DNA of 64,000 nucleotides, taken from NCBI RefSeq assembly GCF_023093535.1, contig NZ_CP095757.1, positions 2,418,001 through 2,482,000 of the forward strand, given 5' to 3'. The position numbers and the translations under genes are program-made. The notes under the pieces were generated by a model, which ran no database searches, was not told the DNA's origin, and worked only from the letters and a program-made list of their open reading frames with translations. The stretch is from Halovivax limisalsi (GTDB lineage: Archaea > Halobacteriota > Halobacteria > Halobacteriales > Natrialbaceae). Numbering within the stretch: the stretch's first letter is position 1; the number at the start of each line of letters is the position of its first letter. Of this stretch, positions 1-64,000 are shown in pieces.

Positions 1-41
1 CCGAGAGCGCGGATGCGAGCGCGGGACGGGGTGACGACTGA
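1..41 (+). CDS. C-terminal end of an upstream gene (partial)
   Basis: An open frame enters from the left edge and reads about 12 acidic, Ser/Ala-rich residues (ESADASAGRGDD) before a TGA at 39-41. That TGA shares its A with the ATG of the next gene, the translational-coupling overlap common in archaeal operons. Too little is present to name the product. Support comes only from frame, composition and overlap. Confidence 0.45.
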   Translation, partial: ESADASAGRGDD

Positions 42-805
42 TGGTCGCAGCCAGCGATGGCGACTCGCCGGACGGCGACCCCGCCAGAAACGACGGGGAA
101 CGCAAGTCGGACGAATCGACACGAATGCTGAGCGCGGTCATGGAGGACTATATCAAGGCGATCTACGTCCACGAGGAGGACGGCGACGGACGGGTATCGA
201 CCTCGGCCCTCGCCGACGACCTCGAGGTCACCGCGCCGACCGTCTCCGCCACGCTGAAAACGCTCGAAGAGCGGGATCTCATCGACCGCAAGGAGTACAA
301 AGGGGTGACGCTCACCGAGGAGGGCGAACTCGTCGCCCTCGAGGTCCTCCGACACCACCGCATCCTCGAGACATTTTTGACCGAACGGTTCGATTACGAC
401 TGGGCCGACGTCCACCGCGAGGCCGACAGACTCGAACACTACGTGTCCGAGGAACTGACCGACCGCATCGCCGAAACGCTGGGAAACCCGCCGGTCGATC
501 CCCACGGCGACCCGATCCCCGACGCCGACCTGTCCGTTCCCGAAGGGCGTGAAACCATCCGCCTCGCTGAGGCCGAGGAGGACGAACACGTGACCGTCCA
601 CCGAATCCACGACCAGGACGACGCGGACCTTCGATACCTCGCCGATGTCGGCATTCGTCCGGCGGTCGAACTCGCGGTCGTCCGCGTCGCGCCGTTCGGG
701 ATGATAACCGTCGAGACGCCGGCGGGTGAGCAGAGCCTCCCGACGGAGATCGCCCGGTTGATCGAAGTCGTGCCGGCGGCCGCCGCGGACGGAACCGAGA
801 CGTAA
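41..805 (+). CDS. DtxR/IdeR-family metal-dependent transcriptional regulator
   Basis: A cytoplasmic metal-sensing repressor that would bind DNA when loaded with Fe(II) or Mn(II). After a ~28-residue hydrophilic N-terminus comes a winged HTH (SALADDLEVTAPTVSATLKTL), then the DtxR metal-binding/dimerisation region with a Glu/His pattern (RHHRILETFL, EADRLEH). A C-terminal SH3-like/FeoA-type domain follows from about residue 175. The ATG at 41 has a GGTGA ribosome-binding sequence just upstream and overlaps the preceding stop. An internal ATG at 125 (MLSAVMEDYIKAIY) matches the usual family N-terminus and is a credible alternative. Family assignment is firm; the metal and targets are inference. 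Haloarchaeal relatives control iron and manganese uptake genes. Confidence 0.9.
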   Translation: MVAASDGDSPDGDPARNDGERKSDESTRMLSAVMEDYIKAIYVHEEDGDGRVSTSALADDLEVTAPTVSATLKTLEERDLIDRKEYKGVTLTEEGELVALEVLRHHRILETFLTERFDYDWADVHREADRLEHYVSEELTDRIAETLGNPPVDPHGDPIPDADLSVPEGRETIRLAEAEEDEHVTVHRIHDQDDADLRYLADVGIRPAVELAVVRVAPFGMITVETPAGEQSLPTEIARLIEVVPAAAADGTET

Positions 806-907
806 GTTCGATCACGCTTCCGAGAAGGCCACCCGTGACTCGCGCCGATCGCGAATTGTTCGGGCCACCGTGCCTCGTGGTTCGCTCCGCTCACCGTTCG
901 GATTGCC

Positions 908-932
908 GAGATTCTCACTCCGTTCGAATCTC
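908..932 (-). terminator. Hairpin downstream of tRNA-Thr
   Basis: A perfect 7-bp inverted repeat, GAGATTC ... GAATCTC, with an 11-nt loop sits 4 nt beyond the 3' end of tRNA-Thr in its transcription direction. It could mark the processing or termination region of the tRNA transcript. No clear T-tract is seen, so the terminator role is inferred. Confidence 0.35.
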
Positions 933-935
933 GCA

Positions 936-1009
936 AGCCAGGGGTGGGATTTGAACCCACGAAGTCTCGATTACAAGTCGAGTGCATGAACCGCCCATGC
1001 TCCCCTGGC
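936..1009 (-). tRNA. tRNA-Thr (anticodon TGT)
   Basis: On the minus strand a 74-nt cloverleaf folds. The acceptor stem is GCCAGGG/CCCTGGC, the anticodon stem-loop is CTCGA-CTTGTAA-TCGAG giving anticodon TGT (decodes ACA), and the T-arm is GTGGG-TTCAAAT-CCCAC. The unpaired base after the acceptor is T, as in archaeal threonine tRNAs. CCA is not encoded and there is no intron. Position 8 reads G rather than the usual T, which is worth noting but does not disturb the stems. Confidence 0.93.
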
Positions 1010-1023
1010 GCAGTGTTCGGTTG

Positions 1024-1530
1024 TCAGTCGACCCTTGACTGTGTTTCGTTTTCACCCGGTTCGTCGAGGCGCCGGGTCACCGTCAGGCGGTGCGGGTCGT
1101 AGCCCGCGCGTCGGTAAAACCGCCGGGCCGAATCGTTCGACGCCATGACGTCGATCTGGCAGATCTCGACGCCGCGGTCGGCCAGTTCCGATTCGACGGC
1201 CGAGAGCAGCGTCGTTCCGATGCCGCGGTCGCGATGGGCGGGTTCGACCCAGAGATTCGAGAGCGTGCCGCGGGTGACCGACAGTTCGAAGGTCCCGGAT
1301 TCGACTGCGAAACTCGCGAAGCCGACTATCTCGTCGTCCAACCTGGCGACGAGGAGGCAGTCCGCGACCTGGTGGGCGGCGATGACGTCGCGGATCGTCG
1401 ATCGGTTCGACTCGACGTCGAGGTGCGAGCCGTGGTCGCGCTGCTCGGCCGCGAGCGAGAGCCAGCACTCGACGAGGCGATCGAGATCGGCGCCCGTCGC
1501 GGGCTCAATGCGTAGATCTGACGGGGGCAT
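1024..1530 (-). CDS. GNAT-family N-acetyltransferase
   Basis: A 168-residue single-domain acetyltransferase of the GCN5-related fold. The acetyl-CoA pyrophosphate loop is seen as HRDRGIGTTLL at residues 99-109, preceded by the beta-4 strand SNLWVEP. The conserved C-terminal segment NDSARRFYRRAGYDP is typical of the family. The acceptor substrate cannot be read from the sequence. Its start overlaps the 3' end of the phosphoglycerate kinase gene by 26 nt on the same strand, so the two are probably co-transcribed. tRNA-Thr follows downstream in the same orientation. Confidence 0.88.
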   Translation of the reverse strand: MPPSDLRIEPATGADLDRLVECWLSLAAEQRDHGSHLDVESNRSTIRDVIAAHQVADCLLVARLDDEIVGFASFAVESGTFELSVTRGTLSNLWVEPAHRDRGIGTTLLSAVESELADRGVEICQIDVMASNDSARRFYRRAGYDPHRLTVTRRLDEPGENETQSRVD

Positions 1531-2731
1531 CCTCGAGGGCCTCGACGGCGGGTAGTGGATCGCCGGTCAGGAGGGTCAGCGCCGCTCCGCCGCCGGTACT
1601 GACGTGGGAGAAGCCGTCGACGCCGAGTTGGCGAAGCGCCGAGGCGGTGTCGCCGCCGCCGACGATGCTCGTCGGGACGGCCGTCGCCGCCTCGAAGAGT
1701 TCGCGCGTTCCCCGTTCGAAGGCGGCGTTCTCGTAGACGCCTGCCGGCCCGTTGAGGATGACCGTCTCCGAGTCGGCGAAGACGTCGGTGTAGGCCTCGA
1801 TCGTCCGCGAGCCGACGTCCATCGCGAGATCGTCGTCGGCCGGCAGGTCCGATCGGTCGAGCTCGACCCGCTCGCCGTCGCGTTCGACGGCGACGTCTCG
1901 GGGGAATTCGATGCGGTCGCCGTAGGCCTCCAGCAGGTCGGCCGCGCGATCGATCTCGTCGAAGAACCCGCGCTCGTAGATGACGTTCGAACTCGCGTCG
2001 CCGAGGTTGACGCCGCTGGCACTCAGGAAGACGTTGCCGACGAGCCCGCTCGCGAGCACCGTATCGGCCAGACCGTCCTCGAGGACCCGTTCGGCGACGT
2101 CGAGCGCGCCGGAGACTTTGGCCCCGCCGAGCGCGTACGTTCGCGGCCGGGCCGTCGATTCGACGTCGCCCAGCGCCGCCAGCTCGCGTTCCAGGACGTG
2201 CCCGGCGTAACTCGGAAGGACGGCGGGAAAGCCGACGAGCGAGGGCTGGGACCGATGGGAAGCGGCGAAGGCGTCGTTGACGTAGACGTCGAGGACCGGC
2301 GCGAGTCGCGAGACGAGGTGGGTCTCCGCCGCGCGCTCGGGGTCGAACTCCATGTACTCCTCGCTGTAGAAGCGGGTGTTTTCGAGGAAGAGACACTCGC
2401 CGTCCGCGAGGGCTTCGATCGCCTCGCGAGCGGTCCGTCCGTGGGTTTCGTCGACGTAGGAGACGGGAAAGGAGAGCGCGTCGTCGTACCAGTCCGCGTG
2501 GGCCGACAGCGTCGCGAAGTCGTCACCACCGGGTCGGCCCTGGTGGGCGAGCACGGCGACCCGGGCCCCGCGGTCAAGCAGGGTTTCGAGCGTGGGCACG
2601 TGCGCCTGGAGACGGGAGTCGTCGAGCAGGGTCTCGTCCTCGACGGGACTGTTGACGTCGACGCGCACCCCGACGACGGTCCCGCGTGCGTCCAGATCGT
2701 CGAGCGTCTCGATCATCAGGCGAGAGTCCAC
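1505..2731 (-). CDS. pgk: Phosphoglycerate kinase
   Basis: Transfers phosphate between 1,3-bisphosphoglycerate and ADP in the lower glycolytic/gluconeogenic pathway of the cytosol. The N-terminal 3-phosphoglycerate-binding motif RVDVNSP is at residues 23-29, followed by the LAHQGRPGG loop. The hinge/nucleotide segment GGAKVSG is mid-protein, and the C-terminal nucleotide-binding loops are seen as GGGDTAS and STGGGAAL. The 408-residue length is normal for a haloarchaeal enzyme. An ATG at 2716 (MIETL) is an alternative start. The downstream GNAT gene overlaps it. Confidence 0.97.
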   Translation of the reverse strand: MDSRLMIETLDDLDARGTVVGVRVDVNSPVEDETLLDDSRLQAHVPTLETLLDRGARVAVLAHQGRPGGDDFATLSAHADWYDDALSFPVSYVDETHGRTAREAIEALADGECLFLENTRFYSEEYMEFDPERAAETHLVSRLAPVLDVYVNDAFAASHRSQPSLVGFPAVLPSYAGHVLERELAALGDVESTARPRTYALGGAKVSGALDVAERVLEDGLADTVLASGLVGNVFLSASGVNLGDASSNVIYERGFFDEIDRAADLLEAYGDRIEFPRDVAVERDGERVELDRSDLPADDDLAMDVGSRTIEAYTDVFADSETVILNGPAGVYENAAFERGTRELFEAATAVPTSIVGGGDTASALRQLGVDGFSHVSTGGGAALTLLTGDPLPAVEALEDAPVRSTH

Positions 2732-2849
2732 TGGCGACCCCGAAAGGTCTTTCCATCGGTTCGACGCTGGTGCAACGCGGCGTCGTCGGTACGTGGGTCG
2801 ATCGTCGGTCCGGCCCCGTCACGTCGATCGACAGATCGGACGGCGGCCG

Positions 2850-3437
2850 TCACATCGATCGGCAGTCGGCGCAGACGAGCTGTCCGTTGGATTCGGCGAG
2901 CGTGTCCGCGAGCGTGCCACAGACCTCGCAGATGCTCTGCTCGGCGTACTCGGAGCCGCCGTTCGTCCGGGGTTGCTCCGCGTCGATCGGGGCGCTCGAG
3001 GCGAGCTCGAAGTCCTCGCGCTCGGACGTCGTCGTGCCGGGGAAGGCGCCGGCCGCGGCGATCACGTCGCGCTGGGTGAGGATGCCGACGACGCCGTCCG
3101 CGTCCTCGACGACCAGGTTGCGGATGTTGTCCCTGGCCATGATGTCCGCGGCGTCCGAGAGCGACCGATCCGGCTCGATCGAGATGACGGGAGCCGACAT
3201 GACCTCCTCGATCGTGACCTCGGCCGGCTCTCGTTGCCCGGCCACGACCCCGAGTACGTCCCACTCGGTCATGATCCCAACGGGCTCTCGGCCGCGAACG
3301 ACCAGGACCGAGCCGGTTCGTTCGTCTCGCATCAGTTCGACGGCGCCGAGTACACTGTCGGACTCGCTCACGCCGACGTAGTCCTTCGTCAGGACGTCCC
3401 TGACCGACAGGTCCGGTTCCATGCAAGTTTCTAACAC
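2850..3437 (-). CDS. Tandem CBS-domain protein with C-terminal zinc ribbon
   Basis: Two CBS repeats (about residues 12-65 and 76-130, the second ending DGVVGILTQRDVI) form a Bateman module that usually binds adenosine nucleotides or SAM. A short linker leads to a zinc-ribbon with cysteines at 170, 173, 189 and 192 (CEVC ... CADC). No enzymatic domain is fused, so this is a regulatory or ligand-sensing protein of unknown partner. The ATG at 3422 (MEPDLSVRD) is a good alternative start, because family members begin at the first CBS strand. It lies upstream of pgk on the same strand with a 118-nt gap. Confidence 0.85.
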   Translation of the reverse strand: MLETCMEPDLSVRDVLTKDYVGVSESDSVLGAVELMRDERTGSVLVVRGREPVGIMTEWDVLGVVAGQREPAEVTIEEVMSAPVISIEPDRSLSDAADIMARDNIRNLVVEDADGVVGILTQRDVIAAAGAFPGTTTSEREDFELASSAPIDAEQPRTNGGSEYAEQSICEVCGTLADTLAESNGQLVCADCRSM

Positions 3438-3550
3438 ACAGGCGCCCTAAAACCTACCTCCGGTACGTTTTTGCCCGCGCGCTGTGTAGATTTTCGGACT
3501 CCTCCGTCGGTCGGAACTGGAGCCGATTAGCGAGTCGCGTCGCAGGTCGA

Positions 3551-4321
3551 TCAGGTCGATTCCCAGGCGAGATCGACGCGGTGCCCGTCCGCTCGACAGC
3601 GTTCGAGCGCGTGTTTGGCGTCCATCCCCGCGGCGTGTGCGCTCTCACCGCGGCCGACGCCGACGCGAACGTCGACGTCGACGCTCGTTTCGACGTGGTC
3701 GATCGCCTCGGAGTAGGCCCCCCGATCGAGGGAGGGACAGACCGCGATGATGTTGTCGCCACCGACGAAGAACGAGAGGCTGTCGTGGCGCGAGCGCATG
3801 TGGCTCATTAACGCGGCGTAGGTCTGTTCGATCTCGACGAAGCTGTCGTAGGCGTTGAGCGCGTCCGTGTACTCGGACGTCGCGTCGACGACGTCGAAGT
3901 GAGCGATCTGGACGTCGTCGGCCGTCGCGTGCTGGGCCTCGATGGGACGGCCGCCGAGGATCTCTCGTCGGCTATCGTCCTGCGCGCTGCCGGCGTCCTG
4001 GAGTAACTCCGTCGCGTCTTCGAGCGCGAGGACGGGCGTCGTCCCGGTCGCCACGCCGAGACTGAGCGTGACGGGGTAGCGATTCGCGACCGACTCCTGC
4101 AGGAGTCGGTGGTCCGCGATGTCGAGGCCGTTCGTCACCGCGATCATGTTGTCGAATCGCGTGAAGAAGACGTAGCCGTCCCTCGCGCCGACGAACTGCG
4201 AGACGTCCGCGTAGAGGCGCGATTGTAACGTCTGGAGGTCTGCTTCCCGCCGGGGTTCCGGCGTGACCGTCCACGGGCCGTAGTTGTCGATCTGGAGGAG
4301 CGAAACCTGCGTGTTCGTCAC
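3551..4321 (-). CDS. arfA: GTP cyclohydrolase III (archaeal)
   Basis: Converts GTP to 2-amino-5-formylamino-6-ribosylaminopyrimidinone phosphate, the first step to archaeal riboflavin and coenzyme F420. The N-terminus reads TNTQVSLLQIDNYGPWT, and RFDNMIAVTNG and GGDNIIA are the duplicated GGDEF-like metal/nucleotide motifs of this family. The GTG at 4321 is chosen because it gives the conserved N-terminus, and a TATA-like element lies about 30 nt upstream, fitting a leaderless mRNA. The upstream frame to 4369 is not family-like. At 256 residues the length is normal. Confidence 0.93.
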   Translation of the reverse strand: MTNTQVSLLQIDNYGPWTVTPEPRREADLQTLQSRLYADVSQFVGARDGYVFFTRFDNMIAVTNGLDIADHRLLQESVANRYPVTLSLGVATGTTPVLALEDATELLQDAGSAQDDSRREILGGRPIEAQHATADDVQIAHFDVVDATSEYTDALNAYDSFVEIEQTYAALMSHMRSRHDSLSFFVGGDNIIAVCPSLDRGAYSEAIDHVETSVDVDVRVGVGRGESAHAAGMDAKHALERCRADGHRVDLAWEST

Positions 4322-4346
4322 GATAGCTGAACAGATCCACTGGGTT

Positions 4347-4361
4347 CGTATAAGTGATACG
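4347..4361 (-). promoter_or_regulatory. Promoter of the GTP cyclohydrolase III gene
   Basis: The 15-bp imperfect palindrome CGTAT-AAGTG-ATACG overlaps a TATA-like core (minus strand CACTTATAC) centred about 30 nt upstream of the GTG start. This spacing predicts a leaderless transcript. The symmetry may be incidental to the TATA box. Confidence 0.5.
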
Positions 4362-4444
4362 CAATCCAATTTCGTTACGGAGCGACACTGACGGGCGAGG
4401 GGACGGAGAGAACCCGAAGGCCACTCGAATAGCGTGGGGTCAGC

Positions 4445-4765
4445 TCAGGCAGACTTTCGCTCGGGATTCGAACCGGCCGGGTGGTACTCCCAGAAGTCAC
4501 CGGCCCGCATGGCGTCGCCGACCGCCTTGTGGAGGTCGACGATCGTTTCGAACTCCGCCGGTTCGACGTACTCGAAGATGTCCGCGAGCGAGACGACGCG
4601 TCGGTGATTGATGCGAATCGGGTCGTCACCGTACTCGTCGACGAACGCGTCGCGTTCGAGCGGGAAATCCTCGTCCTCGTCGACCTTCTTCGCGATGACG
4701 GCCATGTCGTACTTTCGACGCCCCTCGCTTCCCTCCTCGCCGTCGGGATCGTGCGGCCAGTCCAT
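4445..4765 (-). CDS. Conserved haloarchaeal protein (DUF5785-like)
   Basis: A small, acidic, soluble 106-residue protein beginning MDWPHDPDGEEGSEG and rich in charged residues, with a mixed helical core around HRRVVSLADIFEYVE. I recognise the N-terminal block as a haloarchaeal conserved family, probably DUF5785, with no assigned function. There is no signal peptide, membrane segment or cysteine motif. It lies between the arfA and CoA-transferase genes on the same strand. The family label is from memory and should be treated as tentative. Confidence 0.75.
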   Translation of the reverse strand: MDWPHDPDGEEGSEGRRKYDMAVIAKKVDEDEDFPLERDAFVDEYGDDPIRINHRRVVSLADIFEYVEPAEFETIVDLHKAVGDAMRAGDFWEYHPAGSNPERKSA

Positions 4766-4862
4766 ACCGGGATTCTCGGCGGCGATCGCAAAAACGTTGT
4801 CTTCCGCGCGGGCCGATCGGCCAGCGTCCCCGCTCGTCGATCACCGCTCACCCGGTGGTCTC

Positions 4863-6041
4863 TCACTCGTCGAGGGCTTCCTCCTGTGCGGCGAGTTCCG
4901 CGAGGAGTTCCGCGCGGTGTTCGTCGAGCAACGGGGCCCGTCCGCGCGGTTGCGGGTTCGTCTCGGTCATCTTGATCGCGCTCCCGGCGATCTCGACGGT
5001 CTCGTCGGTCCCCGGTTGGTCGACGTCGTAGAGCATCTCCCGCCGGTGGACGTGCTCGTCGGCGAAGATGTCCTCGGTGTCGTGGACCGGAGCGACGGGG
5101 ACCTCGCCCTCCAGTCGATCCAGAACTTCGTCGATCGTGCGGTCGGCCATCCAGTCGGCGACGACGGCGCGGAGGGACTCTCGATTCGCCACGCGGTCCG
5201 CGGGTTGGGGATAGGCCTCGGCCAGATCCGGTCGGTCGATGGCAGCACAGAGTGCCCGCCAGTGGTTCGTCCCGAAGGCGGCGACGACGACGTAGCCGTC
5301 CGCGACGGCGAAGGCGTTGTACGGAAAGAGCGTCGGGTGGGAGTTGCCCCGCCTCGAGGGCGGTTCGCCCTCGTAGGACTGGAGGTAGATGGCCCGCTCG
5401 GTCATGCTGATCATCGAGTCGTACATGGCCGTGTCGACGAACTGCCCCTCGCCGGTCCGCTCTCGGTGGTGGATCGCGCCGAGGATGCCGATGCAGTTGA
5501 GCGTCCCCGTGAAGAGGTCGCCGATGCCGGGCCCGACCTTCATCGGCGGGCCGTCCGCGGCACCGGTGATCTCCATCACTCCGCCCAGGGCCTGGGCGAT
5601 GATGTCGAAGGCCGGGTTGCCCTGCCGGTCCGTCTCGCCGGTCCGCGGGTCGCCGAAGCCCCGGATTGACGCGTAGATCAGCTCGGGATTGCGCGCTCTG
5701 AGCGTCTCGTAGCCCAGGTCGAACGACTCCATCGTCCCCGCGCGGTAGTTCTCGACGACGACGTCGGCGGTCTCGACCAGGTCGAGGAACGTCTCGCGGT
5801 CGGCCGCCCCGCTCAGATCTAGTTCGATGCTCCGCTTGCCGCGATTGACGCTCTGAAAGTAACCCCCGTACGGTTCGGCGTCCGGATTCTCGAGGTGGGG
5901 CGGGCTCGAGCGGATCAGGTCGCCGCCGGGACGTTCGACTTTCACGACGTCGGCCCCCATATCTGCGAGAAGCATCGTACAGTACGGACCGGCCAGCACC
6001 TGCGTGAGATCGAGCACGCGGAGGTCCGAGAGTGCGCCCAT
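4863..6041 (-). CDS. CaiB/BaiF (class III) CoA-transferase
   Basis: A 392-residue family III CoA-transferase, moving CoA between carboxylic acids through aspartyl-anhydride chemistry. Family signatures are the N-terminal LRVLDLTQVLAGPYCTMLLADMGADVVKVE block, NRGKRSIELDL, and the segment GNPAFDIIAQALGG, the region that carries the catalytic aspartate in this family. The C-terminal VPVAPVHDTEDIFADEHVHRREM block is also canonical. Substrate cannot be assigned, since homologues act on carnitine, succinate, mesaconate or formyl/oxalyl groups. It is the first gene of a run on the minus strand. Confidence 0.92.
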   Translation of the reverse strand: MGALSDLRVLDLTQVLAGPYCTMLLADMGADVVKVERPGGDLIRSSPPHLENPDAEPYGGYFQSVNRGKRSIELDLSGAADRETFLDLVETADVVVENYRAGTMESFDLGYETLRARNPELIYASIRGFGDPRTGETDRQGNPAFDIIAQALGGVMEITGAADGPPMKVGPGIGDLFTGTLNCIGILGAIHHRERTGEGQFVDTAMYDSMISMTERAIYLQSYEGEPPSRRGNSHPTLFPYNAFAVADGYVVVAAFGTNHWRALCAAIDRPDLAEAYPQPADRVANRESLRAVVADWMADRTIDEVLDRLEGEVPVAPVHDTEDIFADEHVHRREMLYDVDQPGTDETVEIAGSAIKMTETNPQPRGRAPLLDEHRAELLAELAAQEEALDE

Positions 6042-6212
6042 ACGAGTGCCCTTGCGGTATAACCGGGTTAATCCTTACTACCCGGGCGGACGGGAACGGG
6101 CGCGGCACGCTGTTCCGGCGGTCCGCGAGCGGCCCGGTAATTTCCGGTCAACTAGGAGTCGATAGATTTACAACGAGTAGCCGAGAACGACGGTTCGAGT
6201 TGAGTATCACAC

Positions 6213-6593
6213 ATGCCGTCCGAACCCGAGCGGCGATGCCTCCGCTGCGACGCCGCCGCAGGCTACAACCGCGTCGTTCTCGATCTCGTCGCCGACACCA
6301 TCGTGGGCTCACTCTGTCGGAACTGCGAACTCGATCACCTCTCCGACTGGACCGAGTCGGCTCGAGAGCGATCGATATCCGCCTGCCACTGTCGCGGCTG
6401 TAATCGCGATCCACACGTTTCGTTTCCGCGATGGCTCCCCGAGACCACCGTCTCGGACGGCGTCATCGAGTCAACCGTGACGTACGATCGCGCGGAGACG
6501 TCGCTTCTCCTGTGTGACGAACACTTCGACGCGCTCGTTTCGTGCGAGTCGGTGCCTCCATCGACCACCCCGGCGGCCGCCGAATTCCGATAA
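6213..6593 (+). CDS. Small cysteine-rich haloarchaeal protein, probable zinc binding
   Basis: A 126-residue soluble protein with paired cysteines: CLRC near residue 11, CRNC near 36, CHCRGC near 60 and a C-terminal single cysteine. Together these suggest one or two structural zinc sites. The remainder is rich in Asp/Glu. I recognise no functional family beyond haloarchaeal zinc-finger-like proteins. It is divergent from the CoA-transferase gene, with 171 nt between the starts, and is followed by a ~390-nt non-coding stretch. Confidence 0.65.
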   Translation: MPSEPERRCLRCDAAAGYNRVVLDLVADTIVGSLCRNCELDHLSDWTESARERSISACHCRGCNRDPHVSFPRWLPETTVSDGVIESTVTYDRAETSLLLCDEHFDALVSCESVPPSTTPAAAEFR

Positions 6594-6724
6594 CTCGGTA
6601 CCGGGGGCACCGACCCGGTGAAAACCCAATCGGGGACGGACGCATCGACGGGCTCGCGACGCGCCGGAAAACGTCGTAGAACTCAGAACGGTGAGTGTCG
6701 GTCCGCGGAATCACGTGCCAGACG

Positions 6725-6781
6725 AGTCCACGCGGGAGCGAGCCCAGTCCACGCGGACGTACGAGGCAAGTCCACGCGGGA
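6725..6781. repeat. Three phased direct repeats in a non-coding stretch
   Basis: The element AGTCCACGCGG(G)A occurs at 6725, 6746 and 6769, spaced 21 and 23 nt, about two DNA turns apart. The surrounding 6594-6982 stretch (389 nt) has no convincing gene: the short frames crossing it have no recognisable domain and differ in frame. Its last 80 nt turn AT-rich before the HalOD1 gene. The repeats could be a regulator-binding array or a small slipped-strand duplication. Confidence 0.5.
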
Positions 6782-6982
6782 ACGATGGAGCACGGTCGGC
6801 GAGGACGACGTGGAGCGACGCCACGGCGGGCCGACAGTTCGGATCCACGGCGGCGACCTCGCGCGGGCGGACGATGAGACCCGGCCGTCGATCACGGAGC
6901 ACGGCTCCCAAGTTATGTAGACATTCAAGCATCGAAACCTATAAACTGGTGATATTCAGGCAGAAACTCGGTGGTTTTATGA

Positions 6983-7285
6983 GTGATTGTTGACTTCGTC
7001 AACGCAATGTTGCTCGAAGGGGATCGATCGATTCCGACGGACGAATCGGTCAGTCTGGCGATAATCGAGGCCGTCGCGGCACGCGAAGACGTCGACCCGG
7101 TTGACCTCAACCCACCGGAGTACGAGGCGCTGTTCGACGTCTGCGATCCAGAAGCGCTCGACGCACTCTTTCGGGATCGACCGACCGGGGATGCGGCGGC
7201 CGATATCGCGGTTTCACTCGTCTTTTGCGGATACGAGCTCACCGTCACCGGACCCGACGACGTGACCGTCTCGGAGTCGCGGTAA
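6983..7285 (+). CDS. HalOD1 output-domain protein
   Basis: A 100-residue stand-alone HalOD1 domain (haloarchaeal output domain 1). The family pattern is visible as SLAIIEAVAAREDVDPVDLNPP, then YEALFDVCDPEALDALF, and a C-terminal strand pair with FCGYELTVTGPDDVTV. Such domains occur alone or fused to response-regulator receivers and are thought to act as signalling outputs of unknown mechanism. The GTG at 6983 is the longest start; the ATG at 7007 (MLLEGDRSIPTD) also leaves the domain intact. The upstream DNA is AT-rich and probably promoter. Confidence 0.85.
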   Translation: MIVDFVNAMLLEGDRSIPTDESVSLAIIEAVAAREDVDPVDLNPPEYEALFDVCDPEALDALFRDRPTGDAAADIAVSLVFCGYELTVTGPDDVTVSESR

Positions 7286-7400
7286 CCGGAGACGGCGACC
7301 GATCATCGGCACGTCGACAGCGACCGGACTCGCGTCTGGACGACACGCTGTAGCCGGGCGTAGCGAGACATCGGGCCGTTCGACCGTGTGATCGGCCCGG

Positions 7401-8162
7401 TCAGTCGGTTTCCTCGCCGGCACACACGGCTTCGAAGACCGTCCGGTGCATGCGCGAAGTCACGTGGGAGGCGATCGTGGCCAGGTTCTCCGTGTCGGCC
7501 CGATTGTAGCGGATCAACGTCTCGAGCGCCTCGTCGTCACCGGCCTCGTACGCGCGCCATAACCTGACCGCATCCCGTCCGGAGAGGTCCGGGAGGTCGC
7601 GCTCGATCCCGAGCGCCGACTCGACGCCGTCGAGGCCGCCCGTGAGGTCGAGCGACCGGCAGGGGTAGTACAGATCGAGGTGCGGCGCGGATAGTTCGAC
7701 GTCGAACGACGACTCCAGAAACGGAACGTCGAATCGCCGACCGTTGAACGTCACGAGCAGCGGAACGTCGTCGAGTTCGGCCCGGAGCGTCGCCGCGTCC
7801 AGATCCGTCCCACGGACCAGCGTCGTCGTTTCGCCGGCCCGGTGGATCGTGACCGTCGTGACGTCGTGGCGATCCCGCGAGAGCCCCGTGGTTTCGATAT
7901 CCAGATAGCAAGCCTCGTCGCCGGCGTTTTCGAAGAGCCGCCACTGGTAGCGAGGCGGCACCTCCTCCGCGAAAAATTCGAACTCGTTCCGCGAGAGGTG
8001 CTTCCGCGCATCGTCGATGAACGATTCGATGCGCGCGGCCGTCTTCGGACCGACGGCGTCGGCGCTGAACTCGTCCCAGTGCGTGATGCCGTCCGTCCAG
8101 AGTTGCCGTTCCGTGGCTTCCCCGACCCCGTAGACGGGAATGAAACTGTTCTCGATTCGCAC
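7401..8162 (-). CDS. RNase H-fold 3'-5' exonuclease-like protein (YprB type)
   Basis: A 253-residue protein with an N-terminal helix-hairpin-helix-like segment (PVYGVGEATERQLWTDGI) and a DnaQ-like RNase H domain from about residue 80. The exonuclease acidic residues are seen in YLDIETTGL (Exo I, DxE), LVTFNGRRFDVPFLE (Exo II) and RYNRADTENL (Exo III). This matches the RNase_H_2/YprB-like group, predicted to be a nuclease; the substrate is unknown. Its 3' end faces the HalOD1 gene convergently. Confidence 0.82.
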   Translation of the reverse strand: MRIENSFIPVYGVGEATERQLWTDGITHWDEFSADAVGPKTAARIESFIDDARKHLSRNEFEFFAEEVPPRYQWRLFENAGDEACYLDIETTGLSRDRHDVTTVTIHRAGETTTLVRGTDLDAATLRAELDDVPLLVTFNGRRFDVPFLESSFDVELSAPHLDLYYPCRSLDLTGGLDGVESALGIERDLPDLSGRDAVRLWRAYEAGDDEALETLIRYNRADTENLATIASHVTSRMHRTVFEAVCAGEETD

Positions 8163-8246
8163 GGGTGCTCAGGGGCGCCGAATCGAGAAAAGCGCTCGGG
8201 TTCGGGTTCCGATACTTCCGATACTGGCTCGGCGATCCGCTCCGGT

Positions 8247-8308
8247 ACTCCTCGGTGTTGTCCGAGAGGTATCCGTCTCCGTCACTCCTCGGTGTTGTCC
8301 GAGAGGTA
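8247..8308. repeat. 25-bp direct repeat duplicating the 3' end of the adjacent gene
   Basis: ACTCCTCGGTGTTGTCCGA plus GAGGTA occurs identically at 8247-8271 and 8284-8308, a 37-nt period. The right-hand copy encodes the last residues and TGA stop of the large acidic protein on the minus strand. The left-hand copy lies immediately downstream of that stop. The period is not a multiple of three, so the second copy is untranslated in that frame. It looks like a recent tandem duplication of the gene's end. Confidence 0.85.
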
Positions 8309-10279
8309 GTACGTGCGGTCGATCACCTCGACGATGGCTCGACGCCACTGCGAGACGGTCGACCCGTCGGCGTCCGGAATGTCGACGACCACCCGATTCC
8401 CGGAGACGGAGACGTCGACCTCGCCGGCGGCCTGGTCGGCGAACTGCTCGAGCTGGTATCGGAGCAACCGATTCGTCGAATCGGTGGCCTCGTCGTCGAG
8501 TTCGTACGTGAGCGTCACGCCGTCGTCGTCCGCGGTCGCCTTCGCGGTGAGTCTGCGGGTCGAACGAGAGAGCGACGGCGCCTCGTCGTTGACCCGTTCG
8601 ACGGCGTCGTCGACGGATATCTCGGCCGATCGCGTATCCTCCGGCGAGAACTCCTCGAACGTGTACTCGATCCCCTCCGTCGATCCGTCGACCGACGCCT
8701 CGGTGACGTCGGCGTCCGGATCGACCTCGTCGTTCGCCGTCTCGAGGGCGGACGCGTCACCCTCGCCATCCGCGTCCCGTTCGTCGACTGGGTCGGAATC
8801 GGGGTCGTCGGTCGATTCGCGGTCTGGGTCGTCTGACTCGTGATCGAGTTCCGATCCGTCCGCCCGCTCCGTCGCGTCCGTCGACTCGGCCGACGGCTCT
8901 GCCTGAACGTCCGACTCGTCAGCATCACGATCCGGATCGCCTGCGGTCAGTTCGCTGTCCGACGAATTCGGCCCACTCGGCTCGGCGGTCGACGCGGCGG
9001 GCGCGTCACGATCGGTATCGTCTTCGTCGGCGGCGGATGCGTTCGCGGTTGCCGCGTCGGCTTCGTCCGTCCGCGTCTGGCGCTCCTCGTCGAGGCGCGT
9101 GCGCAATTCCAGCAGTCCGAGATCCTCGAGGAGCGCTTCGAACAGTTCGGCCGCCGTTCGATCGTCGACCGGCTCCTCGCCGTCGGTCGTCCGTGCCACC
9201 GCTTCGAGTTCGTCTTCGGTCACCACGTCGAAGATGGACGCCGCCTCCTCGTCGACGTCCGTGGAGAGCGAGCCGCGATCGAGGAGCGAGTCGCCCGCGT
9301 CCGCCGACGAGTCTGCCTCCTCGGCGGTGGTTCCTTCCTCGTCGGCGTCCGCGTCCCCGGCGCCAGCCCCTTCGGCTGCATCTGCCTGCGCGACCGAGTC
9401 GGCATCCCCGACTGGATCCGTGGTGACGACCCCGTCGTCTGTGTCCGGGTCGTCAGCATCGTCGGCCGCTGGCGTCGTCGTTCCCCCGAGGACGATCGGT
9501 TCCTGTTCGGCCGTCACCGTTGAATCGTCTCCGTCTTCCTCCGCCGACGCATCGGGCGATCCGGATTCGAGGGCACCGGCGATCACGGACTGGTTCGCCG
9601 CGATCGTCTCCCGGTCGAGCGGGGTCGCGTACCACGGGGTCCGATCCGGCGACGTGACGAATCGGCCTCGGTTCGGGGCTTCGGCCGGGTCGGCTGCCGA
9701 CGCTTCGTCGGCGGTGGTCGCGCCGGACTCGTCGGGCCGTCGGTCGGGGGCGTTCGGGCCGCGGACGGGGGTCGGGTCGGCCCCGAGCGAGGCGCGCGAG
9801 GGCTGTGGCGGTGCATCCGATTCGCCCTCCTCCACCTGCGTCTCCGCTGGATCAGCCGCCGTCTCGTCGCTTGATTCGACCCCGTCGGTAGCGGAATCGG
9901 CGGGTTCGGTGGCGGCGTCGGCGGCGTGACCACCCGCGGGGTGGTCGCTTGCGGTGGACGGTTCCGTCCGCGTCGCGCCGGCTCCGGTCGCCGCCGTGTG
10001 CGGGCCGGCGGCCGTCGCAACCTGGCCGGCATCGGGCCCGGACCCGATCGTCGTCCCGCCCCCGTTCAGGTGTAGTTGCGTCCCGCCGCCCGCCGTTCCG
10101 TCGACCGTGTGGGTGAGGTCCGTGATGTCGTCGTCGAGGGTGTCCTCGAGTTTGTCGATCTTGTCACCGACGCCGCGCAGCGCCAGGGAGATATCCCAGA
10201 GAACGACCGTCGCGAAAAACAGGAGCGCGAGCAATACGGTGACGGCCACGCCGCCGAGGATCTGCACGTCGACTTCCAT
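8282..10279 (-). CDS. Large acidic, membrane-anchored haloarchaeal protein
   Basis: A 665-residue protein starting MEVDVQILGGV; the frame can be opened to 10312 but the internal ATG directly precedes the membrane segment. One N-terminal transmembrane helix (VAVTVLLALLFFATVVLW) is followed by a short amphipathic helix (DKIDKLEDTLDDDITDL). About 450 residues of low-complexity Asp/Glu/Ser/Thr/Ala-rich sequence follow, probably disordered. A folded C-terminal domain of ~125 residues begins near IEYTFEEFSPEDTRSAEISVD and contains alternating strands. Topology and function are unknown. The organisation resembles a tethered domain on a long acidic stalk. The C-terminal coding end is duplicated downstream. 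Confidence 0.72.
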   Translation of the reverse strand: MEVDVQILGGVAVTVLLALLFFATVVLWDISLALRGVGDKIDKLEDTLDDDITDLTHTVDGTAGGGTQLHLNGGGTTIGSGPDAGQVATAAGPHTAATGAGATRTEPSTASDHPAGGHAADAATEPADSATDGVESSDETAADPAETQVEEGESDAPPQPSRASLGADPTPVRGPNAPDRRPDESGATTADEASAADPAEAPNRGRFVTSPDRTPWYATPLDRETIAANQSVIAGALESGSPDASAEEDGDDSTVTAEQEPIVLGGTTTPAADDADDPDTDDGVVTTDPVGDADSVAQADAAEGAGAGDADADEEGTTAEEADSSADAGDSLLDRGSLSTDVDEEAASIFDVVTEDELEAVARTTDGEEPVDDRTAAELFEALLEDLGLLELRTRLDEERQTRTDEADAATANASAADEDDTDRDAPAASTAEPSGPNSSDSELTAGDPDRDADESDVQAEPSAESTDATERADGSELDHESDDPDRESTDDPDSDPVDERDADGEGDASALETANDEVDPDADVTEASVDGSTEGIEYTFEEFSPEDTRSAEISVDDAVERVNDEAPSLSRSTRRLTAKATADDDGVTLTYELDDEATDSTNRLLRYQLEQFADQAAGEVDVSVSGNRVVVDIPDADGSTVSQWRRAIVEVIDRTYYLSDNTEE

Positions 10280-10394
10280 AGGTACTAGGTACGGAGGTCG
10301 AAGGTTCGACATATAGAGGTTCGTCCCGTTTCAGCGCTCGAATCGACGGTCGAGGTGGCCTTCGAAGGCGCCTCGGCTCGCCGACGATCGGTTC

Positions 10395-10877
10395 TCACTC
10401 GAGCGATTCGGCGTAGACGTACCCCGCCTCGGTCGCCCTCGGGCGATGGCCGTCGAGCGTGAGTCGCCAGTCGTCGACGACGGCCGGCTCCGACAGCGCC
10501 CGCTCGGCGGTCGTCCGCACGTCGTCGACGTCGAGCCCGTAGAAATCGGGCGGGACGTCGGCCAGGTACCGAAGTGCGGTTTCGAAGAGTCGGAACAATC
10601 CAGCGTCCGACCCGAAGTCCACCCGCTTGTACACGCCGGCGGCGATCTGGACCATCCCGTGGCAGAACGCGCTCTCGGTCGTTCCGGCGCCGTAGTTGTA
10701 CCACTCGTCCTCGAAACAGTCGTGCGATTCGTGGTACGCGCCGTCGTTGAAGAGGCCGACGCCGTGGCGCAACGCCCGCCGCAACGTCGCGTGCTCCCAC
10801 CGGCGTGCGGCAAGATCCCACCCCGTCGGGTTGCCCAGCGGGGGCGGTTCCGACGGGGCCCGGGTGTGTTCGTCCAT
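10395..10877 (-). CDS. DUF309-family protein
   Basis: A 160-residue helical protein with the DUF309 hallmark: a His/Glu-rich helix FNDGAYHESHDCFEDEWY followed by FCHGMVQIAAGVYK. The clustered His, Glu and Asp suggest a metal-binding or small-molecule-binding helical bundle; no reaction is established. The ATG at 10877 is chosen because the family begins shortly before RRALRHGVGLFN. The frame extends to 11054 but the extra residues are Arg-rich shadow sequence. It is transcribed divergently from the small zinc-ribbon gene at 11011. Confidence 0.85.
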   Translation of the reverse strand: MDEHTRAPSEPPPLGNPTGWDLAARRWEHATLRRALRHGVGLFNDGAYHESHDCFEDEWYNYGAGTTESAFCHGMVQIAAGVYKRVDFGSDAGLFRLFETALRYLADVPPDFYGLDVDDVRTTAERALSEPAVVDDWRLTLDGHRPRATEAGYVYAESLE

Positions 10878-11010
10878 GGACCCAAGTAGGGTGAGCGTAC
10901 CGAAAAAGGCGCGGCCGCGGCGGCTCGACCGCGTGCAGAATCCGTCGGTCAATCGGTGCCTGCGTATCCGTGCCCGGTCGTTTACCCGGGCTGGTGCCGT
11001 ATCGGGAGGC

Positions 11011-11148
11011 ATGCAGTATCCACGCGGCCGGTGTGACCGCTGTGGGGGGCGCATGTACGCACAGATTCGGGGCGGCGTTCGCTGTCCGAACTGCGACCGA
11101 ACGGTCCGGCGATCCCGAGGGCGAACGAATCGATTCCGTCACCCGTAG
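11011..11148 (+). CDS. Small zinc-ribbon protein (45 residues)
   Basis: ATG at 11011 has GGGAGG just upstream and opens a 45-residue frame with two knuckles: CDRCGG (residues 8-13) and CPNCDR (25-30), spaced as in a rubredoxin-like zinc ribbon. It is followed by a basic Arg-rich tail (RRSRGRTNRFRHP) that could contact nucleic acid. Small CPxCG proteins are abundant in haloarchaea and often missed by gene callers. The function is unknown. Independent support would come from conservation. Confidence 0.6.
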   Translation: MQYPRGRCDRCGGRMYAQIRGGVRCPNCDRTVRRSRGRTNRFRHP

Positions 11149-11263
11149 CGCGATACCCATCGAACGCCTACTGGGTCCGGACCCCTGGCCAGTCGCCTCG
11201 TTCCCTCGCCCGCGACCGGAATCGCAGGGTATTCAAACGAACCCGACGTAGTCCGGACCGCGT

Positions 11264-11346
11264 GCGAGGGTAGCCAAGCGGCCAACGGCGGCGGACTCAA
11301 GATCCGCTCGTGTAGACGTTCGTGGGTTCGATCCCCTCCCCTCGCA
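11264..11346 (+). tRNA. tRNA-Leu (anticodon CAA)
   Basis: A class II tRNA of 83 nt with a long variable arm. The acceptor is GCGAGGG/CCCTCGC with discriminator A, the anticodon arm is GCGGA-CTCAAGA-TCCGC giving CAA (decodes TTG), and the variable arm is around TCGTGTAGACGT. The T-arm is GTGGG-TTCGATC-CCCTC with one T-T mismatch. No intron and no encoded CCA are seen. Confidence 0.93.
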
Positions 11347-11382
11347 TCGCAGTGCGCCGCACCGCCGCGGCGCGCGAGATGC

Positions 11383-11408
11383 GGAAGATCGGCACGAAGC
11401 GATCTTCC
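11383..11408. terminator. Strong hairpin downstream of tRNA-Leu
   Basis: A perfect 9-bp inverted repeat, GGAAGATCG ... CGATCTTCC, with an 8-nt loop lies 37 nt past tRNA-Leu. It may be part of the trailer, a terminator, or a short structured RNA. No pronounced T-run follows, so the terminator label is tentative. Confidence 0.35.
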
Positions 11409-11565
11409 CTCGCAAATTCCTCTCGACGAAGCGGTCGATCGATACGACAGTGCTATCGGCGTTTCGTTGGGGGACGAGTCTGACATGGATAGCCCCAACG
11501 GCGGATTGATCCGGGACGGTACTGCCGACCGCCACACCTTACCCGGCGGGCGACGCAGGGAACGC

Positions 11566-12369
11566 ATGGACGAGTCACGCGATGACATCGATGTCGAAGG
11601 CCTTGCCCTCGAGGCGGCGCGGGCCGGGGCCGCCGTCGCCCGGGAATCGTTCCGCCAGGAGTTGTCCGTCGAAACGAAGGCGAACCAGATGGACGTCGTG
11701 ACGCAGGCCGACCGGGAGGCCCAGGACGCCGTCGTCGGTCGGATACGCGAAGCGGCCCCTGACGACGCGATCGTCGGCGAGGAGGACGGCACTCCGAGCT
11801 CGATTCCGGCGAGCGGCCGGACCTGGATCGTCGACCCGATCGACGGCACGGCCAACTACGTGCGCGGCGTGCCGACCTTCGCCACGGCCGTGGCCGCCGT
11901 GGCGGGCGATGAGACGCTTGCGGGCGCCACCGTCTTTCCCGTACTCGACGATACCTACGTCGTCAGCGGCGAGGAACCGCGCCTGAACGGCGATCCCATC
12001 ACGGTGAGCGAGCGAGCGGATCCGAAGATCTGTACCGTCAGTCCGGGGCTGTGGTGGGACCGGGACCGCCGCGACGAGTACGCACGCGCCTGCGACGAGA
12101 TCGTCCACCGATTCGGCGACATGCGTCGCGTCGGCTGTGCGCAGGCGGAGCTCGCGATGGTCGCGACCGGCGCGCTCGACGCGATGATCGCCAACGTGGC
12201 CGCCGCGCCCTGGGACACGGTCGCCGGCGTCGAACTCGTCCGGACCGCCGGCGGCACCGTGACGGACCTCGAAGGAGAACCGTGGACGGTCGACAGCGAG
12301 GGCCTCGTCGCGTCGAACGGTCGCATCCACGGCACGGCGCTCGCAGCCGCCAGCGCAATCGAAGATTGA
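11566..12369 (+). CDS. suhB: Inositol monophosphatase-family phosphatase
   Basis: A 267-residue lithium-sensitive sugar-phosphatase fold enzyme. Archaeal members dephosphorylate inositol-1-phosphate and often fructose-1,6-bisphosphate. Metal-site motifs are the Glu in VGEEDG, WIVDPIDGTANYVRG (the DPIDGT signature) and the C-terminal PWDTVAGVELVRTAGGTVTD. ATG at 11566 is chosen since the sequence before it is not family-like. An intact DUF63 membrane-protein gene lies downstream in the same orientation but is separated by the ~3 kb insertion, so the two may once have been adjacent. Confidence 0.92.
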   Translation: MDESRDDIDVEGLALEAARAGAAVARESFRQELSVETKANQMDVVTQADREAQDAVVGRIREAAPDDAIVGEEDGTPSSIPASGRTWIVDPIDGTANYVRGVPTFATAVAAVAGDETLAGATVFPVLDDTYVVSGEEPRLNGDPITVSERADPKICTVSPGLWWDRDRRDEYARACDEIVHRFGDMRRVGCAQAELAMVATGALDAMIANVAAAPWDTVAGVELVRTAGGTVTDLEGEPWTVDSEGLVASNGRIHGTALAAASAIED

Positions 12370-12445
12370 CGGCCGACTCTCAGCGTCCGAGTAGAAGCGG
12401 GGCGCCCGCCCATTCGACGGTCGTCGAGGCGGTCAGTGATCACCG

Positions 12446-12513
12446 TTCGTGTCCGAAACGGAACCAATAACACAGCGGCCCGCTGGCGGAACCGTCTGTA
12501 CGAATACGTTGAT
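12446..12513. repeat. Left copy of the DUF63-gene 5' end (remnant)
   Basis: This 68-nt stretch aligns with 15449-15517, the leader and first codons of the intact DUF63 gene, with about 56 of 69 columns matching by eye. The leader half is nearly identical. In the coding half the differences fall mostly at codon third positions: CTG TAC GAA TAC GTT GAT here versus ATG AAC GAG TAC GTC GAC there. The start codon is lost and similarity stops after the sixth codon. It is best read as the stump of a DUF63 gene copy. The rest of 12370-12541 holds no gene. Confidence 0.75.
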
Positions 12514-12541
12514 CTCGGAAAACCACTGTCGAGACGGCACG

Positions 12542-13825
12542 TTACGCGAGCACGGCTGTTATCTTTCCAATCCATCCGGTGAGAAGCAAGATGCCGATAG
12601 CAATGAGGAAAATTCCGTTGAGTTTCATGGCCACCGGCAGCCACTTTTTCTTCAATTCGGAGCTAAGCGAAACTCTGTCGGCCAGTGCTGCTGAGAGCAA
12701 GAACGGAATGGATAATCCGAACGAGAATACAACCAGCAGTAACGCACCCTCCGCGACGGAAACTGTGGCAGCCAACGTCAGAATCGCCGCCAGTACCGGC
12801 CCGATACACGGAGTCCAACCGGCACCAAAGCCAGCGCCCACGAGCAACGATCTGCTGTAACTTTGCGACTGGTCGGAATCAGGGTTGAACAACTTCCACT
12901 CGGAGTGTAATTTCTGTATTTCCAACACACCAGCCACGTTCAAGCCAAACAGAATGATGACTACCCCGCCGATTCGTGCCAGCCAGACACTAAATGCCGA
13001 GAACGCGTTACCCAGTACACTAGCGCCGAGGCCGAGGGAGACAAATACAGTTGAGAACCCAACACAAAAGAGCACAGCGTTGATAAAGAGGCGTACTCTG
13101 TCTTTTCCGGTTCTCTTATTGGTTCCGTTCTGCCCCACTTCCTGGTGACTGACGCCCCCGATGAACGAGAGAAAGAGCGGAATCAATGGGAAAAAGCACG
13201 GTGAGAAGGCAGCGAGGATTCCGGCGCTGAACGCGGTAATCAGAAAGACGCTGCTGGTTTGTGTATTTTCCGACCCAGACGTGCTATCGAGGGCGTGCTT
13301 GACAGTTGACTGTGCCTGATCGGACTGCGGGTCGAACTGCCCCATCCAGCGATGTACCACGGTACCATCTTCGTCAATCAGCACAGTTGACGGCGTTCCA
13401 ATGGTCTGGAACGTCCGAACAACCCGCCTGTTTGGATCGTGCAGGGTCGTGAACGTTACGCCGGTATCATCGACGAACTGTTTAATTTCCTGTGAGCTGC
13501 CTGTATCGTCTATGCTCGCACCGACGACGACGAGCCCGTCATCCGAATACTGTTCATAGAGTTGCTGTAATTTCGGCATTTCCTCGCGGCATGGGTCACA
13601 CCAGGTCGCCCAGATATTGAGCATAACCACCTTCTCCCCTTCAAACTGAGAGAGACGCACAGTTTCACCGTCGAGCGTTTCTGCGCTATAGTCGGGCGCC
13701 GGCTCACCGATCGCAACTCCGCTACTGTTCAGATCAGTCCCGGAGGTCTGGAGATAGAACCCAATTCCGCTCGCGACGATCGCTACGACCAGTACGACAC
13801 CAAGTATTGGTTTTAAATTTTTCAT
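12542..13825 (-). CDS. Thioredoxin-like (TlpA/ResA) and CcdA fusion protein
   Basis: A 427-residue membrane protein for moving reducing equivalents across the membrane. An N-terminal anchor (residues 6-25) precedes a TlpA/ResA-type thioredoxin domain facing outside, with WATWCDPCREEMP (WCDPC at 75-79) and a TPSTVLIDEDG cis-proline loop. From about residue 193 there are six hydrophobic segments of a CcdA/DsbD-gamma domain carrying FSPCFFPLIP and GWTPCIGPV, each with the redox Cys. The order thioredoxin-then-CcdA is the reverse of the usual C-terminal thioredoxin of DsbD. Likely roles are cytochrome c or copper-oxidase maturation, or reduction of the neighbouring lipoprotein; this is inference. 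The coding DNA is visibly less GC-rich than its neighbours. Confidence 0.9.
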   Translation of the reverse strand: MKNLKPILGVVLVVAIVASGIGFYLQTSGTDLNSSGVAIGEPAPDYSAETLDGETVRLSQFEGEKVVMLNIWATWCDPCREEMPKLQQLYEQYSDDGLVVVGASIDDTGSSQEIKQFVDDTGVTFTTLHDPNRRVVRTFQTIGTPSTVLIDEDGTVVHRWMGQFDPQSDQAQSTVKHALDSTSGSENTQTSSVFLITAFSAGILAAFSPCFFPLIPLFLSFIGGVSHQEVGQNGTNKRTGKDRVRLFINAVLFCVGFSTVFVSLGLGASVLGNAFSAFSVWLARIGGVVIILFGLNVAGVLEIQKLHSEWKLFNPDSDQSQSYSRSLLVGAGFGAGWTPCIGPVLAAILTLAATVSVAEGALLLVVFSFGLSIPFLLSAALADRVSLSSELKKKWLPVAMKLNGIFLIAIGILLLTGWIGKITAVLA

Positions 13826-13875
13826 ATGGCGTCCGTATGAGTTGTTGATCAGTAAGTTGATTTTCGGTCAGCGAG

Positions 13876-15246
13876 TTAGAACGTAGAAAAATATCCGCGC
13901 TTGTCATTCCCACGCCATACGATGCCAGTTCCATCGGTTACCGAAGTGAGGTGAGGGTTGTGACCGTGGAGATCGACGTCACTGAACTCGACTATTCCCC
14001 CGTCGGACGTCACTTTGGTCAGTTGCACTATTGTACCACCGCCACTCCCGTGGCTCGTGGACGAATTGTCCCGGTCCGTGGACTCGTTCGTTGTACCGGT
14101 GTGACCCATATGGCTGTCAGAATTCTCGCCGAGCAGACCCTCATATGCGACCCAGGCATCCCCGTTGGGAGCAACGTGCAGCGCTGGTTGGGTTATCGGC
14201 GCGTACTCCGGCGTGAAAATGGACACCGGATCGTCAGGCCATGATCGGCCGTGATCCGTGGAGACTCCGTAGTAAACGCCGTAATCATCCGTGCTTCCGC
14301 TGAACCAGGTAGCGTGCAAACGCCCGTCCCCGTCCAATCCGATGTCCGGGCCGGAATGGGGACACCCATCGTAGTGCCAGTTGTGATCGTAGAATTTCAC
14401 AGGCGTTCCCCACGTCCGGCCCCCATCGGTGGAATACGCGACCACGTGGTCTCGAATATCCATCTCATCGGACGGGTAGACCTTCCGCCAGCTTACGTAC
14501 ACCGTCCCGTCCGACCCAGCTGCCAACGCCGGTCGGCAACACGGACAGGCAGGACTATCGGGATCGACGTTGACACCAAGATCGCCCGCGCTCGACGTCC
14601 ACGACCGGCCTCCGTCCGTCGACCACATCACGCGTATTGATCGCCCGGAACTGGTTGCACTGGCAGACTGTAGCGTCGCCACGTACAGTTTTCCATCGGG
14701 TGCGACGGCCAGATTGTGGTAGTCCCGCGTTGCTGGCGTCTCATCCACCTTCGGGCCGACCGTAGTAACCTCGAAACTTCGGCCACCGTCCGTCGACCGG
14801 GCGAATCGGATAGAGCTTTTACCGTATTCGTACTCCTCAGCCTCCGGATAATGCGAATCCCAGGAGACGCAAAGCGTGCCGTCAGTAGCTACATCCAATT
14901 GCTGGGGCGCCGATTTAGATGAATCGACAAATCCGTCCGTCTCGTTGACGCGCGTCGCTTCACTCCACGTCTCGCCACCGTCTGAGGACCGCTTCAGAAA
15001 CAGGTCCTTGCCCCCGCCTTCGGCAGGCTCGACGTACGTCAGATACGTCGTTTCCGATGCGGAGTCGTGAACGGCTTTCGGCAATGATGATGTGGCGGAC
15101 GTTATCTGCGCTGGATCACTTATTCCAAGCGTCTCCGTCGTCCCAGCCTCCGTTTTCGGATCTGTACGGGTGAACCCGAGGCAACCACCGAACATTCCCG
15201 CAGCGCCAACACCTGCAATCGAACCGAGGAACCGTCTCCGTTGCAT
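13876..15246 (-). CDS. Tat-exported lipoprotein with Asp-box (sialidase-like) repeats
   Basis: A 456-residue protein whose N-terminus MQRRRFLGSI ... GMFGGCLG has a twin-arginine motif and a lipobox with Cys at residue 22. The body shows five Asp-box motifs (SSDGGETW, two STDGGRS variants, STDGGRTW, STDHGRSW), typical of a six-bladed BNR propeller. Catalytic sialidase residues are not evident, so exo-sialidase activity should not be assumed. Unusual features are a CPCC motif at about 234-237, a nearby GCPHSG, and a Met/His/Ser-rich segment (DSHMGHTG, STSHGSGGG) near 378-403, suggesting metal or redox chemistry. It lies 50 nt upstream of the thioredoxin-CcdA gene, so an operon is likely. Confidence 0.85.
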   Translation of the reverse strand: MQRRRFLGSIAGVGAAGMFGGCLGFTRTDPKTEAGTTETLGISDPAQITSATSSLPKAVHDSASETTYLTYVEPAEGGGKDLFLKRSSDGGETWSEATRVNETDGFVDSSKSAPQQLDVATDGTLCVSWDSHYPEAEEYEYGKSSIRFARSTDGGRSFEVTTVGPKVDETPATRDYHNLAVAPDGKLYVATLQSASATSSGRSIRVMWSTDGGRSWTSSAGDLGVNVDPDSPACPCCRPALAAGSDGTVYVSWRKVYPSDEMDIRDHVVAYSTDGGRTWGTPVKFYDHNWHYDGCPHSGPDIGLDGDGRLHATWFSGSTDDYGVYYGVSTDHGRSWPDDPVSIFTPEYAPITQPALHVAPNGDAWVAYEGLLGENSDSHMGHTGTTNESTDRDNSSTSHGSGGGTIVQLTKVTSDGGIVEFSDVDLHGHNPHLTSVTDGTGIVWRGNDKRGYFSTF

Positions 15247-15264
15247 ATTCCAGACGGATGTACG

Positions 15265-15283
15265 CAATATTAATACTGTATTG
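15265..15283 (-). promoter_or_regulatory. Promoter of the lipoprotein/thioredoxin-CcdA operon
   Basis: AATATTAATACT (15266-15277) is a TATA-like core 20-31 nt before the ATG at 15246, fitting a leaderless mRNA. It is embedded in the inverted repeat CAATA ... TATTG, which could be an operator. Confidence 0.5.
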
Positions 15284-15448
15284 GTACAATAGTAGAAACC
15301 CTGTGATCCGAGACCGGCCAGGTCCGTTCACCATGCGATAACCCGTCCATTCCGTTCGAGATCGACTGGAGAACCGTAAAGACAGGGCGAACTCGACGGC
15401 TGTGCTCGACGAACGGCGTCCGAGCAGCGCGAGGACCGTGTTCGAACC

Positions 15449-15517
15449 TTCGTGTCCGAAACCGGAATCAATAACATAGCGGCCTCCCGGCTGAAACGTA
15501 TGAACGAGTACGTCGAC
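15449..15517. repeat. Right copy of the direct repeat flanking the insertion
   Basis: This copy contains the leader and first six codons of the functional DUF63 gene. Together with the left copy at 12446-12513 it brackets about 2.94 kb of lower-GC DNA. It is the presumed native sequence because it continues into the full gene. Confidence 0.75.
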
Positions 15518-16624
15518 CGCTACGGGCCCGAACGGGTCTGGGCGGCGATCGTGATCGCCGTCGTCGCCGTCGTCGCCGCCCTCGTGGCCATCTTCCCGCA
15601 ACGGGTTGGCGTGGACGTCCTGTGGCAGTACTTCTGGGGGCCCGTGGTCGCCGACGCGAACGGCATGAACTGCGTGGCGTGGGCCGGCGGCGAGCAGCTA
15701 TCGTGCTCGGTCGCCGGACCCGATTCCGGGCCGACGGCCAGCCCGGGCTACACCGCGATCTCCTACGCGGGGTACATTCCGACGCTATTACTCCTGTTGA
15801 CCGGGTTCATCTTCGTCATCGACCGCCTCGATATCGACCGCTATCGCGCCGGATTCTGGGGACTGTTCCCGTTCATGCTCTTCGGCGGCGCGTTCCGGGC
15901 CGTCGAAGACGCCAACGTGGCCGTCAACGAGGCGACGGGCGACGCCGCGCTCTCGCTGCCCTGGCAGGCGCTGATCATTAGCCCGTTCATCTACGTCACG
16001 GTCGCGTTCATCGCCCTCTGTGCGGTCGTGATCGCGGTCTGGCTCGACCGGCGAGGAATCGTCTCGCGCTACGAGTACCCGCTCGCCGGGATGGGAACGG
16101 CGTTACTCCTCGGGTCGATCGCGATCCTCGCGTCCTGGGCCGCCGTCGGCGGACACGGCTTTTACCCCTCCTTCGCCGTCGTCACGCTCGGACTCGCGAG
16201 CGCGATCACGGCCGCGGTCTGGCTGGCCATCCAGCGGTTTGCCCCCGAGTTGAACGCGGGAACACGGAAGATGGGCATCGCCGTTCTCTGGGCCCACAGC
16301 GTCGACGGCGTCGCCAACGTCCTGGGTCTGGACTGGGCGACGGCATTCGGCCTCCCCACTAACCTCGTACCGAAGCACCCGATCAACGCCGCCGTCCAGC
16401 GCTATACGGGCGAACTACTCCCCCAGTCGATCGAAGCGACGACCGGCGACACCTGGCCGTTCCTCCTCCTGAAGGTCGGGGCGGCGGTCTTCATCATCTG
16501 GGCGTTCAACGACGAGGTGTTCGAGGAGAGCCCGCGATTTACAATCCTGCTCATGCTGACCGTCGTGGCCGTCGGCCTGGGTCCCGGCACGCGCGACATG
16601 CTCCGTGCGACCTTCGGCGTGTGA
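15500..16624 (+). CDS. DUF63-family multi-pass membrane protein
   Basis: A 374-residue polytopic membrane protein of the archaeal DUF63 family, function unknown. About eight to nine hydrophobic segments are visible (for example [44 protein letters not shown]). Conserved-looking polar blocks are [30 protein letters not shown] and [20 protein letters not shown] at 15500 is chosen because a hydrophobic helix starts shortly after it; the frame extends to 15452 through leader sequence. The 5' end is duplicated 3 kb upstream. It is probably a former neighbour of the inositol monophosphatase gene. Confidence 0.88.
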
Positions 16625-16732
16625 CGCCCCGCACGGCGATCTGCGCGCAATTCCGGGGCGACGGACGTATCGCCGATCCGATCGCCGACGCTCACCGCGA
16701 ACCCTTTAGGAACGGACTGTGAACGGCCTCGC

Positions 16733-17632
16733 ATGACAGCAGAGAGGCCGTCGTCCGGCGGCTGGTTCGCCGACGTCGACCCGGACGATCCGGACGCAGC
16801 CGTCGAGGCGATCAGGGACGGTCGAGCCGACCAACCCGATCGGTGGCCCGCGCTCGCCGTCGAATCTGGGATCGTCGCCGACGAGGACGCCTACTACGAC
16901 TGGCTGTCCGAGTCGACGATCGAGGCGACGCGTCGCGCCGTCGACGAGCGCGAGCGCGCGGGCGATACCCAACTCACCCACGCCGTTCGGGCGATGGACG
17001 ACTGCCGACGCACGGCGAACGAGCTGGCCGAGCGACTCGCCGAGTGGGCGGGGACGGTCGACCCGGACGCTGGAGCTGGCGTCGGATACGCCCGCAAGAT
17101 CGTCGCCGACGAAACCGACGTTTCCGACCGCTCGATCCGATCGCTGGCCGAGCGCGTCGTCGACCTCGACGACGAGGCCGACGCGCTCGAAACGACGATC
17201 GAACGAACCGCGCCCGCGGTCGCGCCGAACCTGTCCGCGCTGGCCGGACCCGTCCTCGCCGCGCGACTCGTCTCGCTGGCCGGCGGCCTGGAATCGCTCG
17301 CGAAGAAACCCAGCGGAACCGTCCAGGTGCTCGGCGCCGAGGACGCCCTCTTCGCGCACCTCCGGGGCCGGGCGACCTCACCGAAACACGGCGTCATCTA
17401 CACCCACGAGGCGGTACGCGGTACTGATCCCGCCGAACGGGGCTCCGCTGCCCGCGCGCTCGCCGGCAAGCTCTCGATCGCCGCCCGGATCGACCACTAC
17501 AGCGGCGACCGCCGTCCCGAGCTGGAAGCGGAACTCGCCGAACGAATCGAGACGATCCAGGCGCGTACCGACGCGACCGACGACGGAGCAGGTGCCGCCG
17601 AATCATCCAGCCAGGGTGAGACCGATGGATGA
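16733..17632 (+). CDS. nop5: Nop5/Nop56 C/D-box RNP core protein
   Basis: A 299-residue scaffold of the archaeal C/D-box sRNP that joins L7Ae-bound guide RNA to fibrillarin for 2'-O-methylation of rRNA and tRNA. The N-terminal fibrillarin-binding part is short and acidic. A coiled-coil region follows, then the Nop domain with NLSALAGPVLAARLVSLAGG, SGTVQVLGAEDALFAHLR and the signature PKHGVIYTHEAVRG. The C-terminus is acidic and variable. Its stop overlaps the fibrillarin start by 8 nt, giving the standard archaeal nop5-flpA operon. Confidence 0.97.
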   Translation: MTAERPSSGGWFADVDPDDPDAAVEAIRDGRADQPDRWPALAVESGIVADEDAYYDWLSESTIEATRRAVDERERAGDTQLTHAVRAMDDCRRTANELAERLAEWAGTVDPDAGAGVGYARKIVADETDVSDRSIRSLAERVVDLDDEADALETTIERTAPAVAPNLSALAGPVLAARLVSLAGGLESLAKKPSGTVQVLGAEDALFAHLRGRATSPKHGVIYTHEAVRGTDPAERGSAARALAGKLSIAARIDHYSGDRRPELEAELAERIETIQARTDATDDGAGAAESSSQGETDG

Positions 17633-18263
17633 GCTACCTGTCGGGGTCGAACGCCGATCGATCGACGGTCGCGACTGGCTCGCGACCGAGGGCGAGCCGG
17701 TCGGCGACGAACCGACCGACGGCTCGTGGCGAGCGTGGGATCCCGACCGGTCGAAACTCGCCGCGATGCTCGAACTCGGGTTCGACACCGGGTTCTCGGG
17801 CGGTGAATCCGACCGGGTGCTCTATCTCGGCGCGGCCAGCGGCACGACGGTGAGCCACGTCGCCGACGTCGCTGGGCCGACGTACGCGATCGAGTTCGCC
17901 CCGCGACCCGCCCGCGACCTGCTCGACGTCGCCGAGAGCAGACCGCGGCTCTTCCCCATCCTCGCGGACGCCCGCAAACCGGCGACGTACGCCCACGTCG
18001 TCGAGTCCGACCTCGACCTGCTCGTCCAGGACGTCGCGACCCGGGGCCAGGCGCGCGTCGCCGTCGAGAACCGTCGGTTTCTCGCGGACGACGGCAGGCT
18101 CCTCCTGTCGGTGAAAGCCCGCAGCGAGGACGTCACCGCGGATCCGGAGTCCGTGTTCGACGACGTCCTCGACGAACTGGCGAGCGCCTACGACGTGCTC
18201 GAAACCGGCCGGCTCGACGAGTACCACACGGATCACCTGGGCGTCGTGGCGACGCGGAAGTGA
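17625..18263 (+). CDS. flpA: Fibrillarin-like rRNA/tRNA 2'-O-methyltransferase
   Basis: The SAM-dependent 2'-O-ribose methyltransferase of the C/D-box sRNP, 212 residues. Rossmann motif I is YLGAASGTTVSHVADV, followed by YAIEFAPRPARDLLDV (motif II) and PILADARKPATYAHVV (SAM-contacting DA). The conserved LLVQDVATRGQA and LLLSVKARSEDVT complete the fold. ATG at 17625 is chosen for the 8-nt overlap with nop5 and the MDELPVGVERR start. Confidence 0.97.
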   Translation: MDELPVGVERRSIDGRDWLATEGEPVGDEPTDGSWRAWDPDRSKLAAMLELGFDTGFSGGESDRVLYLGAASGTTVSHVADVAGPTYAIEFAPRPARDLLDVAESRPRLFPILADARKPATYAHVVESDLDLLVQDVATRGQARVAVENRRFLADDGRLLLSVKARSEDVTADPESVFDDVLDELASAYDVLETGRLDEYHTDHLGVVATRK

Positions 18264-18362
18264 GCGCCACGGCGATACGACGACGGTCTAATCGCACGTT
18301 CGTCGAATCCAGATTTCCTGTCGAGAGCGTTCGTGGCGAGTCGGAGCTTTCCCACCGATCCG

Positions 18363-19841
18363 TCAGGCGTCCGGCCACCGCTCGATGTAGACCGTTTCGT
18401 CGGTGTAGAACCGGACCACGTCCTCGGCCTGGGCGTGGAGGTCGCCGAAGAACGAGTCGTTTCGGCCGCCGAAGTGGAAGAAGGCCATCGGCGCCGCCGT
18501 CCCCGCGTTGACCGCGAGGTTTCCCGGTTCGCCCTCGCGTCGGAACTGCTGGGCTTCCGCCCCGCTCCCGGTAAAGAGGCTCGCGGCGTTGCCGAACCGG
18601 CTTCCGTTCATGACCTCGATCCCTTCCTCGACGTCGGAAACGGGCATTACTCCGAGAACCGGGCCGAAGATCTCCTCCCTCGCGATCACCATGTCGGCGG
18701 TGACGTCTCTGAAGATACACGGCCCAAGGAAGTTGCCGTCCGCGTAGCCGTCCACGGTGACGTCGCGCCCGTCGAGGACGAGTTCGGCGCCCTCCTGAAC
18801 GCCGGTTTCGACGTAGTTGCGGACCCGCTGTTCGTGCTCTCCGGTGATGAGCGGGCCGATGTCGGTCCCCGGTTCGAGACCGGAGCCGACGGTCTGGGCC
18901 GAGGCGACGTCGACGACGCGCTCGACGAACTCCTCGTAGACGCTCGATTCGACGCAGACGACGTCGTTCGCGAGACAGCGTTCGCCGCTGCAGGCCATCG
19001 CCGAGGAGACCGTCTTCTCGGCCGCGAAGTCGAGATCCGCCGTCTCCGAGACGATCACGTGGTTCTTCGCGCCGCCCTGGGCCTGGACGCGCTTGCCGTT
19101 GGCGGCGGCGCGCTCGTAGATCGTCTTCGCGACCGGGGTGCTCCCAACGAAGGAGATCCCCTCGATTCCGTCGTGGTCGAGCATCGCGTCGACGGTGTCG
19201 ACGCTCCCGTTGACCAGCTGGACGACGCCGTCCGGGAAGCCCGCCTCGTCGATCAGTTCGAACAGTGTCGCGGCGGTGAGCGGATCTCGCTCGCTCGGTT
19301 TGAGGATGAAGGCGTTGCCGGAGGCGACCGCGTAGGGCAGGAACCACAGCGGAATCATGCCCGGGAAGTTAAACGGCGTGACCGCCGCGAAGACCCCGAG
19401 CGGCTTTCGCACGGCGGTTTCGTCGATCCCCGGGGCCGCGTGCTCGACGTGACCCGCCTGCATGAGCGACGGCATGCCGCAGGCCACTTCGACGTTCTCG
19501 ATTCCCCGCCGGAGTTCACCCCGCGCCTCGTCCATCGTCTTGCCGTGCTCGCGGACGAGCGTGCGAGCGATTTCGTCGATCCGATCCTCGAGCAGTCCCT
19601 TGAGTTCGAACAGCGGCTGGATGCGGTCTTCGATCGGCCGGCGGCGCCACGACTCGAACGCCTCCCGGCCGTTTCGGACCGCCTCGTCGACGTCGTCCGC
19701 CGTCGCGAACTCGACGGCTGCCAGCGTCTCGCCGGTCGCGGGATCGACGACGTCCATCCCGTCGCCGCCGGCGCCGTCCGTCCACTCGCCGTCGACGTAG
19801 TGGGTGACGGTGTCGCCGGCGATCGTTTCGTGGTCTGTCAC
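18363..19841 (-). CDS. mmsA: CoA-acylating methylmalonate-semialdehyde dehydrogenase
   Basis: Oxidises (methyl)malonate semialdehyde to acyl-CoA with NAD+ in valine, inositol or propionate breakdown. The 492 residues match the family: TPFNFPGMIPLWFLPYAVA, NAFILKPSERDPL, FVGSTPVAKTIY, the Gln-Gly-Gly-Ala-Lys-Asn substitution QGGAKNH that distinguishes MMSDH from ordinary aldehyde dehydrogenases, and catalytic Cys in ACSGERC. The GTG at 19841 (VTDHETIAGD) is preferred. The frame can be extended to 20309, but that part is the antisense shadow of the divergent gshA gene. Confidence 0.93.
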   Translation of the reverse strand: MTDHETIAGDTVTHYVDGEWTDGAGGDGMDVVDPATGETLAAVEFATADDVDEAVRNGREAFESWRRRPIEDRIQPLFELKGLLEDRIDEIARTLVREHGKTMDEARGELRRGIENVEVACGMPSLMQAGHVEHAAPGIDETAVRKPLGVFAAVTPFNFPGMIPLWFLPYAVASGNAFILKPSERDPLTAATLFELIDEAGFPDGVVQLVNGSVDTVDAMLDHDGIEGISFVGSTPVAKTIYERAAANGKRVQAQGGAKNHVIVSETADLDFAAEKTVSSAMACSGERCLANDVVCVESSVYEEFVERVVDVASAQTVGSGLEPGTDIGPLITGEHEQRVRNYVETGVQEGAELVLDGRDVTVDGYADGNFLGPCIFRDVTADMVIAREEIFGPVLGVMPVSDVEEGIEVMNGSRFGNAASLFTGSGAEAQQFRREGEPGNLAVNAGTAAPMAFFHFGGRNDSFFGDLHAQAEDVVRFYTDETVYIERWPDA

Positions 19842-19942
19842 GTGTACGCAGGACACAGCGTGGCTCAATAACGATTCTGGATGGACGCCGTTCCGGCCGC
19901 GATAAATTGAAGTGCGACGGCGCCGAGACTGCCGAGTCCAAA

Positions 19943-19954
19943 CCCTATATAGGG
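19943..19954 (+). promoter_or_regulatory. TATA box of gshA
   Basis: CCCTATATAGGG is a perfect 12-bp palindrome centred 28 nt before the ATG at 19977, the expected position for a leaderless haloarchaeal transcript. Confidence 0.7.
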
Positions 19955-19976
19955 ACCCACCGGCAATGTACCGCCA

Positions 19977-21059
19977 ATGGATCGTGGGTCGGCTTCGGCG
20001 TTCGATCGGCAGGGGACGCTCGGTATCGAAGAGGAGTTCTACGTCGTCGACGAGTCGGGCCACCCGACGGCCGGGTCGGACGAACTGGTGTACGAATCGA
20101 CGCCCCCCGACCTCCTCGAGGGCCGGCTCGATCACGAGCTGTTCAAGTGCGTCGTCGAGACGCAGACGCCGCTGATCGACCGTCCCGGGCGCGCGAGCGA
20201 CGTCCTGCGCGACGTCCGCGAGGCGCTCGTCTCGTACGCTCGGGAGCACGGGTTCGGGATCGCCGGCGCCGGCCTGCACCCGCTGGCGCGCTGGCGCGAA
20301 CTCGAACACGCCGAGAAACCCCGGTATCGGTCACAGCTCGATCGCATCCAGTATCCACAGCACCGAAACACGACGGCGGGGCTGCACGTCCACGTCGGCG
20401 TCGACGACGCCGACAAAGCGATCTGGATCGCGAACGAGCTTCGCTGGTACGTCCCGGTGATGCTCGCGCTGTCGGCGAACTCGCCGTTCTGGAACGGGTT
20501 CGACACCGGCCTCGCCTCCGCGCGAGCGAAGATCTTCGAGGGGCTGCCCAACACCGGGATGCCCACCGCCTTCGACGATTTTGCGGCCTTCGACCGGTTC
20601 GAACGCCGAATGGTCGAGAGTGGTGCGATCGACGACCGCGGCGAGCTCTGGTACGACGTGCGACCCCACACGGGCCACGGCAGCGTCGAGATTCGGGCGC
20701 CGGACGGCCAGGCGGACCCGGTCGTCGTCGACGCGTTCGTCGAGTACACCGAGGCCCTCGTCACCGACCTGGCCGAGCGCTACGATGACGGCGAATCCGC
20801 GACGGCTGGCGACCTCCGTCGGGAACTGCTCGACGAGAACAAGTGGCGCGCGATCCGCCACGGCCACGAGGCCTCGTTCATCGATCGATCCGGCGAGGGG
20901 ACGGTCGACCTCGGCGAGATCGTCCGCCGGGAGTCCGATCGATTCGGGATCGACGGCATCCGGTCGGTGTACGAACGAGAGAGTGGCGCGGCGCGTCAGC
21001 GCCGACTCCTCGACGATGCGGGGCCCGACGCGCTCTGTGACGCGTTGCGACTCGAGTGA
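19977..21059 (+). CDS. gshA: Glutamate-cysteine ligase (haloarchaeal GshA type)
   Basis: Joins L-Glu and L-Cys to gamma-glutamylcysteine, the major low-molecular-weight thiol of haloarchaea. The 360 residues belong to the GCS2/YbdK-like family: [11 protein letters not shown] near the N-terminus (metal/glutamate site), [42 protein letters not shown], the [19 protein letters not shown] block and the C-terminal [13 protein letters not shown]. The promoter supports leaderless initiation at 19977. It is divergent from mmsA. Gamma-glutamyltransferase at 26970 could turn over the product. Confidence 0.94.
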
Positions 21060-21307
21060 CCGCCGACGGTTCGCCCCTGCGACGGACGCGACCTGACGGG
21101 CGACCGGTTCGAACCAAACCGCAACTGCTGACCGCCCGGACGAACCCCACGACGTCCACCCGCGTGATTTCGGTGGCGGACCAGGTCCGTGGTCGATCCA
21201 CCGTGGTCGGCTCGGCGACGACTCTCCACTCCTTCACGCCGCTTCCCACGGGCTGGGGATGACTCGGACCATTCAAATGCGCCGGCGGCCAACCCCGAAC
21301 CATACCC

Positions 21308-22159
21308 GTGTCGTCTTCCACCGCTCACCAGTCGTTGCGACGGGTTCGGTCTCGGATCAGCGTCCCACACCTGCTCGCGACCACGCTCGTGCTCGTCACC
21401 GGAACCATCCTCCTGGGCGTCGCGACGCGTGCCGCCGGTGCCGGCCTGGCCTGTGACGCCAACTGGCCGCTCTGCGACGGCGGCCTGCTGAACCTGTTCC
21501 CGGCTGGATTCCCGAGCTTCTTCGAGTGGTTCCACCGCCTCGTCGCGGGCGTCGCCGGGTTCTTCATCGTCGGCTCGGCGCTCCTGGCCTGGATCGGCCG
21601 GTATCCCCGACGAATCGCCTGGGCGGCGATCCTCGGGATGGTCCTGACGCCGATCCAGGTGCTACTCGGCCGGGAGACGGTCCTCAGTTACGACATGACG
21701 GTCCTCAACCTTCACTTCTGGACGGCGATCGTCATCTTCGTCTGTTTCGCCGTCGCGACGATCTACAGCTGGCTCGATCGGCTCGACGCCCGACTGCTCC
21801 CGATATCGCTCGTTCTCGCCGCCATACTCGTTCCCGTCCAGATCGTCTTCAGTCCGATCGTCATCGAGTCCTACACGCCCGTGATGCACACCGTCCGCGA
21901 CGCCGTCTCGCTGGGCCTCGTCTTCGCCAGCCTGCTGGCCGGCATCCTCGGGGTGGCGCGGCTCTCGGGCGCGCGGGCACGAGCCCTCTCGCTGGCGCCC
22001 GTCCTGGCACTGCTGGTCGTCTACCTGAGCCGAGAGACGGTGATGGCGTTCGATCCCCGGATCGATCTCCTCTACCTGCTTACCTCCGTCGGCGTTTCAC
22101 TCCTCCTCGCAGCAGCCGTCTTCGACGCGCGGTCGGTGATTGCGAAGCCGGATAGCTGA
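21308..22159 (+). CDS. ctaA: Heme A synthase (CtaA/COX15 family)
   Basis: Oxidises the C8 methyl group of heme O to the formyl group of heme A for aa3-type terminal oxidases. The 283-residue protein has about eight transmembrane helices, with heme-ligating His residues in FFEWFHRLVAGVAG and LNLHFWTAIVIF, and further His in YTPVMHTVRDAVSLG. The cysteine pair ACDANWPLCDGG after the first helix is a family feature. Translation starts at GTG 21308; the gene is preceded by an AT-containing CATTCAAATG about 35 nt upstream. Association with a copper-type regulator downstream fits respiratory-oxidase assembly. Confidence 0.93.
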   Translation: MSSSTAHQSLRRVRSRISVPHLLATTLVLVTGTILLGVATRAAGAGLACDANWPLCDGGLLNLFPAGFPSFFEWFHRLVAGVAGFFIVGSALLAWIGRYPRRIAWAAILGMVLTPIQVLLGRETVLSYDMTVLNLHFWTAIVIFVCFAVATIYSWLDRLDARLLPISLVLAAILVPVQIVFSPIVIESYTPVMHTVRDAVSLGLVFASLLAGILGVARLSGARARALSLAPVLALLVVYLSRETVMAFDPRIDLLYLLTSVGVSLLLAAAVFDARSVIAKPDS

Positions 22160-22436
22160 CCGACACTTTCCGTTCCCTCCCGGCGGTGGTCGCCGTTCCG
22201 GCGGTACGGATTCGACGAGCGCCGACGCTGTCGGGGCCACGGTCGTCGCGAACTCGAGAAGGTGATCGGTACAGAGGACCCCGGAGGAGCCAACCATCCT
22301 GCGAGCCGCGACCCGCGGTATCCGCGGCTTGTGTCGCACCGAACCCGGCGACCGCGCACTGTGTCGTCTCGTACCCACCAGGAGAGCTTTCCGTCGGAAA
22401 CAGCCAAATTCAGACGGGAGAGATGCTGAAAACGTC

Positions 22437-22464
22437 TTTTACTGTTATAACGTTTATCGTAAAA
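22437..22464. promoter_or_regulatory. AT-rich nested dyad upstream of the Lrp-TRASH regulator
   Basis: An outer inverted repeat TTTTAC (22437-22442) and GTAAAA (22459-22464) encloses the palindrome GTTATAAC (22444-22451). It lies 31-58 nt before the ATG at 22495 in otherwise GC-rich DNA, a plausible autoregulatory operator next to the promoter. The rest of 22160-22494 (335 nt) contains no gene that I can support; a CCGCGG pair near 22317 makes a small hairpin. Confidence 0.45.
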
Positions 22465-22494
22465 TCTAAAGTAGTGGCGGGAGAAGATACGATC

Positions 22495-23079
22495 ATGCGT
22501 ACACTGGACGAAACGGACCTCGCAATCCTCAGCCTCCTCCTCGAGGATGCCCGCCGCCCTTACAACGACATCGCAGAACAGGTCGACGTCTCCGCTCCGA
22601 CGGTCTCCGATCGAATCAACCGACTGACGGAACTCGACGTCATCGAACGCTTCACGATCGATCTCGATCGATCCAGTTTCACCGACGGTGTCGAACTGCT
22701 CATCGACATCGAACTGTGTGCGACGCCGGTCGACTCGCTGACCGAACGACTGGTCGCCGTCGACGGGATCGAACACGTCTTTACGACGACGGACGCCCGC
22801 GTCCTCGCGGTCGGCTCGCTCCGCAGCGAACGCGTCGGCCCCGCCCTCCTCGAAGCGCTCGACGCGGAACAGATCGAGAGCTACCGCGTCCACCTCCTCC
22901 AGGATCGCGCCTGGGATCCGGCCATCTCGGAGGGCGCGCTCACGCTCAAGTGCGAGATGTGCGCCGACGACGTCACGGAGGACGGGCTCTCCGTTCGAAT
23001 CGACGGCGACCTCCATCACTTCTGCGACGAATCCTGTCGGGACCGGTTCGAAGAGCGTCAGCTGGCGACGCCGTCCTGA
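22495..23079 (+). CDS. Lrp/AsnC-family regulator with TRASH metal-binding domain
   Basis: A 194-residue transcription factor. Residues 5-50 form an AsnC-type HTH (DETDLAILSLLLEDAR, NDIAEQVDVSAPTVSDRINRL). A ligand/oligomerisation domain of the Lrp fold covers about 62-138. The C-terminus is a TRASH domain with Cys153, Cys156, Cys177 and Cys181 (CEMC ... HHFCDESC). In Halobacterium an Lrp-TRASH protein of this design (VNG1179C) controls a copper-efflux ATPase, so a copper-responsive role is the best guess. Adjacent ctaA fits a copper/heme theme. The ATG at 22495 begins the HTH. Confidence 0.9.
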   Translation: MRTLDETDLAILSLLLEDARRPYNDIAEQVDVSAPTVSDRINRLTELDVIERFTIDLDRSSFTDGVELLIDIELCATPVDSLTERLVAVDGIEHVFTTTDARVLAVGSLRSERVGPALLEALDAEQIESYRVHLLQDRAWDPAISEGALTLKCEMCADDVTEDGLSVRIDGDLHHFCDESCRDRFEERQLATPS

Positions 23080-23127
23080 GTCGCCGTCGATCGCGACGAT
23101 TTTGTTCGCCGAGTACCTGCATCCGCT

Positions 23128-23760
23128 GTGCAATCCGTTTTAGACCGAACGAGTAACCCGTTCGGGATGCGTCCGCCGTTCGACGAAAGCGACGATGGCG
23201 ACCTCCCGGCCGTTCCGGGATACGGCGACCCGAGCGGCGATTTCCACGTGATCGGGGACCATCCCGGGATCCACGGCGGCACCGGAACCGGCGTTCCCTT
23301 CACCGAAACCGGCGCGGGCCGCGCCGTCGGACGACTGCTTCGATCCGTGGACCTGCTCGGCGGACCGGCCGACCGACCCACCGTGAACGACTGCTTTCTG
23401 AGCTACATCCACATGGTCACGCCGCCACGGAACGAGTCGCCGGCACCGGCGAACTACGACCGGTTAGAACGGTTCTTCGACGCCGAACTCCGCGCGGTCA
23501 ACGCCCACGTCCTGCTCCCCGTCGGCGAGCGAGCGATCGATCGCGTGCTTCGCTCATACACCACCCGCCGCGACCGCCTGCCGAGCGATCCGGCAGCCCG
23601 CCACGCGACCGAGGTGCGCGGTCGCGGCTTTCTGGTCGTTCCGCTCTCGGATCCGGCCGCGTGGGACGACGCGGCCTTCGAGCAGGCCGTCGACCGACTC
23701 GAGGCGATCCTCGGTCGCGACTACCGCCAGACGAAAGGGGTCGCGACGCGGGTCGGCTGA
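23128..23760 (+). CDS. Uracil-DNA-glycosylase-fold family protein
   Basis: A 210-residue haloarchaeal protein that resembles the uracil-DNA glycosylase superfamily. VIGDHPGIHGGTGTGVPFTETGAGRAVGRLL resembles the motif A region, FLSYIHMVTPP the central strand, and NAHVLLPVGERAIDRVL the conserved strand before motif B. The catalytic residue pattern is not canonical, so activity on uracil is not assured. GTG at 23128 and ATG at 23167 are both possible starts. Its stop codon abuts the stop of the convergent DnaJ gene with no spacer. Confidence 0.72.
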   Translation: MQSVLDRTSNPFGMRPPFDESDDGDLPAVPGYGDPSGDFHVIGDHPGIHGGTGTGVPFTETGAGRAVGRLLRSVDLLGGPADRPTVNDCFLSYIHMVTPPRNESPAPANYDRLERFFDAELRAVNAHVLLPVGERAIDRVLRSYTTRRDRLPSDPAARHATEVRGRGFLVVPLSDPAAWDDAAFEQAVDRLEAILGRDYRQTKGVATRVG

Positions 23761-24957
23761 TCAGACACCGAATCGCCGTCTCACGGCGAAGCGGATCGGA
23801 AGCCCGAGGGCGCCGATGACCGGGAGGACGACGATCGCGAGCAGTTCCATCGGGAGCGACGTCGACCCGACCCAGCCGGCCAGCAGCGCGCCGATCGGCG
23901 TCGCGACGGCGAGCAGGTACGCGTACGACGGCGACCAGCCGGGAATGTGGTGCGAGCGATGGATCACGACGCCGTACAGGAGGGGGAGCAAGAGCGCACC
24001 GGCGAGCAGCGGGCCGCCGACGAGCAGCGCCGAGCCCCCCAGCGAGAGGGCCAGCGCGATCGTCTCGTTGATCGACACCGGTCCGAAGAGAGTTTCGCGG
24101 ACGACGACGCGAACGGCGAGCAACGCGAAGACGACGAGCGCGTTCGCGCCGGCGATGACGGCGTACCACGTGCCGGTCTCGACCGGGGGTGACAGAACCG
24201 CGGCCGAATTGACGGTCGCAAAGCCCGAGACCAGCGCACTCGACTGGGCCGTCACCGCATCCTGTAGCGCGGCGAGGTCGCCGCCGGCGCTCGTAATCGA
24301 CTCGAACAGCCCGCGAAAGACGTCGAGATTGCTTCGCGTGTACTGTGCGAGACCGACCAGGTAGACGATCGTCGCGAGCCAGAGCAGCGGCAGGGCGAAG
24401 TTCTGCGAGCGCCACCACTGGACGAGCGCGCTCGACCGGAGGCGAGCCCCGAGGCCGCCGGGTGCGCCCGCGGTGCGCTCGGCACGGGACCCGGGGGCAA
24501 CGCCGCCGCTGGTCCCGGAGCCGGTCGAACCGGCGACGGTCGATCGAGTGCGGGCCGAGCCGCGCCCCGTCGACGACCCGCTCTTCGACGTCGAGACGGA
24601 GCTCCAGGAGTCGGTCGCCGTGCTGACGCCCGAGTGATCGTCGCTGATGCGGGGTTCGCGATCGTCACCGTCGCGCTCGGCGCGATCGTCGTCCGTCATC
24701 CACTTCTCCGGCGACGGCAATCCGGACGTGCGTTTGGCGACGTAATCGGTGTGGCCCAGCCGATCGTACGCCCGGCGCTCGACCGGGTCGCCGAGTACGT
24801 CGTAGGCCGTCTTGAGCGCAGTGAACTGGGCCTGTGCGCGCTCGTCGTCGTTCAGATCCGGGTGGTAGATGCGGACCTGTTCGCGGAACGCGGCCTTGAT
24901 CTCGTCCTGGCTGGCGTCGGGCGATACGTCGAGAAGATCGTAGAAGTCCTCGGTCAT
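23761..24957 (-). CDS. DnaJ-domain membrane protein
   Basis: A 398-residue protein with an N-terminal J domain (residues 3-68) containing the HPD motif in RIYHPDLNDDE and the ending AYDRLGHTDY. A Ser/Thr/Gly-rich linker to about residue 170 follows, then about six hydrophobic segments (for example LLWLATIVYLVGLAQY, LVVFALLAVRVVVRE, ALLVGGPLLAGALLLPLLYG). It lacks the Gly/Phe and zinc domains of true DnaJ. It probably recruits DnaK (Hsp70) to the membrane. A TATA-like CGTATAATTC complement at 25008-25017 lies about 50 nt upstream. Confidence 0.87.
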   Translation of the reverse strand: MTEDFYDLLDVSPDASQDEIKAAFREQVRIYHPDLNDDERAQAQFTALKTAYDVLGDPVERRAYDRLGHTDYVAKRTSGLPSPEKWMTDDDRAERDGDDREPRISDDHSGVSTATDSWSSVSTSKSGSSTGRGSARTRSTVAGSTGSGTSGGVAPGSRAERTAGAPGGLGARLRSSALVQWWRSQNFALPLLWLATIVYLVGLAQYTRSNLDVFRGLFESITSAGGDLAALQDAVTAQSSALVSGFATVNSAAVLSPPVETGTWYAVIAGANALVVFALLAVRVVVRETLFGPVSINETIALALSLGGSALLVGGPLLAGALLLPLLYGVVIHRSHHIPGWSPSYAYLLAVATPIGALLAGWVGSTSLPMELLAIVVLPVIGALGLPIRFAVRRRFGV

Positions 24958-25095
24958 GGTAGGCGATCGATTCGTGGGCGTTCTTCGTCAGGCACTCTAG
25001 TTGGGGGGCGTATAATTCTGCTGTTCGGAGTGGACGGTCGCTTGACACTCCGGACGGTACCCGAAAGAGCGTTTCGGCCGACGGACCGGACGGTC

Positions 25096-26844
25096 TCAGT
25101 CGCGACCGGCGAACTGCGAGAGGGTCGCCTGGCCGGTGAATCCGGGCGGCGGTCCGGACCCGTCGGTCGTCCCGGCGGCGGTCGAGTCGGTCGTCTCGAC
25201 GATCGGATCGTCGGCGGTCGGGTCGGCGCAATCGGTCCCGCCGGTCCCGTTCGCCGAGCCCTCGCCATCCGTCCGGTCCGACGGGACGAACGCCTCGAGC
25301 GACGGCGTCTCCGCCGGCTCCGACGGTCGGTTCGTCGACCGGCCGACGGCTGCCGGGTCGGTGGCCGAATCGACGGGTTCCGGGTCTGACGCCGGGTCGA
25401 CCGATTCCGGGCCGCTGGCCGTCTCGACGGTCACACCGTTCGATCCGCCGGGCGAACCGGCCGCCGCCCAGTCGGTGAGGGGCACGGAACGATCCTCGTC
25501 CCCGGTTCGATCGTCGGATCCGGCCGTATCGCCGGTCTGCTCGCCGTAGTCCGTCAGGGTGTTCACCGTCGCCTGCCGCTCGTCGCTCGAACGGGCGTTC
25601 GGTCGCCCCGGGGGTTCGGTTCCGTCCGACGGCCCGGAGGCACCGTCGGCAGAGGGAGTTCCCAGATCCGTTGCGTCTTCGTCCGGCGCGTCCCAGCCGC
25701 CCAGGTCCGTCTGTTCGTTGCCGGTAAACTCGAGGTTGGCCAGGCGGACGCCGAGTTTGCGGACGCGCTCCTCTTCGAACTCCTCGAAGAGGTCGAGGGC
25801 GATCTCGACGACGAGGTCCGGATCGTCGACCGGTCCCGGGAGCGACCGTTCGCGCGTGTTCACGTCGTACGGCGGCGTGACCGCCTTCACGCCGACGGTG
25901 CGATAGAGGGCGCCTTCGCGGGTCGCCCGATCCGCGACGGATTCGGCGAGCGGGACGAGCAGGTCGCGCTTTCGCTCCCAGTCGGTGACGGGGTCGCCGA
26001 CGGCCGACTCGCGCGAGAAGCTCTTGGGCAGTCCGCGCGGGGTGACCCGCCGGTCGTCCTCGCCGCGCGCGTACTCGTAGAACTCGCGGCCGCGCTCCCC
26101 GAACGCCTCGATCAGGTCGTCGACGTCCGCCGCCGCGACGTCGCCGGCCGTTTCGAGGCCCATCTCGCGAAGCTCCCGGGCGGTCACCGGGCCGACGCCG
26201 TGGATTTCGGAGACGTCGAGCGGTGCGAGGAACGTCCGGACCTCGGCCGGTTCGACGACGGTGAGACCGTCGGGCTTGTCGAAGTCGCTGGCGATCTTGG
26301 CGGCGCTCATCGTCGGCGCGACGCCGATGCTCACCGGAATGCCGACCTCGCGGCGGATGCGCTGTTTGACGTGCCTGGCGAAGCCCGCCACGACCGACCA
26401 GTCGGTCCGCTCGGTGACGTCCAGGTACGCTTCGTCGATACTCACCTCCCTCACCACGTCGGCCGAATCGTGGAGGATTTCGCGGACGTCCTCGCTCACA
26501 GATTCGTAGTACGACATGTCGACCGGCCGGTAGTAGCCCGTCCCCTCGGTCGATTCGCCGGCCGCTTCGGCCGCTGCCCGTCGCGGGAGCGCCTCGAGGG
26601 CCTGCGAGATGGCCATCGCGCTCTCGACCCCGTACTCTCGGGCCTCGTAGCTCGCCGTCGCGACGGCGCCGACGTCCTCGCCGGCTTCGTAGCCCATCCC
26701 GACGACGAGAGGCTCGCCACGGAGCTCCGGATCGCGAAGGCGTTCGCAGGCGGCGTAGAAACAGTCCGCGTCGACGTGCAGGACGATCGGATCCACCGCT
26801 TCCGGGTCGGGGTCGACGCCCGGCAACTGCGGATCCGTACCCAT
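25096..26844 (-). CDS. dinB: DNA polymerase IV (Y-family, DinB)
   Basis: A translesion polymerase of 582 residues, long for the family because of a C-terminal extension. The catalytic motifs are VLHVDADCFYAACE and REVSIDEAYLDVTE, with thumb HhH GVGPVTARELREMGLETAGD and little-finger domain to about residue 385. Beyond that lie ~190 residues of disordered Asp/Ser/Thr/Pro-rich sequence. The last 11 residues, QATLSQFAGRD, form a PIP-box-like PCNA-binding motif (QxxLxxF). ATG at 26844 gives the conserved N-terminus. Divergent from the gamma-glutamyltransferase gene. Confidence 0.94.
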   Translation of the reverse strand: MGTDPQLPGVDPDPEAVDPIVLHVDADCFYAACERLRDPELRGEPLVVGMGYEAGEDVGAVATASYEAREYGVESAMAISQALEALPRRAAAEAAGESTEGTGYYRPVDMSYYESVSEDVREILHDSADVVREVSIDEAYLDVTERTDWSVVAGFARHVKQRIRREVGIPVSIGVAPTMSAAKIASDFDKPDGLTVVEPAEVRTFLAPLDVSEIHGVGPVTARELREMGLETAGDVAAADVDDLIEAFGERGREFYEYARGEDDRRVTPRGLPKSFSRESAVGDPVTDWERKRDLLVPLAESVADRATREGALYRTVGVKAVTPPYDVNTRERSLPGPVDDPDLVVEIALDLFEEFEEERVRKLGVRLANLEFTGNEQTDLGGWDAPDEDATDLGTPSADGASGPSDGTEPPGRPNARSSDERQATVNTLTDYGEQTGDTAGSDDRTGDEDRSVPLTDWAAAGSPGGSNGVTVETASGPESVDPASDPEPVDSATDPAAVGRSTNRPSEPAETPSLEAFVPSDRTDGEGSANGTGGTDCADPTADDPIVETTDSTAAGTTDGSGPPPGFTGQATLSQFAGRD

Positions 26845-26969
26845 TGTCGATCGATTGGTATCGACGACCGAAAACGTTGTGTCCGGCGATCGGTCAGGTC
26901 GAGTTTGGAAACCCGTGCATCTGGCCGTGATACCCACACTTTTGACGATCCGAACGCGACGGACGTGCA

Positions 26970-28637
26970 ATGGAGTACGACCTGGATCGATTCACCTCTC
27001 GCCGATCGACCGTCAGGGCGAACCGCGGACTCGTCGCGACGAGCCAACCGCTCGCCGCCGAGGCCGGGATCGAAATCCTTCGAGACGGCGGCAACGCGTT
27101 CGACGCCGCGGTCGCGACGGCCGCCGCGCTCAACGTCGTCGAACCGACGTCCACGGGCCTCGGGGGGGACGTCTTCGCGCTGTACCGAACCGCCGACGGC
27201 GAGGTCGGCGCCATACGATCCTGCGGCGGCGCGCCCGCGGACGCCACGATCGACGCCGTTCGCGACGGGCTCGAGCGGGCCGATCCCGACGAGCGGTCGT
27301 CGTACTACCCGGCCAATCGCGGATACGCCGTCGACGCGGCGGCCGATCCCGATTCGCTCGAGATGCCGTTTCTCGGCCCCCACGCCGTCACCGTCCCCGG
27401 AACCGCGCGGGGCTGGGAGGCGACGGTTCGGAAACTGGGCCGACTGACGCTCGCGGACGTCCTCCAGCCCGCGATCGAGTACGCGACCGAGGGCTACCCG
27501 GTCTCCGAGGTCGTCTCCGCGTACTGGCGATCGGCCGAGTCGCTGTTCACGGACGAGCACGCCCGCGAGGCGTACCTCTTCGACGGCGAGGCGCCCGATC
27601 CCGGCCAGACGGTCGCGCTCGATCGGCTCGGCGCCTCCCTCGAGGCGATCGCAGAACGGGGTGCCGATGTCGTCTACGAGGGCGAGATCGCCGAGGCGAT
27701 CGCCGACGAGGTGCAGTCGAAGGGTGGCCACCTGGCGGTCGAGGACCTCGCGTCGTTCCAACCGGAGTTCCTCGAACCGATCAGCACGACGTACAACGGC
27801 GCGGAGGTGTTCGAACTGCCGCCCAACAACCAGGGGTTGATCGCGCTCGAAGCGCTCAACATCGCCGAGGAGATCGGGGCTGGCGAGCACCCCTACGAGT
27901 CGGCCGACCGAGTCCACGCCTTCGCGGAGGCGACGAAACTCGCATTCGTCGACGGCCACCACTACGTCACCGACCCCGACTACGAGGAGATTCCGCCGCT
28001 CGGGTCGAAGTCCTACGCCCGCGAGCGCGCACGGGAAATCGGCGAGGCGCCGATCGCCGATCCGGCCATCGGCGTCCCGAACGCCAACGCCGAGGACGCG
28101 GACACGGTGTTGCTCACCGTCGGCGACGAGGCCGGCAACCTCGTCTCGTTCATCAACTCCCGCTTCGCCGGCTTCGGCAGCGGCCTCGTCGCCGGCGAGA
28201 CGGGGATCGCCCTGCAGAACCGCGGCGCGTCGTTCTCGCTCGATCCGAACCACCCCAACAGCCTCGAACCGGGCAAGCGCCCGTTCCACACGCTCGTCCC
28301 GGCCATGGCGAAGTTCGACGAGGACGACTGGGCCGCGTTCGGCGTCATGGGCGGCTACATGCAACCGCAGGGTCACGTCCAGGTGCTCTCGAACGTGATT
28401 GATTACGGGATGGGGCTACAGGAGGCACTCGACGCGCCGCGATGGCGCGTGCGCGAAGACGGCTCGCTGGGCGTCGAGGAACGCCTGCCCAACGCGGCGG
28501 CCCTCGCCCGGCGCGGCCACGACGTGCGCGTCCTCCCGCCGGTCCAGTTCGGCGGCGCACAGCTCGTCCGTCGGGCGGACGGATCGCTCGCGGGCGCCTC
28601 GGAGCCGCGCAAGGACGGTCAGGCCCAGGGCTACTGA
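26970..28637 (+). CDS. ggt: Gamma-glutamyltransferase
   Basis: An Ntn-hydrolase proenzyme of 555 residues that transfers or hydrolyses gamma-glutamyl groups. Large-subunit motifs are GIEILRDGGNAFDAAVATAAALNVVEP, STGLGGDVFAL and PGTARGWEAT. The autocleavage nucleophile is the Thr in EDADTVLLTVGD, replacing the common T-T-H form, followed by NSRFAGFGSGLV and the C-terminal GGYMQPQGHVQVLSN. No signal peptide is seen, so it is probably cytosolic, unlike many bacterial enzymes. It may act on gamma-glutamylcysteine made by GshA. It starts 126 nt from the divergent dinB. Confidence 0.93.
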   Translation: MEYDLDRFTSRRSTVRANRGLVATSQPLAAEAGIEILRDGGNAFDAAVATAAALNVVEPTSTGLGGDVFALYRTADGEVGAIRSCGGAPADATIDAVRDGLERADPDERSSYYPANRGYAVDAAADPDSLEMPFLGPHAVTVPGTARGWEATVRKLGRLTLADVLQPAIEYATEGYPVSEVVSAYWRSAESLFTDEHAREAYLFDGEAPDPGQTVALDRLGASLEAIAERGADVVYEGEIAEAIADEVQSKGGHLAVEDLASFQPEFLEPISTTYNGAEVFELPPNNQGLIALEALNIAEEIGAGEHPYESADRVHAFAEATKLAFVDGHHYVTDPDYEEIPPLGSKSYARERAREIGEAPIADPAIGVPNANAEDADTVLLTVGDEAGNLVSFINSRFAGFGSGLVAGETGIALQNRGASFSLDPNHPNSLEPGKRPFHTLVPAMAKFDEDDWAAFGVMGGYMQPQGHVQVLSNVIDYGMGLQEALDAPRWRVREDGSLGVEERLPNAAALARRGHDVRVLPPVQFGGAQLVRRADGSLAGASEPRKDGQAQGY

Positions 28638-28687
28638 GATAGTCCACGTTCTATTTCGAACCGATACATCTCCGTATCCGCCACGCC

Positions 28688-29296
28688 TCAGGGCGCGTAC
28701 TCGTCCTCGGTGAGGCGCACGACCACCGTGTCGGAGACGTCGCGCAGATCGTACTCCGGAATCTCGCCGTCAGTCCGCCGGACGTAGAGCGGTTCGACGA
28801 GGCGAGGCGGCCCCTCCCGGGTCGGCGCTGAATCCGCCGTGGCGCCCTGTGATTCGGCTCGGTCGCCGTCGCCGGTCGCCTCCGCCGATCCCGACCCGGA
28901 CGCGGCTGCCAGGGCCGGGTCCACCCCGGCGGGCGGTTCGTTCGCCGTCGCGCGATCCTCTGCGGTCTCGAGGCCGTAGATCTTGAGATACTCGTCCGTC
29001 TCGTCGGGATGGAGTTCGTCGGACCGGATCGCCTGCGCGAGTCGATGCGAGAGCCACTCGCGCTCGCTGACGCTCGGCTCCCGGACCAGGACGCTCTCGA
29101 CGAACCGTACGACGTACCACTGCAGGTCGTTACACAGCGCCATCGCGGCGCCCAGGCTAACCGTCTCCAGCGCGATCGAGTTCTCGAACGGCTGGCTGAG
29201 GTCGTACGTCGAGAGCGCCTCGCGCGAGGTCTCCCGGGAGAGGAGTTCGTAGCGAAGCGTGACGTCCTCGTCGCCGACGAGGCACACCCGGGTCAC
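28688..29296 (-). CDS. Conserved haloarchaeal protein (DUF5804-like)
   Basis: The frame runs from 29392, but the GTG at 29296 yields TRVCLVGDEDVTLRYELLS, which looks like the true beginning. The ~202-residue protein has a helical middle (AMALCNDLQWYVVRFVESVL) and a low-complexity acidic linker (AAASGSGSAEATGDGDR). The C-terminal strand region is EPLYVRRTDGEIPEYDLRDVSD. No catalytic motif is recognised; I believe the family is DUF5804, from memory. It lies downstream of thiI on the same strand with a gap of 33 nt to its longest start and 129 nt to the GTG. Confidence 0.72.
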   Translation of the reverse strand: MTRVCLVGDEDVTLRYELLSRETSREALSTYDLSQPFENSIALETVSLGAAMALCNDLQWYVVRFVESVLVREPSVSEREWLSHRLAQAIRSDELHPDETDEYLKIYGLETAEDRATANEPPAGVDPALAAASGSGSAEATGDGDRAESQGATADSAPTREGPPRLVEPLYVRRTDGEIPEYDLRDVSDTVVVRLTEDEYAP

Positions 29297-29425
29297 GACC
29301 TCGACTTGGTGCCTCGGACTATTGGCCGTTTCGACTGTCGCCGGGCCGGATACGGCGGCAGTCGAGTGCTCGACGGATCGCCGTCGGCCCATGAGAGCGG
29401 GCGGACGGGCCCGGCTACGGGTCGA

Positions 29426-30604
29426 TCAGAGCGAAAGTTGCTCCGCGTTCGCGGCGGCGTCTGCCGCGCGCTCGAAGAGGTCGTCGGGTTCGACCTCGCG
29501 CAGGCGCTCGATGCGCCCGTTCGTCTCGACGCGATCGGGGGCGATCCGGTTGCAACCGGCGGGGATCGTCGAATCGTCGAAGGTGTCGATCTCGCGCGCT
29601 CGGGCCACGATGTCCTGTTTGTCCCACGAGAGCAGCGGCCGGTGGATCGGCAGCGTCGTCGCGCGCGAGGTAACGGCGAGGTTCCGCGCGGTCTGACTCG
29701 ACTTCTGGCCGAGCGCTTCGCCGGTGACGATGCCCGCCGCGTCGACGCGCTCCGCGAGGTGCTCGGCCACCCGGTAGAAGAAGCGCCGGAGCGAGAGCAT
29801 TCGCCCTTCCTCCATCGTCTCGGCCAGCAGTGAAACCGTCTCGCCGCCGGGGACGCGATACACCGCGCGCTCGGCGTCCGGAGCGTAGCGCCACAGGGAG
29901 CGTAGCGTTTCGAACGCGCGCGCCTCGTGATCGGGGCCGCCGAAGTCGCCCAGATCCACGTACACCGGGACGATCGGACTCCCGCGTCGCATGATCTCGT
30001 AGGCGGCGACGGGCGAGTCGATCCCGCCGCTGACCAGCGCGACCATCGGCGCCTGGGAGCCGTACGGGAGTCCGCCGGGTCCAGACACCGAGTCGACGTA
30101 GAGATAGGCCCGCTCGGCCCTGACCTCGACGCCGAAGGTCACGTCGGGATCGTCCAGGTCGACGGCCGGTTCGAACTCGTCGTCGACGGCCCCCCAGATC
30201 GCGCTGCCGCCGTCTTCGGCGATCTCGGCGCTGGTGAAGGGCAGGTCTTTCTCGGCCCGTCGGGCGTCGACGGCGAACGTGCCGCCGTCGTAACAGGCCC
30301 GGGCCGTCGCTTCGAGGCCGTCGACGATCGCCGCCTTCGTCGGTTCGACGGTCAGGCAGGCGCTGGCCGAGACGACGCCGAAGGCGTCCGTCGCCGCGTC
30401 AAGCGCCGCGCCGATGGCCTCGGGGTCGGTGTGAATTCGCGGTCGGTTCCACTCGCGCTCGACCGCGCCCGGGACGTCGCGATCCGCGAGGAGCCCCCCA
30501 AGGTGCTCGACGAGGAGCCCCTCCATGTAGCGCTTGACGGAGGTGCTCTTCGTGTTCAGATCACCGTGGCGGACGAGCACGGTGTCGGCTCCCGGCGGGT
30601 GCAT
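29426..30604 (-). CDS. thiI: tRNA 4-thiouridine synthase ThiI
   Basis: An ATP-dependent sulfurtransferase that adenylates and thiolates U8 of tRNA. The 392 residues contain a THUMP domain (about 55-165) and a PP-loop ATPase domain with MVALVSGGIDSPVAAYEIMRRG near residue 185. The short C-terminal part carries an IPAGCNRIAPD segment but no rhodanese domain, the usual archaeal form. A TATA-like CTTATAGG (minus strand, 30625-30632) lies about 25 nt upstream of the ATG at 30604, supporting leaderless initiation. Confidence 0.95.
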   Translation of the reverse strand: MHPPGADTVLVRHGDLNTKSTSVKRYMEGLLVEHLGGLLADRDVPGAVEREWNRPRIHTDPEAIGAALDAATDAFGVVSASACLTVEPTKAAIVDGLEATARACYDGGTFAVDARRAEKDLPFTSAEIAEDGGSAIWGAVDDEFEPAVDLDDPDVTFGVEVRAERAYLYVDSVSGPGGLPYGSQAPMVALVSGGIDSPVAAYEIMRRGSPIVPVYVDLGDFGGPDHEARAFETLRSLWRYAPDAERAVYRVPGGETVSLLAETMEEGRMLSLRRFFYRVAEHLAERVDAAGIVTGEALGQKSSQTARNLAVTSRATTLPIHRPLLSWDKQDIVARAREIDTFDDSTIPAGCNRIAPDRVETNGRIERLREVEPDDLFERAADAAANAEQLSL

Positions 30605-30690
30605 GGCCTGCCGTAGTGGCGCGACCTATAAGGGGATTCGCATACCCTTCCGTCAGAACGCGGTTCCGTATCGCATCCGGACCGAACCGG

Positions 30691-31899
30691 TTAGAACGTC
30701 GTGAGTTCGCCCTCGATGACGCGGTTCGTCAGCCCGCCGACGCCCGCGAGTTCGCGATCGACGATGGTCCGAATCTCGTCCTCGACGTCGGCCAGCGAGA
30801 CCGCCTCGTCGGTGATGACGTGGACGTCGGCGACGTGTGGCTCGTCGATCGGGCGGCCGATCTGGCTGAGGAGGCGCACGCGAAGATCGGTGACGCCGTC
30901 GACCTCGCCCACGACGGCCCGGGCGATCTCCGTCGAGAGGAGGTTGTAGATCTTGCCGATGTGATTGACGGGGTTCTTGCCGCTCGTCGCCTCCATCGAC
31001 ATCGCGCGGTTGGGCGTGATGAGGCCGTTCGCCCGGTTGCCCCGGCCCACCGAGCCGTCGTCGCCCTGCTCGGCCGAGGTTCCGGTCACGGTCAGGTAGA
31101 TCGAGCCCGACTCGTACTCGTCGGCGGTGTTGACGTGGACGCGGACCTCGCGGTCGGTGTGCTCGGCCGCGACGTCCGCGACGAAGTCCCGAACGCCGTC
31201 CACCGCGTCGACGTATGCGTCCATGTCGGGGACGTGCGCGTCGACCATGGCGGCGGCCACGGTGACGTCGATCACGTCGCCCTCGCGTTTCCCCATGATC
31301 TTGACGTCTGCGCCGACTTCCGGGTTCGTTTCGGCGTACTCCTCGAAGAGTCGACGCTCCGCCTCGCGCACGATCCGCTCCGTCTCGGACAGCGGCGCGT
31401 GCCCGACGCCGTAGCTCGTGTCGTTGGCCATCGGGACCGGGCCGCCGCCGTCCTCGTCGAAGACGTTCTGGAGGTCCCCGCTCCCCTCGCCCAGCTTGAC
31501 GTCGACGACGACGTCCTCGCCGAATGTGAGCTGGGGAATCGTCTCCTCGAGGTACTCGCGTGCGGCCCGCAGGGCGATGCGTTCGGTTGGAATCGTCCGG
31601 CCCTCGTAGTGCTTGGTCGCCCGGCCGACGATGAGCACGTAGATCGGATCGACGACCTCGCCGCCGCCGAACGCCGGCGCCGCCTCCCCGGCGACCAGCT
31701 GGGTCTCGTCCGTGTTGAAGTGCAGGATCGTCCCCACGCGGTCGAGATACTCGCGAGCCAGCGCCTGCGAGACGTGCTCGGCGATGCCGTCGCAGATCGA
31801 GTCGGGGTGGCCCAGTCCCTTCCGCTCGACGATCTCGATCTCCTGGGCCTCGATGGCACGCCGCTCGAACGGCTCGATCCGGATGTTCCGATCGGTCAT
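30691..31899 (-). CDS. metK: S-adenosylmethionine synthetase (archaeal type)
   Basis: Makes S-adenosylmethionine from ATP and methionine; 402 residues, the archaeal MAT family that is highly divergent from bacterial MetK. Family blocks include [20 protein letters not shown] near the N-terminus, [63 protein letters not shown] and [17 protein letters not shown] at 31899 is supported by a TATA element at 31924-31932. A perfect dyad just upstream of it (31940-31961) suggests specific regulation. Confidence 0.97.
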
Positions 31900-31923
31900 T
31901 GACCGCCTATTCCCCGCGGCAGG

Positions 31924-31961
31924 TTCTATAACTTGCGGAAATGAGATTGTACTGTCTCATT
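31924..31961 (-). promoter_or_regulatory. metK promoter with upstream perfect dyad
   Basis: GTTATAGAA on the minus strand (31924-31932) is centred 29 nt before the start codon. Directly upstream lies AATGAGA (31940-31946), an 8-nt spacer, and TCTCATT (31955-31961), a perfect 7-bp inverted repeat placed where an activator or BRE-occluding repressor would sit. Confidence 0.6.
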
Positions 31962-32044
31962 ACTCCGACTCGGCGCCGGCCGTTGGGCCGGTTCGTTCGA
32001 TATTTCGCCAGAGACGACGAAATCGGTGGGTTCCGTCTCGAAGC

Positions 32045-32677
32045 CTACGCCCCATCTAATTTCAGCCCGAGGTACGACGTTCGGACCTGATCGGCAGGAT
32101 CGAGTCCGAGCGAATCGAGCACCGCGTAGAGGTCGGCCCTGGTTTCTTCGATGGCTGCTTCCTCGGCCCGCCGTTCGACTTCCACGTACCTGCCGACCCC
32201 GTCGACCGTATCGAGCGAGACCGTGACGTCGTCGACGTCGAATCGTTCGCGCTCCTTTCGGACGGTCGCCGCCGCCTCGAATCCGAGCGACTCGAGGATC
32301 GTCTCGACGCTGTCGCCGTCCGCGACGACGGTTTCGACCTCCGAGCGCGTTTTCGAACCCGCATCGACGAGCGGGCCCTTGTAGGTGAGTTCGACGATTT
32401 CGTCCGCCGGGTGATCCTCGTCGACCGGGTCGTCAGCAGCGGCCACCGCATCGATCGCGCGTTCTCGACGCACGCGCAGCGCCTCGTCGGTCTCGGCGAA
32501 GGATCGGTGAGGCGCGTCGAAGTACGTATCAACCTGGACGACGCCGCCGGTCGACGTCGCGTCGAGTTCCGCGAGGCGGTCGCGCACACGGTCGTGATCC
32601 GCCGGCACTTTCACTTCGACTTCGTACGCCCCGTCCCCCTCGCCATCTTCCGTTGATCGGCGATCCCGCTCTGCCAT
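32045..32677 (-). CDS. cyaB: CYTH-domain protein (class IV adenylyl cyclase CyaB/thiamine-triphosphatase fold)
   Basis: A 210-residue triphosphate tunnel enzyme. The signature EVEVKVP (ExExK) follows a short acidic N-terminus, and charged residues continue in DTYFDAP, ALRVRRER, VELTYKGP, RSEVET, RKERERF and DTVDGVGRYVEVE. This pattern supports a metal-dependent phosphohydrolase or nucleotide cyclase acting on a linear triphosphate. Which reaction this haloarchaeal form performs is unknown. ATG at 32677 is chosen because the frame beyond it is Arg-rich shadow sequence. Confidence 0.88.
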   Translation of the reverse strand: MAERDRRSTEDGEGDGAYEVEVKVPADHDRVRDRLAELDATSTGGVVQVDTYFDAPHRSFAETDEALRVRRERAIDAVAAADDPVDEDHPADEIVELTYKGPLVDAGSKTRSEVETVVADGDSVETILESLGFEAAATVRKERERFDVDDVTVSLDTVDGVGRYVEVERRAEEAAIEETRADLYAVLDSLGLDPADQVRTSYLGLKLDGA

Positions 32678-32908
32678 AGGTCGGTTTTCACTCGAACCGA
32701 TAAGAAACGTCGGTTCGCGCGGCGGGCCACGTCGAGCGACCGTCTCCCCCACGCGGTCCGCAGTGGCGAAATACGGCCGGCGTCAAGTTGCCTCGTTGCA
32801 ACCCGTCGCCGATCCCATCGCAGCTGACGGGTTCTCCCCGCATCTGAGACGGAACGCAATTGGCGTCCACCGCAACCGCCGCGCGGTCGGACGGCGACAA
32901 AACGTGTT

Positions 32909-32917
32909 CCTTAAATG
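32909..32917 (+). promoter_or_regulatory. TATA box of the FKBP gene
   Basis: CCTTAAATG is centred 27 nt before the ATG at 32940, consistent with a leaderless transcript. Confidence 0.6.
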
Positions 32918-32939
32918 GTGACGGCGGGACGTACCACGT

Positions 32940-33911
32940 ATGACCGAGGAAGAGGAGGCCGACGCGCCGGCCGATGACGCCGAAGCGGAGACCGAGACCG
33001 AGACGGAATCCGGCCTGCAGGCCGGGGACTTCGTCGAGATCGACTACACGGCTCGCACCGTCGAAGACGACCAGCTCGTCGACACGACCGACCAGGACGT
33101 CGCCGACGAAGAGGGCGTCGAGGCCGACCAGGAGTTCGAACCGCGCACGATCGTCCTCGGCGAGGGCCACCTGTTCGAGACGGTCGAGGAGGAGATCATC
33201 GGCGGCGAGGTCGGCGATAGCGCCACCGTGACCGTCCCGGCCGAGGAGGCCTTCGGCACCTACGATCCGGACGCCGTCGAAACCGTCAGCGCGGAGAAGA
33301 TCGACGAAGACGACCGCTACCCGGGCGCTCAGATCCAGCTCGAAGGACGGACCGGCTACCTCGAGACGATCGTCGGCGGCCGAGCGCGCGTTGACTTCAA
33401 CCATCCCCTCGCCGGCGAGGACGTCGAGTACGAGTACGAGATCCTCGACGAGGTCGACGACCGCGAACGACAGGCCGCCAGCCTCTTCGAGATGTACCTC
33501 GACGTGACGCCCGACCTCTGGATCGAAACCGACGAGGTCGAAGAGGAGGTTCTCGTCGAGCCTGACGAGGACGAGGGTGACGAAGACGAGTCAGACGCCG
33601 AACCCGAGTACGAGACCGAAGTCGTCGAGAAGGAGACGCTCTACGTCGAATCCACCCCGCAGCTGACGATGAACCAGCAGTGGATGTTCTCGAAGCAGCA
33701 GATCGCCCAGGACGTCATCGAGAAGGTCGGCGTCGACCGCGTCATCGTCCAGGACGTCATCGACGGCGCCGGCGGCATGGGCATGGGCATGCCCGGCATG
33801 ATGGGCGGCATGGGCGGCGGTGACGGCGGCGACCTCGAGGACGCGCTCGAAGACGCGGACGTCGACGCGGACGAACTCGTCGAGGAACTCGAAGCCGACG
33901 TCGAGGAGTGA
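32940..33911 (+). CDS. FKBP-type peptidyl-prolyl cis-trans isomerase (SlyD-like)
   Basis: A 323-residue folding helper. After an acidic N-terminus the FKBP domain begins at DFVEIDYTARTVED. It has an insert-in-flap region (FETVEEEIIGGEVGDSATVTVPAEEAFG) and ends in RARVDFNHPLAGEDVEYEYEIL, the SlyD-type signature. A C-terminal domain from about 180 has a long acidic stretch and QLTMNQQWMFSKQQIAQDVIEK. A Gly/Met-rich segment (GMGMGMPGMMGGMGGG) near 280 precedes the acidic tail. The Met-rich stretch might bind hydrophobic clients or soft metals; this is inference. Cytosolic. Confidence 0.93.
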   Translation: MTEEEEADAPADDAEAETETETESGLQAGDFVEIDYTARTVEDDQLVDTTDQDVADEEGVEADQEFEPRTIVLGEGHLFETVEEEIIGGEVGDSATVTVPAEEAFGTYDPDAVETVSAEKIDEDDRYPGAQIQLEGRTGYLETIVGGRARVDFNHPLAGEDVEYEYEILDEVDDRERQAASLFEMYLDVTPDLWIETDEVEEEVLVEPDEDEGDEDESDAEPEYETEVVEKETLYVESTPQLTMNQQWMFSKQQIAQDVIEKVGVDRVIVQDVIDGAGGMGMGMPGMMGGMGGGDGGDLEDALEDADVDADELVEELEADVEE

Positions 33912-34115
33912 CGGTCGCACGATAGCCTGCCGAAGTGCCAGAGACAGTTTTTGCGGCCCGCGGTGGCTGTAACGACCCGATCACGGTGGGGCACAGCCGG
34001 TGACTCCAGCAGTTCGAGCGGGGGACTGCCGCCCTCACACGAACGGAACCGTACGCCGATCAGTACCCATCTGTGCGGAAGCGCCCGCGGCGGAACCGGC
34101 CCCTACCGGTGTCGG

Positions 34116-34934
34116 CTACGGCTGGTTGACATACACGTCCGTGGGCGTCGCGGTGATGTTCCAGCCCAGCCAGTTCTCGCCCATGGGGTCGTTGCCGCTG
34201 GTGATCGACGCCTGCGAGGACACCCACTCGTCATCGTAGACCTCGATCTCCCAGGTAGCGTGGGTCGAGCCCCGGAAGAACGGAGTGCTATAGAACTCGC
34301 TGATGTGGGCGTCGGTGTGGGTGATGGTGTCGCCGATCAGGCTAACCAGAAAGCTCGTCCCCGCAATGGTCGCGCCGGTATGGGGCCCGGCCAGATAGGC
34401 AGCGCCGATACCAAGCAGAGCGGAGGCCGCCGCGGCGAACGTTTGGTTCGGACCGTCGTCGTAGGCGTCGGTCCCGTCCTCTCGGGCCGGCGACATGTAG
34501 ATGTCCCGGCCGGACATGTGCAGTTGTCCGTGGTTGGTGTCGGCGTTGTCGATGCTGAAATCGAATTGTTGCGCGTTAGCCGCGGCCGGGTGGTCTACGC
34601 GACTGTCGGGATCGTCGTCGTAGCCCTCGGCCTCGGTCACTGGCATCGCCTCGCCCCCGGACTCGGTCACCACGTGATCGCTCGCCATCCGGAACGAGTG
34701 GTAGCCGGGTTCGTAATCGTTCGTCGTGACGGTGAGGGAAGCACTCGTATGGTGCTCGTAAGTGGTCCCGCCGGCTGTCTCGAAGACGGCGTCGGTCTTT
34801 TGATCGTACGTGATGGTCTCGGAATCCGGCCCGTCGTCGGCTTTCGCTACGGGAACCATACTAACAGCTCCGGTCAGCCCGGCAAAACCGGTCTTCAGAG
34901 CGTGTCGCCGAGTTGCACTGGGTCTACGTCCCAT
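34116..34934 (-). CDS. Putative Tat-exported secreted protein, unknown
   Basis: A 272-residue protein with an N-terminal RRHALKTGFAGLTGAVSMVPVAKA stretch that resembles a Tat signal, with Arg-Arg and a hydrophobic core ending at an Ala-x-Ala site. The mature part is Asp/Thr/Ser/His-rich with many beta-prone segments (SASLTVTTNDYEPGYHSFRM, THATWEIEVYDDEW). A hydrophobic stretch near residue 165 (TFAAAASALLGIGAAYLAG, then ATIAGTSFLVSLIGD) could insert in a membrane. I recognise no family. Codon usage and lower GC upstream suggest accessory DNA. The ATG at 34934 is preceded by an AT-rich promoter-like stretch. Confidence 0.6.
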   Translation of the reverse strand: MGRRPSATRRHALKTGFAGLTGAVSMVPVAKADDGPDSETITYDQKTDAVFETAGGTTYEHHTSASLTVTTNDYEPGYHSFRMASDHVVTESGGEAMPVTEAEGYDDDPDSRVDHPAAANAQQFDFSIDNADTNHGQLHMSGRDIYMSPAREDGTDAYDDGPNQTFAAAASALLGIGAAYLAGPHTGATIAGTSFLVSLIGDTITHTDAHISEFYSTPFFRGSTHATWEIEVYDDEWVSSQASITSGNDPMGENWLGWNITATPTDVYVNQP

Positions 34935-35363
34935 ACCATCACTAATAACTGTTGGAAGTAAATTCTTTTGGTTATACTGTTTCCCAGTGCGTAAAACAGA
35001 GCCGATTCGCTACGAGCCGAGTCTCCCGTCACCAAGAACAGTGGCGTTCCGGGCCCAATCCGGGCCTGATAGGACATCGAAAAAGCAAGCAGCCGGCGGA
35101 ACTGTTGGTATCGAAGGGACGTCGCCGAGATGGGTTTCCGATCGATCAACCCGAGTACCCGACAATGAGTTCGAGAGGAGGGTATATCTCAGTAGTTGTG
35201 GCGGGAAAACTAGCTCACTCCCGATACTCACGCCTTCGAGATCGGCGCTGCGTCCGTCGTTGGTGATTTCGACGACGAGACGCGGTGAGCGTACAAGCAA
35301 CGAATCGATCTACCGAACTCGGCCCCGATCCGCGGAACCGGTCGTCAGCACACCGTCGATCCG
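34935..35363. other. 429-nt accessory-looking intergenic stretch
   Basis: The left third is AT-rich (around 34945-34985) and probably holds the promoter of the secreted-protein gene. Short frames exist on both strands. The best, on the minus strand at 35010-35300 (96 codons), reads RLVVEITNDGRSADLEGVSIG, which looks protein-like, but the rest is not, so I regard it as a possible gene remnant and do not call it. No tRNA, IS end or repeat was seen. Confidence 0.4.
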
Positions 35364-35990
35364 TCAGGCGATGTCGCGACTCGTGTCGATGGCGACCTCT
35401 TCGGCGAGCTCTAGCTTGATCCGCTCGGTGGGCGCGCCGCCGGCGCGGAACTTCGGGATGGTGAGGTAATTTTCGATCTCGGTCGCGCCGACGGTCGTCT
35501 CCAGGTCGAAGACGGCGTCCGCCATGTGCAGCGTCGTCGATCGGTTGGGGGGCGTTCGATCGCTCTCGAGACAGTGCAGGACGGCGATCGAACCCGTTTC
35601 GAGCATCTGGGTCTTCAGGTCGCTGAAGAATCGACGGAACCCCTCGACGTCGGTTCGTTCGAGGACGTCCATCGTATCGATGATCAGGTTCGCGCCGTCG
35701 GGTAAGGCGCTGATGAGTCGGTGGGCGTCCTCGATCGGGTCCTGGCCCGTGACGTGTCTGATCGTGGGACTGCCGACCGTCGCCGAGGACCGATCGATGC
35801 TGTGGCGGACGTCCTCGTCGGAGCGCTCGGTCGAGAGGTAGAGGGTCCCTCTGGCGGCGGTCAGCTGGTACAACAGGAGTTCGGACTGGCTGGCCGGCTC
35901 GGCCGTGTAGGCGACGGTACACCCCGGCGGCAACCCGCCGTCGAGTTTCCGATCTAACACGTCGATACCCGTCTGTAGCCGACCAGCCAT
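35364..35990 (-). CDS. RecA-fold (RAD55/KaiC-like) protein lacking Walker A
   Basis: A 208-residue haloarchaeal protein of the HTR-like/RAD55 group. It opens GRLQTGIDVLDRKLDGGLPPG like KaiC proteins. Where the Walker A GxxGxGK(T/S) would be it reads AEPASQSELLLYQL, with no invariant Gly-Lys, so ATP binding by the usual loop is unlikely. Later KaiC-like strands remain (TLYLSTERSDEDV, GANLIIDTMDVLERTD as a Walker B-like element, GSIAVLHCLE). It may be a degenerate regulatory paralogue. ATG at 35990 fits the fold start. Confidence 0.75.
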   Translation of the reverse strand: MAGRLQTGIDVLDRKLDGGLPPGCTVAYTAEPASQSELLLYQLTAARGTLYLSTERSDEDVRHSIDRSSATVGSPTIRHVTGQDPIEDAHRLISALPDGANLIIDTMDVLERTDVEGFRRFFSDLKTQMLETGSIAVLHCLESDRTPPNRSTTLHMADAVFDLETTVGATEIENYLTIPKFRAGGAPTERIKLELAEEVAIDTSRDIA

Positions 35991-36138
35991 ACGCTCGTCC
36001 CATGTTGGGAAGACCGGTCGCATAACTCTTTGCCTTCGAACAGTCATCGGGGAACCGAACGGTCGACGACAATCGGTCGGGCGGCGGGTCGAGTCGGATG
36101 GAGAGATTCAAGGGCCGTCCCGTTCGCTACACGGATAG

Positions 36139-37056
36139 ATGCGCCACGGAAATCTCCTCACGAGCAAACAGCTGTCGCGGGCCGACGTGGAGACGGTGCT
36201 CGACCGCGCCGCCGCATTCGACGCGGGCGAGGCCGAGCCCGCCGCGTCCCACGCCGAGACGCTCCTCGGGCTCCTGTTTTTCGAACCGAGCACGCGGACG
36301 AAGATGAGCTTCGAGACCGCGATCAAGCGCCTGGGCGGCGACGTCGTCGACATGGGATCGATCGAGTCCTCGAGCGTCAAGAAGGGCGAGAGCCTGGCCG
36401 ACACCGTCCGCGTCATCGCCGGCTACACGGACGCGATCGTCCTGCGCCACCCGAAACAGGGCGCCGCGAAACTGGCCAGCGAGTACGTCGACGTCCCCGT
36501 CATCAACGCGGGCGACGGTGCGGGCCACCACCCGACACAGACCTTACTCGACCTCTACACGATCCGCGAGAACGCCGGGCTCGACGACCTCACGATCGGG
36601 ATCATGGGCGATCTCAAGTACGGTCGGACGGTCCACTCGCTCGCCTACGCGCTCGCGGAGTTCGACACACGCCAGCACTTCATCAGCCCGGAGAGCCTGC
36701 AACTGCCCCGAGAGGTCGTCTTCGATCTGCACCAGCAAGGCGCGTCGGTGAAAGAACACGAACACCTCGGGGCGGTCCTGTCGGAACTCGACGTCCTCTA
36801 CGTCACGCGCATCCAGCGCGAGCGCTTCCCCGACGAGAACGAGTACCAGAAAGTCGCCGGCGAGTACCAGATCTCGGCAGGGACCCTCACCGACGCCCGG
36901 GACGATTTGACCGTATTGCATCCGCTCCCGCGGGTCGACGAGATCGCCCCGGACGTGGACGAGACCGACCACGCGGCGTACTTCGAACAGGCGCACAACG
37001 GCGTCCCCGTTCGCATGGCGCTGCTCGATCTACTCGCGGGTGATACCGATGCCTGA
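36139..37056 (+). CDS. pyrB: Aspartate carbamoyltransferase catalytic subunit
   Basis: Condenses carbamoyl phosphate with aspartate in pyrimidine synthesis. The 305 residues contain the carbamoyl-phosphate loop [24 protein letters not shown], the [10 protein letters not shown] segment, [18 protein letters not shown] and [14 protein letters not shown]. The length is normal for the PyrI-associated form. Its stop overlaps the PyrI start by 8 nt, and the pair forms the dodecameric allosteric enzyme. Confidence 0.97.
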
Positions 37057-37510
37057 GGACCACCAGCTGCGCGTCAGCAAGATCAGAAACGGTACCGTCA
37101 TCGATCACGTCAGAGCCGGGCAGGCGCTCAACGTCCTCGCGATCCTCGGCATCGACGGCGCCGAGGGCGAGAGCGTCTCGATCGGGATGAACGTTCCCTC
37201 GGACCGACTCGCGAACAAGGACATCGTCAAGGTCGAGGGTCGCGAACTCAGCCAGGATGAGGTCGACGTCCTCTCGCTGATCGCTCCCGACGCGACGATC
37301 AACATCGTCCGGGACTACGAGGTCGTCGAGAAACACCGCGTCGACCGACCGGCGACCGTCGAGGGGATCCTCCAGTGTCCCAACGCGGGCTGTATCACGA
37401 CCGCCGACGAACCGATCACCTCCCGCTTCGACGTCCTCGACGACGGCGTCCGCTGTGGGTACTGCGAGCGCATCGTCCGCGAGGGGATTCCCGAACTCAT
37501 CGAACGGTAG
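37049..37510 (+). CDS. pyrI: Aspartate carbamoyltransferase regulatory subunit
   Basis: A 153-residue subunit that binds nucleotide effectors and links catalytic trimers. The N-terminal allosteric domain runs from [15 protein letters not shown] to about residue 100. The C-terminal zinc domain has CPNAGC and CGYC, giving the four cysteines of the structural zinc site. ATG at 37049 overlaps pyrB; an upstream GTG at 37040 in frame is less likely. Confidence 0.97.
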
Positions 37511-37659
37511 GACGGACGACGGACGCGGCGATTCCCCGGCAGTCGACCACTTTCGGCAACCCATCAACCGCACCGAACCCGTCGCGGTCGGTCGATCGTC
37601 GGCCGACGCTCGACCGAATCCAGAAGAGATATAGTTCCCCACGTTGAATTATCAATTGC

Positions 37660-37767
37660 ATGTCCAGAACGGTCAAGTTCCTGGTCCTGGTGGCTATCGT
37701 CGTCGTCCTCTGGAAGGCCGTCTTCGCGGATAGTACAGAGACGATCGAGTACGAACCCGACGCTTGA
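37660..37767 (+). CDS. Small single-pass membrane protein (35 residues)
   Basis: ATG 37660 to TGA 37767 reads MSRTVKFLVLVAIVVVLWK, then an acidic 16-residue tail ending EYEPDA. This is a compact basic-start, one-helix, acidic-end design. It is preceded by AT-rich DNA (GAATTATCAATT, 37645-37656). Its stop overlaps the conserved start of an IS200/IS605-type end hairpin. Haloarchaeal genomes contain many such micro-membrane proteins, but conservation must decide whether this one is real. Confidence 0.45.
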   Translation: MSRTVKFLVLVAIVVVLWKAVFADSTETIEYEPDA

Positions 37768-37793
37768 CATCCTCCCGCGGCTGAAGCCGTGGG
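37764..37793. mobile_element. Solo IS200/IS605-type terminal hairpin (remnant)
   Basis: TTGACATCCTCCCGCGGC with TGAA and GCCGTGGG forms an 8-bp stem (CCCGCGGC/GCCGTGGG, one G-T pair) with a TGAA loop. The motif TTGACATCCTCCC followed by a GAA-looped hairpin is the recognisable end of many IS200/IS605/IS1341 elements carrying tnpB. No tnpA or tnpB is present on either side, so this is a solo end or decayed element. Confidence 0.65.
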
Positions 37794-37864
37794 CGTTTTC
37801 CTCGTTTCACTGTACCGTCGGCTCTTTCGAATCGCTTTACCGGCCGCCGTCCCAACGATCGGCC

Positions 37865-38695
37865 ATGTACGGCGTCGTCACGCGAAACGAACCCGAGGTA
37901 TCGTGGGCGGAATTCGACCGCTCGTTCTACGAGGTCAAAGACGTCACCGGCCGGTCCGCGGAGCCGCTGTCGAACGCGGTCAACATGGTCTCGTGTTTCG
38001 GTGACAACGCCGCCGCCGACGCCGAACCCGCACTCGTCCCGATCGACGACGACGGGAATCGCGCGACGCGCGAGCAGCCCTACTTCGACTGGGACTACAT
38101 CTGTCCGAGTCGCGAGGCCTACCGCGACGGCTTACTCGACGTCATCGACGACTGCGTCGCGGCCAACGCCGACGTCCGACTCGACGACGTCGGGTTCCCG
38201 CGAGCCGAATACTGCCGGTGTGACACTTGCACAGAACGGTTCGAAGCGAGCGACCACGACACGTGGAGCGAGTGGCGCGCGGCGACCATCACGAGCTTCG
38301 TCGAGCGGGCGGCCGACCGGATCCCCGGCCGGGTCTACCTGACGCTCTATCCCGATCCCTATCCGGGCCACCTCTACGACCGGTCGGGGCTCGATCTCGA
38401 CGCGCTCGCCGACCACGTCGACGAGTTCGTCGTCCCGCTGTACGACACCGCCTACGGGACGACCTACTGGCTCGAAACGATCGCCAGCGGGTTCCGGAGC
38501 CGACTGGAGACGCCGGTCGGGATCGAACTCTACGCGGTGAACGTCGACGTCGACGCGCTCATCAAGGCCGCTGCCGTGGCCGAGTCGTACGCGGACGGGG
38601 TGTACTTCGGTTACGACGCCAGCAACGCTCGCGCCGCGCTCCGACGAATGACGGCGGACGATCGCCACGGCGAAACGTTCGGCGAGCCGAACTGA
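37865..38695 (+). CDS. Conserved haloarchaeal protein, possible TIM-barrel hydrolase
   Basis: A 276-residue soluble protein without a signal peptide. Sequence features suggest a glycoside-hydrolase-like barrel: PYFDWDYICPSREAYRDGLLDVI, RLDDVGFPRAEYCRCDTC with a Cys cluster, RVYLTLYPDPYPG, LADHVDEFVVPLYDTAYGT and a terminal ADGVYFGYDASNA strand. Candidate acidic residues occur at strand ends (DDVGFP, ELYAVNVDVD), but no family with a known reaction is recognised. It is flanked by the IS hairpin and a convergent PRC-barrel-like gene. Confidence 0.75.
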   Translation: MYGVVTRNEPEVSWAEFDRSFYEVKDVTGRSAEPLSNAVNMVSCFGDNAAADAEPALVPIDDDGNRATREQPYFDWDYICPSREAYRDGLLDVIDDCVAANADVRLDDVGFPRAEYCRCDTCTERFEASDHDTWSEWRAATITSFVERAADRIPGRVYLTLYPDPYPGHLYDRSGLDLDALADHVDEFVVPLYDTAYGTTYWLETIASGFRSRLETPVGIELYAVNVDVDALIKAAAVAESYADGVYFGYDASNARAALRRMTADDRHGETFGEPN

Positions 38696-38712
38696 TCGAC
38701 GGGCCGGTCGCG

Positions 38713-39690
38713 TTATCGGTCCGTGTCCGAATCGGTAGTCGGCCACTCGTCCTCGTCGTCCGAGTCGGCACCGAAGCGGTCCGAGTCGGAATCGCCGTCG
38801 AGACGATCCGAGTCGGCGTCGGAATCCGCGTCTCCCCGGTCGCTATCCGTCACGCGCCGTCCCTCGCCACGGTCGGAATCCGCGTCTGCGTCGGCATCGA
38901 TGGAGCCCCGGTCGCCGGCCGTGCCGCCGCCACCCCGACGCTCGCTGGCGCCGGCCCGATCGCGACCCTCACCGGAGTCGAGGCGCTCCTCGCCGACGTC
39001 GTCGAGTCCCTCGTCGGGCGTGCGACCAGTGCGGCCCGTTCGCTCGCCACCCGGCGGCTCGCCACCGCCGACCATGTCTTCGCGTCCAGGCTCCGCCGTC
39101 TCGGACACGTCCGTGTCGCGCTCTCGATCACCGAGCTCCCCACTGCGATCGCTGCGTTCGGCGGCCCGATCCCCGGCGCCCTCGACAGCCCGCCGGCCGG
39201 TCCCGGATCCGGAGCCGATCTCGGTGCCGACGTCGCGCGAATCCGCCGATCGGACGTCGTCCGAGTCGCCGCTCAACCCCTCCTCAGCCCGCGGTTCGTC
39301 GTGAACCGACTCGGTCGTCCCGGGTTCGTCGCGATCGCGGTCGAGCGTTCCCGATTCGTCACCCCGGTCGGTCCCGACTCCGTCGTCGATTCCTGTCTCG
39401 CTACCGCCGGAACTCGTCCCACCGCCGGCGGTCGAGGAGCCTCCCTCCCGAAGGTCGCCCGCGAGACGAATCTCGTCGGCCGTGACCCGGTCGATCGACG
39501 CCTCCTGCAAGGGGTAGGTATCCTCACCGGTGTCCTCCCAGCCGAGCGCTGCTTTGATGCTATCCGTGATCCCGGCATCGGGTTTCACGCGGATCGTATC
39601 GTGTTCGACGGCCGTGACCATCCCCACCTCGTCCCCGTTGGCGTTCACGACGGTCTTGCCCACGTCGTCGTCACTGAATGATGCGCACAT
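38713..39690 (-). CDS. PRC-barrel-like protein with long acidic tail
   Basis: A 325-residue protein. The first ~75 residues resemble a PRC-barrel fold (FSDDDVGKTVVNANGDEVGMVTAVEHDTIRVKP, then DTYPLQEASIDRVTADEIRLAGD). Nearly all of the remainder is disordered, built of Asp, Ser, Arg, Glu and Gly, with repeated DSDxD and DRD motifs near the end. ATG at 39690 is chosen because the preceding residues are not family-like. Function unknown; the tail could interact with cationic partners or help in high salt. Confidence 0.75.
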   Translation of the reverse strand: MCASFSDDDVGKTVVNANGDEVGMVTAVEHDTIRVKPDAGITDSIKAALGWEDTGEDTYPLQEASIDRVTADEIRLAGDLREGGSSTAGGGTSSGGSETGIDDGVGTDRGDESGTLDRDRDEPGTTESVHDEPRAEEGLSGDSDDVRSADSRDVGTEIGSGSGTGRRAVEGAGDRAAERSDRSGELGDRERDTDVSETAEPGREDMVGGGEPPGGERTGRTGRTPDEGLDDVGEERLDSGEGRDRAGASERRGGGGTAGDRGSIDADADADSDRGEGRRVTDSDRGDADSDADSDRLDGDSDSDRFGADSDDEDEWPTTDSDTDR

Positions 39691-39886
39691 GACACCGCTA
39701 CTGTCGGGGGAATCCGGTATGGTCGTGGTGCTTGCACATCCGCGGCGAGAACCTAACTGTGCCCTCGATTCGAGCAACGAAGGGTTACTTCGCCCGATAG
39801 ACGACGGTGCGATCACCTTCGTTCACCGCGAGAACGGAGTTCTCGCGAGCGTTCGTTCGCTCTGCTCACGAACCCCACGCAGAAGC

Positions 39887-40210
39887 GGGCCGGGCGCGAT
39901 TTGAACCGAAACCAGACGGTCCTGCTCGCCTCACTTCGTTCGGCTACGCGGGCTGCGACTGGTAGGGCTCAAATCGCTGGTGGCCGCTTCGCTCGTCACG
40001 TCCGTTTTCCGTGAGACGTTCGTCTCACGACGTTCCGTTCGCTTGCGCTCACGGAACCCTCGCAGAAGCGGGCCGGGCGCGATTTGAACACACGGTCGGA
40101 CGTGATCACTCCGTTGCGCGCGCCCTCTCTGCGTTCAAATCACGCCGGATCCAACACGCGTCGCTCGCGGATTGCTCGCGACGCGAAGACGGGCCGGGCG
40201 CGATTTGAAC
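39887..40210. repeat. Three copies of the tRNA-Lys 3' end
   Basis: The 20-nt block GGGCCGGGCGCGATTTGAAC occurs at 39887-39906, 40070-40089 and 40191-40210. The last is the true 3' end (T-arm and acceptor) of tRNA-Lys; the other two are isolated. Copies 1 and 2 also share upstream flanks (CGCAGAAGC, GCTCACG), so part of the spacing region has been duplicated. Repeated tRNA 3' ends are the usual trace of integration at a tRNA attachment site. No integrase gene is nearby. The 39691-40189 stretch otherwise has no gene. Confidence 0.75.
40011..40028. repeat. Perfect 18-bp palindromic hairpin between tRNA fragments
   Basis: GTGAGACG-TT-CGTCTCAC is an 8-bp perfect inverted repeat lying between the first two tRNA-Lys 3'-end copies. 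It may be a recombinase or resolvase site or a terminator of a lost element. Confidence 0.4.
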
Positions 40211-40263
40211 ACGCGACCGTCTGATTAAGAGTCAGACGCTCTGCCTAACTGAGCTACCGGCCC
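40190..40263 (-). tRNA. tRNA-Lys (anticodon CTT)
   Basis: A 74-nt cloverleaf on the minus strand: acceptor GGGCCGG/CCGGCCC with discriminator G, D-arm GCTC-AGTTAGGCA-GAGC, anticodon arm TCTGA-CTCTTAA-TCAGA (CTT) and T-arm GCGTG-TTCAAAT-CGCGC. No intron and no encoded CCA. Its 3' end is repeated twice downstream (see the repeat entry). Confidence 0.95.
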
Positions 40264-40402
40264 TGTATCGTCGATTTTTCGCCGGCCGTTGAAATACATT
40301 TCCTTTGCCATCGCCGCAGCCGTGCCCACCGCGTCGACGATCATTGTCAGCGCGTATCAATCTTCGGGAGGGTTAAGTGGGGGGACGCCGACGGATCGGT
40401 CA

Positions 40403-41854
40403 ATGAGTGTGGGGGCTACCATCTCGTCTGCTTCGGAGTACGCTATTCTCGGGTGCGGAAGCGTGGGGTACGCCGTCGCGGAGGAGTTGGTCGAGCAGGG
40501 CAAGGACGTCCGGATCGTCGACCGCGACGAGAACCGGGTGGAATCGCTTCGCGATCAGGACATGGACGCACGCGTCGCCGACATCTCGAGCTCGGCGGTC
40601 GTCGAACACGTCGAGGACTGCGACGTGGTGTTGATCCTGGCTTCGGACGTCGAGGCGAATGTCGCCGCCGTCGAACACGTTCGATCCGCCGGCACAGGTT
40701 CGTTCGTCATCGCGCGTGCGAGCGACCCCGTTTCAGGCGACGAACTCTCCGATCGAGGCGCCGACGTCGTCATCAACCCGTCGGCGGTGATCGCCGACTC
40801 GGCGCTCCGCGCGCTCGAATCCGGCGAACTCGCACACAACGCCGAAACGCTGGCGCGGATCATCGAGGGGACCGAGGACCGCCTCGCGATCGTCACGAAG
40901 GACAACCCGGACCCCGATTCGATCGCCAGCGCTGCGGCCATGCAGGCCATCGCCGAGCACCTGGGGGTCGAGTCCGATATCGTCTACCTCGGCGACATCG
41001 GTCACCAGGAGAACCGGGCGTTCGTCAACCTGCTCGGAATCGAACTCACCCTCTGGGAGGACCCGGAGGGGACCGACGCATACGACACCCTCATCTTCGT
41101 CGATCACACCAGCTCGCCCGCGCTCGATCGGCCGGCCGACGCCATCATCGATCACCGGGAGACGGACCTCGAGGCGGATCCGGAGTTCCTCGACGTCAGA
41201 CCCAGCATGTCCTCGACGTCGACCATCATGACGAAGTACATCCAGGAGTTCGACCTCAACGTCTCAGAGGAGGTCGCGACGGCGCTGCTCTACGGCATCC
41301 GGGCCGAGACGCTCGACTTCAAACGCGACACCACGCCAGCGGACCTGACCGCGGCCGCCTACCTCTATCCGTTCGCCAATCACGACACGCTCGAACAGGT
41401 CGAGTCGCCCTCCATGTCGCCCGAGACGCTCGACGTCCTCGCGGAGGCCATCGCCAACCGCGACGTGCAGGGCAGCCACCTCGTCTCGAACGCCGGCTTC
41501 ATCCGGGATCGCGAGGCGCTCACCCAGGCGGCGAACCACCTGCTCAACCTCGAGGGCGTGACCACGACGGCCGTCTTCGGCATCGCCGACGAGACCATCT
41601 TCCTCGCCGCGCGCTCGAAGGACATCCGAATGAACATCGGGCGCGTGCTGGACGACGCCTACGGCGAGATCGGCGAGGTGGCCGGCCACTCGACCCAGTC
41701 GACGGCGGAGATTCCGCTCGGCATCTTCACCGGCATCCAGATCTCCGACGACACGCGCGAGACGCTGCTCGAACTGACCGAAGAAGCCGTGACCCGGACC
41801 CTCTTCGACGCGATGGGCGTCGAGGGAAGTAGCGAGAGTTCGAACGGCAACTGA
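40403..41854 (+). CDS. TrkA_N-DHH/DHHA1 fusion phosphoesterase
   Basis: A 483-residue protein. Residues 10-130 are a TrkA_N/RCK Rossmann domain (YAILGCGSVGYAVAEELVE, RIVDRDENRVESL). From about 155 a DHH phosphoesterase domain starts, with LAIVTKDNPDPDSIASAAAM (DPDS), FVDHTSS and AIIDHRETD. A DHHA1 substrate-binding region ends with GIFTGIQISDD. Relatives hydrolyse linear or cyclic dinucleotides (pApA, c-di-AMP) or short oligonucleotides. Joining a nucleotide-sensing RCK domain suggests ligand-controlled signalling-nucleotide breakdown; this is inference. ATG at 40403 is chosen over the upstream frame from 40289, which is leader sequence. Divergent from tRNA-Lys. Confidence 0.9.
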   Translation: MSVGATISSASEYAILGCGSVGYAVAEELVEQGKDVRIVDRDENRVESLRDQDMDARVADISSSAVVEHVEDCDVVLILASDVEANVAAVEHVRSAGTGSFVIARASDPVSGDELSDRGADVVINPSAVIADSALRALESGELAHNAETLARIIEGTEDRLAIVTKDNPDPDSIASAAAMQAIAEHLGVESDIVYLGDIGHQENRAFVNLLGIELTLWEDPEGTDAYDTLIFVDHTSSPALDRPADAIIDHRETDLEADPEFLDVRPSMSSTSTIMTKYIQEFDLNVSEEVATALLYGIRAETLDFKRDTTPADLTAAAYLYPFANHDTLEQVESPSMSPETLDVLAEAIANRDVQGSHLVSNAGFIRDREALTQAANHLLNLEGVTTTAVFGIADETIFLAARSKDIRMNIGRVLDDAYGEIGEVAGHSTQSTAEIPLGIFTGIQISDDTRETLLELTEEAVTRTLFDAMGVEGSSESSNGN

Positions 41855-41912
41855 GGACAACCAGCACCCGACAGAACGGGGACTGACGGACGGGAAACCC
41901 GAACCGAGCGAT

Positions 41913-42203
41913 TCAGGCCACGACCTCTTCTTCCTCGTCGGGTTCGCGAACCCGCTCGACGACGTCGGCGACGAGGATGACGTCGCCGACCGCGCGGACC
42001 CACCGATAGGGGACGATGATGCCGAGGCCCTGCCGCGATTCCTCCTCGAACAGTTCGCCGCTCAGCGTCCCGACGGCCAATCCCGTCACCGTCTGGGTGT
42101 CGAGGTCGAGTTTGAGGTCCTCGACCTCGCCGACGTAGACGCCGTTGTTCGTATATACCTCCCGACCCACGAGCGCCGTAATCTCCTGCGGTGTCTCGTC
42201 CAT
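41913..42203 (-). CDS. PRC-barrel domain protein
   Basis: A 96-residue single-domain PRC-barrel protein. The pattern EITALVGREVYTNNGVYVGEVEDLKLDLDTQTVTGLAV, then GIIVPYRWVRAVGDVILV, is canonical. Stand-alone archaeal PRC proteins are abundant and several are linked to cell division (CdpB-type) or RNA processing; the exact member here is not identifiable by eye. It ends in an acidic tail (REPDEEEEVVA). It converges on the DHH gene, 58 nt apart. Confidence 0.88.
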   Translation of the reverse strand: MDETPQEITALVGREVYTNNGVYVGEVEDLKLDLDTQTVTGLAVGTLSGELFEEESRQGLGIIVPYRWVRAVGDVILVADVVERVREPDEEEEVVA

Positions 42204-42374
42204 GGGCGAACATTACGGGGCGGACTCTTAAGCGTTAGTCAGACGGCGCCGGGTGAGCGCAGTCGCGACCGAGACTCGAACACCACTTGCGGAACCGCCG
42301 GATCACCGCGGCGGTTCCGAGATGCTTCGTCCGGAGCTGAACTCGCCCTAGTCGGGCTCCGTGTCCGAGAAGGT

Positions 42375-45272
42375 TCAGCGGCCGACGCTCGCCGCCGCGA
42401 CGATGACGGTTCCGACCACCATCACCGCGATACCGAACCCGGCGGGACCGATCGACGGCAGCACCGCACCGCCGACGACCGTCGCGCCCGCGACCAGGCT
42501 CGCGACACCGCCGACGGTGCCAATCCGGGCCAGGCTGCTCCGGTCGCCGGCCTCGGGGCCCCTGCCGTCGGCCGAGCCGGCGCCTGTGGAGTCCAGCTCG
42601 TCGACTCGGCGTCCGAGTTCGTGGACCCGCTGATCGAGATCGGCGATCCGTTCGGGCGGTACGTCGGTCTCGCCGCCGGAGGTCGATTCCAGCGCCGAAA
42701 CGCGAGATTCGATGGCTTCCAGGTCGGATTCGTCTGCGGCGGTTGCCGCCTCGACCGTCTCGCGAAGTTCCGCCCGGTCGACGGTTTCGTCGAGCTCGCC
42801 TTCGAGCGACTCGAGCCCGTTTTCGAGGGCCGCAGTCGTTCCTTCGATCGATTCGAGTCGGTCTTCGAGCTCGGCGGTGGTCCGGTCGAGCGATTCGAGA
42901 GGCTCGATCGTCGCACTGACCGACTCCAGCTCGGCCGACAGCGACGACTCGACGCGCCCTACCCGTTCCTCGACGGCATCCGTGCTCGCGATTTCGTCGC
43001 CGTCGCCGACGACATCCGCGGCTGTCAGGCGCTCCTCCGCCGCGAGCGTGGACTGACGGGATTCGACGGCGTCGAGCCGGTCGATCACCTCCGACCGCCA
43101 GGCTGCCAGGTCGTCATACGAGGAGCGAAGCGTCGCGATCGATTCGGTCAGGGATTCGTCGTCGGACGACTCGGCCGGGCCGACGACGCGCTCGAGTTCG
43201 GCGATCGACTCGCGGAGCGCGTTCACGTCGTCCTCGTCCGGTCGGTCGGACTCGGACAGTCGCTCGTCGACGGCCTCGAGATCGGACTCGATACGCTCGA
43301 CGGCGGTACGAAGGTCGTCGATCGAGGATTCCAGCTCGTCGACGGCCGCCTCGTCCGCGCCGTCGTCCGCTCGTTCCTCGATGGTCGATTCGAGATTCTC
43401 GACGACCGACTCGATATCGCCGAGGGTCGATTCGACGTCGCCGACCTCCGACTCGAGATCGTCGACGTCGCCTTCGAGCGTCCCGAGGTCCGATTCGACC
43501 GTCTCGACGGTCGACTCGACGCGTGCGACGTCGTCCGACAGTTCGGCGTCAATCGATTCGACAGAGTCCTCGATGGACTCGATAGCGGCGGCGCGGTCGG
43601 CCGCCTCCGACTCGATCGCGGCGTCGAGCGTCGCCAGTCGCTCCTCGAGGTCGTCCGGGAGGGCGGCCAGCTCGATGTCTACGCGCGCGAGGTCCTCTCT
43701 GATCGAGTCGACCGACTCCCCGAGGTCCGACGCGAGCGTCGACTCGACGTCGTCGAGGTCGGCTTCGAGGTCGGCCACGGCGGCCTCGAGCGCTCGCTCC
43801 TGCTCGGAAACGGCGGCTTCGATGCGGTCGACGTCCGATTCGTGGGTCTCCGAGAGTGTCTCGAGTCGGTCGAACAGATCGGACTCGACCGACTCGATCG
43901 CGTCGCCCAGGTCGTCGTGCTCGGATTCGTGCGCTGTCAGCGTCTCCTCGATGCGATCGATCGTCGCGGCCGTCGACTCCACCGAGGACGAGACGGTTTC
44001 CAGGTCCGATTCGAGTGCGTCGAGGGCCGACCGGTCGGCGGCCGTCGATTCGAGTTCGTCGAGCGCGTCCGCGAGGGCCGTGACGCGGTCGTCGAGCTCG
44101 TCGAGTTCGTCGTCGCGCGTGCCGAGTCGATCGAACAGCTGCTCGATCGCGCCGTCGGCCACCGCGTCGGTCGTCTCCGCCGTTCCGACGGACTCCTCGA
44201 ACGTGAGCTGTCCCGTCGATTCGTCGTCCGACTCGGTCGCCGACGCGTCGGTCGCTTCGCTTCTCGTGTGGGCGGACCAGGTGACGGATTCGAACGCGTC
44301 GACGCCCTCCTGTGCCGAGACCAGTGCGCCGCGAACGGCGCTCTCGGCGGGCTCGTCCGCCCGGCGGATCCCCCGGATCGAGAAGGGGAGCGACGCCGCG
44401 TCGAAACGACCTCCGAGGAGGTACTCGAACCCCTCGACGGCCCACGGCCCGGCGACCGCGACGGGGACGGCGATCCCCCGCTCGATCTCCTCCGCGTCTG
44501 CCTCGACCCGGATCGCCTCGACGAGCTCGGCGGTCAGGTCGTCGAAGGCGGCCGCGATCGCACGTGCGATATCGTCTCCCGGCGCGTCCGGATCGAGAGC
44601 AAAATTTTCGAGGCGCGATTCGATCTGGTCGACGGCGTGTCCGGTGGCGCCGGCGGACCGTTCGACGATCCACCGTTTGCCCTTCGCGATCGAGAACGCC
44701 AGCACCGGGACGCCGTAGTAGACGAGGGCGACGCTCGTCAGGTCGCGATCGACGTTGATCCCGAGTCCGGTGACGTTCTCGTCGCGAAGCTGGTCGGCGA
44801 CGACCGCGTAGCCGGTGCTTACGGGTGTCGCGTCGAATCCCATCGAGGCGATGGTCTCGTCGACGACGTCGCGATGGTGCGCGGTCGGCCGGTCGGCGTC
44901 GACGATCGTCCCCGGCGTGGTGTAACAGAGGCGATTGCCCATGCCCTGGGCCAGCACCGCGTCGAGGAGCGTCTCGAGCGCCGCTTCGGCGAACGGCTCG
45001 TCGACCAGCACGCCGTCGACGAAGAGTTCGGTCACCCTCGAATCGGACGCCGCCGCGATTCGGGCCGCCCCCTCGCCCACCGCGTACGTGCCCGCAGTCG
45101 TCTCGACGGTCAGTACGTCGTCCAGTGCGACGTCACCGTCGGCTCCTGTGCTCTCGGGTTCGTCCCCGGTGAGCCGATAGATGACGGGTCGTTCCACCTC
45201 GATAACCGCCCCATCGAGTCCGTCGCGTGCCACCCGCGTCGCATCGGACCCGAAATCCAGACCGTTGGCCAT
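42375..45272 (-). CDS. Actin-like ATPase-fold protein with long coiled coil and membrane anchor
   Basis: A 965-residue protein of three parts. Residues 1-330 look like an actin/MreB/Hsp70-type fold: GLDFGSDATRVARDG at 4-18 as phosphate-1 loop, GLGINVDRDLTSVALVYYG at 169-187 as phosphate-2, and PVAVAGPWAVEGFEYLLGGRF at 270-290 as the adenosine motif. Residues ~375-890 are heptad-like, Glu/Asp/Ser/Leu-rich coiled coil (repeated variations of ESDLxxxExxVxxLES). The last ~53 residues contain two hydrophobic segments (GGVASLVAGATVVGGAVL, GFGIAVMVVGTVIVAAASVG), a tail membrane anchor. The combination suggests a cytoskeletal or scaffold element tethered to the membrane; function is unknown. Confidence 0.75.
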   Translation of the reverse strand: MANGLDFGSDATRVARDGLDGAVIEVERPVIYRLTGDEPESTGADGDVALDDVLTVETTAGTYAVGEGAARIAAASDSRVTELFVDGVLVDEPFAEAALETLLDAVLAQGMGNRLCYTTPGTIVDADRPTAHHRDVVDETIASMGFDATPVSTGYAVVADQLRDENVTGLGINVDRDLTSVALVYYGVPVLAFSIAKGKRWIVERSAGATGHAVDQIESRLENFALDPDAPGDDIARAIAAAFDDLTAELVEAIRVEADAEEIERGIAVPVAVAGPWAVEGFEYLLGGRFDAASLPFSIRGIRRADEPAESAVRGALVSAQEGVDAFESVTWSAHTRSEATDASATESDDESTGQLTFEESVGTAETTDAVADGAIEQLFDRLGTRDDELDELDDRVTALADALDELESTAADRSALDALESDLETVSSSVESTAATIDRIEETLTAHESEHDDLGDAIESVESDLFDRLETLSETHESDVDRIEAAVSEQERALEAAVADLEADLDDVESTLASDLGESVDSIREDLARVDIELAALPDDLEERLATLDAAIESEAADRAAAIESIEDSVESIDAELSDDVARVESTVETVESDLGTLEGDVDDLESEVGDVESTLGDIESVVENLESTIEERADDGADEAAVDELESSIDDLRTAVERIESDLEAVDERLSESDRPDEDDVNALRESIAELERVVGPAESSDDESLTESIATLRSSYDDLAAWRSEVIDRLDAVESRQSTLAAEERLTAADVVGDGDEIASTDAVEERVGRVESSLSAELESVSATIEPLESLDRTTAELEDRLESIEGTTAALENGLESLEGELDETVDRAELRETVEAATAADESDLEAIESRVSALESTSGGETDVPPERIADLDQRVHELGRRVDELDSTGAGSADGRGPEAGDRSSLARIGTVGGVASLVAGATVVGGAVLPSIGPAGFGIAVMVVGTVIVAAASVGR

Positions 45273-45489
45273 GTCGGTCGAAGGAAACGACAGTTAATCT
45301 AGCTTCGCCCTCGAATACCAAATGTGAAAATCGGCGGGGACGCGATCCGTAAGACCCCCGACCTCACTGTCAGTTCAGATATTCGTTCGACCCTCGACGG
45401 CCGTCCGTCGATCGCGAATACCGACCGGAACGTGGTGGTTCGACGAACCTACGACGGACGACGGTCGAGATGCGACGGCCGACGGCGAA

Positions 45490-45538
45490 ATTCGATATCG
45501 AATCTCACGGCGAGCGTCGAACCTCATCGTTATAATAG
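45490..45538 (+). promoter_or_regulatory. pckA promoter and upstream palindrome
   Basis: GTTATAATAG (45529-45538) is centred 27-28 nt before ATG 45561, predicting a leaderless mRNA. The 14-bp perfect palindrome ATTCGATATCGAAT at 45490-45503 lies 26 nt upstream of the TATA box, a typical activator position. It does not match the TACT-N-GAGTA motif known for TrmB, so another regulator is implied. The 45273-45489 stretch holds no gene. Confidence 0.55.
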
Positions 45539-45560
45539 GGGGACGAGTGATGTGAACCAC

Positions 45561-47081
45561 ATGTCCGAAACCGGGACCGAACCCCCGTCGTCGGCTCGGC
45601 GGTTCCCCGATCCCACACAGTCCGGCAATATTCAGTATAATCCGACACTGAAGGAGCTCCGATCGCTCGCGCGCGACGACGAGCGCACGACCGAGTACGG
45701 GTCGCCCGCCTACGTCAGCGAGTATCGATCGCGCTGTGCCGACCGGACGGCAAACGCCGTCGATCACGACTTCGAGGAACGGGACTGGGCGCTCGTGCGG
45801 ACGGGTCTCGACGCGGTATCGGACCGGGAAATGCTCTGCGTGGACCGACTCGTCGGCCGCCACCCCGACGCGACCTTTTGCTGTCGCCTCTACGTGCCAA
45901 TCGAGTACGCGCGCATCGCGCTGACCTGGGCGAAGCTGTTCGAACCGTCGGACGGCCGGGAGCCCGATTTCGAGACCGTTCAGGTGCCCGACCACGACGA
46001 GACGGCGATCCGGATCCTCCCCGACGAGGGGACGACGGTCGTCCTCGGCAGCGACTACACGGGCGAGGCGAAGAAATCGTTCCTCCGCCTGTTCATGTAC
46101 CGCACCAAGCAGGCCGGCGGGCTCGGGCTCCACGCCGGGAGCAAGCGCCTGACAGTTCGCGACGGCGGCCAGTCCGACGACGACCTTCGCACCGTCGGGC
46201 AACTCTTCCTCGGCCTCTCGGCGACCGGCAAGTCGACGCTCACCTCGCACGGCTGCTGGCTCACCGAGCCGGAGTCGGCGACCATGCTGCAAGACGACGT
46301 CTGCGCGTTGCTGCCGGACGGCTCCGTCGCGGGCAGCGAGGGCCAGGGACTGTACATCAAGACGATCGGACTGACGGCCTCGGAACAGCCGGCGCTCTAC
46401 GAGGCGGCGACGGCCGAGTCGGCCGTCCTCGAGAACGTCGCCGTCGACGAGGACGGCACGGTCGACTTCCACGACGATAGCTACACGTCGAACGGGCGCG
46501 CCGTCATCCAGCGCGACGAACTCGAGAGCGCGGCCGACGAGATCGACCTCGAGACGGTCGATCAGATCTTCTTCATCACGCGTAACCCGCTCATGCCGCC
46601 GGTCGCGAAGCTCGAAGGTCCGCAGGCCGCCGTCGCGTTCATGCTCGGCGAATCCATCGAGACGAGCGCCGGCGATCCATCGCGCGCGGGCGAATCGATC
46701 CGCGTCGTCGGGACGAACCCCTTCATCGTCGGCTCCGATGGCCGGGAGGGCAACCGCTTTTACGACCTCGTCCGGGACCTCGACGTCGACTGTTACGTGA
46801 TGAACACGGGCTACGTCGGCGCCGAGTCCATGGATGTCGGCGTCGAGGAGTCGGTCACGATCCTCACCGAGATCGCCAGGGGCGCCGTGGAGTGGACCCA
46901 CGACGAGCGCCTGGGGATGACGATCCCGAGCGACGTACCCGGCATCGACGTCGAGGAGTTCTACGTGCCGGATCACGTCTCGGACTTCGAGGACGCGATC
47001 GCCTCGCTCCGAGAGGAGCGGCGGGCGTACCTCGCGGAGTTCCCGGAACTGCGCGAGGAAATCGTCGACGCCGTCTACTGA
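45561..47081 (+). CDS. pckA: Phosphoenolpyruvate carboxykinase (ATP)
   Basis: The gluconeogenic enzyme converting oxaloacetate plus ATP to PEP. The 506 residues contain the P-loop LFLGLSATGKSTLTSHG, LQDDVCALLPDG (metal Asp) and YIKTIGLTASEQPALYEAA. GYVGAE and VEESVTILTEIARGAVEW complete the ATP-dependent PCK family features. ATG at 45561 is supported by the TATA box spacing; the frame continues 79 codons upstream without family similarity. Paired with pgk in this window, it serves gluconeogenesis. Confidence 0.95.
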   Translation: MSETGTEPPSSARRFPDPTQSGNIQYNPTLKELRSLARDDERTTEYGSPAYVSEYRSRCADRTANAVDHDFEERDWALVRTGLDAVSDREMLCVDRLVGRHPDATFCCRLYVPIEYARIALTWAKLFEPSDGREPDFETVQVPDHDETAIRILPDEGTTVVLGSDYTGEAKKSFLRLFMYRTKQAGGLGLHAGSKRLTVRDGGQSDDDLRTVGQLFLGLSATGKSTLTSHGCWLTEPESATMLQDDVCALLPDGSVAGSEGQGLYIKTIGLTASEQPALYEAATAESAVLENVAVDEDGTVDFHDDSYTSNGRAVIQRDELESAADEIDLETVDQIFFITRNPLMPPVAKLEGPQAAVAFMLGESIETSAGDPSRAGESIRVVGTNPFIVGSDGREGNRFYDLVRDLDVDCYVMNTGYVGAESMDVGVEESVTILTEIARGAVEWTHDERLGMTIPSDVPGIDVEEFYVPDHVSDFEDAIASLREERRAYLAEFPELREEIVDAVY

Positions 47082-47212
47082 CTCGCGCTCCGTTCGCTCG
47101 GGACGCGACCGGCGTGGAGACGGCTGCTTCACCTGGTGAAGCCTGGCGAGACGCGTGCAAATTCCGCCGACGCCTGGGTTACTTATGGTGGTCCGGTTCC
47201 TGATCCCCGATA

Positions 47213-47407
47213 ATGAGCGACGTCGAGGCTCGAACCGCGATTCGATCGCCCGAGCGGCGCACCTGCGAGCGTTGCGGACGATCCGAACGATGGAATCCGA
47301 CCCAGCAAGGCTGGCAGGTAGTGACCGAGAACGAGACGCCCCAGGCGGGACGTCCGCAGTGCATCCACGAGTGGAACATCACGGGCACCTTTTCGCCCGT
47401 CGAATAA
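47213..47407 (+). CDS. HEWD-family small zinc-finger protein
   Basis: A 64-residue haloarchaeal protein with RRTCERCGRSERWNP and the family end PQCIHEWNITGTF, where HEWN replaces the name-giving HEWD. Three cysteines and a His form a likely zinc site. Function is unknown; the family is widespread in Halobacteria. TTACTTATGG (47180-47189) lies about 28 nt upstream as a probable TATA element. Confidence 0.8.
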   Translation: MSDVEARTAIRSPERRTCERCGRSERWNPTQQGWQVVTENETPQAGRPQCIHEWNITGTFSPVE

Positions 47408-47504
47408 GTCGCGACGGCTGAGACCGGGAGCGACGCATCGCGGAAAGCGAGCCGGATCAGCTGGAGCCAACGTTTTCTTCCGTGGCGGACAAGCGTCGGC
47501 AACG

Positions 47505-47846
47505 ATGCGCTCGGTCTACCTCACCGCTCCGCCGGAGGCCGCCGACGAGCTGGCCCGTTCGATCGTCGAGCGACGACTCGCCGCCTGCGTCAATACAATT
47601 TCCTGCGAATCGGTCTATCGCTGGGAGGGCGAGCTCGTTGACGACGACGAGGTCGTCCTGATCGCGAAGACAACCACCGACCGGGCCGAGGACCTGACGA
47701 CGTACGTCCGCGACCACCACCCCCACGACGTGCCGTGTATCGAACAGTTCGAGCCGACGGCCGTCCTCGATCCGTACGCGGAGTGGTGTCGTCGATCCGT
47801 CGAGGAACCAATTCGGTCCGACGACGAACCGACCGACGACGAGTGA
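47505..47846 (+). CDS. cutA: Divalent-cation tolerance protein CutA
   Basis: A 113-residue trimeric CutA1 fold protein. The family pattern is clear: RSVYLTAPPEAADELARSIVERRLAACVNTI, SVYRWEGELVDDDEVVLIAKTT and HPHDVPCIEQFEP. CutA proteins bind Cu(II) through conserved Cys/His and have been linked to metal tolerance, though the role in archaea is unproved. It has a 10-20 residue acidic C-terminal tail. The gene is upstream of L11 on the same strand with its own spacing of 126 nt. Confidence 0.93.
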   Translation: MRSVYLTAPPEAADELARSIVERRLAACVNTISCESVYRWEGELVDDDEVVLIAKTTTDRAEDLTTYVRDHHPHDVPCIEQFEPTAVLDPYAEWCRRSVEEPIRSDDEPTDDE

Positions 47847-47942
47847 CTCGCGTCGGTCGGTCAACCCGCCGACGAACGTCTCGTCGGACGACCGGGTTGG
47901 AGTTGTCCACGCGCGGCCGGCGTCGGCGGGGAAAAAGCAACC

Positions 47943-47950
47943 CTTAAAAA
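47943..47950 (+). promoter_or_regulatory. TATA box of the L11 gene
   Basis: CTTAAAAA is centred about 26 nt before the ATG at 47973, giving a leaderless L11 mRNA. Confidence 0.65.
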
Positions 47951-47972
47951 TCGCGCGCGGGTTTGGTCCCGT

Positions 47973-48452
47973 ATGGCTGGAACTATCGAAGTGCTCGTTC
48001 CGGGCGGGGAGGCCAATCCTGGCCCACCACTCGGTCCGGAGCTCGGGCCGACGCCCGTCGACGTGCAGGCAGTCGTACAGGAGATCAACGACCAGACGGC
48101 CGCGTTCGACGGCACCGAAGTCCCCGTCACCGTCGACTACGAGGACGACGGGTCGTTCGACATCGACGTCGGCGTCCCGCCGACCGCGGCGCTGATCAAG
48201 GACGAGGCCGGCTTCGAGACGGGCAGCGGCGAACCACAGGAGGAGTTCGTGGCCGACCTCTCCGTCGATCAGGTCAGGACCATCGCGGAGCAGAAACATC
48301 CCGATCTGCTGGCGTACGACCTGAAGAACGCCACGAAGGAGGTCGTCGGTACCTGTACCTCCCTCGGCGTGACCATCGAGGGCGAGAATCCGCGCGAGTT
48401 CAAAGAGCGCATCGACAGCGGCGAGTACGACGACATCTTCGCCGAGGCCTGA
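47973..48452 (+). CDS. rpl11: 50S ribosomal protein L11
   Basis: The 159-residue archaeal L11, a component of the GTPase-associated centre. The signature VLVPGGEANPGPPLGPELGPTPVDVQAVVQEIND opens the protein. The C-terminal rRNA-binding domain includes LKNATKEVVGTCTSLGVTIEG. It is monocistronic here: an opposite-strand membrane gene separates it from L1-L10-L12, as the hairpin and strand layout show. Confidence 0.98.
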   Translation: MAGTIEVLVPGGEANPGPPLGPELGPTPVDVQAVVQEINDQTAAFDGTEVPVTVDYEDDGSFDIDVGVPPTAALIKDEAGFETGSGEPQEEFVADLSVDQVRTIAEQKHPDLLAYDLKNATKEVVGTCTSLGVTIEGENPREFKERIDSGEYDDIFAEA

Positions 48453-48530
48453 TCCGCCGCGGCGCCGTCCGCTTCTCGACGGGAGGTCTCGACGGCCGTG
48501 CTGAGCCGTGTGACTCCGGCGGCGGATCGA

Positions 48531-48553
48531 GACTCCCGTGAACGGCGGGAGTC
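48531..48553. terminator. Hairpin between convergent L11 and membrane-protein genes
   Basis: GACTCCCG-TGAACGG-CGGGAGTC is a perfect 8-bp inverted repeat located between the stops of rpl11 (48452) and the minus-strand gene (48582). It can serve as a bidirectional termination or 3'-end protection element. Confidence 0.4.
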
Positions 48554-48581
48554 CGCCCCGTCCCGGACCACACGGCTCGGA

Positions 48582-49184
48582 TCAGAATTTGTTCGCCGGC
48601 GGGACCGTTCGATCGTCCGGATCGGTCGTCGTCGAGCCGCCGACGAGGACTCGAGCCCCGGCGCCGGCGCCCAGACACGCCACGATCGTGGTGAAAACGA
48701 GGAGGAGTTCCATCGACAGGGCGGCCAGACCGGCACAGATCGAGGCGGCGACGATGCCGGTCGGAAGGGAGTCGCGACCGACCCTTGCGTCGAGCGTCCG
48801 CCCCAGTGCGACGACCCCGAGTACCGTCCACGCGGGCAACAGCCCGACCGAAACCGAGACGAGCGGAATGGCGAAGAAGATCCCCAGACTCGATTCGGAG
48901 AGTAACATCGCGAGTGCGAGGAACGCGCCGAGAACGAGCGTCGCCGGGAGTCCGACGAGCACCGAAATTATCGGGCTCGCCCGCGCCAACTCGATCGTCC
49001 GTCGGCTGTAGTCCGGCAGAATCCCGACGAGGATCAGCGCGAGGACGAGCGTCGTGAGGACCGCGATGGCAACGCGACCTCCGAGCGAGCGCTCGACGAC
49101 GAACTCGATCGAGCGCTCGTGAACCGAGAGTGACACGGCGGCCTGTAGCGGACCGGGCGGGGGCGCGAGTCCGAAGGGGGCCAT
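48582..49184 (-). CDS. Multi-pass membrane protein of unknown function
   Basis: A 200-residue protein with about five hydrophobic helices (AIAVLTTLVLALILVGIL, ISVLVGLPATLVLGAFLALAML, FAIPLVSVSVGLLPAWTVLGVVALG, IVAASICAGLAALSMELLL, FTTIVACLGAGAGARVLVGG). The amphipathic N-terminus contains a VHERSIEFVVERSLGG stretch. The layout is like Yip1-type proteins, but I cannot confirm a family. It interrupts the L11/L1 ribosomal region on the opposite strand. A perfect dyad begins 2 nt upstream of its ATG. Confidence 0.7.
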   Translation of the reverse strand: MAPFGLAPPPGPLQAAVSLSVHERSIEFVVERSLGGRVAIAVLTTLVLALILVGILPDYSRRTIELARASPIISVLVGLPATLVLGAFLALAMLLSESSLGIFFAIPLVSVSVGLLPAWTVLGVVALGRTLDARVGRDSLPTGIVAASICAGLAALSMELLLVFTTIVACLGAGAGARVLVGGSTTTDPDDRTVPPANKF

Positions 49185-49185
49185 C

Positions 49186-49205
49186 GTCCACGTCCTGACG
49201 TGGAC
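49186..49205 (-). promoter_or_regulatory. Perfect dyad at the start of the membrane-protein gene
   Basis: GTCCACGT-CCTG-ACGTGGAC is an 8+8 bp perfect inverted repeat ending 2 nt before the minus-strand ATG at 49184. A second dyad, GATTT-CGAT-AAATC (49216-49229), overlaps the AT-rich TATA region. These are operator candidates or a 5'-end RNA hairpin. The rest of 49206-49559 has no supportable gene. Confidence 0.5.
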
Positions 49206-49559
49206 GGAGGAAATAGATTTCGATAAATCAGGGTTCGATGACTAGAACGTTACCGTTCGTTCCCCATTACGGCTCAGATATCGAAATCGGTGATAGCAAC
49301 TCGAGCGACGACGGGCGACGCTCGATCGTGGTAGCGACGATCCCGAACGCTGGATCGAGACCGTCTCGATCGCGGTTTCCGGAGCGACGCTCGCCGGAGT
49401 GGGGACTGGACCGCCGACGATCGAACCGACCGATCCGGGATTCGCCGAGGGCTGTCGGACTGGAACCGTCACGGACGCCCGGATCGGATCGTTGGGAGGG
49501 CGATCCGGACGGGCTCGATTCGTAGGCAGTTCGACGGGTTTAAGTCCGCAATGACCCTC

Positions 49560-49596
49560 GGTTAGCCTGAGACAGGCTTTGCCTGTTTCACTGACC
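49560..49596 (+). promoter_or_regulatory. L1-binding-site mimic in the L1-L10-L12 leader
   Basis: The leader folds as GGTTAG (49560-49565), internal loop CCT, GAGACAGGC (49569-49577), loop TTT, GCCTGTTTC (49581-49589), a bulged A, and CTGACC (49591-49596): two stems with an asymmetric internal loop. L1 represses its own operon in bacteria and archaea by binding an mRNA copy of its 23S rRNA site, and a leader mimic is known for the Halobacterium L1-L10-L12 operon. The TATA-like GTTTAAGT is at 49538-49545; GGAGGTGA (49621-49628) is the ribosome-binding site. Confidence 0.65.
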
Positions 49597-49632
49597 CGTA
49601 GGAGCATACCCTGCGTACTACGGAGGTGAACG

Positions 49633-50271
49633 ATGGCAGATTCGGATATCGAAACAGCAGTCGCGGACGCGCTCGCGGAGTCGCCGGCTCGGAATTTCAC
49701 CGAGACGGTCGACCTCGCGATCAACCTCCGGGACCTCGACCTTGACGAACCGTCGAATCGCGTCGACGAGTCCGTCGTCCTCCCGGCCGGCACCGGCCAG
49801 GAGACGACGATCGTCGTCTTCGCCGAGGGTGAAACGGCGCTCAGAGCCGAGGACGTCGCCGACGACGTCCTCGACGGCGACGCCCTCGAAGACCTCGGTG
49901 ACGACGACGATGCGGCCAAAGAACTGGCCGACGACACCGACTTCTTCATCGCCGAGGAGGCGATGATGCAGGATATCGGTCGCTATCTCGGGACCGTCCT
50001 CGGTCCACGGGGCAAGATGCCGACCCCGCTCGGCCGGGACGACGACGTCGTCGAGACCGTCAACCGGATGAAAAACACCGTGCAGATCCGCTCCGGCGAT
50101 CGGCGCACGTTCCACACGCGCGTCGGCGCCGAGGATATGGACGCGGCGGACATCGCCGACAACGTCGACGTCATCCTGCGTCGGCTGCACGCAGACCTCG
50201 AGAAGGGCCCGCAAAACATCGACTCCGTCTACGTGAAGACGACGATGGGCCCGTCCGTGGAGGTGGCCTGA
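49633..50271 (+). CDS. rpl1: 50S ribosomal protein L1
   Basis: The 212-residue archaeal L1 of the ribosomal L1 stalk, also a translational repressor of its own operon. Conserved sequence includes [44 protein letters not shown] and [19 protein letters not shown]. An SD sequence (GGAGGTGA) lies 5-12 nt before ATG, unusual in a region with many leaderless genes. First gene of the L1-L10-L12 operon. Confidence 0.98.
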
Positions 50272-50272
50272 G

Positions 50273-51316
50273 ATGAGCGCAGAGGCGACTCGCAAGACCG
50301 AGAACCTTCCCGAGTGGAAGCGAGCCGAGGTCGACGAGATCACCGCGCTCGTCGAGGCCCACGAGAACGTCGGCATCGTCGGCATCGCCGGCATTCCGTC
50401 GAAGCAACTGCAGGACATGCGCCGGGAGCTCCACGGCACCGCGCAACTGCGCGTCAGCCGTAACACGCTCCAGCGCCGGTCGCTCGAGGCCGCCGGGATC
50501 GACGAACTCAGCGAGTACGTCGAGGGCCAGGTCGGGATCGTCCTCACGGACGAGAACCCGTTCAGCCTCTATCGCGAACTCGAGGCCTCGAAGACGCCGG
50601 CGCCGATCGGCGCCGGCGAGGTCGCGCCGAACGACATCGTCATTCCGGAAGGCGATACCGGCGTCGATCCCGGCCCGTTCGTCGGCGAACTCCAGCAGAT
50701 CGGCGCGAACGCGCGCATCGAGGACGGTTCGATCCAGGTCATGGAGGACTCGACGGTGCTCGAAGCCGGCGAGGAGGTCTCCGCCGACCTCGCGAACGTC
50801 CTCAACGAACTCGGCATCGAGGCCAAGGAGGTCGGCCTCGACCTGCGCGCCGTCTACGCCGACGGCGTCACGTTCGATCCCGAGGACCTCGACATCGACG
50901 TCGAAGCATACGAGCAAGACGTCGCGAGCGCGGCCGCTCAGGCGCGCAACCTCGCCGTGAACGCGGTCATTCCGACCGAGTCGACGGCGCCGCTGCTCGT
51001 CGCGAAGGCCACGGGCGAGGCCAAGAGCCTCGGCCTCCAGGCCGCGATCGAGGACGAGGAGCTCGTACCGGATCTCGTGGGCAAGGCCGACGCGCAGCTG
51101 CGCGCGCTCGCAGCCCAGATCGACGACACCGACGCGCTCCCCGACGAACTGCAGGACGTCGAGGCGCCGACACCGGCGACCGACGACGAGACCGACGAGC
51201 AGGCCGACGAATCGACCGACGACCAAGACGACGCCGACGCGGCCGAGGACGACACCGGCGACGATGACGAAGACGACGGTGATGGCGCGGAAGGCCTCGG
51301 TGCGATGTTCGGCTAA
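50273..51316 (+). CDS. rpl10: 50S ribosomal protein L10 (acidic P0)
   Basis: A 347-residue stalk base protein that binds 23S rRNA and several L12 dimers. It begins [48 protein letters not shown] and ends with the shared stalk tail [14 protein letters not shown], preceded by a long acidic linker. The start is 2 nt after the L1 stop, so it is translated as part of the operon. Confidence 0.98.
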
Positions 51317-51334
51317 TCACGGAGATACACGACA

Positions 51335-51673
51335 ATGGAATACGTTTACGCTGCACTCATCCTGAACGAATCGGGCGAAGAGATCAACGAAGACAACCTC
51401 ACCGACGTGCTCGACGCCGCCGGCGTCGACGTCGAAGAATCGCGCGTGAAGGCGCTCGTCGCCGCGCTCGAGGACGTCGACATCGACGAGGCCGTCGCCG
51501 ACGCCGCCGCCGTGCCCGCGGCGGGTGGCGCCGGCGCTGCCGCGCCGGCCGAGGGCGGCGACGAGGAGGAGGACGAGGAGGTCGAAGAGACCAGCGACGT
51601 GCCGGACACGACGGACGACGATGACGAGGAGGACGAGGCCAGCGGCGAGGGCCTCGGCGAACTCTTCGGCTAA
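51335..51673 (+). CDS. rpl12: 50S ribosomal protein L12 (P1/P2 type)
   Basis: A 112-residue stalk protein that recruits translational GTPases. The N-terminal dimerisation domain is [42 protein letters not shown] hinge rich in Ala/Gly/Glu follows, and the tail GEGLGELFG matches that of L10. It lies 18 nt after L10 as the last gene of the operon. Confidence 0.98.
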
Positions 51674-51817
51674 TCCGGCCGAACACTCGCGATTTCTCAC
51701 CGTTCTGTGCGTTCGAGAGAGCCACGGCGTTCACACCGGATCGACGGCGTTCGCACCGATTGGCGGCCGCCAGCAACCAGCGGACGAATCCGCTGCCCGC
51801 CTGCGTTCTGGGCCGAC

Positions 51818-51850
51818 CATATAAATAGGAGGCCGCGGCGAAGGCCGCGG
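51818..51850 (+). promoter_or_regulatory. TctA-family gene promoter with hairpin operator
   Basis: CATATAAATAG (51818-51828) is a TATA box centred about 30 nt before ATG 51853. Between it and the start lies CCGCGGC-GAAG-GCCGCGG (51833-51850), a perfect 7-bp inverted repeat with a GAAG loop, ending 2 nt from the ATG. It would span the transcription start and could act as an operator or, if transcribed, as an RNA hairpin. Confidence 0.6.
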
Positions 51851-51852
51851 GA

Positions 51853-53109
51853 ATGGGCAGCGTCGAGTTCGTCGTCGATCCCGCGCTCTCGGTCCAACTG
51901 CTCGGCTGGACGATCGCCGGGTGTCTGGCCGGGTCGATCAGCGGCCTGATTCCGGGGCTGCACGCGAACAACTTCGCGTTCCTGCTGGCCGGCGTCGCGG
52001 CCGCGGTCCCCGGTCCGCCGCTGTTAGTCGGCGTCGCGATGCTCGCGGCGGGCGTCGTCCACACGTTCGTCAACGCCGTCCCCGCGATGGCGCTCGGCGT
52101 GCCCGACGCGGAGATGGCGTTGACGGCGCTGCCGGGCCATCGGCTCGTCCTCGCTGGTCGCGGCCGCGAGGCGATCCGTCTCTCGGCGCTCGGGAGCTTC
52201 CTGGCCATCCTCCTCGCGATGCCCCTCGCCGTGCCGGTCACCTGGGCCGTCAACCGGTGGTACGCCGTCGTGATCGACCACCTGCAGTTCGTGCTCGCCG
52301 GAGTCGTGCTCGCCCTCCTCGTCGCCGAACGAACGCCGCGACGCGTGCTCGCCGGCGGGCTCGCATTTTCGCTCGCGACGGCACTCGGGGCGCTCACGCT
52401 CGACGTCGATCCGGCGGCCCCGCTCGACGCCGGCGGCATCCTCGCGCCGGTCTTCGCCGGCTGCTTCGGTGCGCCGGTCCTGATCGATGCCGTGGCGGGC
52501 GGCGGGATTCCGCCGCAGGACGATTCGGCGATCCGAATGTCTCGCCCCGGGCTCGTTCTGACGGGCGCGGCGGGAACGGTCGCGGGTGCGGTCGTCGGCT
52601 TTCTGCCCGGAATCTCGGCCGCGATCGCCGCCGTGGGCGTGCTGGTCGTGCTCCCGGGCGGTACCGGGGGATTCGGGTCGGCCGACGATCGTAGCTACAT
52701 CGTCGCGACCAGCGGCGTCGACACCGCGAACACGGTCTTCGCACTCGTCGCGCTCTGGACGATCGGCCGGCCGCGAACCGGAGTGATGGTCGCCTTCGAC
52801 GGTACGGGAGCGCCGGTCGCGCTTCCGCTCCTGTTGCTCGCCGCGCTCGTAGCCGGCGCCTGCGGGTCCCTGGTCGTGTTCGTCGCCGGCGATCGGTATC
52901 TGGCGCTCGTCGGCCGCCTCGACTACCGGTGGCTCTCGCTGGCGATCCTGGGACTGCTGGTGGCACTGTCGGCGCTCTTCGCCGGCTGGATGGGCGTGCT
53001 CGTTTTCGCCGTCGCGAGCGCGATCGGATTGGTGCCGGTCAGACTGCGAACCCGGCGGGTTCACCTGATGGGCGTACTGATCGGCCCGCTGATGCTGGCC
53101 GGCTGGTAA
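51853..53109 (+). CDS. TctA-family (DUF112) membrane transport protein
   Basis: A 418-residue polytopic membrane protein of the archaeal TctA/DUF112 group, related to the large subunit of tripartite tricarboxylate transporters. The conserved GCLAGSISGLIPGLHANNFAF near residue 20 and GAVVGFLPGISAAIAAVGVLVVLPGG mid-protein are the duplicated Gly-Pro motifs of the family. About ten hydrophobic helices are seen. No TctB or TctC partner gene is adjacent, as is common for archaeal stand-alone forms, so substrate is unknown. Confidence 0.88.
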   Translation: MGSVEFVVDPALSVQLLGWTIAGCLAGSISGLIPGLHANNFAFLLAGVAAAVPGPPLLVGVAMLAAGVVHTFVNAVPAMALGVPDAEMALTALPGHRLVLAGRGREAIRLSALGSFLAILLAMPLAVPVTWAVNRWYAVVIDHLQFVLAGVVLALLVAERTPRRVLAGGLAFSLATALGALTLDVDPAAPLDAGGILAPVFAGCFGAPVLIDAVAGGGIPPQDDSAIRMSRPGLVLTGAAGTVAGAVVGFLPGISAAIAAVGVLVVLPGGTGGFGSADDRSYIVATSGVDTANTVFALVALWTIGRPRTGVMVAFDGTGAPVALPLLLLAALVAGACGSLVVFVAGDRYLALVGRLDYRWLSLAILGLLVALSALFAGWMGVLVFAVASAIGLVPVRLRTRRVHLMGVLIGPLMLAGW

Positions 53110-53169
53110 CCCGATGCGGAGGTCGTCGGGGCGCAGCCTATTTGCTGTCCGGTCAAGAACCCTTTCGCC

Positions 53170-53367
53170 ATGGCAGACTCGGGCCGGACGACTCGGCGGG
53201 ATCGCATCGTCGCCGGCGAGTTCGTCCTCCTTACGTGCGGGTTCGCCCTCGCGTACTGGCTCGATCACCTGGCCCTCTGGCTCGGCTGGGCGGTCGCGTG
53301 CGTCGTGCTCGCCGGAGTGACGCTCGTCTCGTTCAACCGCGGATTCGAGCCCGCGGACGGCGACTGA
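53170..53367 (+). CDS. Small two-helix membrane protein
   Basis: A 65-residue protein: basic N-terminus (DSGRTTRRDRIVAG), two hydrophobic helices (EFVLLTCGFALAYWL and LWLGWAVACVVLAGVTLVSF), then an acidic end. No family is recognised. The gene lies 60 nt after the TctA-family gene and could belong to its operon; the function is unknown. Confidence 0.6.
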   Translation: MADSGRTTRRDRIVAGEFVLLTCGFALAYWLDHLALWLGWAVACVVLAGVTLVSFNRGFEPADGD

Positions 53368-53436
53368 GACCCGGGAGTGCCGGGAGCGTCACCCCGAAAG
53401 ACAACCGTTAAAAGCGCCCGCCGGGAACTGGCGGGT

Positions 53437-53616
53437 ATGAGTACGACCGAGGAACGCGGCGGGCGCGCGTGCGTCTCCTGTGGCATCGACGTCTCGGGGA
53501 CGAACGCGGCGAGGTTCAAGTGCCCCGACTGCGGCGCGCAAATCTACCGGTGTGCGACCTGCCGGAAGCAGAGCAACCTCTACGAGTGTCCCGACTGCGG
53601 CTTTACCGGTCCCTGA
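53437..53616 (+). CDS. CPxCG zinc-finger protein, HVO_2753 family
   Basis: A 59-residue protein with four Cys-pair knuckles: CVSC, CPDCG, CATC and CPDCG, so it binds two zinc ions in a treble-clef-like arrangement. The ending [13 protein letters not shown] is the family hallmark. The Haloferax homologue HVO_2753 has been studied as a two-zinc mini-protein affecting swarming and biofilm. It is directly followed (6 nt) by aEF-1 beta, a conserved pairing suggesting a translation link. Confidence 0.9.
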
Positions 53617-53622
53617 TCAGCC

Positions 53623-53889
53623 ATGGGGAAAGTAGCAGCCAAAATCAAGGTCATGCCGAACAGCCCCGAAATCGACCTCGACGAGCTCCAGGAACGCCTG
53701 GAATCCTCGCTCCCTGAAGGGGCGAAGATCAACGGCGTCGAGCGTGAAGACGTCGCCTTCGGCCTCGTCGCGCTCATTCCCACCGTCATCGTTCCCGACG
53801 GCTCGGGCGGCACGGAGGCCGTCGAAGAGGAGTTCGGCTCCGTCGAGGGTGTCGAGAGCGTCGACGTCGAGAACGTCGGTCGCATCTGA
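53623..53889 (+). CDS. ef1b: Translation elongation factor 1-beta (aEF-1B)
   Basis: The 88-residue guanine nucleotide exchange factor for aEF-1 alpha. Conserved sequence is [24 protein letters not shown], then [27 protein letters not shown], as in archaeal aEF-1 beta. It is co-transcribed with the preceding zinc-finger gene. Confidence 0.97.
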
Positions 53890-53998
53890 ACGCCCGCCAT
53901 ACTGAGTACTTCGTCGTCAATCGCGACCAGCGGACGCTATCGGACGACCGTCGGTGATAGCCCGTCGATCTGCTTCGAACGGAGGTCCCGTACCGTCG

Positions 53999-54427
53999 TC
54001 AGTCCGTCGCGTCGGAACTGTCGGTTCGCGCGGAGAGGAGTTTCGCACTCGCCGGCGAGAGATCGACGGAGACGTCCCGGTTCAGCCCCTTGCTGATCTC
54101 GTTGATGTTCTTCGAGAGAACCGTCAGAATGTCCGGCGGGTTCGGATAGACGAGCATGTTCCCGTCTTTCCCTTCGGTCGCCAGCTGAGTGTCGTTGATC
54201 ATCACCTGATCGTCGTGGATCGACGCGGTGACGACCGGCAGCGCTTCGGGTTTGCCGGGTTCGTCGTCGCGAACCGTCCGTATGTGGACGGAATCGAGAT
54301 CGATGACGTCCTTGTGTTCGCGGATGCGTTCGGCACAGCGGACCATGTCGTTGACGAGATCCTGCCGTTCGGTCTCGCCGTGGTCGCGTTCGTAGCAGTG
54401 TTCGCAGACCCGCAGTTCGATGCGCAT
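53999..54427 (-). CDS. Conserved haloarchaeal protein of unknown function
   Basis: A 142-residue soluble acidic protein beginning MRIELRVCEHCYERDHGETERQDLVNDMVRC. Two cysteines (CEHC) near the start and another Cys nearby may bind metal. The centre has strand-like DSVHIRTVRDDE, VVTASIHDDQVMIND and the helix PDILTVLSKNINEIS. No family I can name. ATG at 54427 is chosen because the further upstream frame is non-coding-like. Confidence 0.68.
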   Translation of the reverse strand: MRIELRVCEHCYERDHGETERQDLVNDMVRCAERIREHKDVIDLDSVHIRTVRDDEPGKPEALPVVTASIHDDQVMINDTQLATEGKDGNMLVYPNPPDILTVLSKNINEISKGLNRDVSVDLSPASAKLLSARTDSSDATD

Positions 54428-54579
54428 GGGCGTCCCTAACCGTCGCAATCGGATGAGAATTCCGTTCGAACCGCCGTCGCCGTTCGATCGACCCGTCGCG
54501 TGGCGGTTCTCCGCCACGGAGTGAGTCAACCGCCACGCGATCAGCTCTCACCCGGCGGTCATTCCACCCGCGCAGTCAC

Positions 54580-55266
54580 TCACCGACCGTCCGCGAGTTC
54601 GTCGGCGATCTCGCGGATGCGATCGGAACCGGCCTGGGCGTAACCGCCGTGATGGCAGATGACGTGGGCGACGTCGCGGCCGGCGAGCCGGTCGACCGAC
54701 TCGGCCGCGGCGTCCACGTCGATCGTGTAACCGGGTTTCGGGCCCGAAAGGACCTCGTCCCCGTCCGACGTCAGCGCGTCCCCGGCGACGAGGAGACGTT
54801 CGTCGGGGAGGTACAGCGAGACGTGCCCCGCCGTGTGGCCGGGCGTCTCGACGACGCGGACGGGTCCGGCCTCGGATTCGAACTCGTCCCCGTCCGCGAG
54901 GTGCTCGTCGATTGACGTCGGCGGATACCGGCCGTCCCCGGACCCCTTTACGGGATCCTCGTCTCCGTCGACGTGGGGCGCCTCGTCGGGGTGGGCGGCG
55001 ACCGTGACGTCGGTTCGATCCCGCATGGCGGCGAGTCCGCCGGCGTGGTCGGCGTCGTGGTGCGTGAGGAGGACGCGCTCGACGTCCGACAGGTCGAACC
55101 CGGCGTCCGAGAGGGCGCGTTCCAGCTCCCCTAGCTCGCCCTCCGGGCCGACGTCGACGAGGAGGAGTCCGGCGTCGGTCTCGATCGCCGTGGGGGTGAT
55201 CGAGACCGTTCGGTCCCCGAACGGCACCGACATCGTGAGCGCGTGGACCGTGGTGTCGTCGGTCAT
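54580..55266 (-). CDS. Metallo-beta-lactamase-fold hydrolase
   Basis: A 228-residue MBL-fold protein. Metal ligands are seen in LLTHHDADHAGG (HxHxDH variant with His-His), VETPGHTAGHVSLY and LLVAGDALTSDG, with a C-terminal His in HVICHHGGY. The first motif reads HHDADH, the classic pattern for a dinuclear zinc site. Substrate may be a thioester or lactone; it is not predictable. ATG at 55266 is used; the frame continues to 55950 in antisense of the neighbouring methyltransferase gene. Confidence 0.9.
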   Translation of the reverse strand: MTDDTTVHALTMSVPFGDRTVSITPTAIETDAGLLLVDVGPEGELGELERALSDAGFDLSDVERVLLTHHDADHAGGLAAMRDRTDVTVAAHPDEAPHVDGDEDPVKGSGDGRYPPTSIDEHLADGDEFESEAGPVRVVETPGHTAGHVSLYLPDERLLVAGDALTSDGDEVLSGPKPGYTIDVDAAAESVDRLAGRDVAHVICHHGGYAQAGSDRIREIADELADGR

Positions 55267-55343
55267 CACTCGAGAATTCGGCCCGCGGGAGGAAAGTGTA
55301 GCGGTGGACGGCCATCGGTCGGGCGACCGGTGACGTTCGAGGC

Positions 55344-56192
55344 TCACTCCGGAGGCGTGGGGCGGGCCACGGCGAGGTAGCCAGCGCCGGCGTCCCACGT
55401 TTCGACCACGTCGACGGTCTCGAAGGTGGCCTCGAGGAGTTCGAGCGTGTCGACGCCTCGCTGGTGATTCACGGTGCGTGCGATGACTCGCTCGTACAGC
55501 GGGTTCAGAAACCGAAACGGGCCGTCGGTCAGCGGGCGCGAGTCGAGCACGGCGAAGCGGCCGTCTGGTGCCAGCGCGTCGCGGACGTTCTCGAGTGCGC
55601 CCGCCGCATCGGGGAACGTGTGGAGCGCGAACGTCGTGACGACGGCGTCGAACGCGTCGTCGGGGCCACAGGTCGCCGCGGCGTCGGCCCGGACGACGTG
55701 GACGTTCTCCCAGCCCCGTTCGTCGACCGCTTTTCGCGCCGACTGCACCATCCCGGACGAGTAGTCGAGACCGACGACGGTTCCGTCGGGGCCGACGGCC
55801 TCGCGCAGTCGTTCGAAGTTCGTCCCCGGCCCGCACGCGAGATCGAGGACGGTCTCGCCGGACTCGAGAGCGAGCGCGTCGAACGTCTCGTCTCGCATCC
55901 CCGCCGTCAGAGCCATCACCCGATCGTAGAGCCAATCGCGGTCGCTCCACCAGTCGTAGAGCGATCGCCCTCGATCGCCTTCGGCTCTCGTCGGTTCCGA
56001 TCCCCCTGGATCGGTCGTGACGACAGTCGCCCCATCGGCCCGGAAGCTATCGAGGAGGGCAGAATCGACGGTGTTCCTGCCCGTCGTCTCGGTAGTTGTC
56101 GCGTCCATCGAGGACGGTCGATGCTCGCCCTCGGCGACGCCTGGCTCCGTCCCGTGCCCCGCCCGTCGTCCGTCGTCCGCGTTCGAAGTCAT
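55344..56192 (-). CDS. Class I SAM-dependent methyltransferase (UbiE-like)
   Basis: A 282-residue methyltransferase with an N-terminal acidic extension of ~60 residues. The catalytic core has motif I VLDLACGPGTNFERL, acidic motif II VVGLDYSSGMV, VVRADAA and DAVVTTFALHTFPD. The late segment GRFAVLDSRPLTDGPFRF is of UbiE/menaquinone type, but the methyl acceptor is unknown. An alternative start is the ATG at 56108 (MDATTTE). Its 3' end lies 77 nt from the MBL gene on the same strand. Confidence 0.87.
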   Translation of the reverse strand: MTSNADDGRRAGHGTEPGVAEGEHRPSSMDATTTETTGRNTVDSALLDSFRADGATVVTTDPGGSEPTRAEGDRGRSLYDWWSDRDWLYDRVMALTAGMRDETFDALALESGETVLDLACGPGTNFERLREAVGPDGTVVGLDYSSGMVQSARKAVDERGWENVHVVRADAAATCGPDDAFDAVVTTFALHTFPDAAGALENVRDALAPDGRFAVLDSRPLTDGPFRFLNPLYERVIARTVNHQRGVDTLELLEATFETVDVVETWDAGAGYLAVARPTPPE

Positions 56193-56255
56193 TCGCGCTC
56201 GATCGTGAGTTCGATCGCCGACTCCCTCACTCCACCGACGATCCCTTTCGGCCGT

Positions 56256-57215
56256 TTAAGTCCCCCGACGCGATCGCATCGATGGCTCTCGACGTAGTCG
56301 CCAGGTTCGCGGCCGGTTGGATCCGACCGCGTGGGCGAGCAGTTCGTTCTCCGCGGGAAGGGGTCGTTCGAGGATGCGTTCGGGCCGTTCGAGCAGCCGT
56401 TTCAACGCGAACGCCGTCCCGCGCGCCATCGGGTTCCACGTGTTCGCGTACGCCTCGTACACCCGTTCGAACGAATCGGCTTCCATGAATTGCAGGAGTC
56501 GGACGCCGTCGGCGCTGCGATCGAGGAAGATCGTCTCGGTGTACATACCCTCGGCCCGGAGGATCGCCTCTTCCCAGGCGGTCGTCGACCGCTCGATCCA
56601 GCCCCCGCTCGATTCGTGCGGGGAGGCCGCCATCCACTCGACGAGCCATGACGCGACCCCGGGTTTGACGCGCAGCTCGACCAGAGCCACCTCGACGGAT
56701 TGACCGGCCGATACAGCCGGCGAGATCACCGGTGCGTCCCGTTCGGCGACGGCAACCGACGCACGCGGACGTTCCGGATGCCACGCGTGGGTGAGGACGG
56801 CCTCGCTCGAGAGGGTCCCGCCGATCGCCCGCGCTCGATCCGACGTGGCCAGGTGTTCGCCCAGCCCGGCGTCGGACAGCGGCGACTGCGTCCTGAGGTG
56901 TCGGGCGATCGACGCCCCGGTGCGGTCGCTTCCGGTACCCGTCAGCTCGAGTTCGAGATACCAGGTGAGCGTCGGATCGTCGCTCGATTCCTCGAGAAAG
57001 ATCGAGGCCGTGTGGACACCGTCGATCCCCGTCAGGGCGCTCGGACCGTCGACCGACCGATCACTCGATACGTGCGCCACCACGTCGCGGATGGATCCCG
57101 CGGCATTGGAGCGAATCGGTTCCCTGACGAGAACAACGGACGTCAGTCGTTCGAACGGGTTCGCCGGCAGCGTCTCGTCGGCGTCGCCGTCACCGTCGCG
57201 GGTACGTTCTTCCAT
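56256..57215 (-). CDS. Two-domain haloarchaeal protein with DUF6176-like halves
   Basis: A 319-residue acidic protein in which two segments have a similar pattern. Residues ~28-110 read SVVLVREPIRSNAAGSIRDV, then DGVHTASIFLEESSD and LTWYLELELTG. Residues ~175-255 read EVALVELRVKPGVASWLVEWM, then EGMYTETIFLDRSADGVRLLQFME. This suggests an internal duplication of a ferredoxin-like alpha-beta unit resembling DUF6176. Functional role is unknown. The last ~25 residues are Arg-rich and unusual. The stop codon overlaps a TTTAAG element likely used by the downstream methyltransferase gene. Confidence 0.6.
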   Translation of the reverse strand: MEERTRDGDGDADETLPANPFERLTSVVLVREPIRSNAAGSIRDVVAHVSSDRSVDGPSALTGIDGVHTASIFLEESSDDPTLTWYLELELTGTGSDRTGASIARHLRTQSPLSDAGLGEHLATSDRARAIGGTLSSEAVLTHAWHPERPRASVAVAERDAPVISPAVSAGQSVEVALVELRVKPGVASWLVEWMAASPHESSGGWIERSTTAWEEAILRAEGMYTETIFLDRSADGVRLLQFMEADSFERVYEAYANTWNPMARGTAFALKRLLERPERILERPLPAENELLAHAVGSNRPRTWRLRREPSMRSRRGT

Positions 57216-57267
57216 ACGCCGAGTGGTTGCCGCGGCCGGGAGAACGCACGCCCGATATGGTTCCCGG

Positions 57268-57275
57268 TTTTATAT
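57268..57275 (+). promoter_or_regulatory. TATA box of the Bat-type regulator gene
   Basis: TTTTATAT is centred about 27 nt before GTG 57298, which fixes that GTG as the likely leaderless start rather than the ATG at 57274, which overlaps the TATA box. Confidence 0.65.
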
Positions 57276-57297
57276 GGGTCCGCTGCAATCGTCGGCT

Positions 57298-57945
57298 GTG
57301 AAGTCCCTCAGGATCGCGATCAGACCGAATGCGGAGTTGATGGCGCCGGAGGGGAACCTGGCCGTCGCCGCGACCGGCGTCGACCGACACCTGATTCTCG
57401 GCGGCTCCGTCCTCGACGGCACGGAGACGACGATCTCGTACGTCGAAGGCGCCGCCGAGGACGTCGAGCCGATCCTCGAGTCGGCGCCGACCGTCGACGA
57501 GTACGATATCACGCCGACCGACGGCGGGTGCTTCGTGTACTGTCGACAGGAACTGTCCGAGTCGGCGCTGACGCTGTTCGACGCGTTCTTTCAGGACACG
57601 ATCGTCGTTGTGCCGCCCTACGAGTGCCGATCCGACGGGTCGATTCGCATGACCGTCGTCGGATCACCGTCGGAGGTCCAGGCCGTTCTCGAGGAGTTCC
57701 CGGACGCGGTCGACGTGGACGTGCTTCGCGTCGGGGATACCGTCGGCGGCCCGGCGAGCGAACTCTCCGAGCGACAGCGGGAGGCAGTCGCCGTCGCGTG
57801 GGACTGCGGCTACTACGACGTGCCCCGCGATCGGGGGATCGAGGCCGTCGCAGCCGACCTCGACTGTGCGGTGTCGACGGCCTCCGACCTCCTCCGACGG
57901 GCCGAGTCGCGGCTGGTCGCGAACGCGCTCGACGTGCGGCGGTAA
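57298..57945 (+). CDS. Bacterio-opsin-activator-type HTH regulator
   Basis: A 215-residue transcription factor with an N-terminal unassigned alpha/beta domain (KSLRIAIRPNAELMAPEGNLAVAA, PTVDEYDITPTDGG). The C-terminal HTH-10 domain has LSERQREAVAVAWDCGYYDVPRDRGIEAVAADLDCAVSTASDLLRRAESRLV, the signature of haloarchaeal Bat-like regulators. The N-terminal half may sense a ligand. GTG at 57298 is chosen from the promoter position. It is divergent from the DUF6176-like gene. Target genes are unknown. Confidence 0.9.
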   Translation: MKSLRIAIRPNAELMAPEGNLAVAATGVDRHLILGGSVLDGTETTISYVEGAAEDVEPILESAPTVDEYDITPTDGGCFVYCRQELSESALTLFDAFFQDTIVVVPPYECRSDGSIRMTVVGSPSEVQAVLEEFPDAVDVDVLRVGDTVGGPASELSERQREAVAVAWDCGYYDVPRDRGIEAVAADLDCAVSTASDLLRRAESRLVANALDVRR

Positions 57946-57977
57946 CGGCGGCCGGTTCGGACGACCCCGAGCGAGAA

Positions 57978-59138
57978 TCAGGAAAGCGCCACGTCGATCG
58001 CGCGCTCGAGGTCGGTGATCTGATCGTCGACGTGTTCGATGCCGACGCTGACCCGAATCAGACTGTCGGTCAACCCGGCGGCGATGCGCTCCTCGCGCGG
58101 CACGGCCGCGTGCGTCATCGGTGCCGGTTGTTCGATCAGGCTCTCGACGCCGCCGAGACTCTCCGCGAGCGTGAACACCTCGGTGTTCGAGACGACGGCG
58201 CTCGCCTCGTCCATCGTCGCGTGGAGTTCGAAGCTCAGCATGCCGCCGAAGTCGTCCATCTGGCGCGCGGCGAGCTCGTGACCCGGGTGGGATTCGAGAC
58301 CGGGATAGTACACCGTCTCGACGTCCGGGTGGTCGTCGAGCCACTCGGCGATCGCCCGGGCGTTCTCGCAGTGGCGATCCATCCGGACTGGTAGCGTCTT
58401 CGTCCCCCGGAGCACGAGAAAGCTCTCGAACGGGCCGGGCGTCGCACCGACGGCGTTCTGGTAGAAGCCGAAGCGCTCGTCCAGCTCCGCGTCGTTGGTC
58501 AGCAGGGCGCCGCCGACGACGTCGGAGTGGCCGCCGAGGTACTTCGTGAGCGAGTGCGAGACGACGTCGGCGCCGAGTTCGAGCGGGCGCTGGAGGTACG
58601 GCGTCGCGAACGTGTTGTCGATCGCGCAGATGGCGTCGTGGGCGTGGGCGATCTCCGCCGCACCCTCGACGTCGACGATCGACATGAGCGGATTCGTCGG
58701 CGTCTCGAGCCAGAGGAGTTCCGTGCTCTCGCGGAAGCCGGCCTCGATCGCGTCGAGGTCGGTCATGTCGACGAAGGTGAATTCGAGGTCGTAGTCCTCG
58801 TAGACCTGCGTGAAGATCCGGTGGGTGCCGCCGTAGACGTCGTTGCCGGTGACGACGTGATCGCCGGCTTCGAGCAGGTTGAGTACCGTGTTGATAGAGC
58901 CCATCCCGCTCGAGAAACACCGGCCGTAGTCGGCCGATTCCAGGCTGGCGAGGTTCGCTTCCAGGTCCGCACGGGTCGGATTACCCGTCCGCGAGTACTC
59001 GTAGCCGCGATGGTCGCCAGGGGCGGTCTGCTCGTAGGTGGAGTTGGCGTGGATCGGGGTCATCAGCGCTCCCGTCTCCGGATCCGGTTCCTGGCCGGCG
59101 TGGATCGATCGGGTCTCGAACCGAAAGTCGTCGTCCAT
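57978..59138 (-). CDS. Cystathionine gamma-synthase/lyase family PLP enzyme
   Basis: A 386-residue PLP-dependent trans-sulfuration enzyme. The PLP lysine is in VVSHSLTKYLGGHSDVVGG; earlier motifs are YEYSRTGNPTRADLEANLASLE, CFSSGMGSINTVL and DNTFATPYLQRPLELGAD. The C-terminal RVSVGIEHVDDQITDLE block is typical. Sequence cannot separate gamma-synthase, gamma-lyase and O-acetylhomoserine sulfhydrylase. ATG at 59138 begins MDDDFRFETRSIHAGQ as expected. A TATA-like CAGTATAACGG (minus strand, 59163-59173) supports leaderless initiation. Confidence 0.93.
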   Translation of the reverse strand: MDDDFRFETRSIHAGQEPDPETGALMTPIHANSTYEQTAPGDHRGYEYSRTGNPTRADLEANLASLESADYGRCFSSGMGSINTVLNLLEAGDHVVTGNDVYGGTHRIFTQVYEDYDLEFTFVDMTDLDAIEAGFRESTELLWLETPTNPLMSIVDVEGAAEIAHAHDAICAIDNTFATPYLQRPLELGADVVSHSLTKYLGGHSDVVGGALLTNDAELDERFGFYQNAVGATPGPFESFLVLRGTKTLPVRMDRHCENARAIAEWLDDHPDVETVYYPGLESHPGHELAARQMDDFGGMLSFELHATMDEASAVVSNTEVFTLAESLGGVESLIEQPAPMTHAAVPREERIAAGLTDSLIRVSVGIEHVDDQITDLERAIDVALS

Positions 59139-59372
59139 GCGCGGGCCAACGACTCCCGAGACCGTTATACTGTCGAAGCGAAAGTGGCTGAAGAAAGCCC
59201 GCGATCGGTGGAGGGTGACGACTTCGGGGAAGCCGAACGCCGCAGAGTGCGAGCCGGCGCGATGGATGTCGCGTGATCGCACGCCGAACCGGACCGTCGA
59301 CGCGCGGTCCCGTCCTGGCGCCCGCGGAACGTGCCTTTTATAACTGTCACGGAGAAACGGGGACGTACGACT

Positions 59373-59666
59373 ATGCCGAAATCAAATGGCCCTCGACAGG
59401 GAACTCGAAACAAACTCCGCAACGACCCCCGCGAGCGGGGCACGTCGCCGCCGCAGCGCGCGATTCAGGACTACGAGACAGGCCAGAAGGTCCACCTGAA
59501 GATCGATCCGAGCGTCCCCGACGGCCGCTTTCATCCCCGGTTCGACGGTCGCACCGGCGAGGTCGTCGGCACCCAGGGCAACGCGTTCCAGGTTGCCGTC
59601 ACGGACGGCGGGAGCGAGAAGACGGTGATCGTCACCGCCGCTCACCTTCGCGCTCAGGACGAATGA
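59373..59666 (+). CDS. rpl21e: 50S ribosomal protein L21e
   Basis: The 97-residue archaeal/eukaryotic ribosomal protein L21e. It contains [50 protein letters not shown] and a C-terminal strand [14 protein letters not shown] at 59373 gives the family N-terminus. It starts the cluster L21e-RpoF-DUF655-KsgA, and its stop overlaps the rpoF start. Confidence 0.97.
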
Positions 59667-60019
59667 CCATCTTCAAGGAGATCGTCGACGAGGAGTACCT
59701 GACGGTTTCGGAGGCCAAGGAGCTCCTCTCGGATATCGAGGCCGATCGCGCGCTCGACGAGGATCGCGAACTCCGCTACGAGCTCGCCCGCGCGATCGAC
59801 CACACCAATCGGTTCGCCGTCCTCGCACCCGAGGAGTCGCGCGAACTCGTCGCGGAACTCGAGGGTCTCGAGAAGGTGTCCGAACCGACCGCCTTCAAGA
59901 TCGCGAATCTCCTGCCCCGCGATCGCGACGAACTGCGGGCGGTCTTCGCCCAGGAGCGGTACTCGCTATCGGGCGACGAACTCGACGAGATTCTCGCCAT
60001 CGTCGCGCGCTACGCCTGA
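59663..60019 (+). CDS. rpoF: DNA-directed RNA polymerase subunit F
   Basis: A 118-residue subunit F (Rpb4 homologue), part of the RNA polymerase stalk with RpoE. It reads [30 protein letters not shown] and ends [17 protein letters not shown] ([18 protein letters not shown]), then [18 protein letters not shown]. The start overlaps the L21e stop (ATGA). In-frame ORF extension upstream is not part of the protein. Confidence 0.96.
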
Positions 60020-60165
60020 GGGCGACGGCGGCTCCAGTCGACCGCGTCGCGGACCCGTCGAGTTCACGACGATTTCGGTGGCGGCCGCGAACCGGACCGA
60101 CGGCTGCTTCGAGGGCCGAACTGTTGGGGATTCTTTAAGTGATCGGTGGTCGTACCGACACGGTG

Positions 60166-60756
60166 ATGAGCGAATCCGAGCGCGACGAGTCAGCAGTCCG
60201 CCGGGCAGTGGTGCTCGACTATCTGGCACACGGCCTCTCCTCGGGCGGTCGGCCGGCCTACGAGAGTCAGCCGGCCGGCTACGCCCTCGATACGGAGGCG
60301 TTCGATCTCTTCGAGGTGGCGTTCGACGAGGCAGAGCGGTTGACGATCGGGACCGACGTCGTCGTCGAACCGCGATCGGAGCGCACCGTCGTCGAGCAAG
60401 CTCGCGAGATCGAGTACGACGACCTCTCCTCCGGCGCGAAGTCCGAACTCGAGTACGTCGTGAGCGACCTCGTCGAGGACGAGGAGGAACGCTTCGTCGA
60501 CTTCTACAACGAGGCCCAGCCGATCACGCTGCGGCTCCACCAGCTCAACCTGCTGCCCGGCATCGGGAAGAAACTGCGGAACACGATCCTCGAGGAACGG
60601 AAGCGAAAACCCTTCGAGAGCTTCGAGGATCTCGAGGAGCGCGTCTCCGGGCTCCACGATCCGGACCAGATCCTCGTCGACCGCATCCTCGAGGAGCTTA
60701 AAGAAGACGACCTGAAGTACCGCACCTTCGTCGGCGGGAACCGGACGGACGGGTAG
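60166..60756 (+). CDS. DUF655-family HhH nucleic-acid-binding protein
   Basis: A 196-residue archaeal DUF655 protein, always placed in the L21e-RpoF-KsgA cluster. It has an N-terminal OB-like portion (ESERDESAVRRAVVLDYLAHG, then IGTDVVVEPRSERTVVEQAR). The C-terminal helix-hairpin-helix LNLLPGIGKKLRNTILEERKRKPFESFEDLEERVSG probably binds RNA. The function is unknown, though context points to ribosome biogenesis. ATG at 60166 preferred over 60139. A TTTAAG TATA-like motif sits near 60133. Confidence 0.9.
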   Translation: MSESERDESAVRRAVVLDYLAHGLSSGGRPAYESQPAGYALDTEAFDLFEVAFDEAERLTIGTDVVVEPRSERTVVEQAREIEYDDLSSGAKSELEYVVSDLVEDEEERFVDFYNEAQPITLRLHQLNLLPGIGKKLRNTILEERKRKPFESFEDLEERVSGLHDPDQILVDRILEELKEDDLKYRTFVGGNRTDG

Positions 60757-60868
60757 TGAGCGACCGCCGGGCGGTTCCGCGACGGGTCGGTCCGCGCTGA
60801 TTCTCGCGAGTGGTCGCGGTTCGCAGGGAACGTCGGCCTTTAGCCACCCCGCCTCGAACGGCGAGTCG

Positions 60869-61708
60869 ATGAGAGATCCAGACGGGCTGTTGCGCCGGGC
60901 GGGCGTGCGGGGCAATCCCGACCGCGACCAGCACTTCCTGATCGACGATCGCGTCCTCGACCGGCTCCCGACGTATCTCGACGAGTTCTCCATCGAGCCC
61001 GAACGACTGCTCGAGATCGGGCCGGGAACGGGCGCCCTGACGGACCGCCTGCTCGCGACGGGGGCGACCGTCGTGGCGATCGAGCGCGACGGCGACCTCG
61101 TCTCCTTCCTGCGTCGCGAGTTCGCCGCCGAAATCGAGGCCGACAGGCTCGAACTCCGCGAGGGCGACGCGCTCTCGGTCGATATTCCGTCGTTCGACGC
61201 CTGCGTCTCGAACCTCCCCTACGGCGCCTCGAGCGAGATCACGTTCAGGTTGCTGCCGACGGGGCGGCCGCTGGTCTGTATGTACCAGCGCGAGTTCGCC
61301 GAGCGGATGGTGGCCGAGCCGGGGACGTCCGCGTACGGCCGGCTATCGGTCTCGACCCAACACTACGTCGATCCGGAGATCGTCGAGACGGTGCCGCCGG
61401 AGGCGTTCTCGCCGCCGCCGGCGGTCGAGAGCGCCGTCGTCAGAATGACCCCGCGAGCGCCGGACTACGTCGTCGACGACGAGGCGTTCTTCCTGCGGTT
61501 TGTCAAAGCGCTGTTTACCCAGCGGCGCAAGACGATCCGCAACGGCATCCGAAACACCGCCCACATCACGGGCCTCGAGGATCCGGAGGCGGTGGTCGAG
61601 GCGACCGACGACGCGATCCTCGCGAAGCGACCGGACGCGATCGAGCCGTCGACGTTCGCGGAACTGGCGGCGATCGCCGGCCGCGTCGGCCACCCGTCGA
61701 ACGAGTGA
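60869..61708 (+). CDS. ksgA: 16S rRNA dimethyladenosine transferase (KsgA/Dim1)
   Basis: Dimethylates two adjacent adenosines near the 3' end of 16S rRNA during small-subunit maturation. The 279 residues include NPDRDQHFLIDDRVLDRLPTYL, SAM motif LLEIGPGTGALTDRLL, VVAIERDGDLV, the catalytic CVSNLPYGASSEITFRLL (NLPY) and the Dim1-type C-terminal domain with FVKALFTQRRKTIRNGIRN. It follows DUF655 by ~110 nt on the same strand. Confidence 0.97.
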   Translation: MRDPDGLLRRAGVRGNPDRDQHFLIDDRVLDRLPTYLDEFSIEPERLLEIGPGTGALTDRLLATGATVVAIERDGDLVSFLRREFAAEIEADRLELREGDALSVDIPSFDACVSNLPYGASSEITFRLLPTGRPLVCMYQREFAERMVAEPGTSAYGRLSVSTQHYVDPEIVETVPPEAFSPPPAVESAVVRMTPRAPDYVVDDEAFFLRFVKALFTQRRKTIRNGIRNTAHITGLEDPEAVVEATDDAILAKRPDAIEPSTFAELAAIAGRVGHPSNE

Positions 61709-61803
61709 GCCCAGCGGGACCGATCGCGAACCGACAGGGGATTGCCATCGGAGCCGCCGTACCGACGCATTCTAAGGCGGTCGGGCCAATCGAGACGTAG
61801 AGC

Positions 61804-62967
61804 ATGGACTGGTCCGTACTCGCGATGGACTGGTTGGCCGCCGAGTTCGAGACGGACGGCCAGCGACTCGCGGTCACGCTGGTGACCCTGGCCGCCCTGG
61901 CCGGCGCGCTCGTCGGGAGCAGGCGCCTTACGCGCCGGTTGAGCGAGCGCACGCGACCGCTGTACGCCGACGTCGCGGGCGCCGCGCTGATCCTCTCGAC
62001 GTCGATCGTCGCGATCGCCGTGGTGCTCGGCGTCTGGGAGCAGACCGGGACGATCGAGACGGCCTGGCGCGACAACGGGCTCGGCGCCGACACGCTCGTC
62101 CTCGTCGTCGTCTCGATCCTCGTGGCGGTGACGGCGTTCATCGTCACCAGGTTCGTCAAGCGGCTGATCGACGAGGTCTTCGAATCGGCCGCGACCGTCA
62201 CCGAACACCAGCGGGAAGTCACCTTCCGGCTCGCCCAGGTCGTGATCTACGTGATGGCGTTCGTGACCGTCCTCGGAATCTGGGTCGAGGACCTCGGCGC
62301 CATCTTCGTCGGAGCGGGGTTCCTCGGGATCGTCGTCGGGATCGCCGCCCAGCAGACCCTCGGCGCCCTGCTCGCGGGATTCTTGCTGATGTTCTCCCGC
62401 CCGTTCGAGATCGGCGACTGGGTCGTCCTCGACGGCGAGTACGAGGGGATCGTCACCGACATCTCGATCGTCAACACCCGAATTCGGACGATCGAAGACG
62501 AGTACGTCGTCGTGCCGAACGACGTCGTCAGCTCCGCGCCGATCACGAACCGATCGCGCTCCGGCCGCCTCCGCCTCGAGGTCGAGGTCGGCGTCGATTA
62601 CGACGCGGACGTCGAGCGGGCCGTCGCGGTCGCGACCGACGCCGTCTCGGACATGGAGGGGATCCGCAATCCGCCGGAGCCGAACGCGGTCGCGAAGTCG
62701 TTCGGCGATTCGGCGGTCGTCCTTGGCGTCAGATTCTGGATCCCCGACCCGAAGCGCCAGCGGGCGGTTCGCCTGCAGTCCGAAGCGATCGAACGGATCG
62801 CCGACGCGTTCGCGACCGAGGGAATCAAGATCCCGTTCCCGCAGCGCGAACTCTCGGGCCGGCCCGATCCGGGGAGCTTCCCCGGTTCGGGCGACGACGC
62901 GACGGGCGTCACCTACGACGAATCGCGAGTTCGAACGTCCGACGCGAACGCCGGGGAGGGCGAGTGA
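61804..62967 (+). CDS. Small-conductance mechanosensitive channel (MscS family)
   Basis: A 387-residue osmotic-release channel. Three or four N-terminal membrane helices lead to the pore helix region IFVGAGFLGIVVGIAAQQTLGALLAGFLLMF. The beta domain follows, with RPFEIGDWVVLDGEYEGIVTDISIVNTRIRTIEDEYVVVPNDVV, and a C-terminal alpha-beta domain with GVDYDADVERAVAVATDAV. The acidic, unstructured tail is long. The stop overlaps the next start by one base. Confidence 0.93.
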   Translation: MDWSVLAMDWLAAEFETDGQRLAVTLVTLAALAGALVGSRRLTRRLSERTRPLYADVAGAALILSTSIVAIAVVLGVWEQTGTIETAWRDNGLGADTLVLVVVSILVAVTAFIVTRFVKRLIDEVFESAATVTEHQREVTFRLAQVVIYVMAFVTVLGIWVEDLGAIFVGAGFLGIVVGIAAQQTLGALLAGFLLMFSRPFEIGDWVVLDGEYEGIVTDISIVNTRIRTIEDEYVVVPNDVVSSAPITNRSRSGRLRLEVEVGVDYDADVERAVAVATDAVSDMEGIRNPPEPNAVAKSFGDSAVVLGVRFWIPDPKRQRAVRLQSEAIERIADAFATEGIKIPFPQRELSGRPDPGSFPGSGDDATGVTYDESRVRTSDANAGEGE

Positions 62968-63545
62968 TGGACCTGGCCGATCGCCGAGGCCTCGAAACCG
63001 ACGTCTACCAGCCCGCCGAGGATTCGCACCTGCTGGCGCGGACGGCCCTGGACCGGCTCGAATCGCGATCGCCCGACCGCGTTCTGGAGGTGGGGACCGG
63101 GTCCGGATACATCGCCGAGCGACTCCGCGAGGGGTCGGACGCACGCGTCGTCGGGGCGGACGTGAACCCGCACGCCTGCCGGCAGGCGGCCGAGCGAGGG
63201 ATCGACGCCGTCCGCGCGGACCTGGTCTCGCCGTTCGCACGCGCGTCGTTCGACGCCGTCGTGTTCAACCCGCCGTACCTGCCGTTTTCCGCCGACGCCG
63301 CGCGCGACGACTGGATGGAGCGGGCCCTCTCCGGCGGCGAGACGGGTCGGGCGGTGATCGACCGGTTTCTCTCACGCGTGGGCCGGGTGCTCGTGCCCGA
63401 CGGCGTCGTCCTGCTGCTCGTCAGCACGCTCACCGACGTCGACGCCGTCGTCGAACTGGCCGGCGACGCCGGCTTCAGCGCGATCGCCGTCGCCGACGAG
63501 TCGTTTCCCTACGAGACGCTGACCGTCCTCGAACTCCACCGGTGA
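62967..63545 (+). CDS. HemK2/Mtq2-like protein N-glutamine methyltransferase
   Basis: A 192-residue class I methyltransferase that likely methylates Gln in the GGQ motif of the release factor, as in archaeal/eukaryotic HemK2-Trm112 systems. Features are VYQPAEDSHLLA, SAM motif VLEVGTGSGYIAERLR, VVGADVNPHAC and the catalytic VVFNPPYLPF (NPPY). ATG at 62967 shares its A with the preceding TGA. The Trm112 partner is not in this window. Confidence 0.9.
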   Translation: MDLADRRGLETDVYQPAEDSHLLARTALDRLESRSPDRVLEVGTGSGYIAERLREGSDARVVGADVNPHACRQAAERGIDAVRADLVSPFARASFDAVVFNPPYLPFSADAARDDWMERALSGGETGRAVIDRFLSRVGRVLVPDGVVLLLVSTLTDVDAVVELAGDAGFSAIAVADESFPYETLTVLELHR

Positions 63546-63577
63546 GCCGCGGCGGCCGGTGGATAACCGAAGTTCAT

Positions 63578-63599
63578 AATATTGGATGGAAAATATTAA
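63578..63599 (+). promoter_or_regulatory. metE promoter region with AATATT dyad
   Basis: AATATT (63578-63583) and AATATT (63592-63597) with an 8-nt spacer, the second running into AATATTAA, a TATA-like core about 33 nt before ATG 63629. In GC-rich DNA this AT-rich pair is striking; it could hold the TATA box and an operator half. Confidence 0.5.
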
Positions 63600-63628
63600 A
63601 CAGCAGCATAGCATACCGACCGGTACGC

Positions 63629-64000
63629 ATGACAGAGTACGTCTCGACGACGACCGGGCTGTGTCCCCTGCCCGACGGGGCGAAGACGGACCTGGCCGAC
63701 CTGAAAGGCCACCAGAAGCACGACCTCATCGACGGTACCGAGAGCGAGGCGATCCGCGACCGGTACGACGAGGCCCGATCGGCGGTGCTATCACTCCAGC
63801 AGGACGCGGGCCTGGACCGGATCGTGGAGGGCCAGCTCCGGTGGGACGACATGCTGGCCCACCCGCTCGCCGTCTCGGACGCGGTCGAGACCCGCGGAAT
63901 CGTCCGCTACTACGACAACAACAACTTCTATCGCGAACCGGTCGTCACGGACGAACTCGAACCGACCGGCGACGTGGCCGCCGAACTCGAGGCCGCCGCG
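63629..64000 (+). CDS. metE: MetE-type methionine synthase, N-terminal part (partial at window edge)
   Basis: ATG at 63629 opens a frame that runs beyond the window. The 124 visible residues read MTEYVSTTTGLCPLPDGAK, then LKGHQKHDLIDGTES, ARSAVLSLQQDAGLDRIVEGQLRWDDMLAHPLAVS and RYYDNNNFYREPVV. This is the pattern of archaeal cobalamin-independent methionine synthase (5-methyltetrahydropteroyltriglutamate-homocysteine methyltransferase family). Haloarchaea commonly split the enzyme into separate core genes; the second would lie to the right. The CPLP cysteine replaces the usual Tyr-Pro-Leu-Pro. Confidence 0.85.
   Translation, partial: MTEYVSTTTGLCPLPDGAKTDLADLKGHQKHDLIDGTESEAIRDRYDEARSAVLSLQQDAGLDRIVEGQLRWDDMLAHPLAVSDAVETRGIVRYYDNNNFYREPVVTDELEPTGDVAAELEAAA

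Follow-up and report, generated by a model that had tools for sequence, protein, structure and literature searches.

Two compositionally foreign genes lie between a decayed and an intact copy of the DUF63 gene start in Halovivax limisalsi

Among described routes of gene acquisition, homology-facilitated illegitimate recombination is close to the case considered here. In this process, described for bacteria, homology anchors the incoming DNA on one side and the other join is non-homologous (PMC5361080). It likewise leaves part of the old gene behind. In the Vibrio case the anchor lies upstream (PMC5361080), whereas in the archaeal case considered here it would be the start of the downstream gene, and a donor was not found. 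In Haloquadratum walsbyi, a precise insertion of foreign DNA has been described by a route that the authors call not yet described (PMC3119063). The likeness lies in integration without a mobile element and in the direct repeats that bound some indels in that organism. However, those repeats are mostly shorter than 20 bp and are read as causing deletions (PMC3119063), whereas the repeat described below is about 70 bp long with copies 82% alike. Unlike the deletion-coupled insertions of Haloquadratum, the insertion described here showed no deletion of neighbouring genes.

Concerning the inserted genes, proteins with ResA/TlpA and CcdA domains, for instance on Bacillota plasmids, have the same domains as one of them. 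Those are mostly annotated as two genes and are less than 60% identical, whereas here they form one fused protein next to a BNR lipoprotein. The sialidase-family protein of the Roseobacter litoralis plasmid pRLO149_83 is a homologue of the lipoprotein and shares its CxCC and GCP motifs. Its gene has two-component, CopC, CopD and multicopper oxidase genes in the vicinity, but a thioredoxin-CcdA gene is absent from the stretch shown.

The stretch of DNA analysed here, 64,000 nucleotides of the H. limisalsi contig NZ_CP095757.1, is referred to as the window, and the features of the locus are collected in Table 1. We regard the locus as the scar of a gene uptake, clear yet of an ordinary kind, and as a modest find, of which the pair of inserted (cargo) genes is most worth following.

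Table 1. Features of the phosphatase-DUF63 locus in window coordinates.
Feature	Coordinates	Strand	Basis or remark
Inositol monophosphatase family gene, predicted start	11566..12369	+	Pfam Inositol_P 3.9e-54; upstream neighbour of DUF63 in 29/29 loci
Left copy: decayed DUF63 promoter region and six initial codons	12442..12512	+	CTG at 12498 replaces ATG
Thioredoxin (TlpA/ResA-like) fused to CcdA/DsbD-type membrane domain, 427 aa	12542..13825	-	Pfam AhpC-TSA, Redoxin, DsbD_TM
Tat-type lipoprotein, BNR beta-propeller, conserved CxCC and GCP cysteines, 456 aa	13876..15246	-	Pfam BNR_2, alignments, model and fold matches
Intergenic stretch upstream of the lipoprotein gene, presumed promoter	15247..15445	-	Includes palindrome-like CAATATTAATACTG, 15265-15278
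Right copy: DUF63 promoter region and six initial codons, joined to the intact gene	15446..15516	+	
DUF63 membrane protein gene, intact, 374 aa	15500..16624	+	Pfam DUF63 1.6e-26; groups within genus

DUF63 was found in every one of the 125 genomes of the family that were searched. The locus was compared with 29 related loci, four from the same genus and 25 from other members of the family. In all 29 the phosphatase gene directly precedes DUF63, across gaps of 68-219 bp, the largest being partly due to shorter alignments. The window alone among these loci has genes in between. Since the uninterrupted state, which the preliminary description had proposed to look for in related genomes, was found in 29/29 loci, the two cargo genes represent an insertion.

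The genes around the insertion follow the genus. DUF63 groups inside it with support of 100/100, nearest to G003 (88/89), and this grouping ruled out a DUF63 gene foreign to the genus. The phosphatase also groups inside the genus, with G003 (97/94), and the gene downstream of DUF63 (16733-17632) groups with the genus among the seven rows that hold it, G003 being missing. No clear crossover point was seen in the window DUF63. Between two genus mates (L004 and L005, from G004 and G001), identity of the DUF63 genes is about 97% over the 50-codon block at either end and 61-73% over the middle blocks, and the phosphatase genes are nearly identical. This mosaic appearance suggests exchange inside the gene, and exchange within DUF63 thus seems to occur, which favours the recombination proposed below. 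We also noticed that G093, the sole genome of the 125 with two DUF63 matches at E 1e-60, carries two full-length genes on two contigs (C1:1168457-1169581 and C2:10032-11156).

The left and right copies aligned locally over the whole of their tabulated lengths with a score of 75 and two 1-base gaps. Comparison with shuffled leaders had been set beforehand as a check; 2000 dinucleotide-shuffled pairs gave a mean of 19.5 and a maximum of 33, and the runner-up site within the window scored 27, tiles overlapping either copy being left out. When the window was compared with itself by blastn, 12446-12512 and 15449-15516 were 82.35% identical over 68 columns (E 4.8e-11), so that the estimate by eye of about 56 matching columns in 69 was correct. 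Mismatches were scattered along the whole length and left no near-identical core. Of the claim that differences in the coding half fall mostly on third codon positions, the count stands (3/5) but the bias is weak, with a hand-worked binomial chance of about 0.21. The similarity ends abruptly past codon 6 of DUF63, where downstream extension scored 0. An extension upstream of 12442 across the intergenic region was not significant, its score being equalled by 28 of 300 shuffles, and a separate local match in the same region was rejected as well (58 of 1000). No third copy was found in the genome itself, in which a query of 15440-15530 retrieved, at E < 1e-3, only itself and the left copy.

We then examined what the repeated sequence corresponds to in the relatives. 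A block near ACCGGAA followed by a TAA-containing stretch precedes DUF63 in 29/29 loci, near-constant and about 25 nt before the ATG. Both window copies carry an ACCGGAA-type block at the distance seen in the relatives. The repeat, which had been described as a gene end, is therefore better termed the promoter region of DUF63 together with its six initial codons. The block probably represents a haloarchaeal promoter. For such promoters a BRE of the CGAAA type together with a TATA box has been proposed, and 72% of the protein-coding transcripts of Haloferax volcanii are leaderless (PMC4983044).

Between the copies lie two genes, both on the minus strand, as had been reported. The lower GC content also noted there was confirmed: it is 0.52-0.61 between the copies and about 0.70 outside, and third-position GC is 0.618 and 0.645 in the cargo genes against 0.812-0.893 in eight other genes of the window. 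The cargo is compositionally foreign to its host. It is missing at the loci of all four genus mates. Its own genome aside, the lipoprotein had no match in a draw of 391 genomes from the class (390 others, E 1e-10) or of 392 from the order (391 others, E 1e-6); the two draws overlap, and in both of them scoring was confined to the top candidates of a permissive first screen. For the fusion, the best match in the family beyond its own genome was 29% identical; at E 1e-20 it matched 13 of 392 genomes of a phylum draw, its own included, the others at 26-40% identity. Both marks of a horizontally acquired cassette, absence at the site in relatives and a composition unlike that of the host, were thus found. 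Upstream of the lipoprotein gene, the palindrome-like sequence listed in Table 1 is perhaps an operator or part of the promoter of that gene.

The relatives of the cargo were then sought more widely. When named genomes were scanned with the fusion, 80 loci were retained, and the titles examined were all bacterial. The best relative in that scan, 41% identical, came from a metagenome-assembled genome of Nitriliruptoraceae (L053). Among 132 loci, excluding the window's own, lipoprotein relatives at E 1e-4 occurred only in L053 and in L096. In L053 the lipoprotein relative ends just upstream of the fusion, with order and orientation as in the window, and because of this shared arrangement the cargo pair looks like a bacterial-type unit. 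The distribution points to transfer from bacteria to the haloarchaeon as the probable direction. No lipoprotein relatives were found in viral contigs. In frames read by eye, genes for NrfD-like, molybdopterin oxidoreductase-like and 4Fe-4S proteins adjoin the gene pair in L053 (about 7592-13000). The homologue in L096, also from frames read by eye, adjoins a TonB-type receptor gene, a separate TlpA-like gene and ExbB/ExbD/TonB-like genes.

Decay was evident in the left copy. It has CTG where the gene has ATG, in agreement with the loss of the start codon described earlier, and it lacks one base of the block conserved in the relatives. Among columns where the copies differ and at least three of the four genus mates agree, the mates sided with the right copy in nine, with the left in two and with neither in nine; within the repeat proper the counts were six for the right and two for the left. 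The right copy also outscored the left against all six relatives tried. The losses in the left copy and the closer likeness of the right copy to the relatives make the left copy a decaying relic. The spacing between the left copy and the phosphatase is the ancestral one, so that the left copy may just as well be the resident relic and the right copy the newcomer. Both origins offered in the preliminary description, an incoming diverged DUF63 stump and a decayed tandem copy, fit these observations.

We propose, with moderate confidence, that the cargo was acquired horizontally by recombination touching the 5' end of DUF63. Once the lineage had diverged from the closest relative sampled, a compact bacterial-type unit consisting of a promoter, the lipoprotein gene and the thioredoxin-CcdA fusion gene would have entered the gap between phosphatase and DUF63. 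In the process the promoter region and six initial codons of DUF63 would have been duplicated, or a further copy of them brought along. The likeliest route would be that incoming DNA ending in a related DUF63 5' region recombined by homology at the DUF63 side and was joined without homology, immediately past codon 6, at the other. The copy attached to DUF63 would keep the gene intact, and the copy beside the phosphatase would decay. Of the interpretation in the preliminary description, the part that recombination at the DUF63 5' end brought in a lower-GC segment is supported by the 29 uninterrupted loci, by the composition and distribution of the cargo, both of them foreign, and by the lack of a transposase or integrase gene between the copies. 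The repeat fits a homologous anchor, but the homology spans just about 70 bp with no visible extension, which counts against this route. A donor with the cargo adjoining DUF63 was not found in the 125 family genomes, in which the leader DNA gave chance-size matches besides the two copies. Because the window DUF63 shows no clear crossover point and groups with the genus, a donor would have to be closer than any sampled genus mate.

A duplication made during repair could yield the same anatomy. Here a break would have been repaired by capturing the foreign DNA and filling in or copying the resident leader over about 70 bp at each side, the copies being identical at first and the left one drifting later. 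This would suit the sharp end of the repeat, the features that both copies share and the four genus mates lack, and the alignment of the copies with each other (score 34), which exceeds that of either with any relative (best score 23). However, 70 bp is a long duplication for fill-in, and the entire divergence of 18% would have to be later drift; we consider this course of events rather unlikely. Direct repeats and a target gene intact at one end, as observed, are also what a single crossover would leave if a small circular DNA with the cargo and a DUF63 leader had integrated. We judge such an event distinctly improbable, as the insert holds no replication gene or other plasmid gene and the pair occurs in no plasmid record: the lipoprotein gave one distant match among 72,556 records, and all of the 1550 records matched by the fusion were below 60% identity.

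The position of the cargo between direct repeats, with the target gene restored at one end, might further recall a mobile element that inserted at the DUF63 promoter, made the repeats and has since lost its integrase or transposase. The copies enclose only the two cargo genes, neither a recombinase, which bears out the earlier statement that no transposase or integrase is present. In addition, the repeats are only 82% alike and lack a long identical core, no tRNA lies at them (the nearest, tRNA-Leu at 11263-11348, is beyond the phosphatase), and the weak inverted match of the cargo ends was equalled by 38 of 1000 shuffles. Such an element is very hard to reconcile with these observations. Recombination at the DUF63 5' end is retained as our preferred reading.

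The cargo looks like a bacterial-type thiol-redox module, possibly copper-related. The features that define TlpA/ResA-CcdA proteins, the thioredoxin CxxC and the two membrane cysteines of CcdA, are present in the fusion, which can therefore be expected from its sequence to transfer electrons through the membrane to thiols of the envelope. The motifs WCDPC, SPC and TPC, whose cysteines we take to be the redox cysteines, are identical between the window fusion and that of L053. The CxCC and GCP cysteines of the lipoprotein do not vary among the four aligned homologues. Its structural model was all-beta (pLDDT 72.6) with a beta-propeller fold, and the best Foldseek matches include sialidases at E about 1e-10 and TM-scores of 0.4-0.6. 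A sequence search of the PDB gave no match for the lipoprotein. Sialidases (GH33) possess an arginine triad and catalytic Tyr, Glu and Asp residues; the modelled likeness to them is one of fold, and membership in the enzyme family is not claimed.

It is a reasonable proposal that the lipoprotein holds a metal site which the fusion would keep reduced, and the pair may have a role in thiol or copper handling of the cell envelope. That the two make up a module of the envelope not described so far, with the fusion reducing a cysteine site of the propeller that binds copper or another metal, and that this module passed from bacteria to the haloarchaeon, is a possible but tentative extension. None of the papers searched combined sialidase, copper resistance and CcdA.

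The locus presents a well-resolved case in which foreign genes have come to interrupt a conserved gene order of archaea and no mobile element can be recognised. The doubling of its promoter accounts for the survival of the downstream gene, and the relic shows the scar of such an acquisition before it disappears. From the cargo it seems that a soda-lake bacterium and a haloarchaeon have in common a redox pair that is possibly linked to copper.

Elsewhere in the window, two other imperfect direct repeats were observed, 39813-39906 with 39996-40089 (80% over 96) and 40065-40094 with 40185-40215 (93% over 31). Both adjoin or overlap a tRNA-Lys gene (40190-40263), possibly an old attachment site. 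Further 500-base stretches below 60% GC lie near 22251, 34501-34751 and 45251.

What the first reader, a model, noticed from the sequence alone, without database searches (positions are those of the whole stretch)
42375..45272. Actin-like N-terminus, ~500-residue coiled coil and tail membrane anchor in one polypeptide
Residues 1-330 carry recognisable phosphate-1, phosphate-2 and adenosine-type motifs of the actin/MreB superfamily, followed by a very long heptad-rich region and two terminal hydrophobic segments. Such an architecture could be a membrane-tethered filament, a spacer, or a force-transmitting scaffold. Haloarchaeal actin homologues (volactin) are known for cell shape, but a fusion with SMC-like coiled coil and membrane anchor is different.
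Basis: partly seen in the sequence, partly recalled or inferred. Interest (0 to 1): 0.75.

Follow-up and report, generated by a model that had tools for sequence, protein, structure and literature searches.

The report
Membrane-tailed volactin paralogue with degraded pocket
Many salt-loving archaea of the Natrialbaceae carry, beside their normal actin-like filament protein volactin, a second, fast-evolving copy that keeps the actin fold but has lost most of the ATP pocket and ends in a very long coiled coil and a conserved membrane hairpin, so it looks more like a tether or cap for filaments than an ATP-driven filament.

Summary
Real, with two corrections. The gene is one 965-codon ORF on the minus strand (45272 to 42375). 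Residues 1-320 match Pfam Volactin (E 5e-96); their AlphaFold model (pLDDT 93) has the actin fold (MamK Z 26.7, MreB about 24). A heptad-periodic coil covers about 357-906; two C-terminal hydrophobic helices follow. It is not unique: 77 of 111 sampled genomes of its family (Natrialbaceae) carry it beside an ordinary 350-aa volactin, and it occurs in two other families of the order. It separates from canonical volactin by one fully supported branch. Head and tail are conserved while coil length varies several-fold.

The catalytic Glu, invariant in canonical volactin, is absent from all 46 long forms (Gln in two); the phosphate-2, GGD and adenosine glycines are mostly gone. Control: E. coli MreB keeps 81% of canonical pocket residues against 22% elsewhere; the long form keeps 37% of both. 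Yet the domain is under purifying selection (dN/dS 0.16-0.28).

Best explanation: a nucleotide-crippled, membrane-anchored pseudo-volactin that tethers or caps volactin filaments. Binding to volactin is inferred, not shown. New variant of a known family.

The parts
42375..45272 (-). CDS of the long volactin paralogue, 965 aa
   Evidence: start Met conserved in 41 of 41 orthologues
44304..45272 (-). residues 1-323, volactin/actin-fold domain
   Evidence: Pfam PF25216 4.8e-96; AF2 pLDDT 93.3; MamK Z 26.7, MreB about 24
45246..45257 (-). phosphate-1 site, residues 6-9 DFGS (canonical DVGT); Asp kept in 44 of 46, Thr/Ser in 21 of 46
44814..44816 (-). residue T153, at the position of the catalytic Glu (E140 of Caulobacter MreB); Glu in 54 of 54 canonical, never in the long form
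   Evidence: role of the Glu from PMC4051119
44736..44756 (-). phosphate-2 loop, residues 173-179 NVDRDLT (canonical SFGAGMT, MreB DIGGGTT); GxG lost, last Thr kept
44673..44681 (-). residues 198-200 GKR in place of GGD
44442..44453 (-). adenosine site, residues 274-277 AGPW in place of TGGT
44205..44303 (-). residues 324-356, acidic Ser/Thr-rich linker
   Evidence: sequence
42555..44204 (-). residues 357-906, coiled-coil region, about 526 periodic residues (roughly 78 nm if fully extended)
42462..42509 (-). residues 922-937, Gly-rich hydrophobic helix 1 (clade consensus AGGGGAGxVAGG)
42381..42446 (-). residues 943-964, hydrophobic helix 2, followed by the C-terminal Arg
41913..42203 (-). PRC-barrel protein downstream on the same strand; at this place in the four loci of the window's genus that were compared, not in the other 37 loci; possible partner, unproven
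   Evidence: PF05239 2.8e-12

Best explanation
The protein is a derived paralogue of volactin. Shown: the volactin domain keeps the actin fold but most nucleotide-pocket residues are lost; it is followed by an acidic linker, a coiled coil and a C-terminal pair of hydrophobic helices. Inferred: the hairpin sits in the cytoplasmic membrane with both ends inside; the coil dimerises or oligomerises and holds the volactin-like heads tens of nanometres out in the cytoplasm; the heads bind, without an ATP cycle of their own, to canonical volactin, at a filament end (cap or anchor) or along it, and so link volactin cables to the membrane.
For: Fold. Family membership and separation from canonical volactin by one branch with 100% SH-aLRT. 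Pocket loss with control: of six diagnostic positions 41 of 46 long forms keep 0-2 and none more than 3, while 52 of 54 canonical ones keep all six; MreB keeps 81% of canonical pocket residues against 22% elsewhere, methanogen volactin 85% against 57%, long form 37% against 37%. Still under purifying selection: dN/dS 0.16-0.28 in the head, 0.34-0.62 in the coil, 0.10-0.56 in the hairpin. Spacer behaviour: total length 575-1295 aa, periodic coil 144-841 residues, with head and tail conserved. Tail charges fit a hairpin with both ends inside: no K/R in the loop in 40 of 41, K/R in the last five residues in 33 of 41. All 77 long-form genomes of the family sample have at least a second volactin match, of the canonical type wherever it is listed, and so do the five in f7 and f10. 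Volactin filaments in Haloferax touch the membrane by their tips and are dynamic (PMC10869688).
Against: No physical or genetic link to volactin was shown. 110 of 111 genomes of the family have volactin whether or not the long form is there, so co-occurrence says little. In Haloferax volcanii volactin is described as the only identified actin homologue (PMC7617734), and there its filament tips reach the membrane, so this protein cannot be the general anchor. The two genes are about 0.33 Mb apart. Helix 1 of the tail is borderline for a membrane span (16 residues modelled). Loss of nucleotide binding is predicted from sequence only; the phosphate-1 Asp, the last phosphate-2 Thr and one Gly of the adenosine motif remain.
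Confidence: 0.42

Rival explanations
1. Self-assembling membrane scaffold: the heads pack with each other without nucleotide and the coils add lateral contacts, giving a static membrane-linked cytoskeletal layer independent of canonical volactin.
For: Head conserved as an actin fold; dN/dS shows the head is constrained; coil-rich proteins are known to form filaments in prokaryotes (discussed in PMC10869688).
Against: The head evolves fast (median pairwise identity 48% against 94% for canonical volactin in the same family), unusual for a surface that must stack on itself; coil length varies several-fold.
Confidence: 0.2
2. Adaptor for a different partner (an FtsA- or RodZ-like role for FtsZ, CetZ or a PRC-barrel division protein): the pseudo-volactin head is a protein-binding module on a membrane stalk.
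For: 18 long-specific conserved replacements, e.g. S160D, E161Q, A187G, S300R, may mark a new conserved surface; PRC-barrel gene directly downstream on the same strand in the window's genus; PRC-barrel proteins CdpB1/CdpB2 act in haloarchaeal division (PMC12186497).
Against: The PRC-barrel neighbour is missing at the other 37 loci compared; the other neighbours are metabolic or housekeeping and not shared by all.
Confidence: 0.25
3. A working ATP-dependent membrane-anchored actin filament.
For: Actin fold; phosphate-1 Asp in 44 of 46, last phosphate-2 Thr/Ser in 46 of 46, first adenosine Gly in 46 of 46; Gln at the catalytic position in two, the residue that eukaryotic actin uses (general knowledge).
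Against: Catalytic Glu absent from all 46; GxG, GGD and GG motifs broken in most; no excess conservation of the pocket.
Confidence: 0.08
4. Decaying duplicate without function.
For: Fast evolution; missing from 34 of 111 family genomes.
Against: Uninterrupted frames of 575-1295 aa in 46 proteins, conserved tail motif, dN/dS well below 1 in all three parts.
Confidence: 0.03

Closest known systems
Volactin (VolA, HVO_2015; Pfam PF25216)
   Same: The head is a family member over its full length (322 bits); same fold
   Different: Canonical volactin is a single domain of mostly 340-400 aa with an intact pocket; this one has a coil and a membrane tail, about 32% identity in the head and a degraded pocket
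MamK and MreB
   Same: Closest solved folds
   Different: They bind and hydrolyse nucleotide; they are single actin-fold proteins without this coil and hairpin (general knowledge)
Salactin (VNG0153C)
   Same: Haloarchaeal actin homologue
   Different: Has the characteristic nucleotide motifs and a disordered charged N-terminal tail, acts in DNA partition; the paper mentions no coil or transmembrane part (PMC10746226)
FtsA and RodZ (functional comparison, general knowledge)
   Same: Membrane-linked proteins that connect a cytoskeletal filament to the membrane
   Different: FtsA uses an amphipathic helix and has another subdomain layout; RodZ has no actin fold
Magnetosome network of coiled-coil and actin-like proteins (PMC12748827, title and abstract only)
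   Same: Actin-like and coiled-coil proteins working together
   Different: There they are a network of several proteins; here both are in one chain

Membership tests
Volactin family (PF25216) | Profile match over the whole domain above the curated cut-off | tested here: met
   322 bits against cut-off 35, profile positions 1-321
Volactin family (PF25216) | Orthologue of canonical volactin (same clade) | tested here: not met
   Long forms and canonical volactins are separated by one branch, 100% SH-aLRT; the genome has both
Actin/ASKHA fold | Two-lobed actin fold | tested here: met
   AF2 pLDDT 93.3; MamK Z 26.7, rmsd 3.1 over 287 residues; actin Z about 24
Functional actin ATPase | Catalytic Glu/Gln, phosphate-2 GxG, adenosine GG | tested here: not met
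   Glu/Gln in 2 of 46; second Gly of GxG in 6 of 46; second Gly of GG in 1 of 46; none of these in the window's protein
Functional actin ATPase | Nucleotide binding, hydrolysis, polymerisation | not testable with these tools
   Needs protein
SMC / Rad50 | Match above cut-off that includes the ATPase head and hinge | tested here: not met
   SMC 58-60 bits against cut-offs 567 and 729, in the coil region only
Membrane tail anchor or hairpin | One or two hydrophobic helices at the C-terminus, conserved in the clade | tested here: met
   hairpin against single span is not settled, as helix 1 is borderline
Salactin | Closer to salactin than to volactin | not tested
   No salactin sequence was compared

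The most novel reading that the evidence does not exclude
A membrane-anchored, nucleotide-dead actin paralogue that caps or tethers the ends of an archaeal actin filament through a coiled-coil spacer: a filament-anchoring protein that evolved from the filament subunit itself.
Probability: 0.35. Interest if true: 0.75.

Novelty: new variant of a known kind. Interest (0 to 1): 0.55.

Why it matters
How volactin cables reach the membrane is open: published imaging shows them touching it by their tips (PMC10869688). A conserved paralogue with the same fold, a broken pocket, a spacer and a membrane tail is a directly testable candidate for a tether or regulator in Natrialbaceae, and would be a case of a filament subunit turned into an accessory protein. 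Only seven papers of the open library name volactin; the four in which passages were read do not mention such a paralogue in those passages, and the other three were not opened, so novelty is provisional.

Tried and rejected
Genome neighbourhood as a clue: PEPCK/CutA/L11/L1 synteny upstream in many genomes and transporter, cupin or HAD genes nearby, but no shared functional partner. Viral origin: no relative in viral contigs with one pattern, a weak test. The first genome-contig scan, with the window's own head, found nothing, probably because the patterns were too specific; a second with close relatives found 29 loci with organism names. Sequence search of solved structures gave only a chance-level hit (mS62, E 0.026). 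The MreB_Mbl profile in the own genome found one other match with a 680-aa frame, taken from its length to be DnaK; not tested. Lobe II keeps more canonical residues than lobe I; considered as a sign of one kept filament interface, but not diagnostic. A literature search for actin-like domains fused to coils returned nothing.

Full report
What is there. The ORF at 42375-45272 is on the minus strand, 965 aa. Pfam Volactin covers residues 1-320. The AlphaFold2 model from 46 aligned heads has pLDDT 93.3 and pTM 0.91; Foldseek gives MreB and MamK first, VIA-align gives MamK Z 26.7, BeeR 25.5, MreB and actin about 24. The coil is heptad-periodic far above shuffles (z 18.8), from about 357 to 906. 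The tail has two hydrophobic stretches with the clade consensus AGGGGAGxVAGG...AVVLGxVLL, modelled as two helices with modest overall confidence.

Who has it. The own genome has this gene and an ordinary 360-aa volactin. Of 111 sampled genomes of the family, 77 have the long form (counted from the rows) and 110 have a volactin match. Five genomes in two other families of the order have it too, with coil and tail. In the phylum sample, volactin outside the class was found only with frames of 326-371 aa, apart from one fragmented copy. Family f1 is Natrialbaceae: loci named by organism include Natronorubrum, Natrinema, Natrialba, Halobiforma, Halovivax and Natronococcus, and two of their contig lengths equal those of numbered genomes (457,630 bases, Natronorubrum texcoconense and G008; 4,022,344 bases, Halovivax sp. 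and G404). Those named loci that hold the whole gene end in the same tail and lack the Glu (that script stopped with an error at the second-last locus, so two loci were not printed).

Relation to volactin. In a tree of 78 heads, canonical volactins form one side of a branch with full support, so one origin of the long form is consistent with the data; the quick method and the long branches call for caution. Within the family, long forms are 48% identical to each other (median), canonical ones 94%, and 32% between the two.

Pocket. Aligned with E. coli MreB taken from its genome record (alignment), the sites read, in the order MreB / canonical / window: phosphate 1 DLGT / DVGT / DFGS; catalytic Glu E / E / T; phosphate 2 DIGGGTT / SFGAGMT / NVDRDLT; GGD / GGD / GKR; adenosine TGGG / TGGT / AGPW. 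The catalytic role of this Glu in MreB and ParM is from PMC4051119. Canonical volactin itself has Ser for the phosphate-2 Asp. Across 46 long forms the Glu is never present and Gln is in two. The control shows that the pocket has lost the extra conservation that it has in MreB and in methanogen volactins. This is sequence evidence for a crippled pocket, not proof of no binding.

Selection. Between close pairs dN/dS is 0.16-0.28 in the head, 0.34-0.62 in linker plus coil and 0.10-0.56 in the 48-residue hairpin, so the protein is used.

Mechanism. Shown: fold, pocket loss, coil, hydrophobic tail, constraint, distribution. Inferred: membrane insertion, oligomerisation by the coil, and binding to volactin. 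The published behaviour of volactin filaments (tip contact with the membrane, dynamic; PMC10869688) makes the tether idea attractive; the report that volactin is the only identified actin homologue in Haloferax volcanii (PMC7617734) limits it to a lineage-specific role.

Literature. Seven papers in the library name volactin. Passages were read from four of them (PMC10869688, PMC7617734, PMC12186497, PMC12050087); three were seen only in search lists (PMC13286277, PMC12995906, PMC10570808). Subscription journals and supplements were not searched, so novelty is provisional.

Noticed in passing
window 41913-42203 (-) and 40289-41854 (+): PRC-barrel protein next to a TrkA-N/DHH protein, beside the finding only in the window's genus among the loci compared; PRC-barrel proteins act in haloarchaeal division, orthology to CdpB1 not tested.
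   Followed up: partly
window 45324-47081 (+): ATP-type PEP carboxykinase-like protein (PF01293), divergent to the finding and found upstream in about half of the loci.
   Followed up: partly
L137, L141, L149, L138, L142, L139, L143: Three genomes of family f4 have two or three ordinary volactin-like genes.
   Followed up: no
L186, L190: Two Natrialba species have Gln at the catalytic position of the long form, the residue that eukaryotic actin uses there.
   Followed up: no
L002 and L156-L165: Canonical volactin, also in methanogens, has Ser in place of the phosphate-2 Asp of MreB.
   Followed up: no
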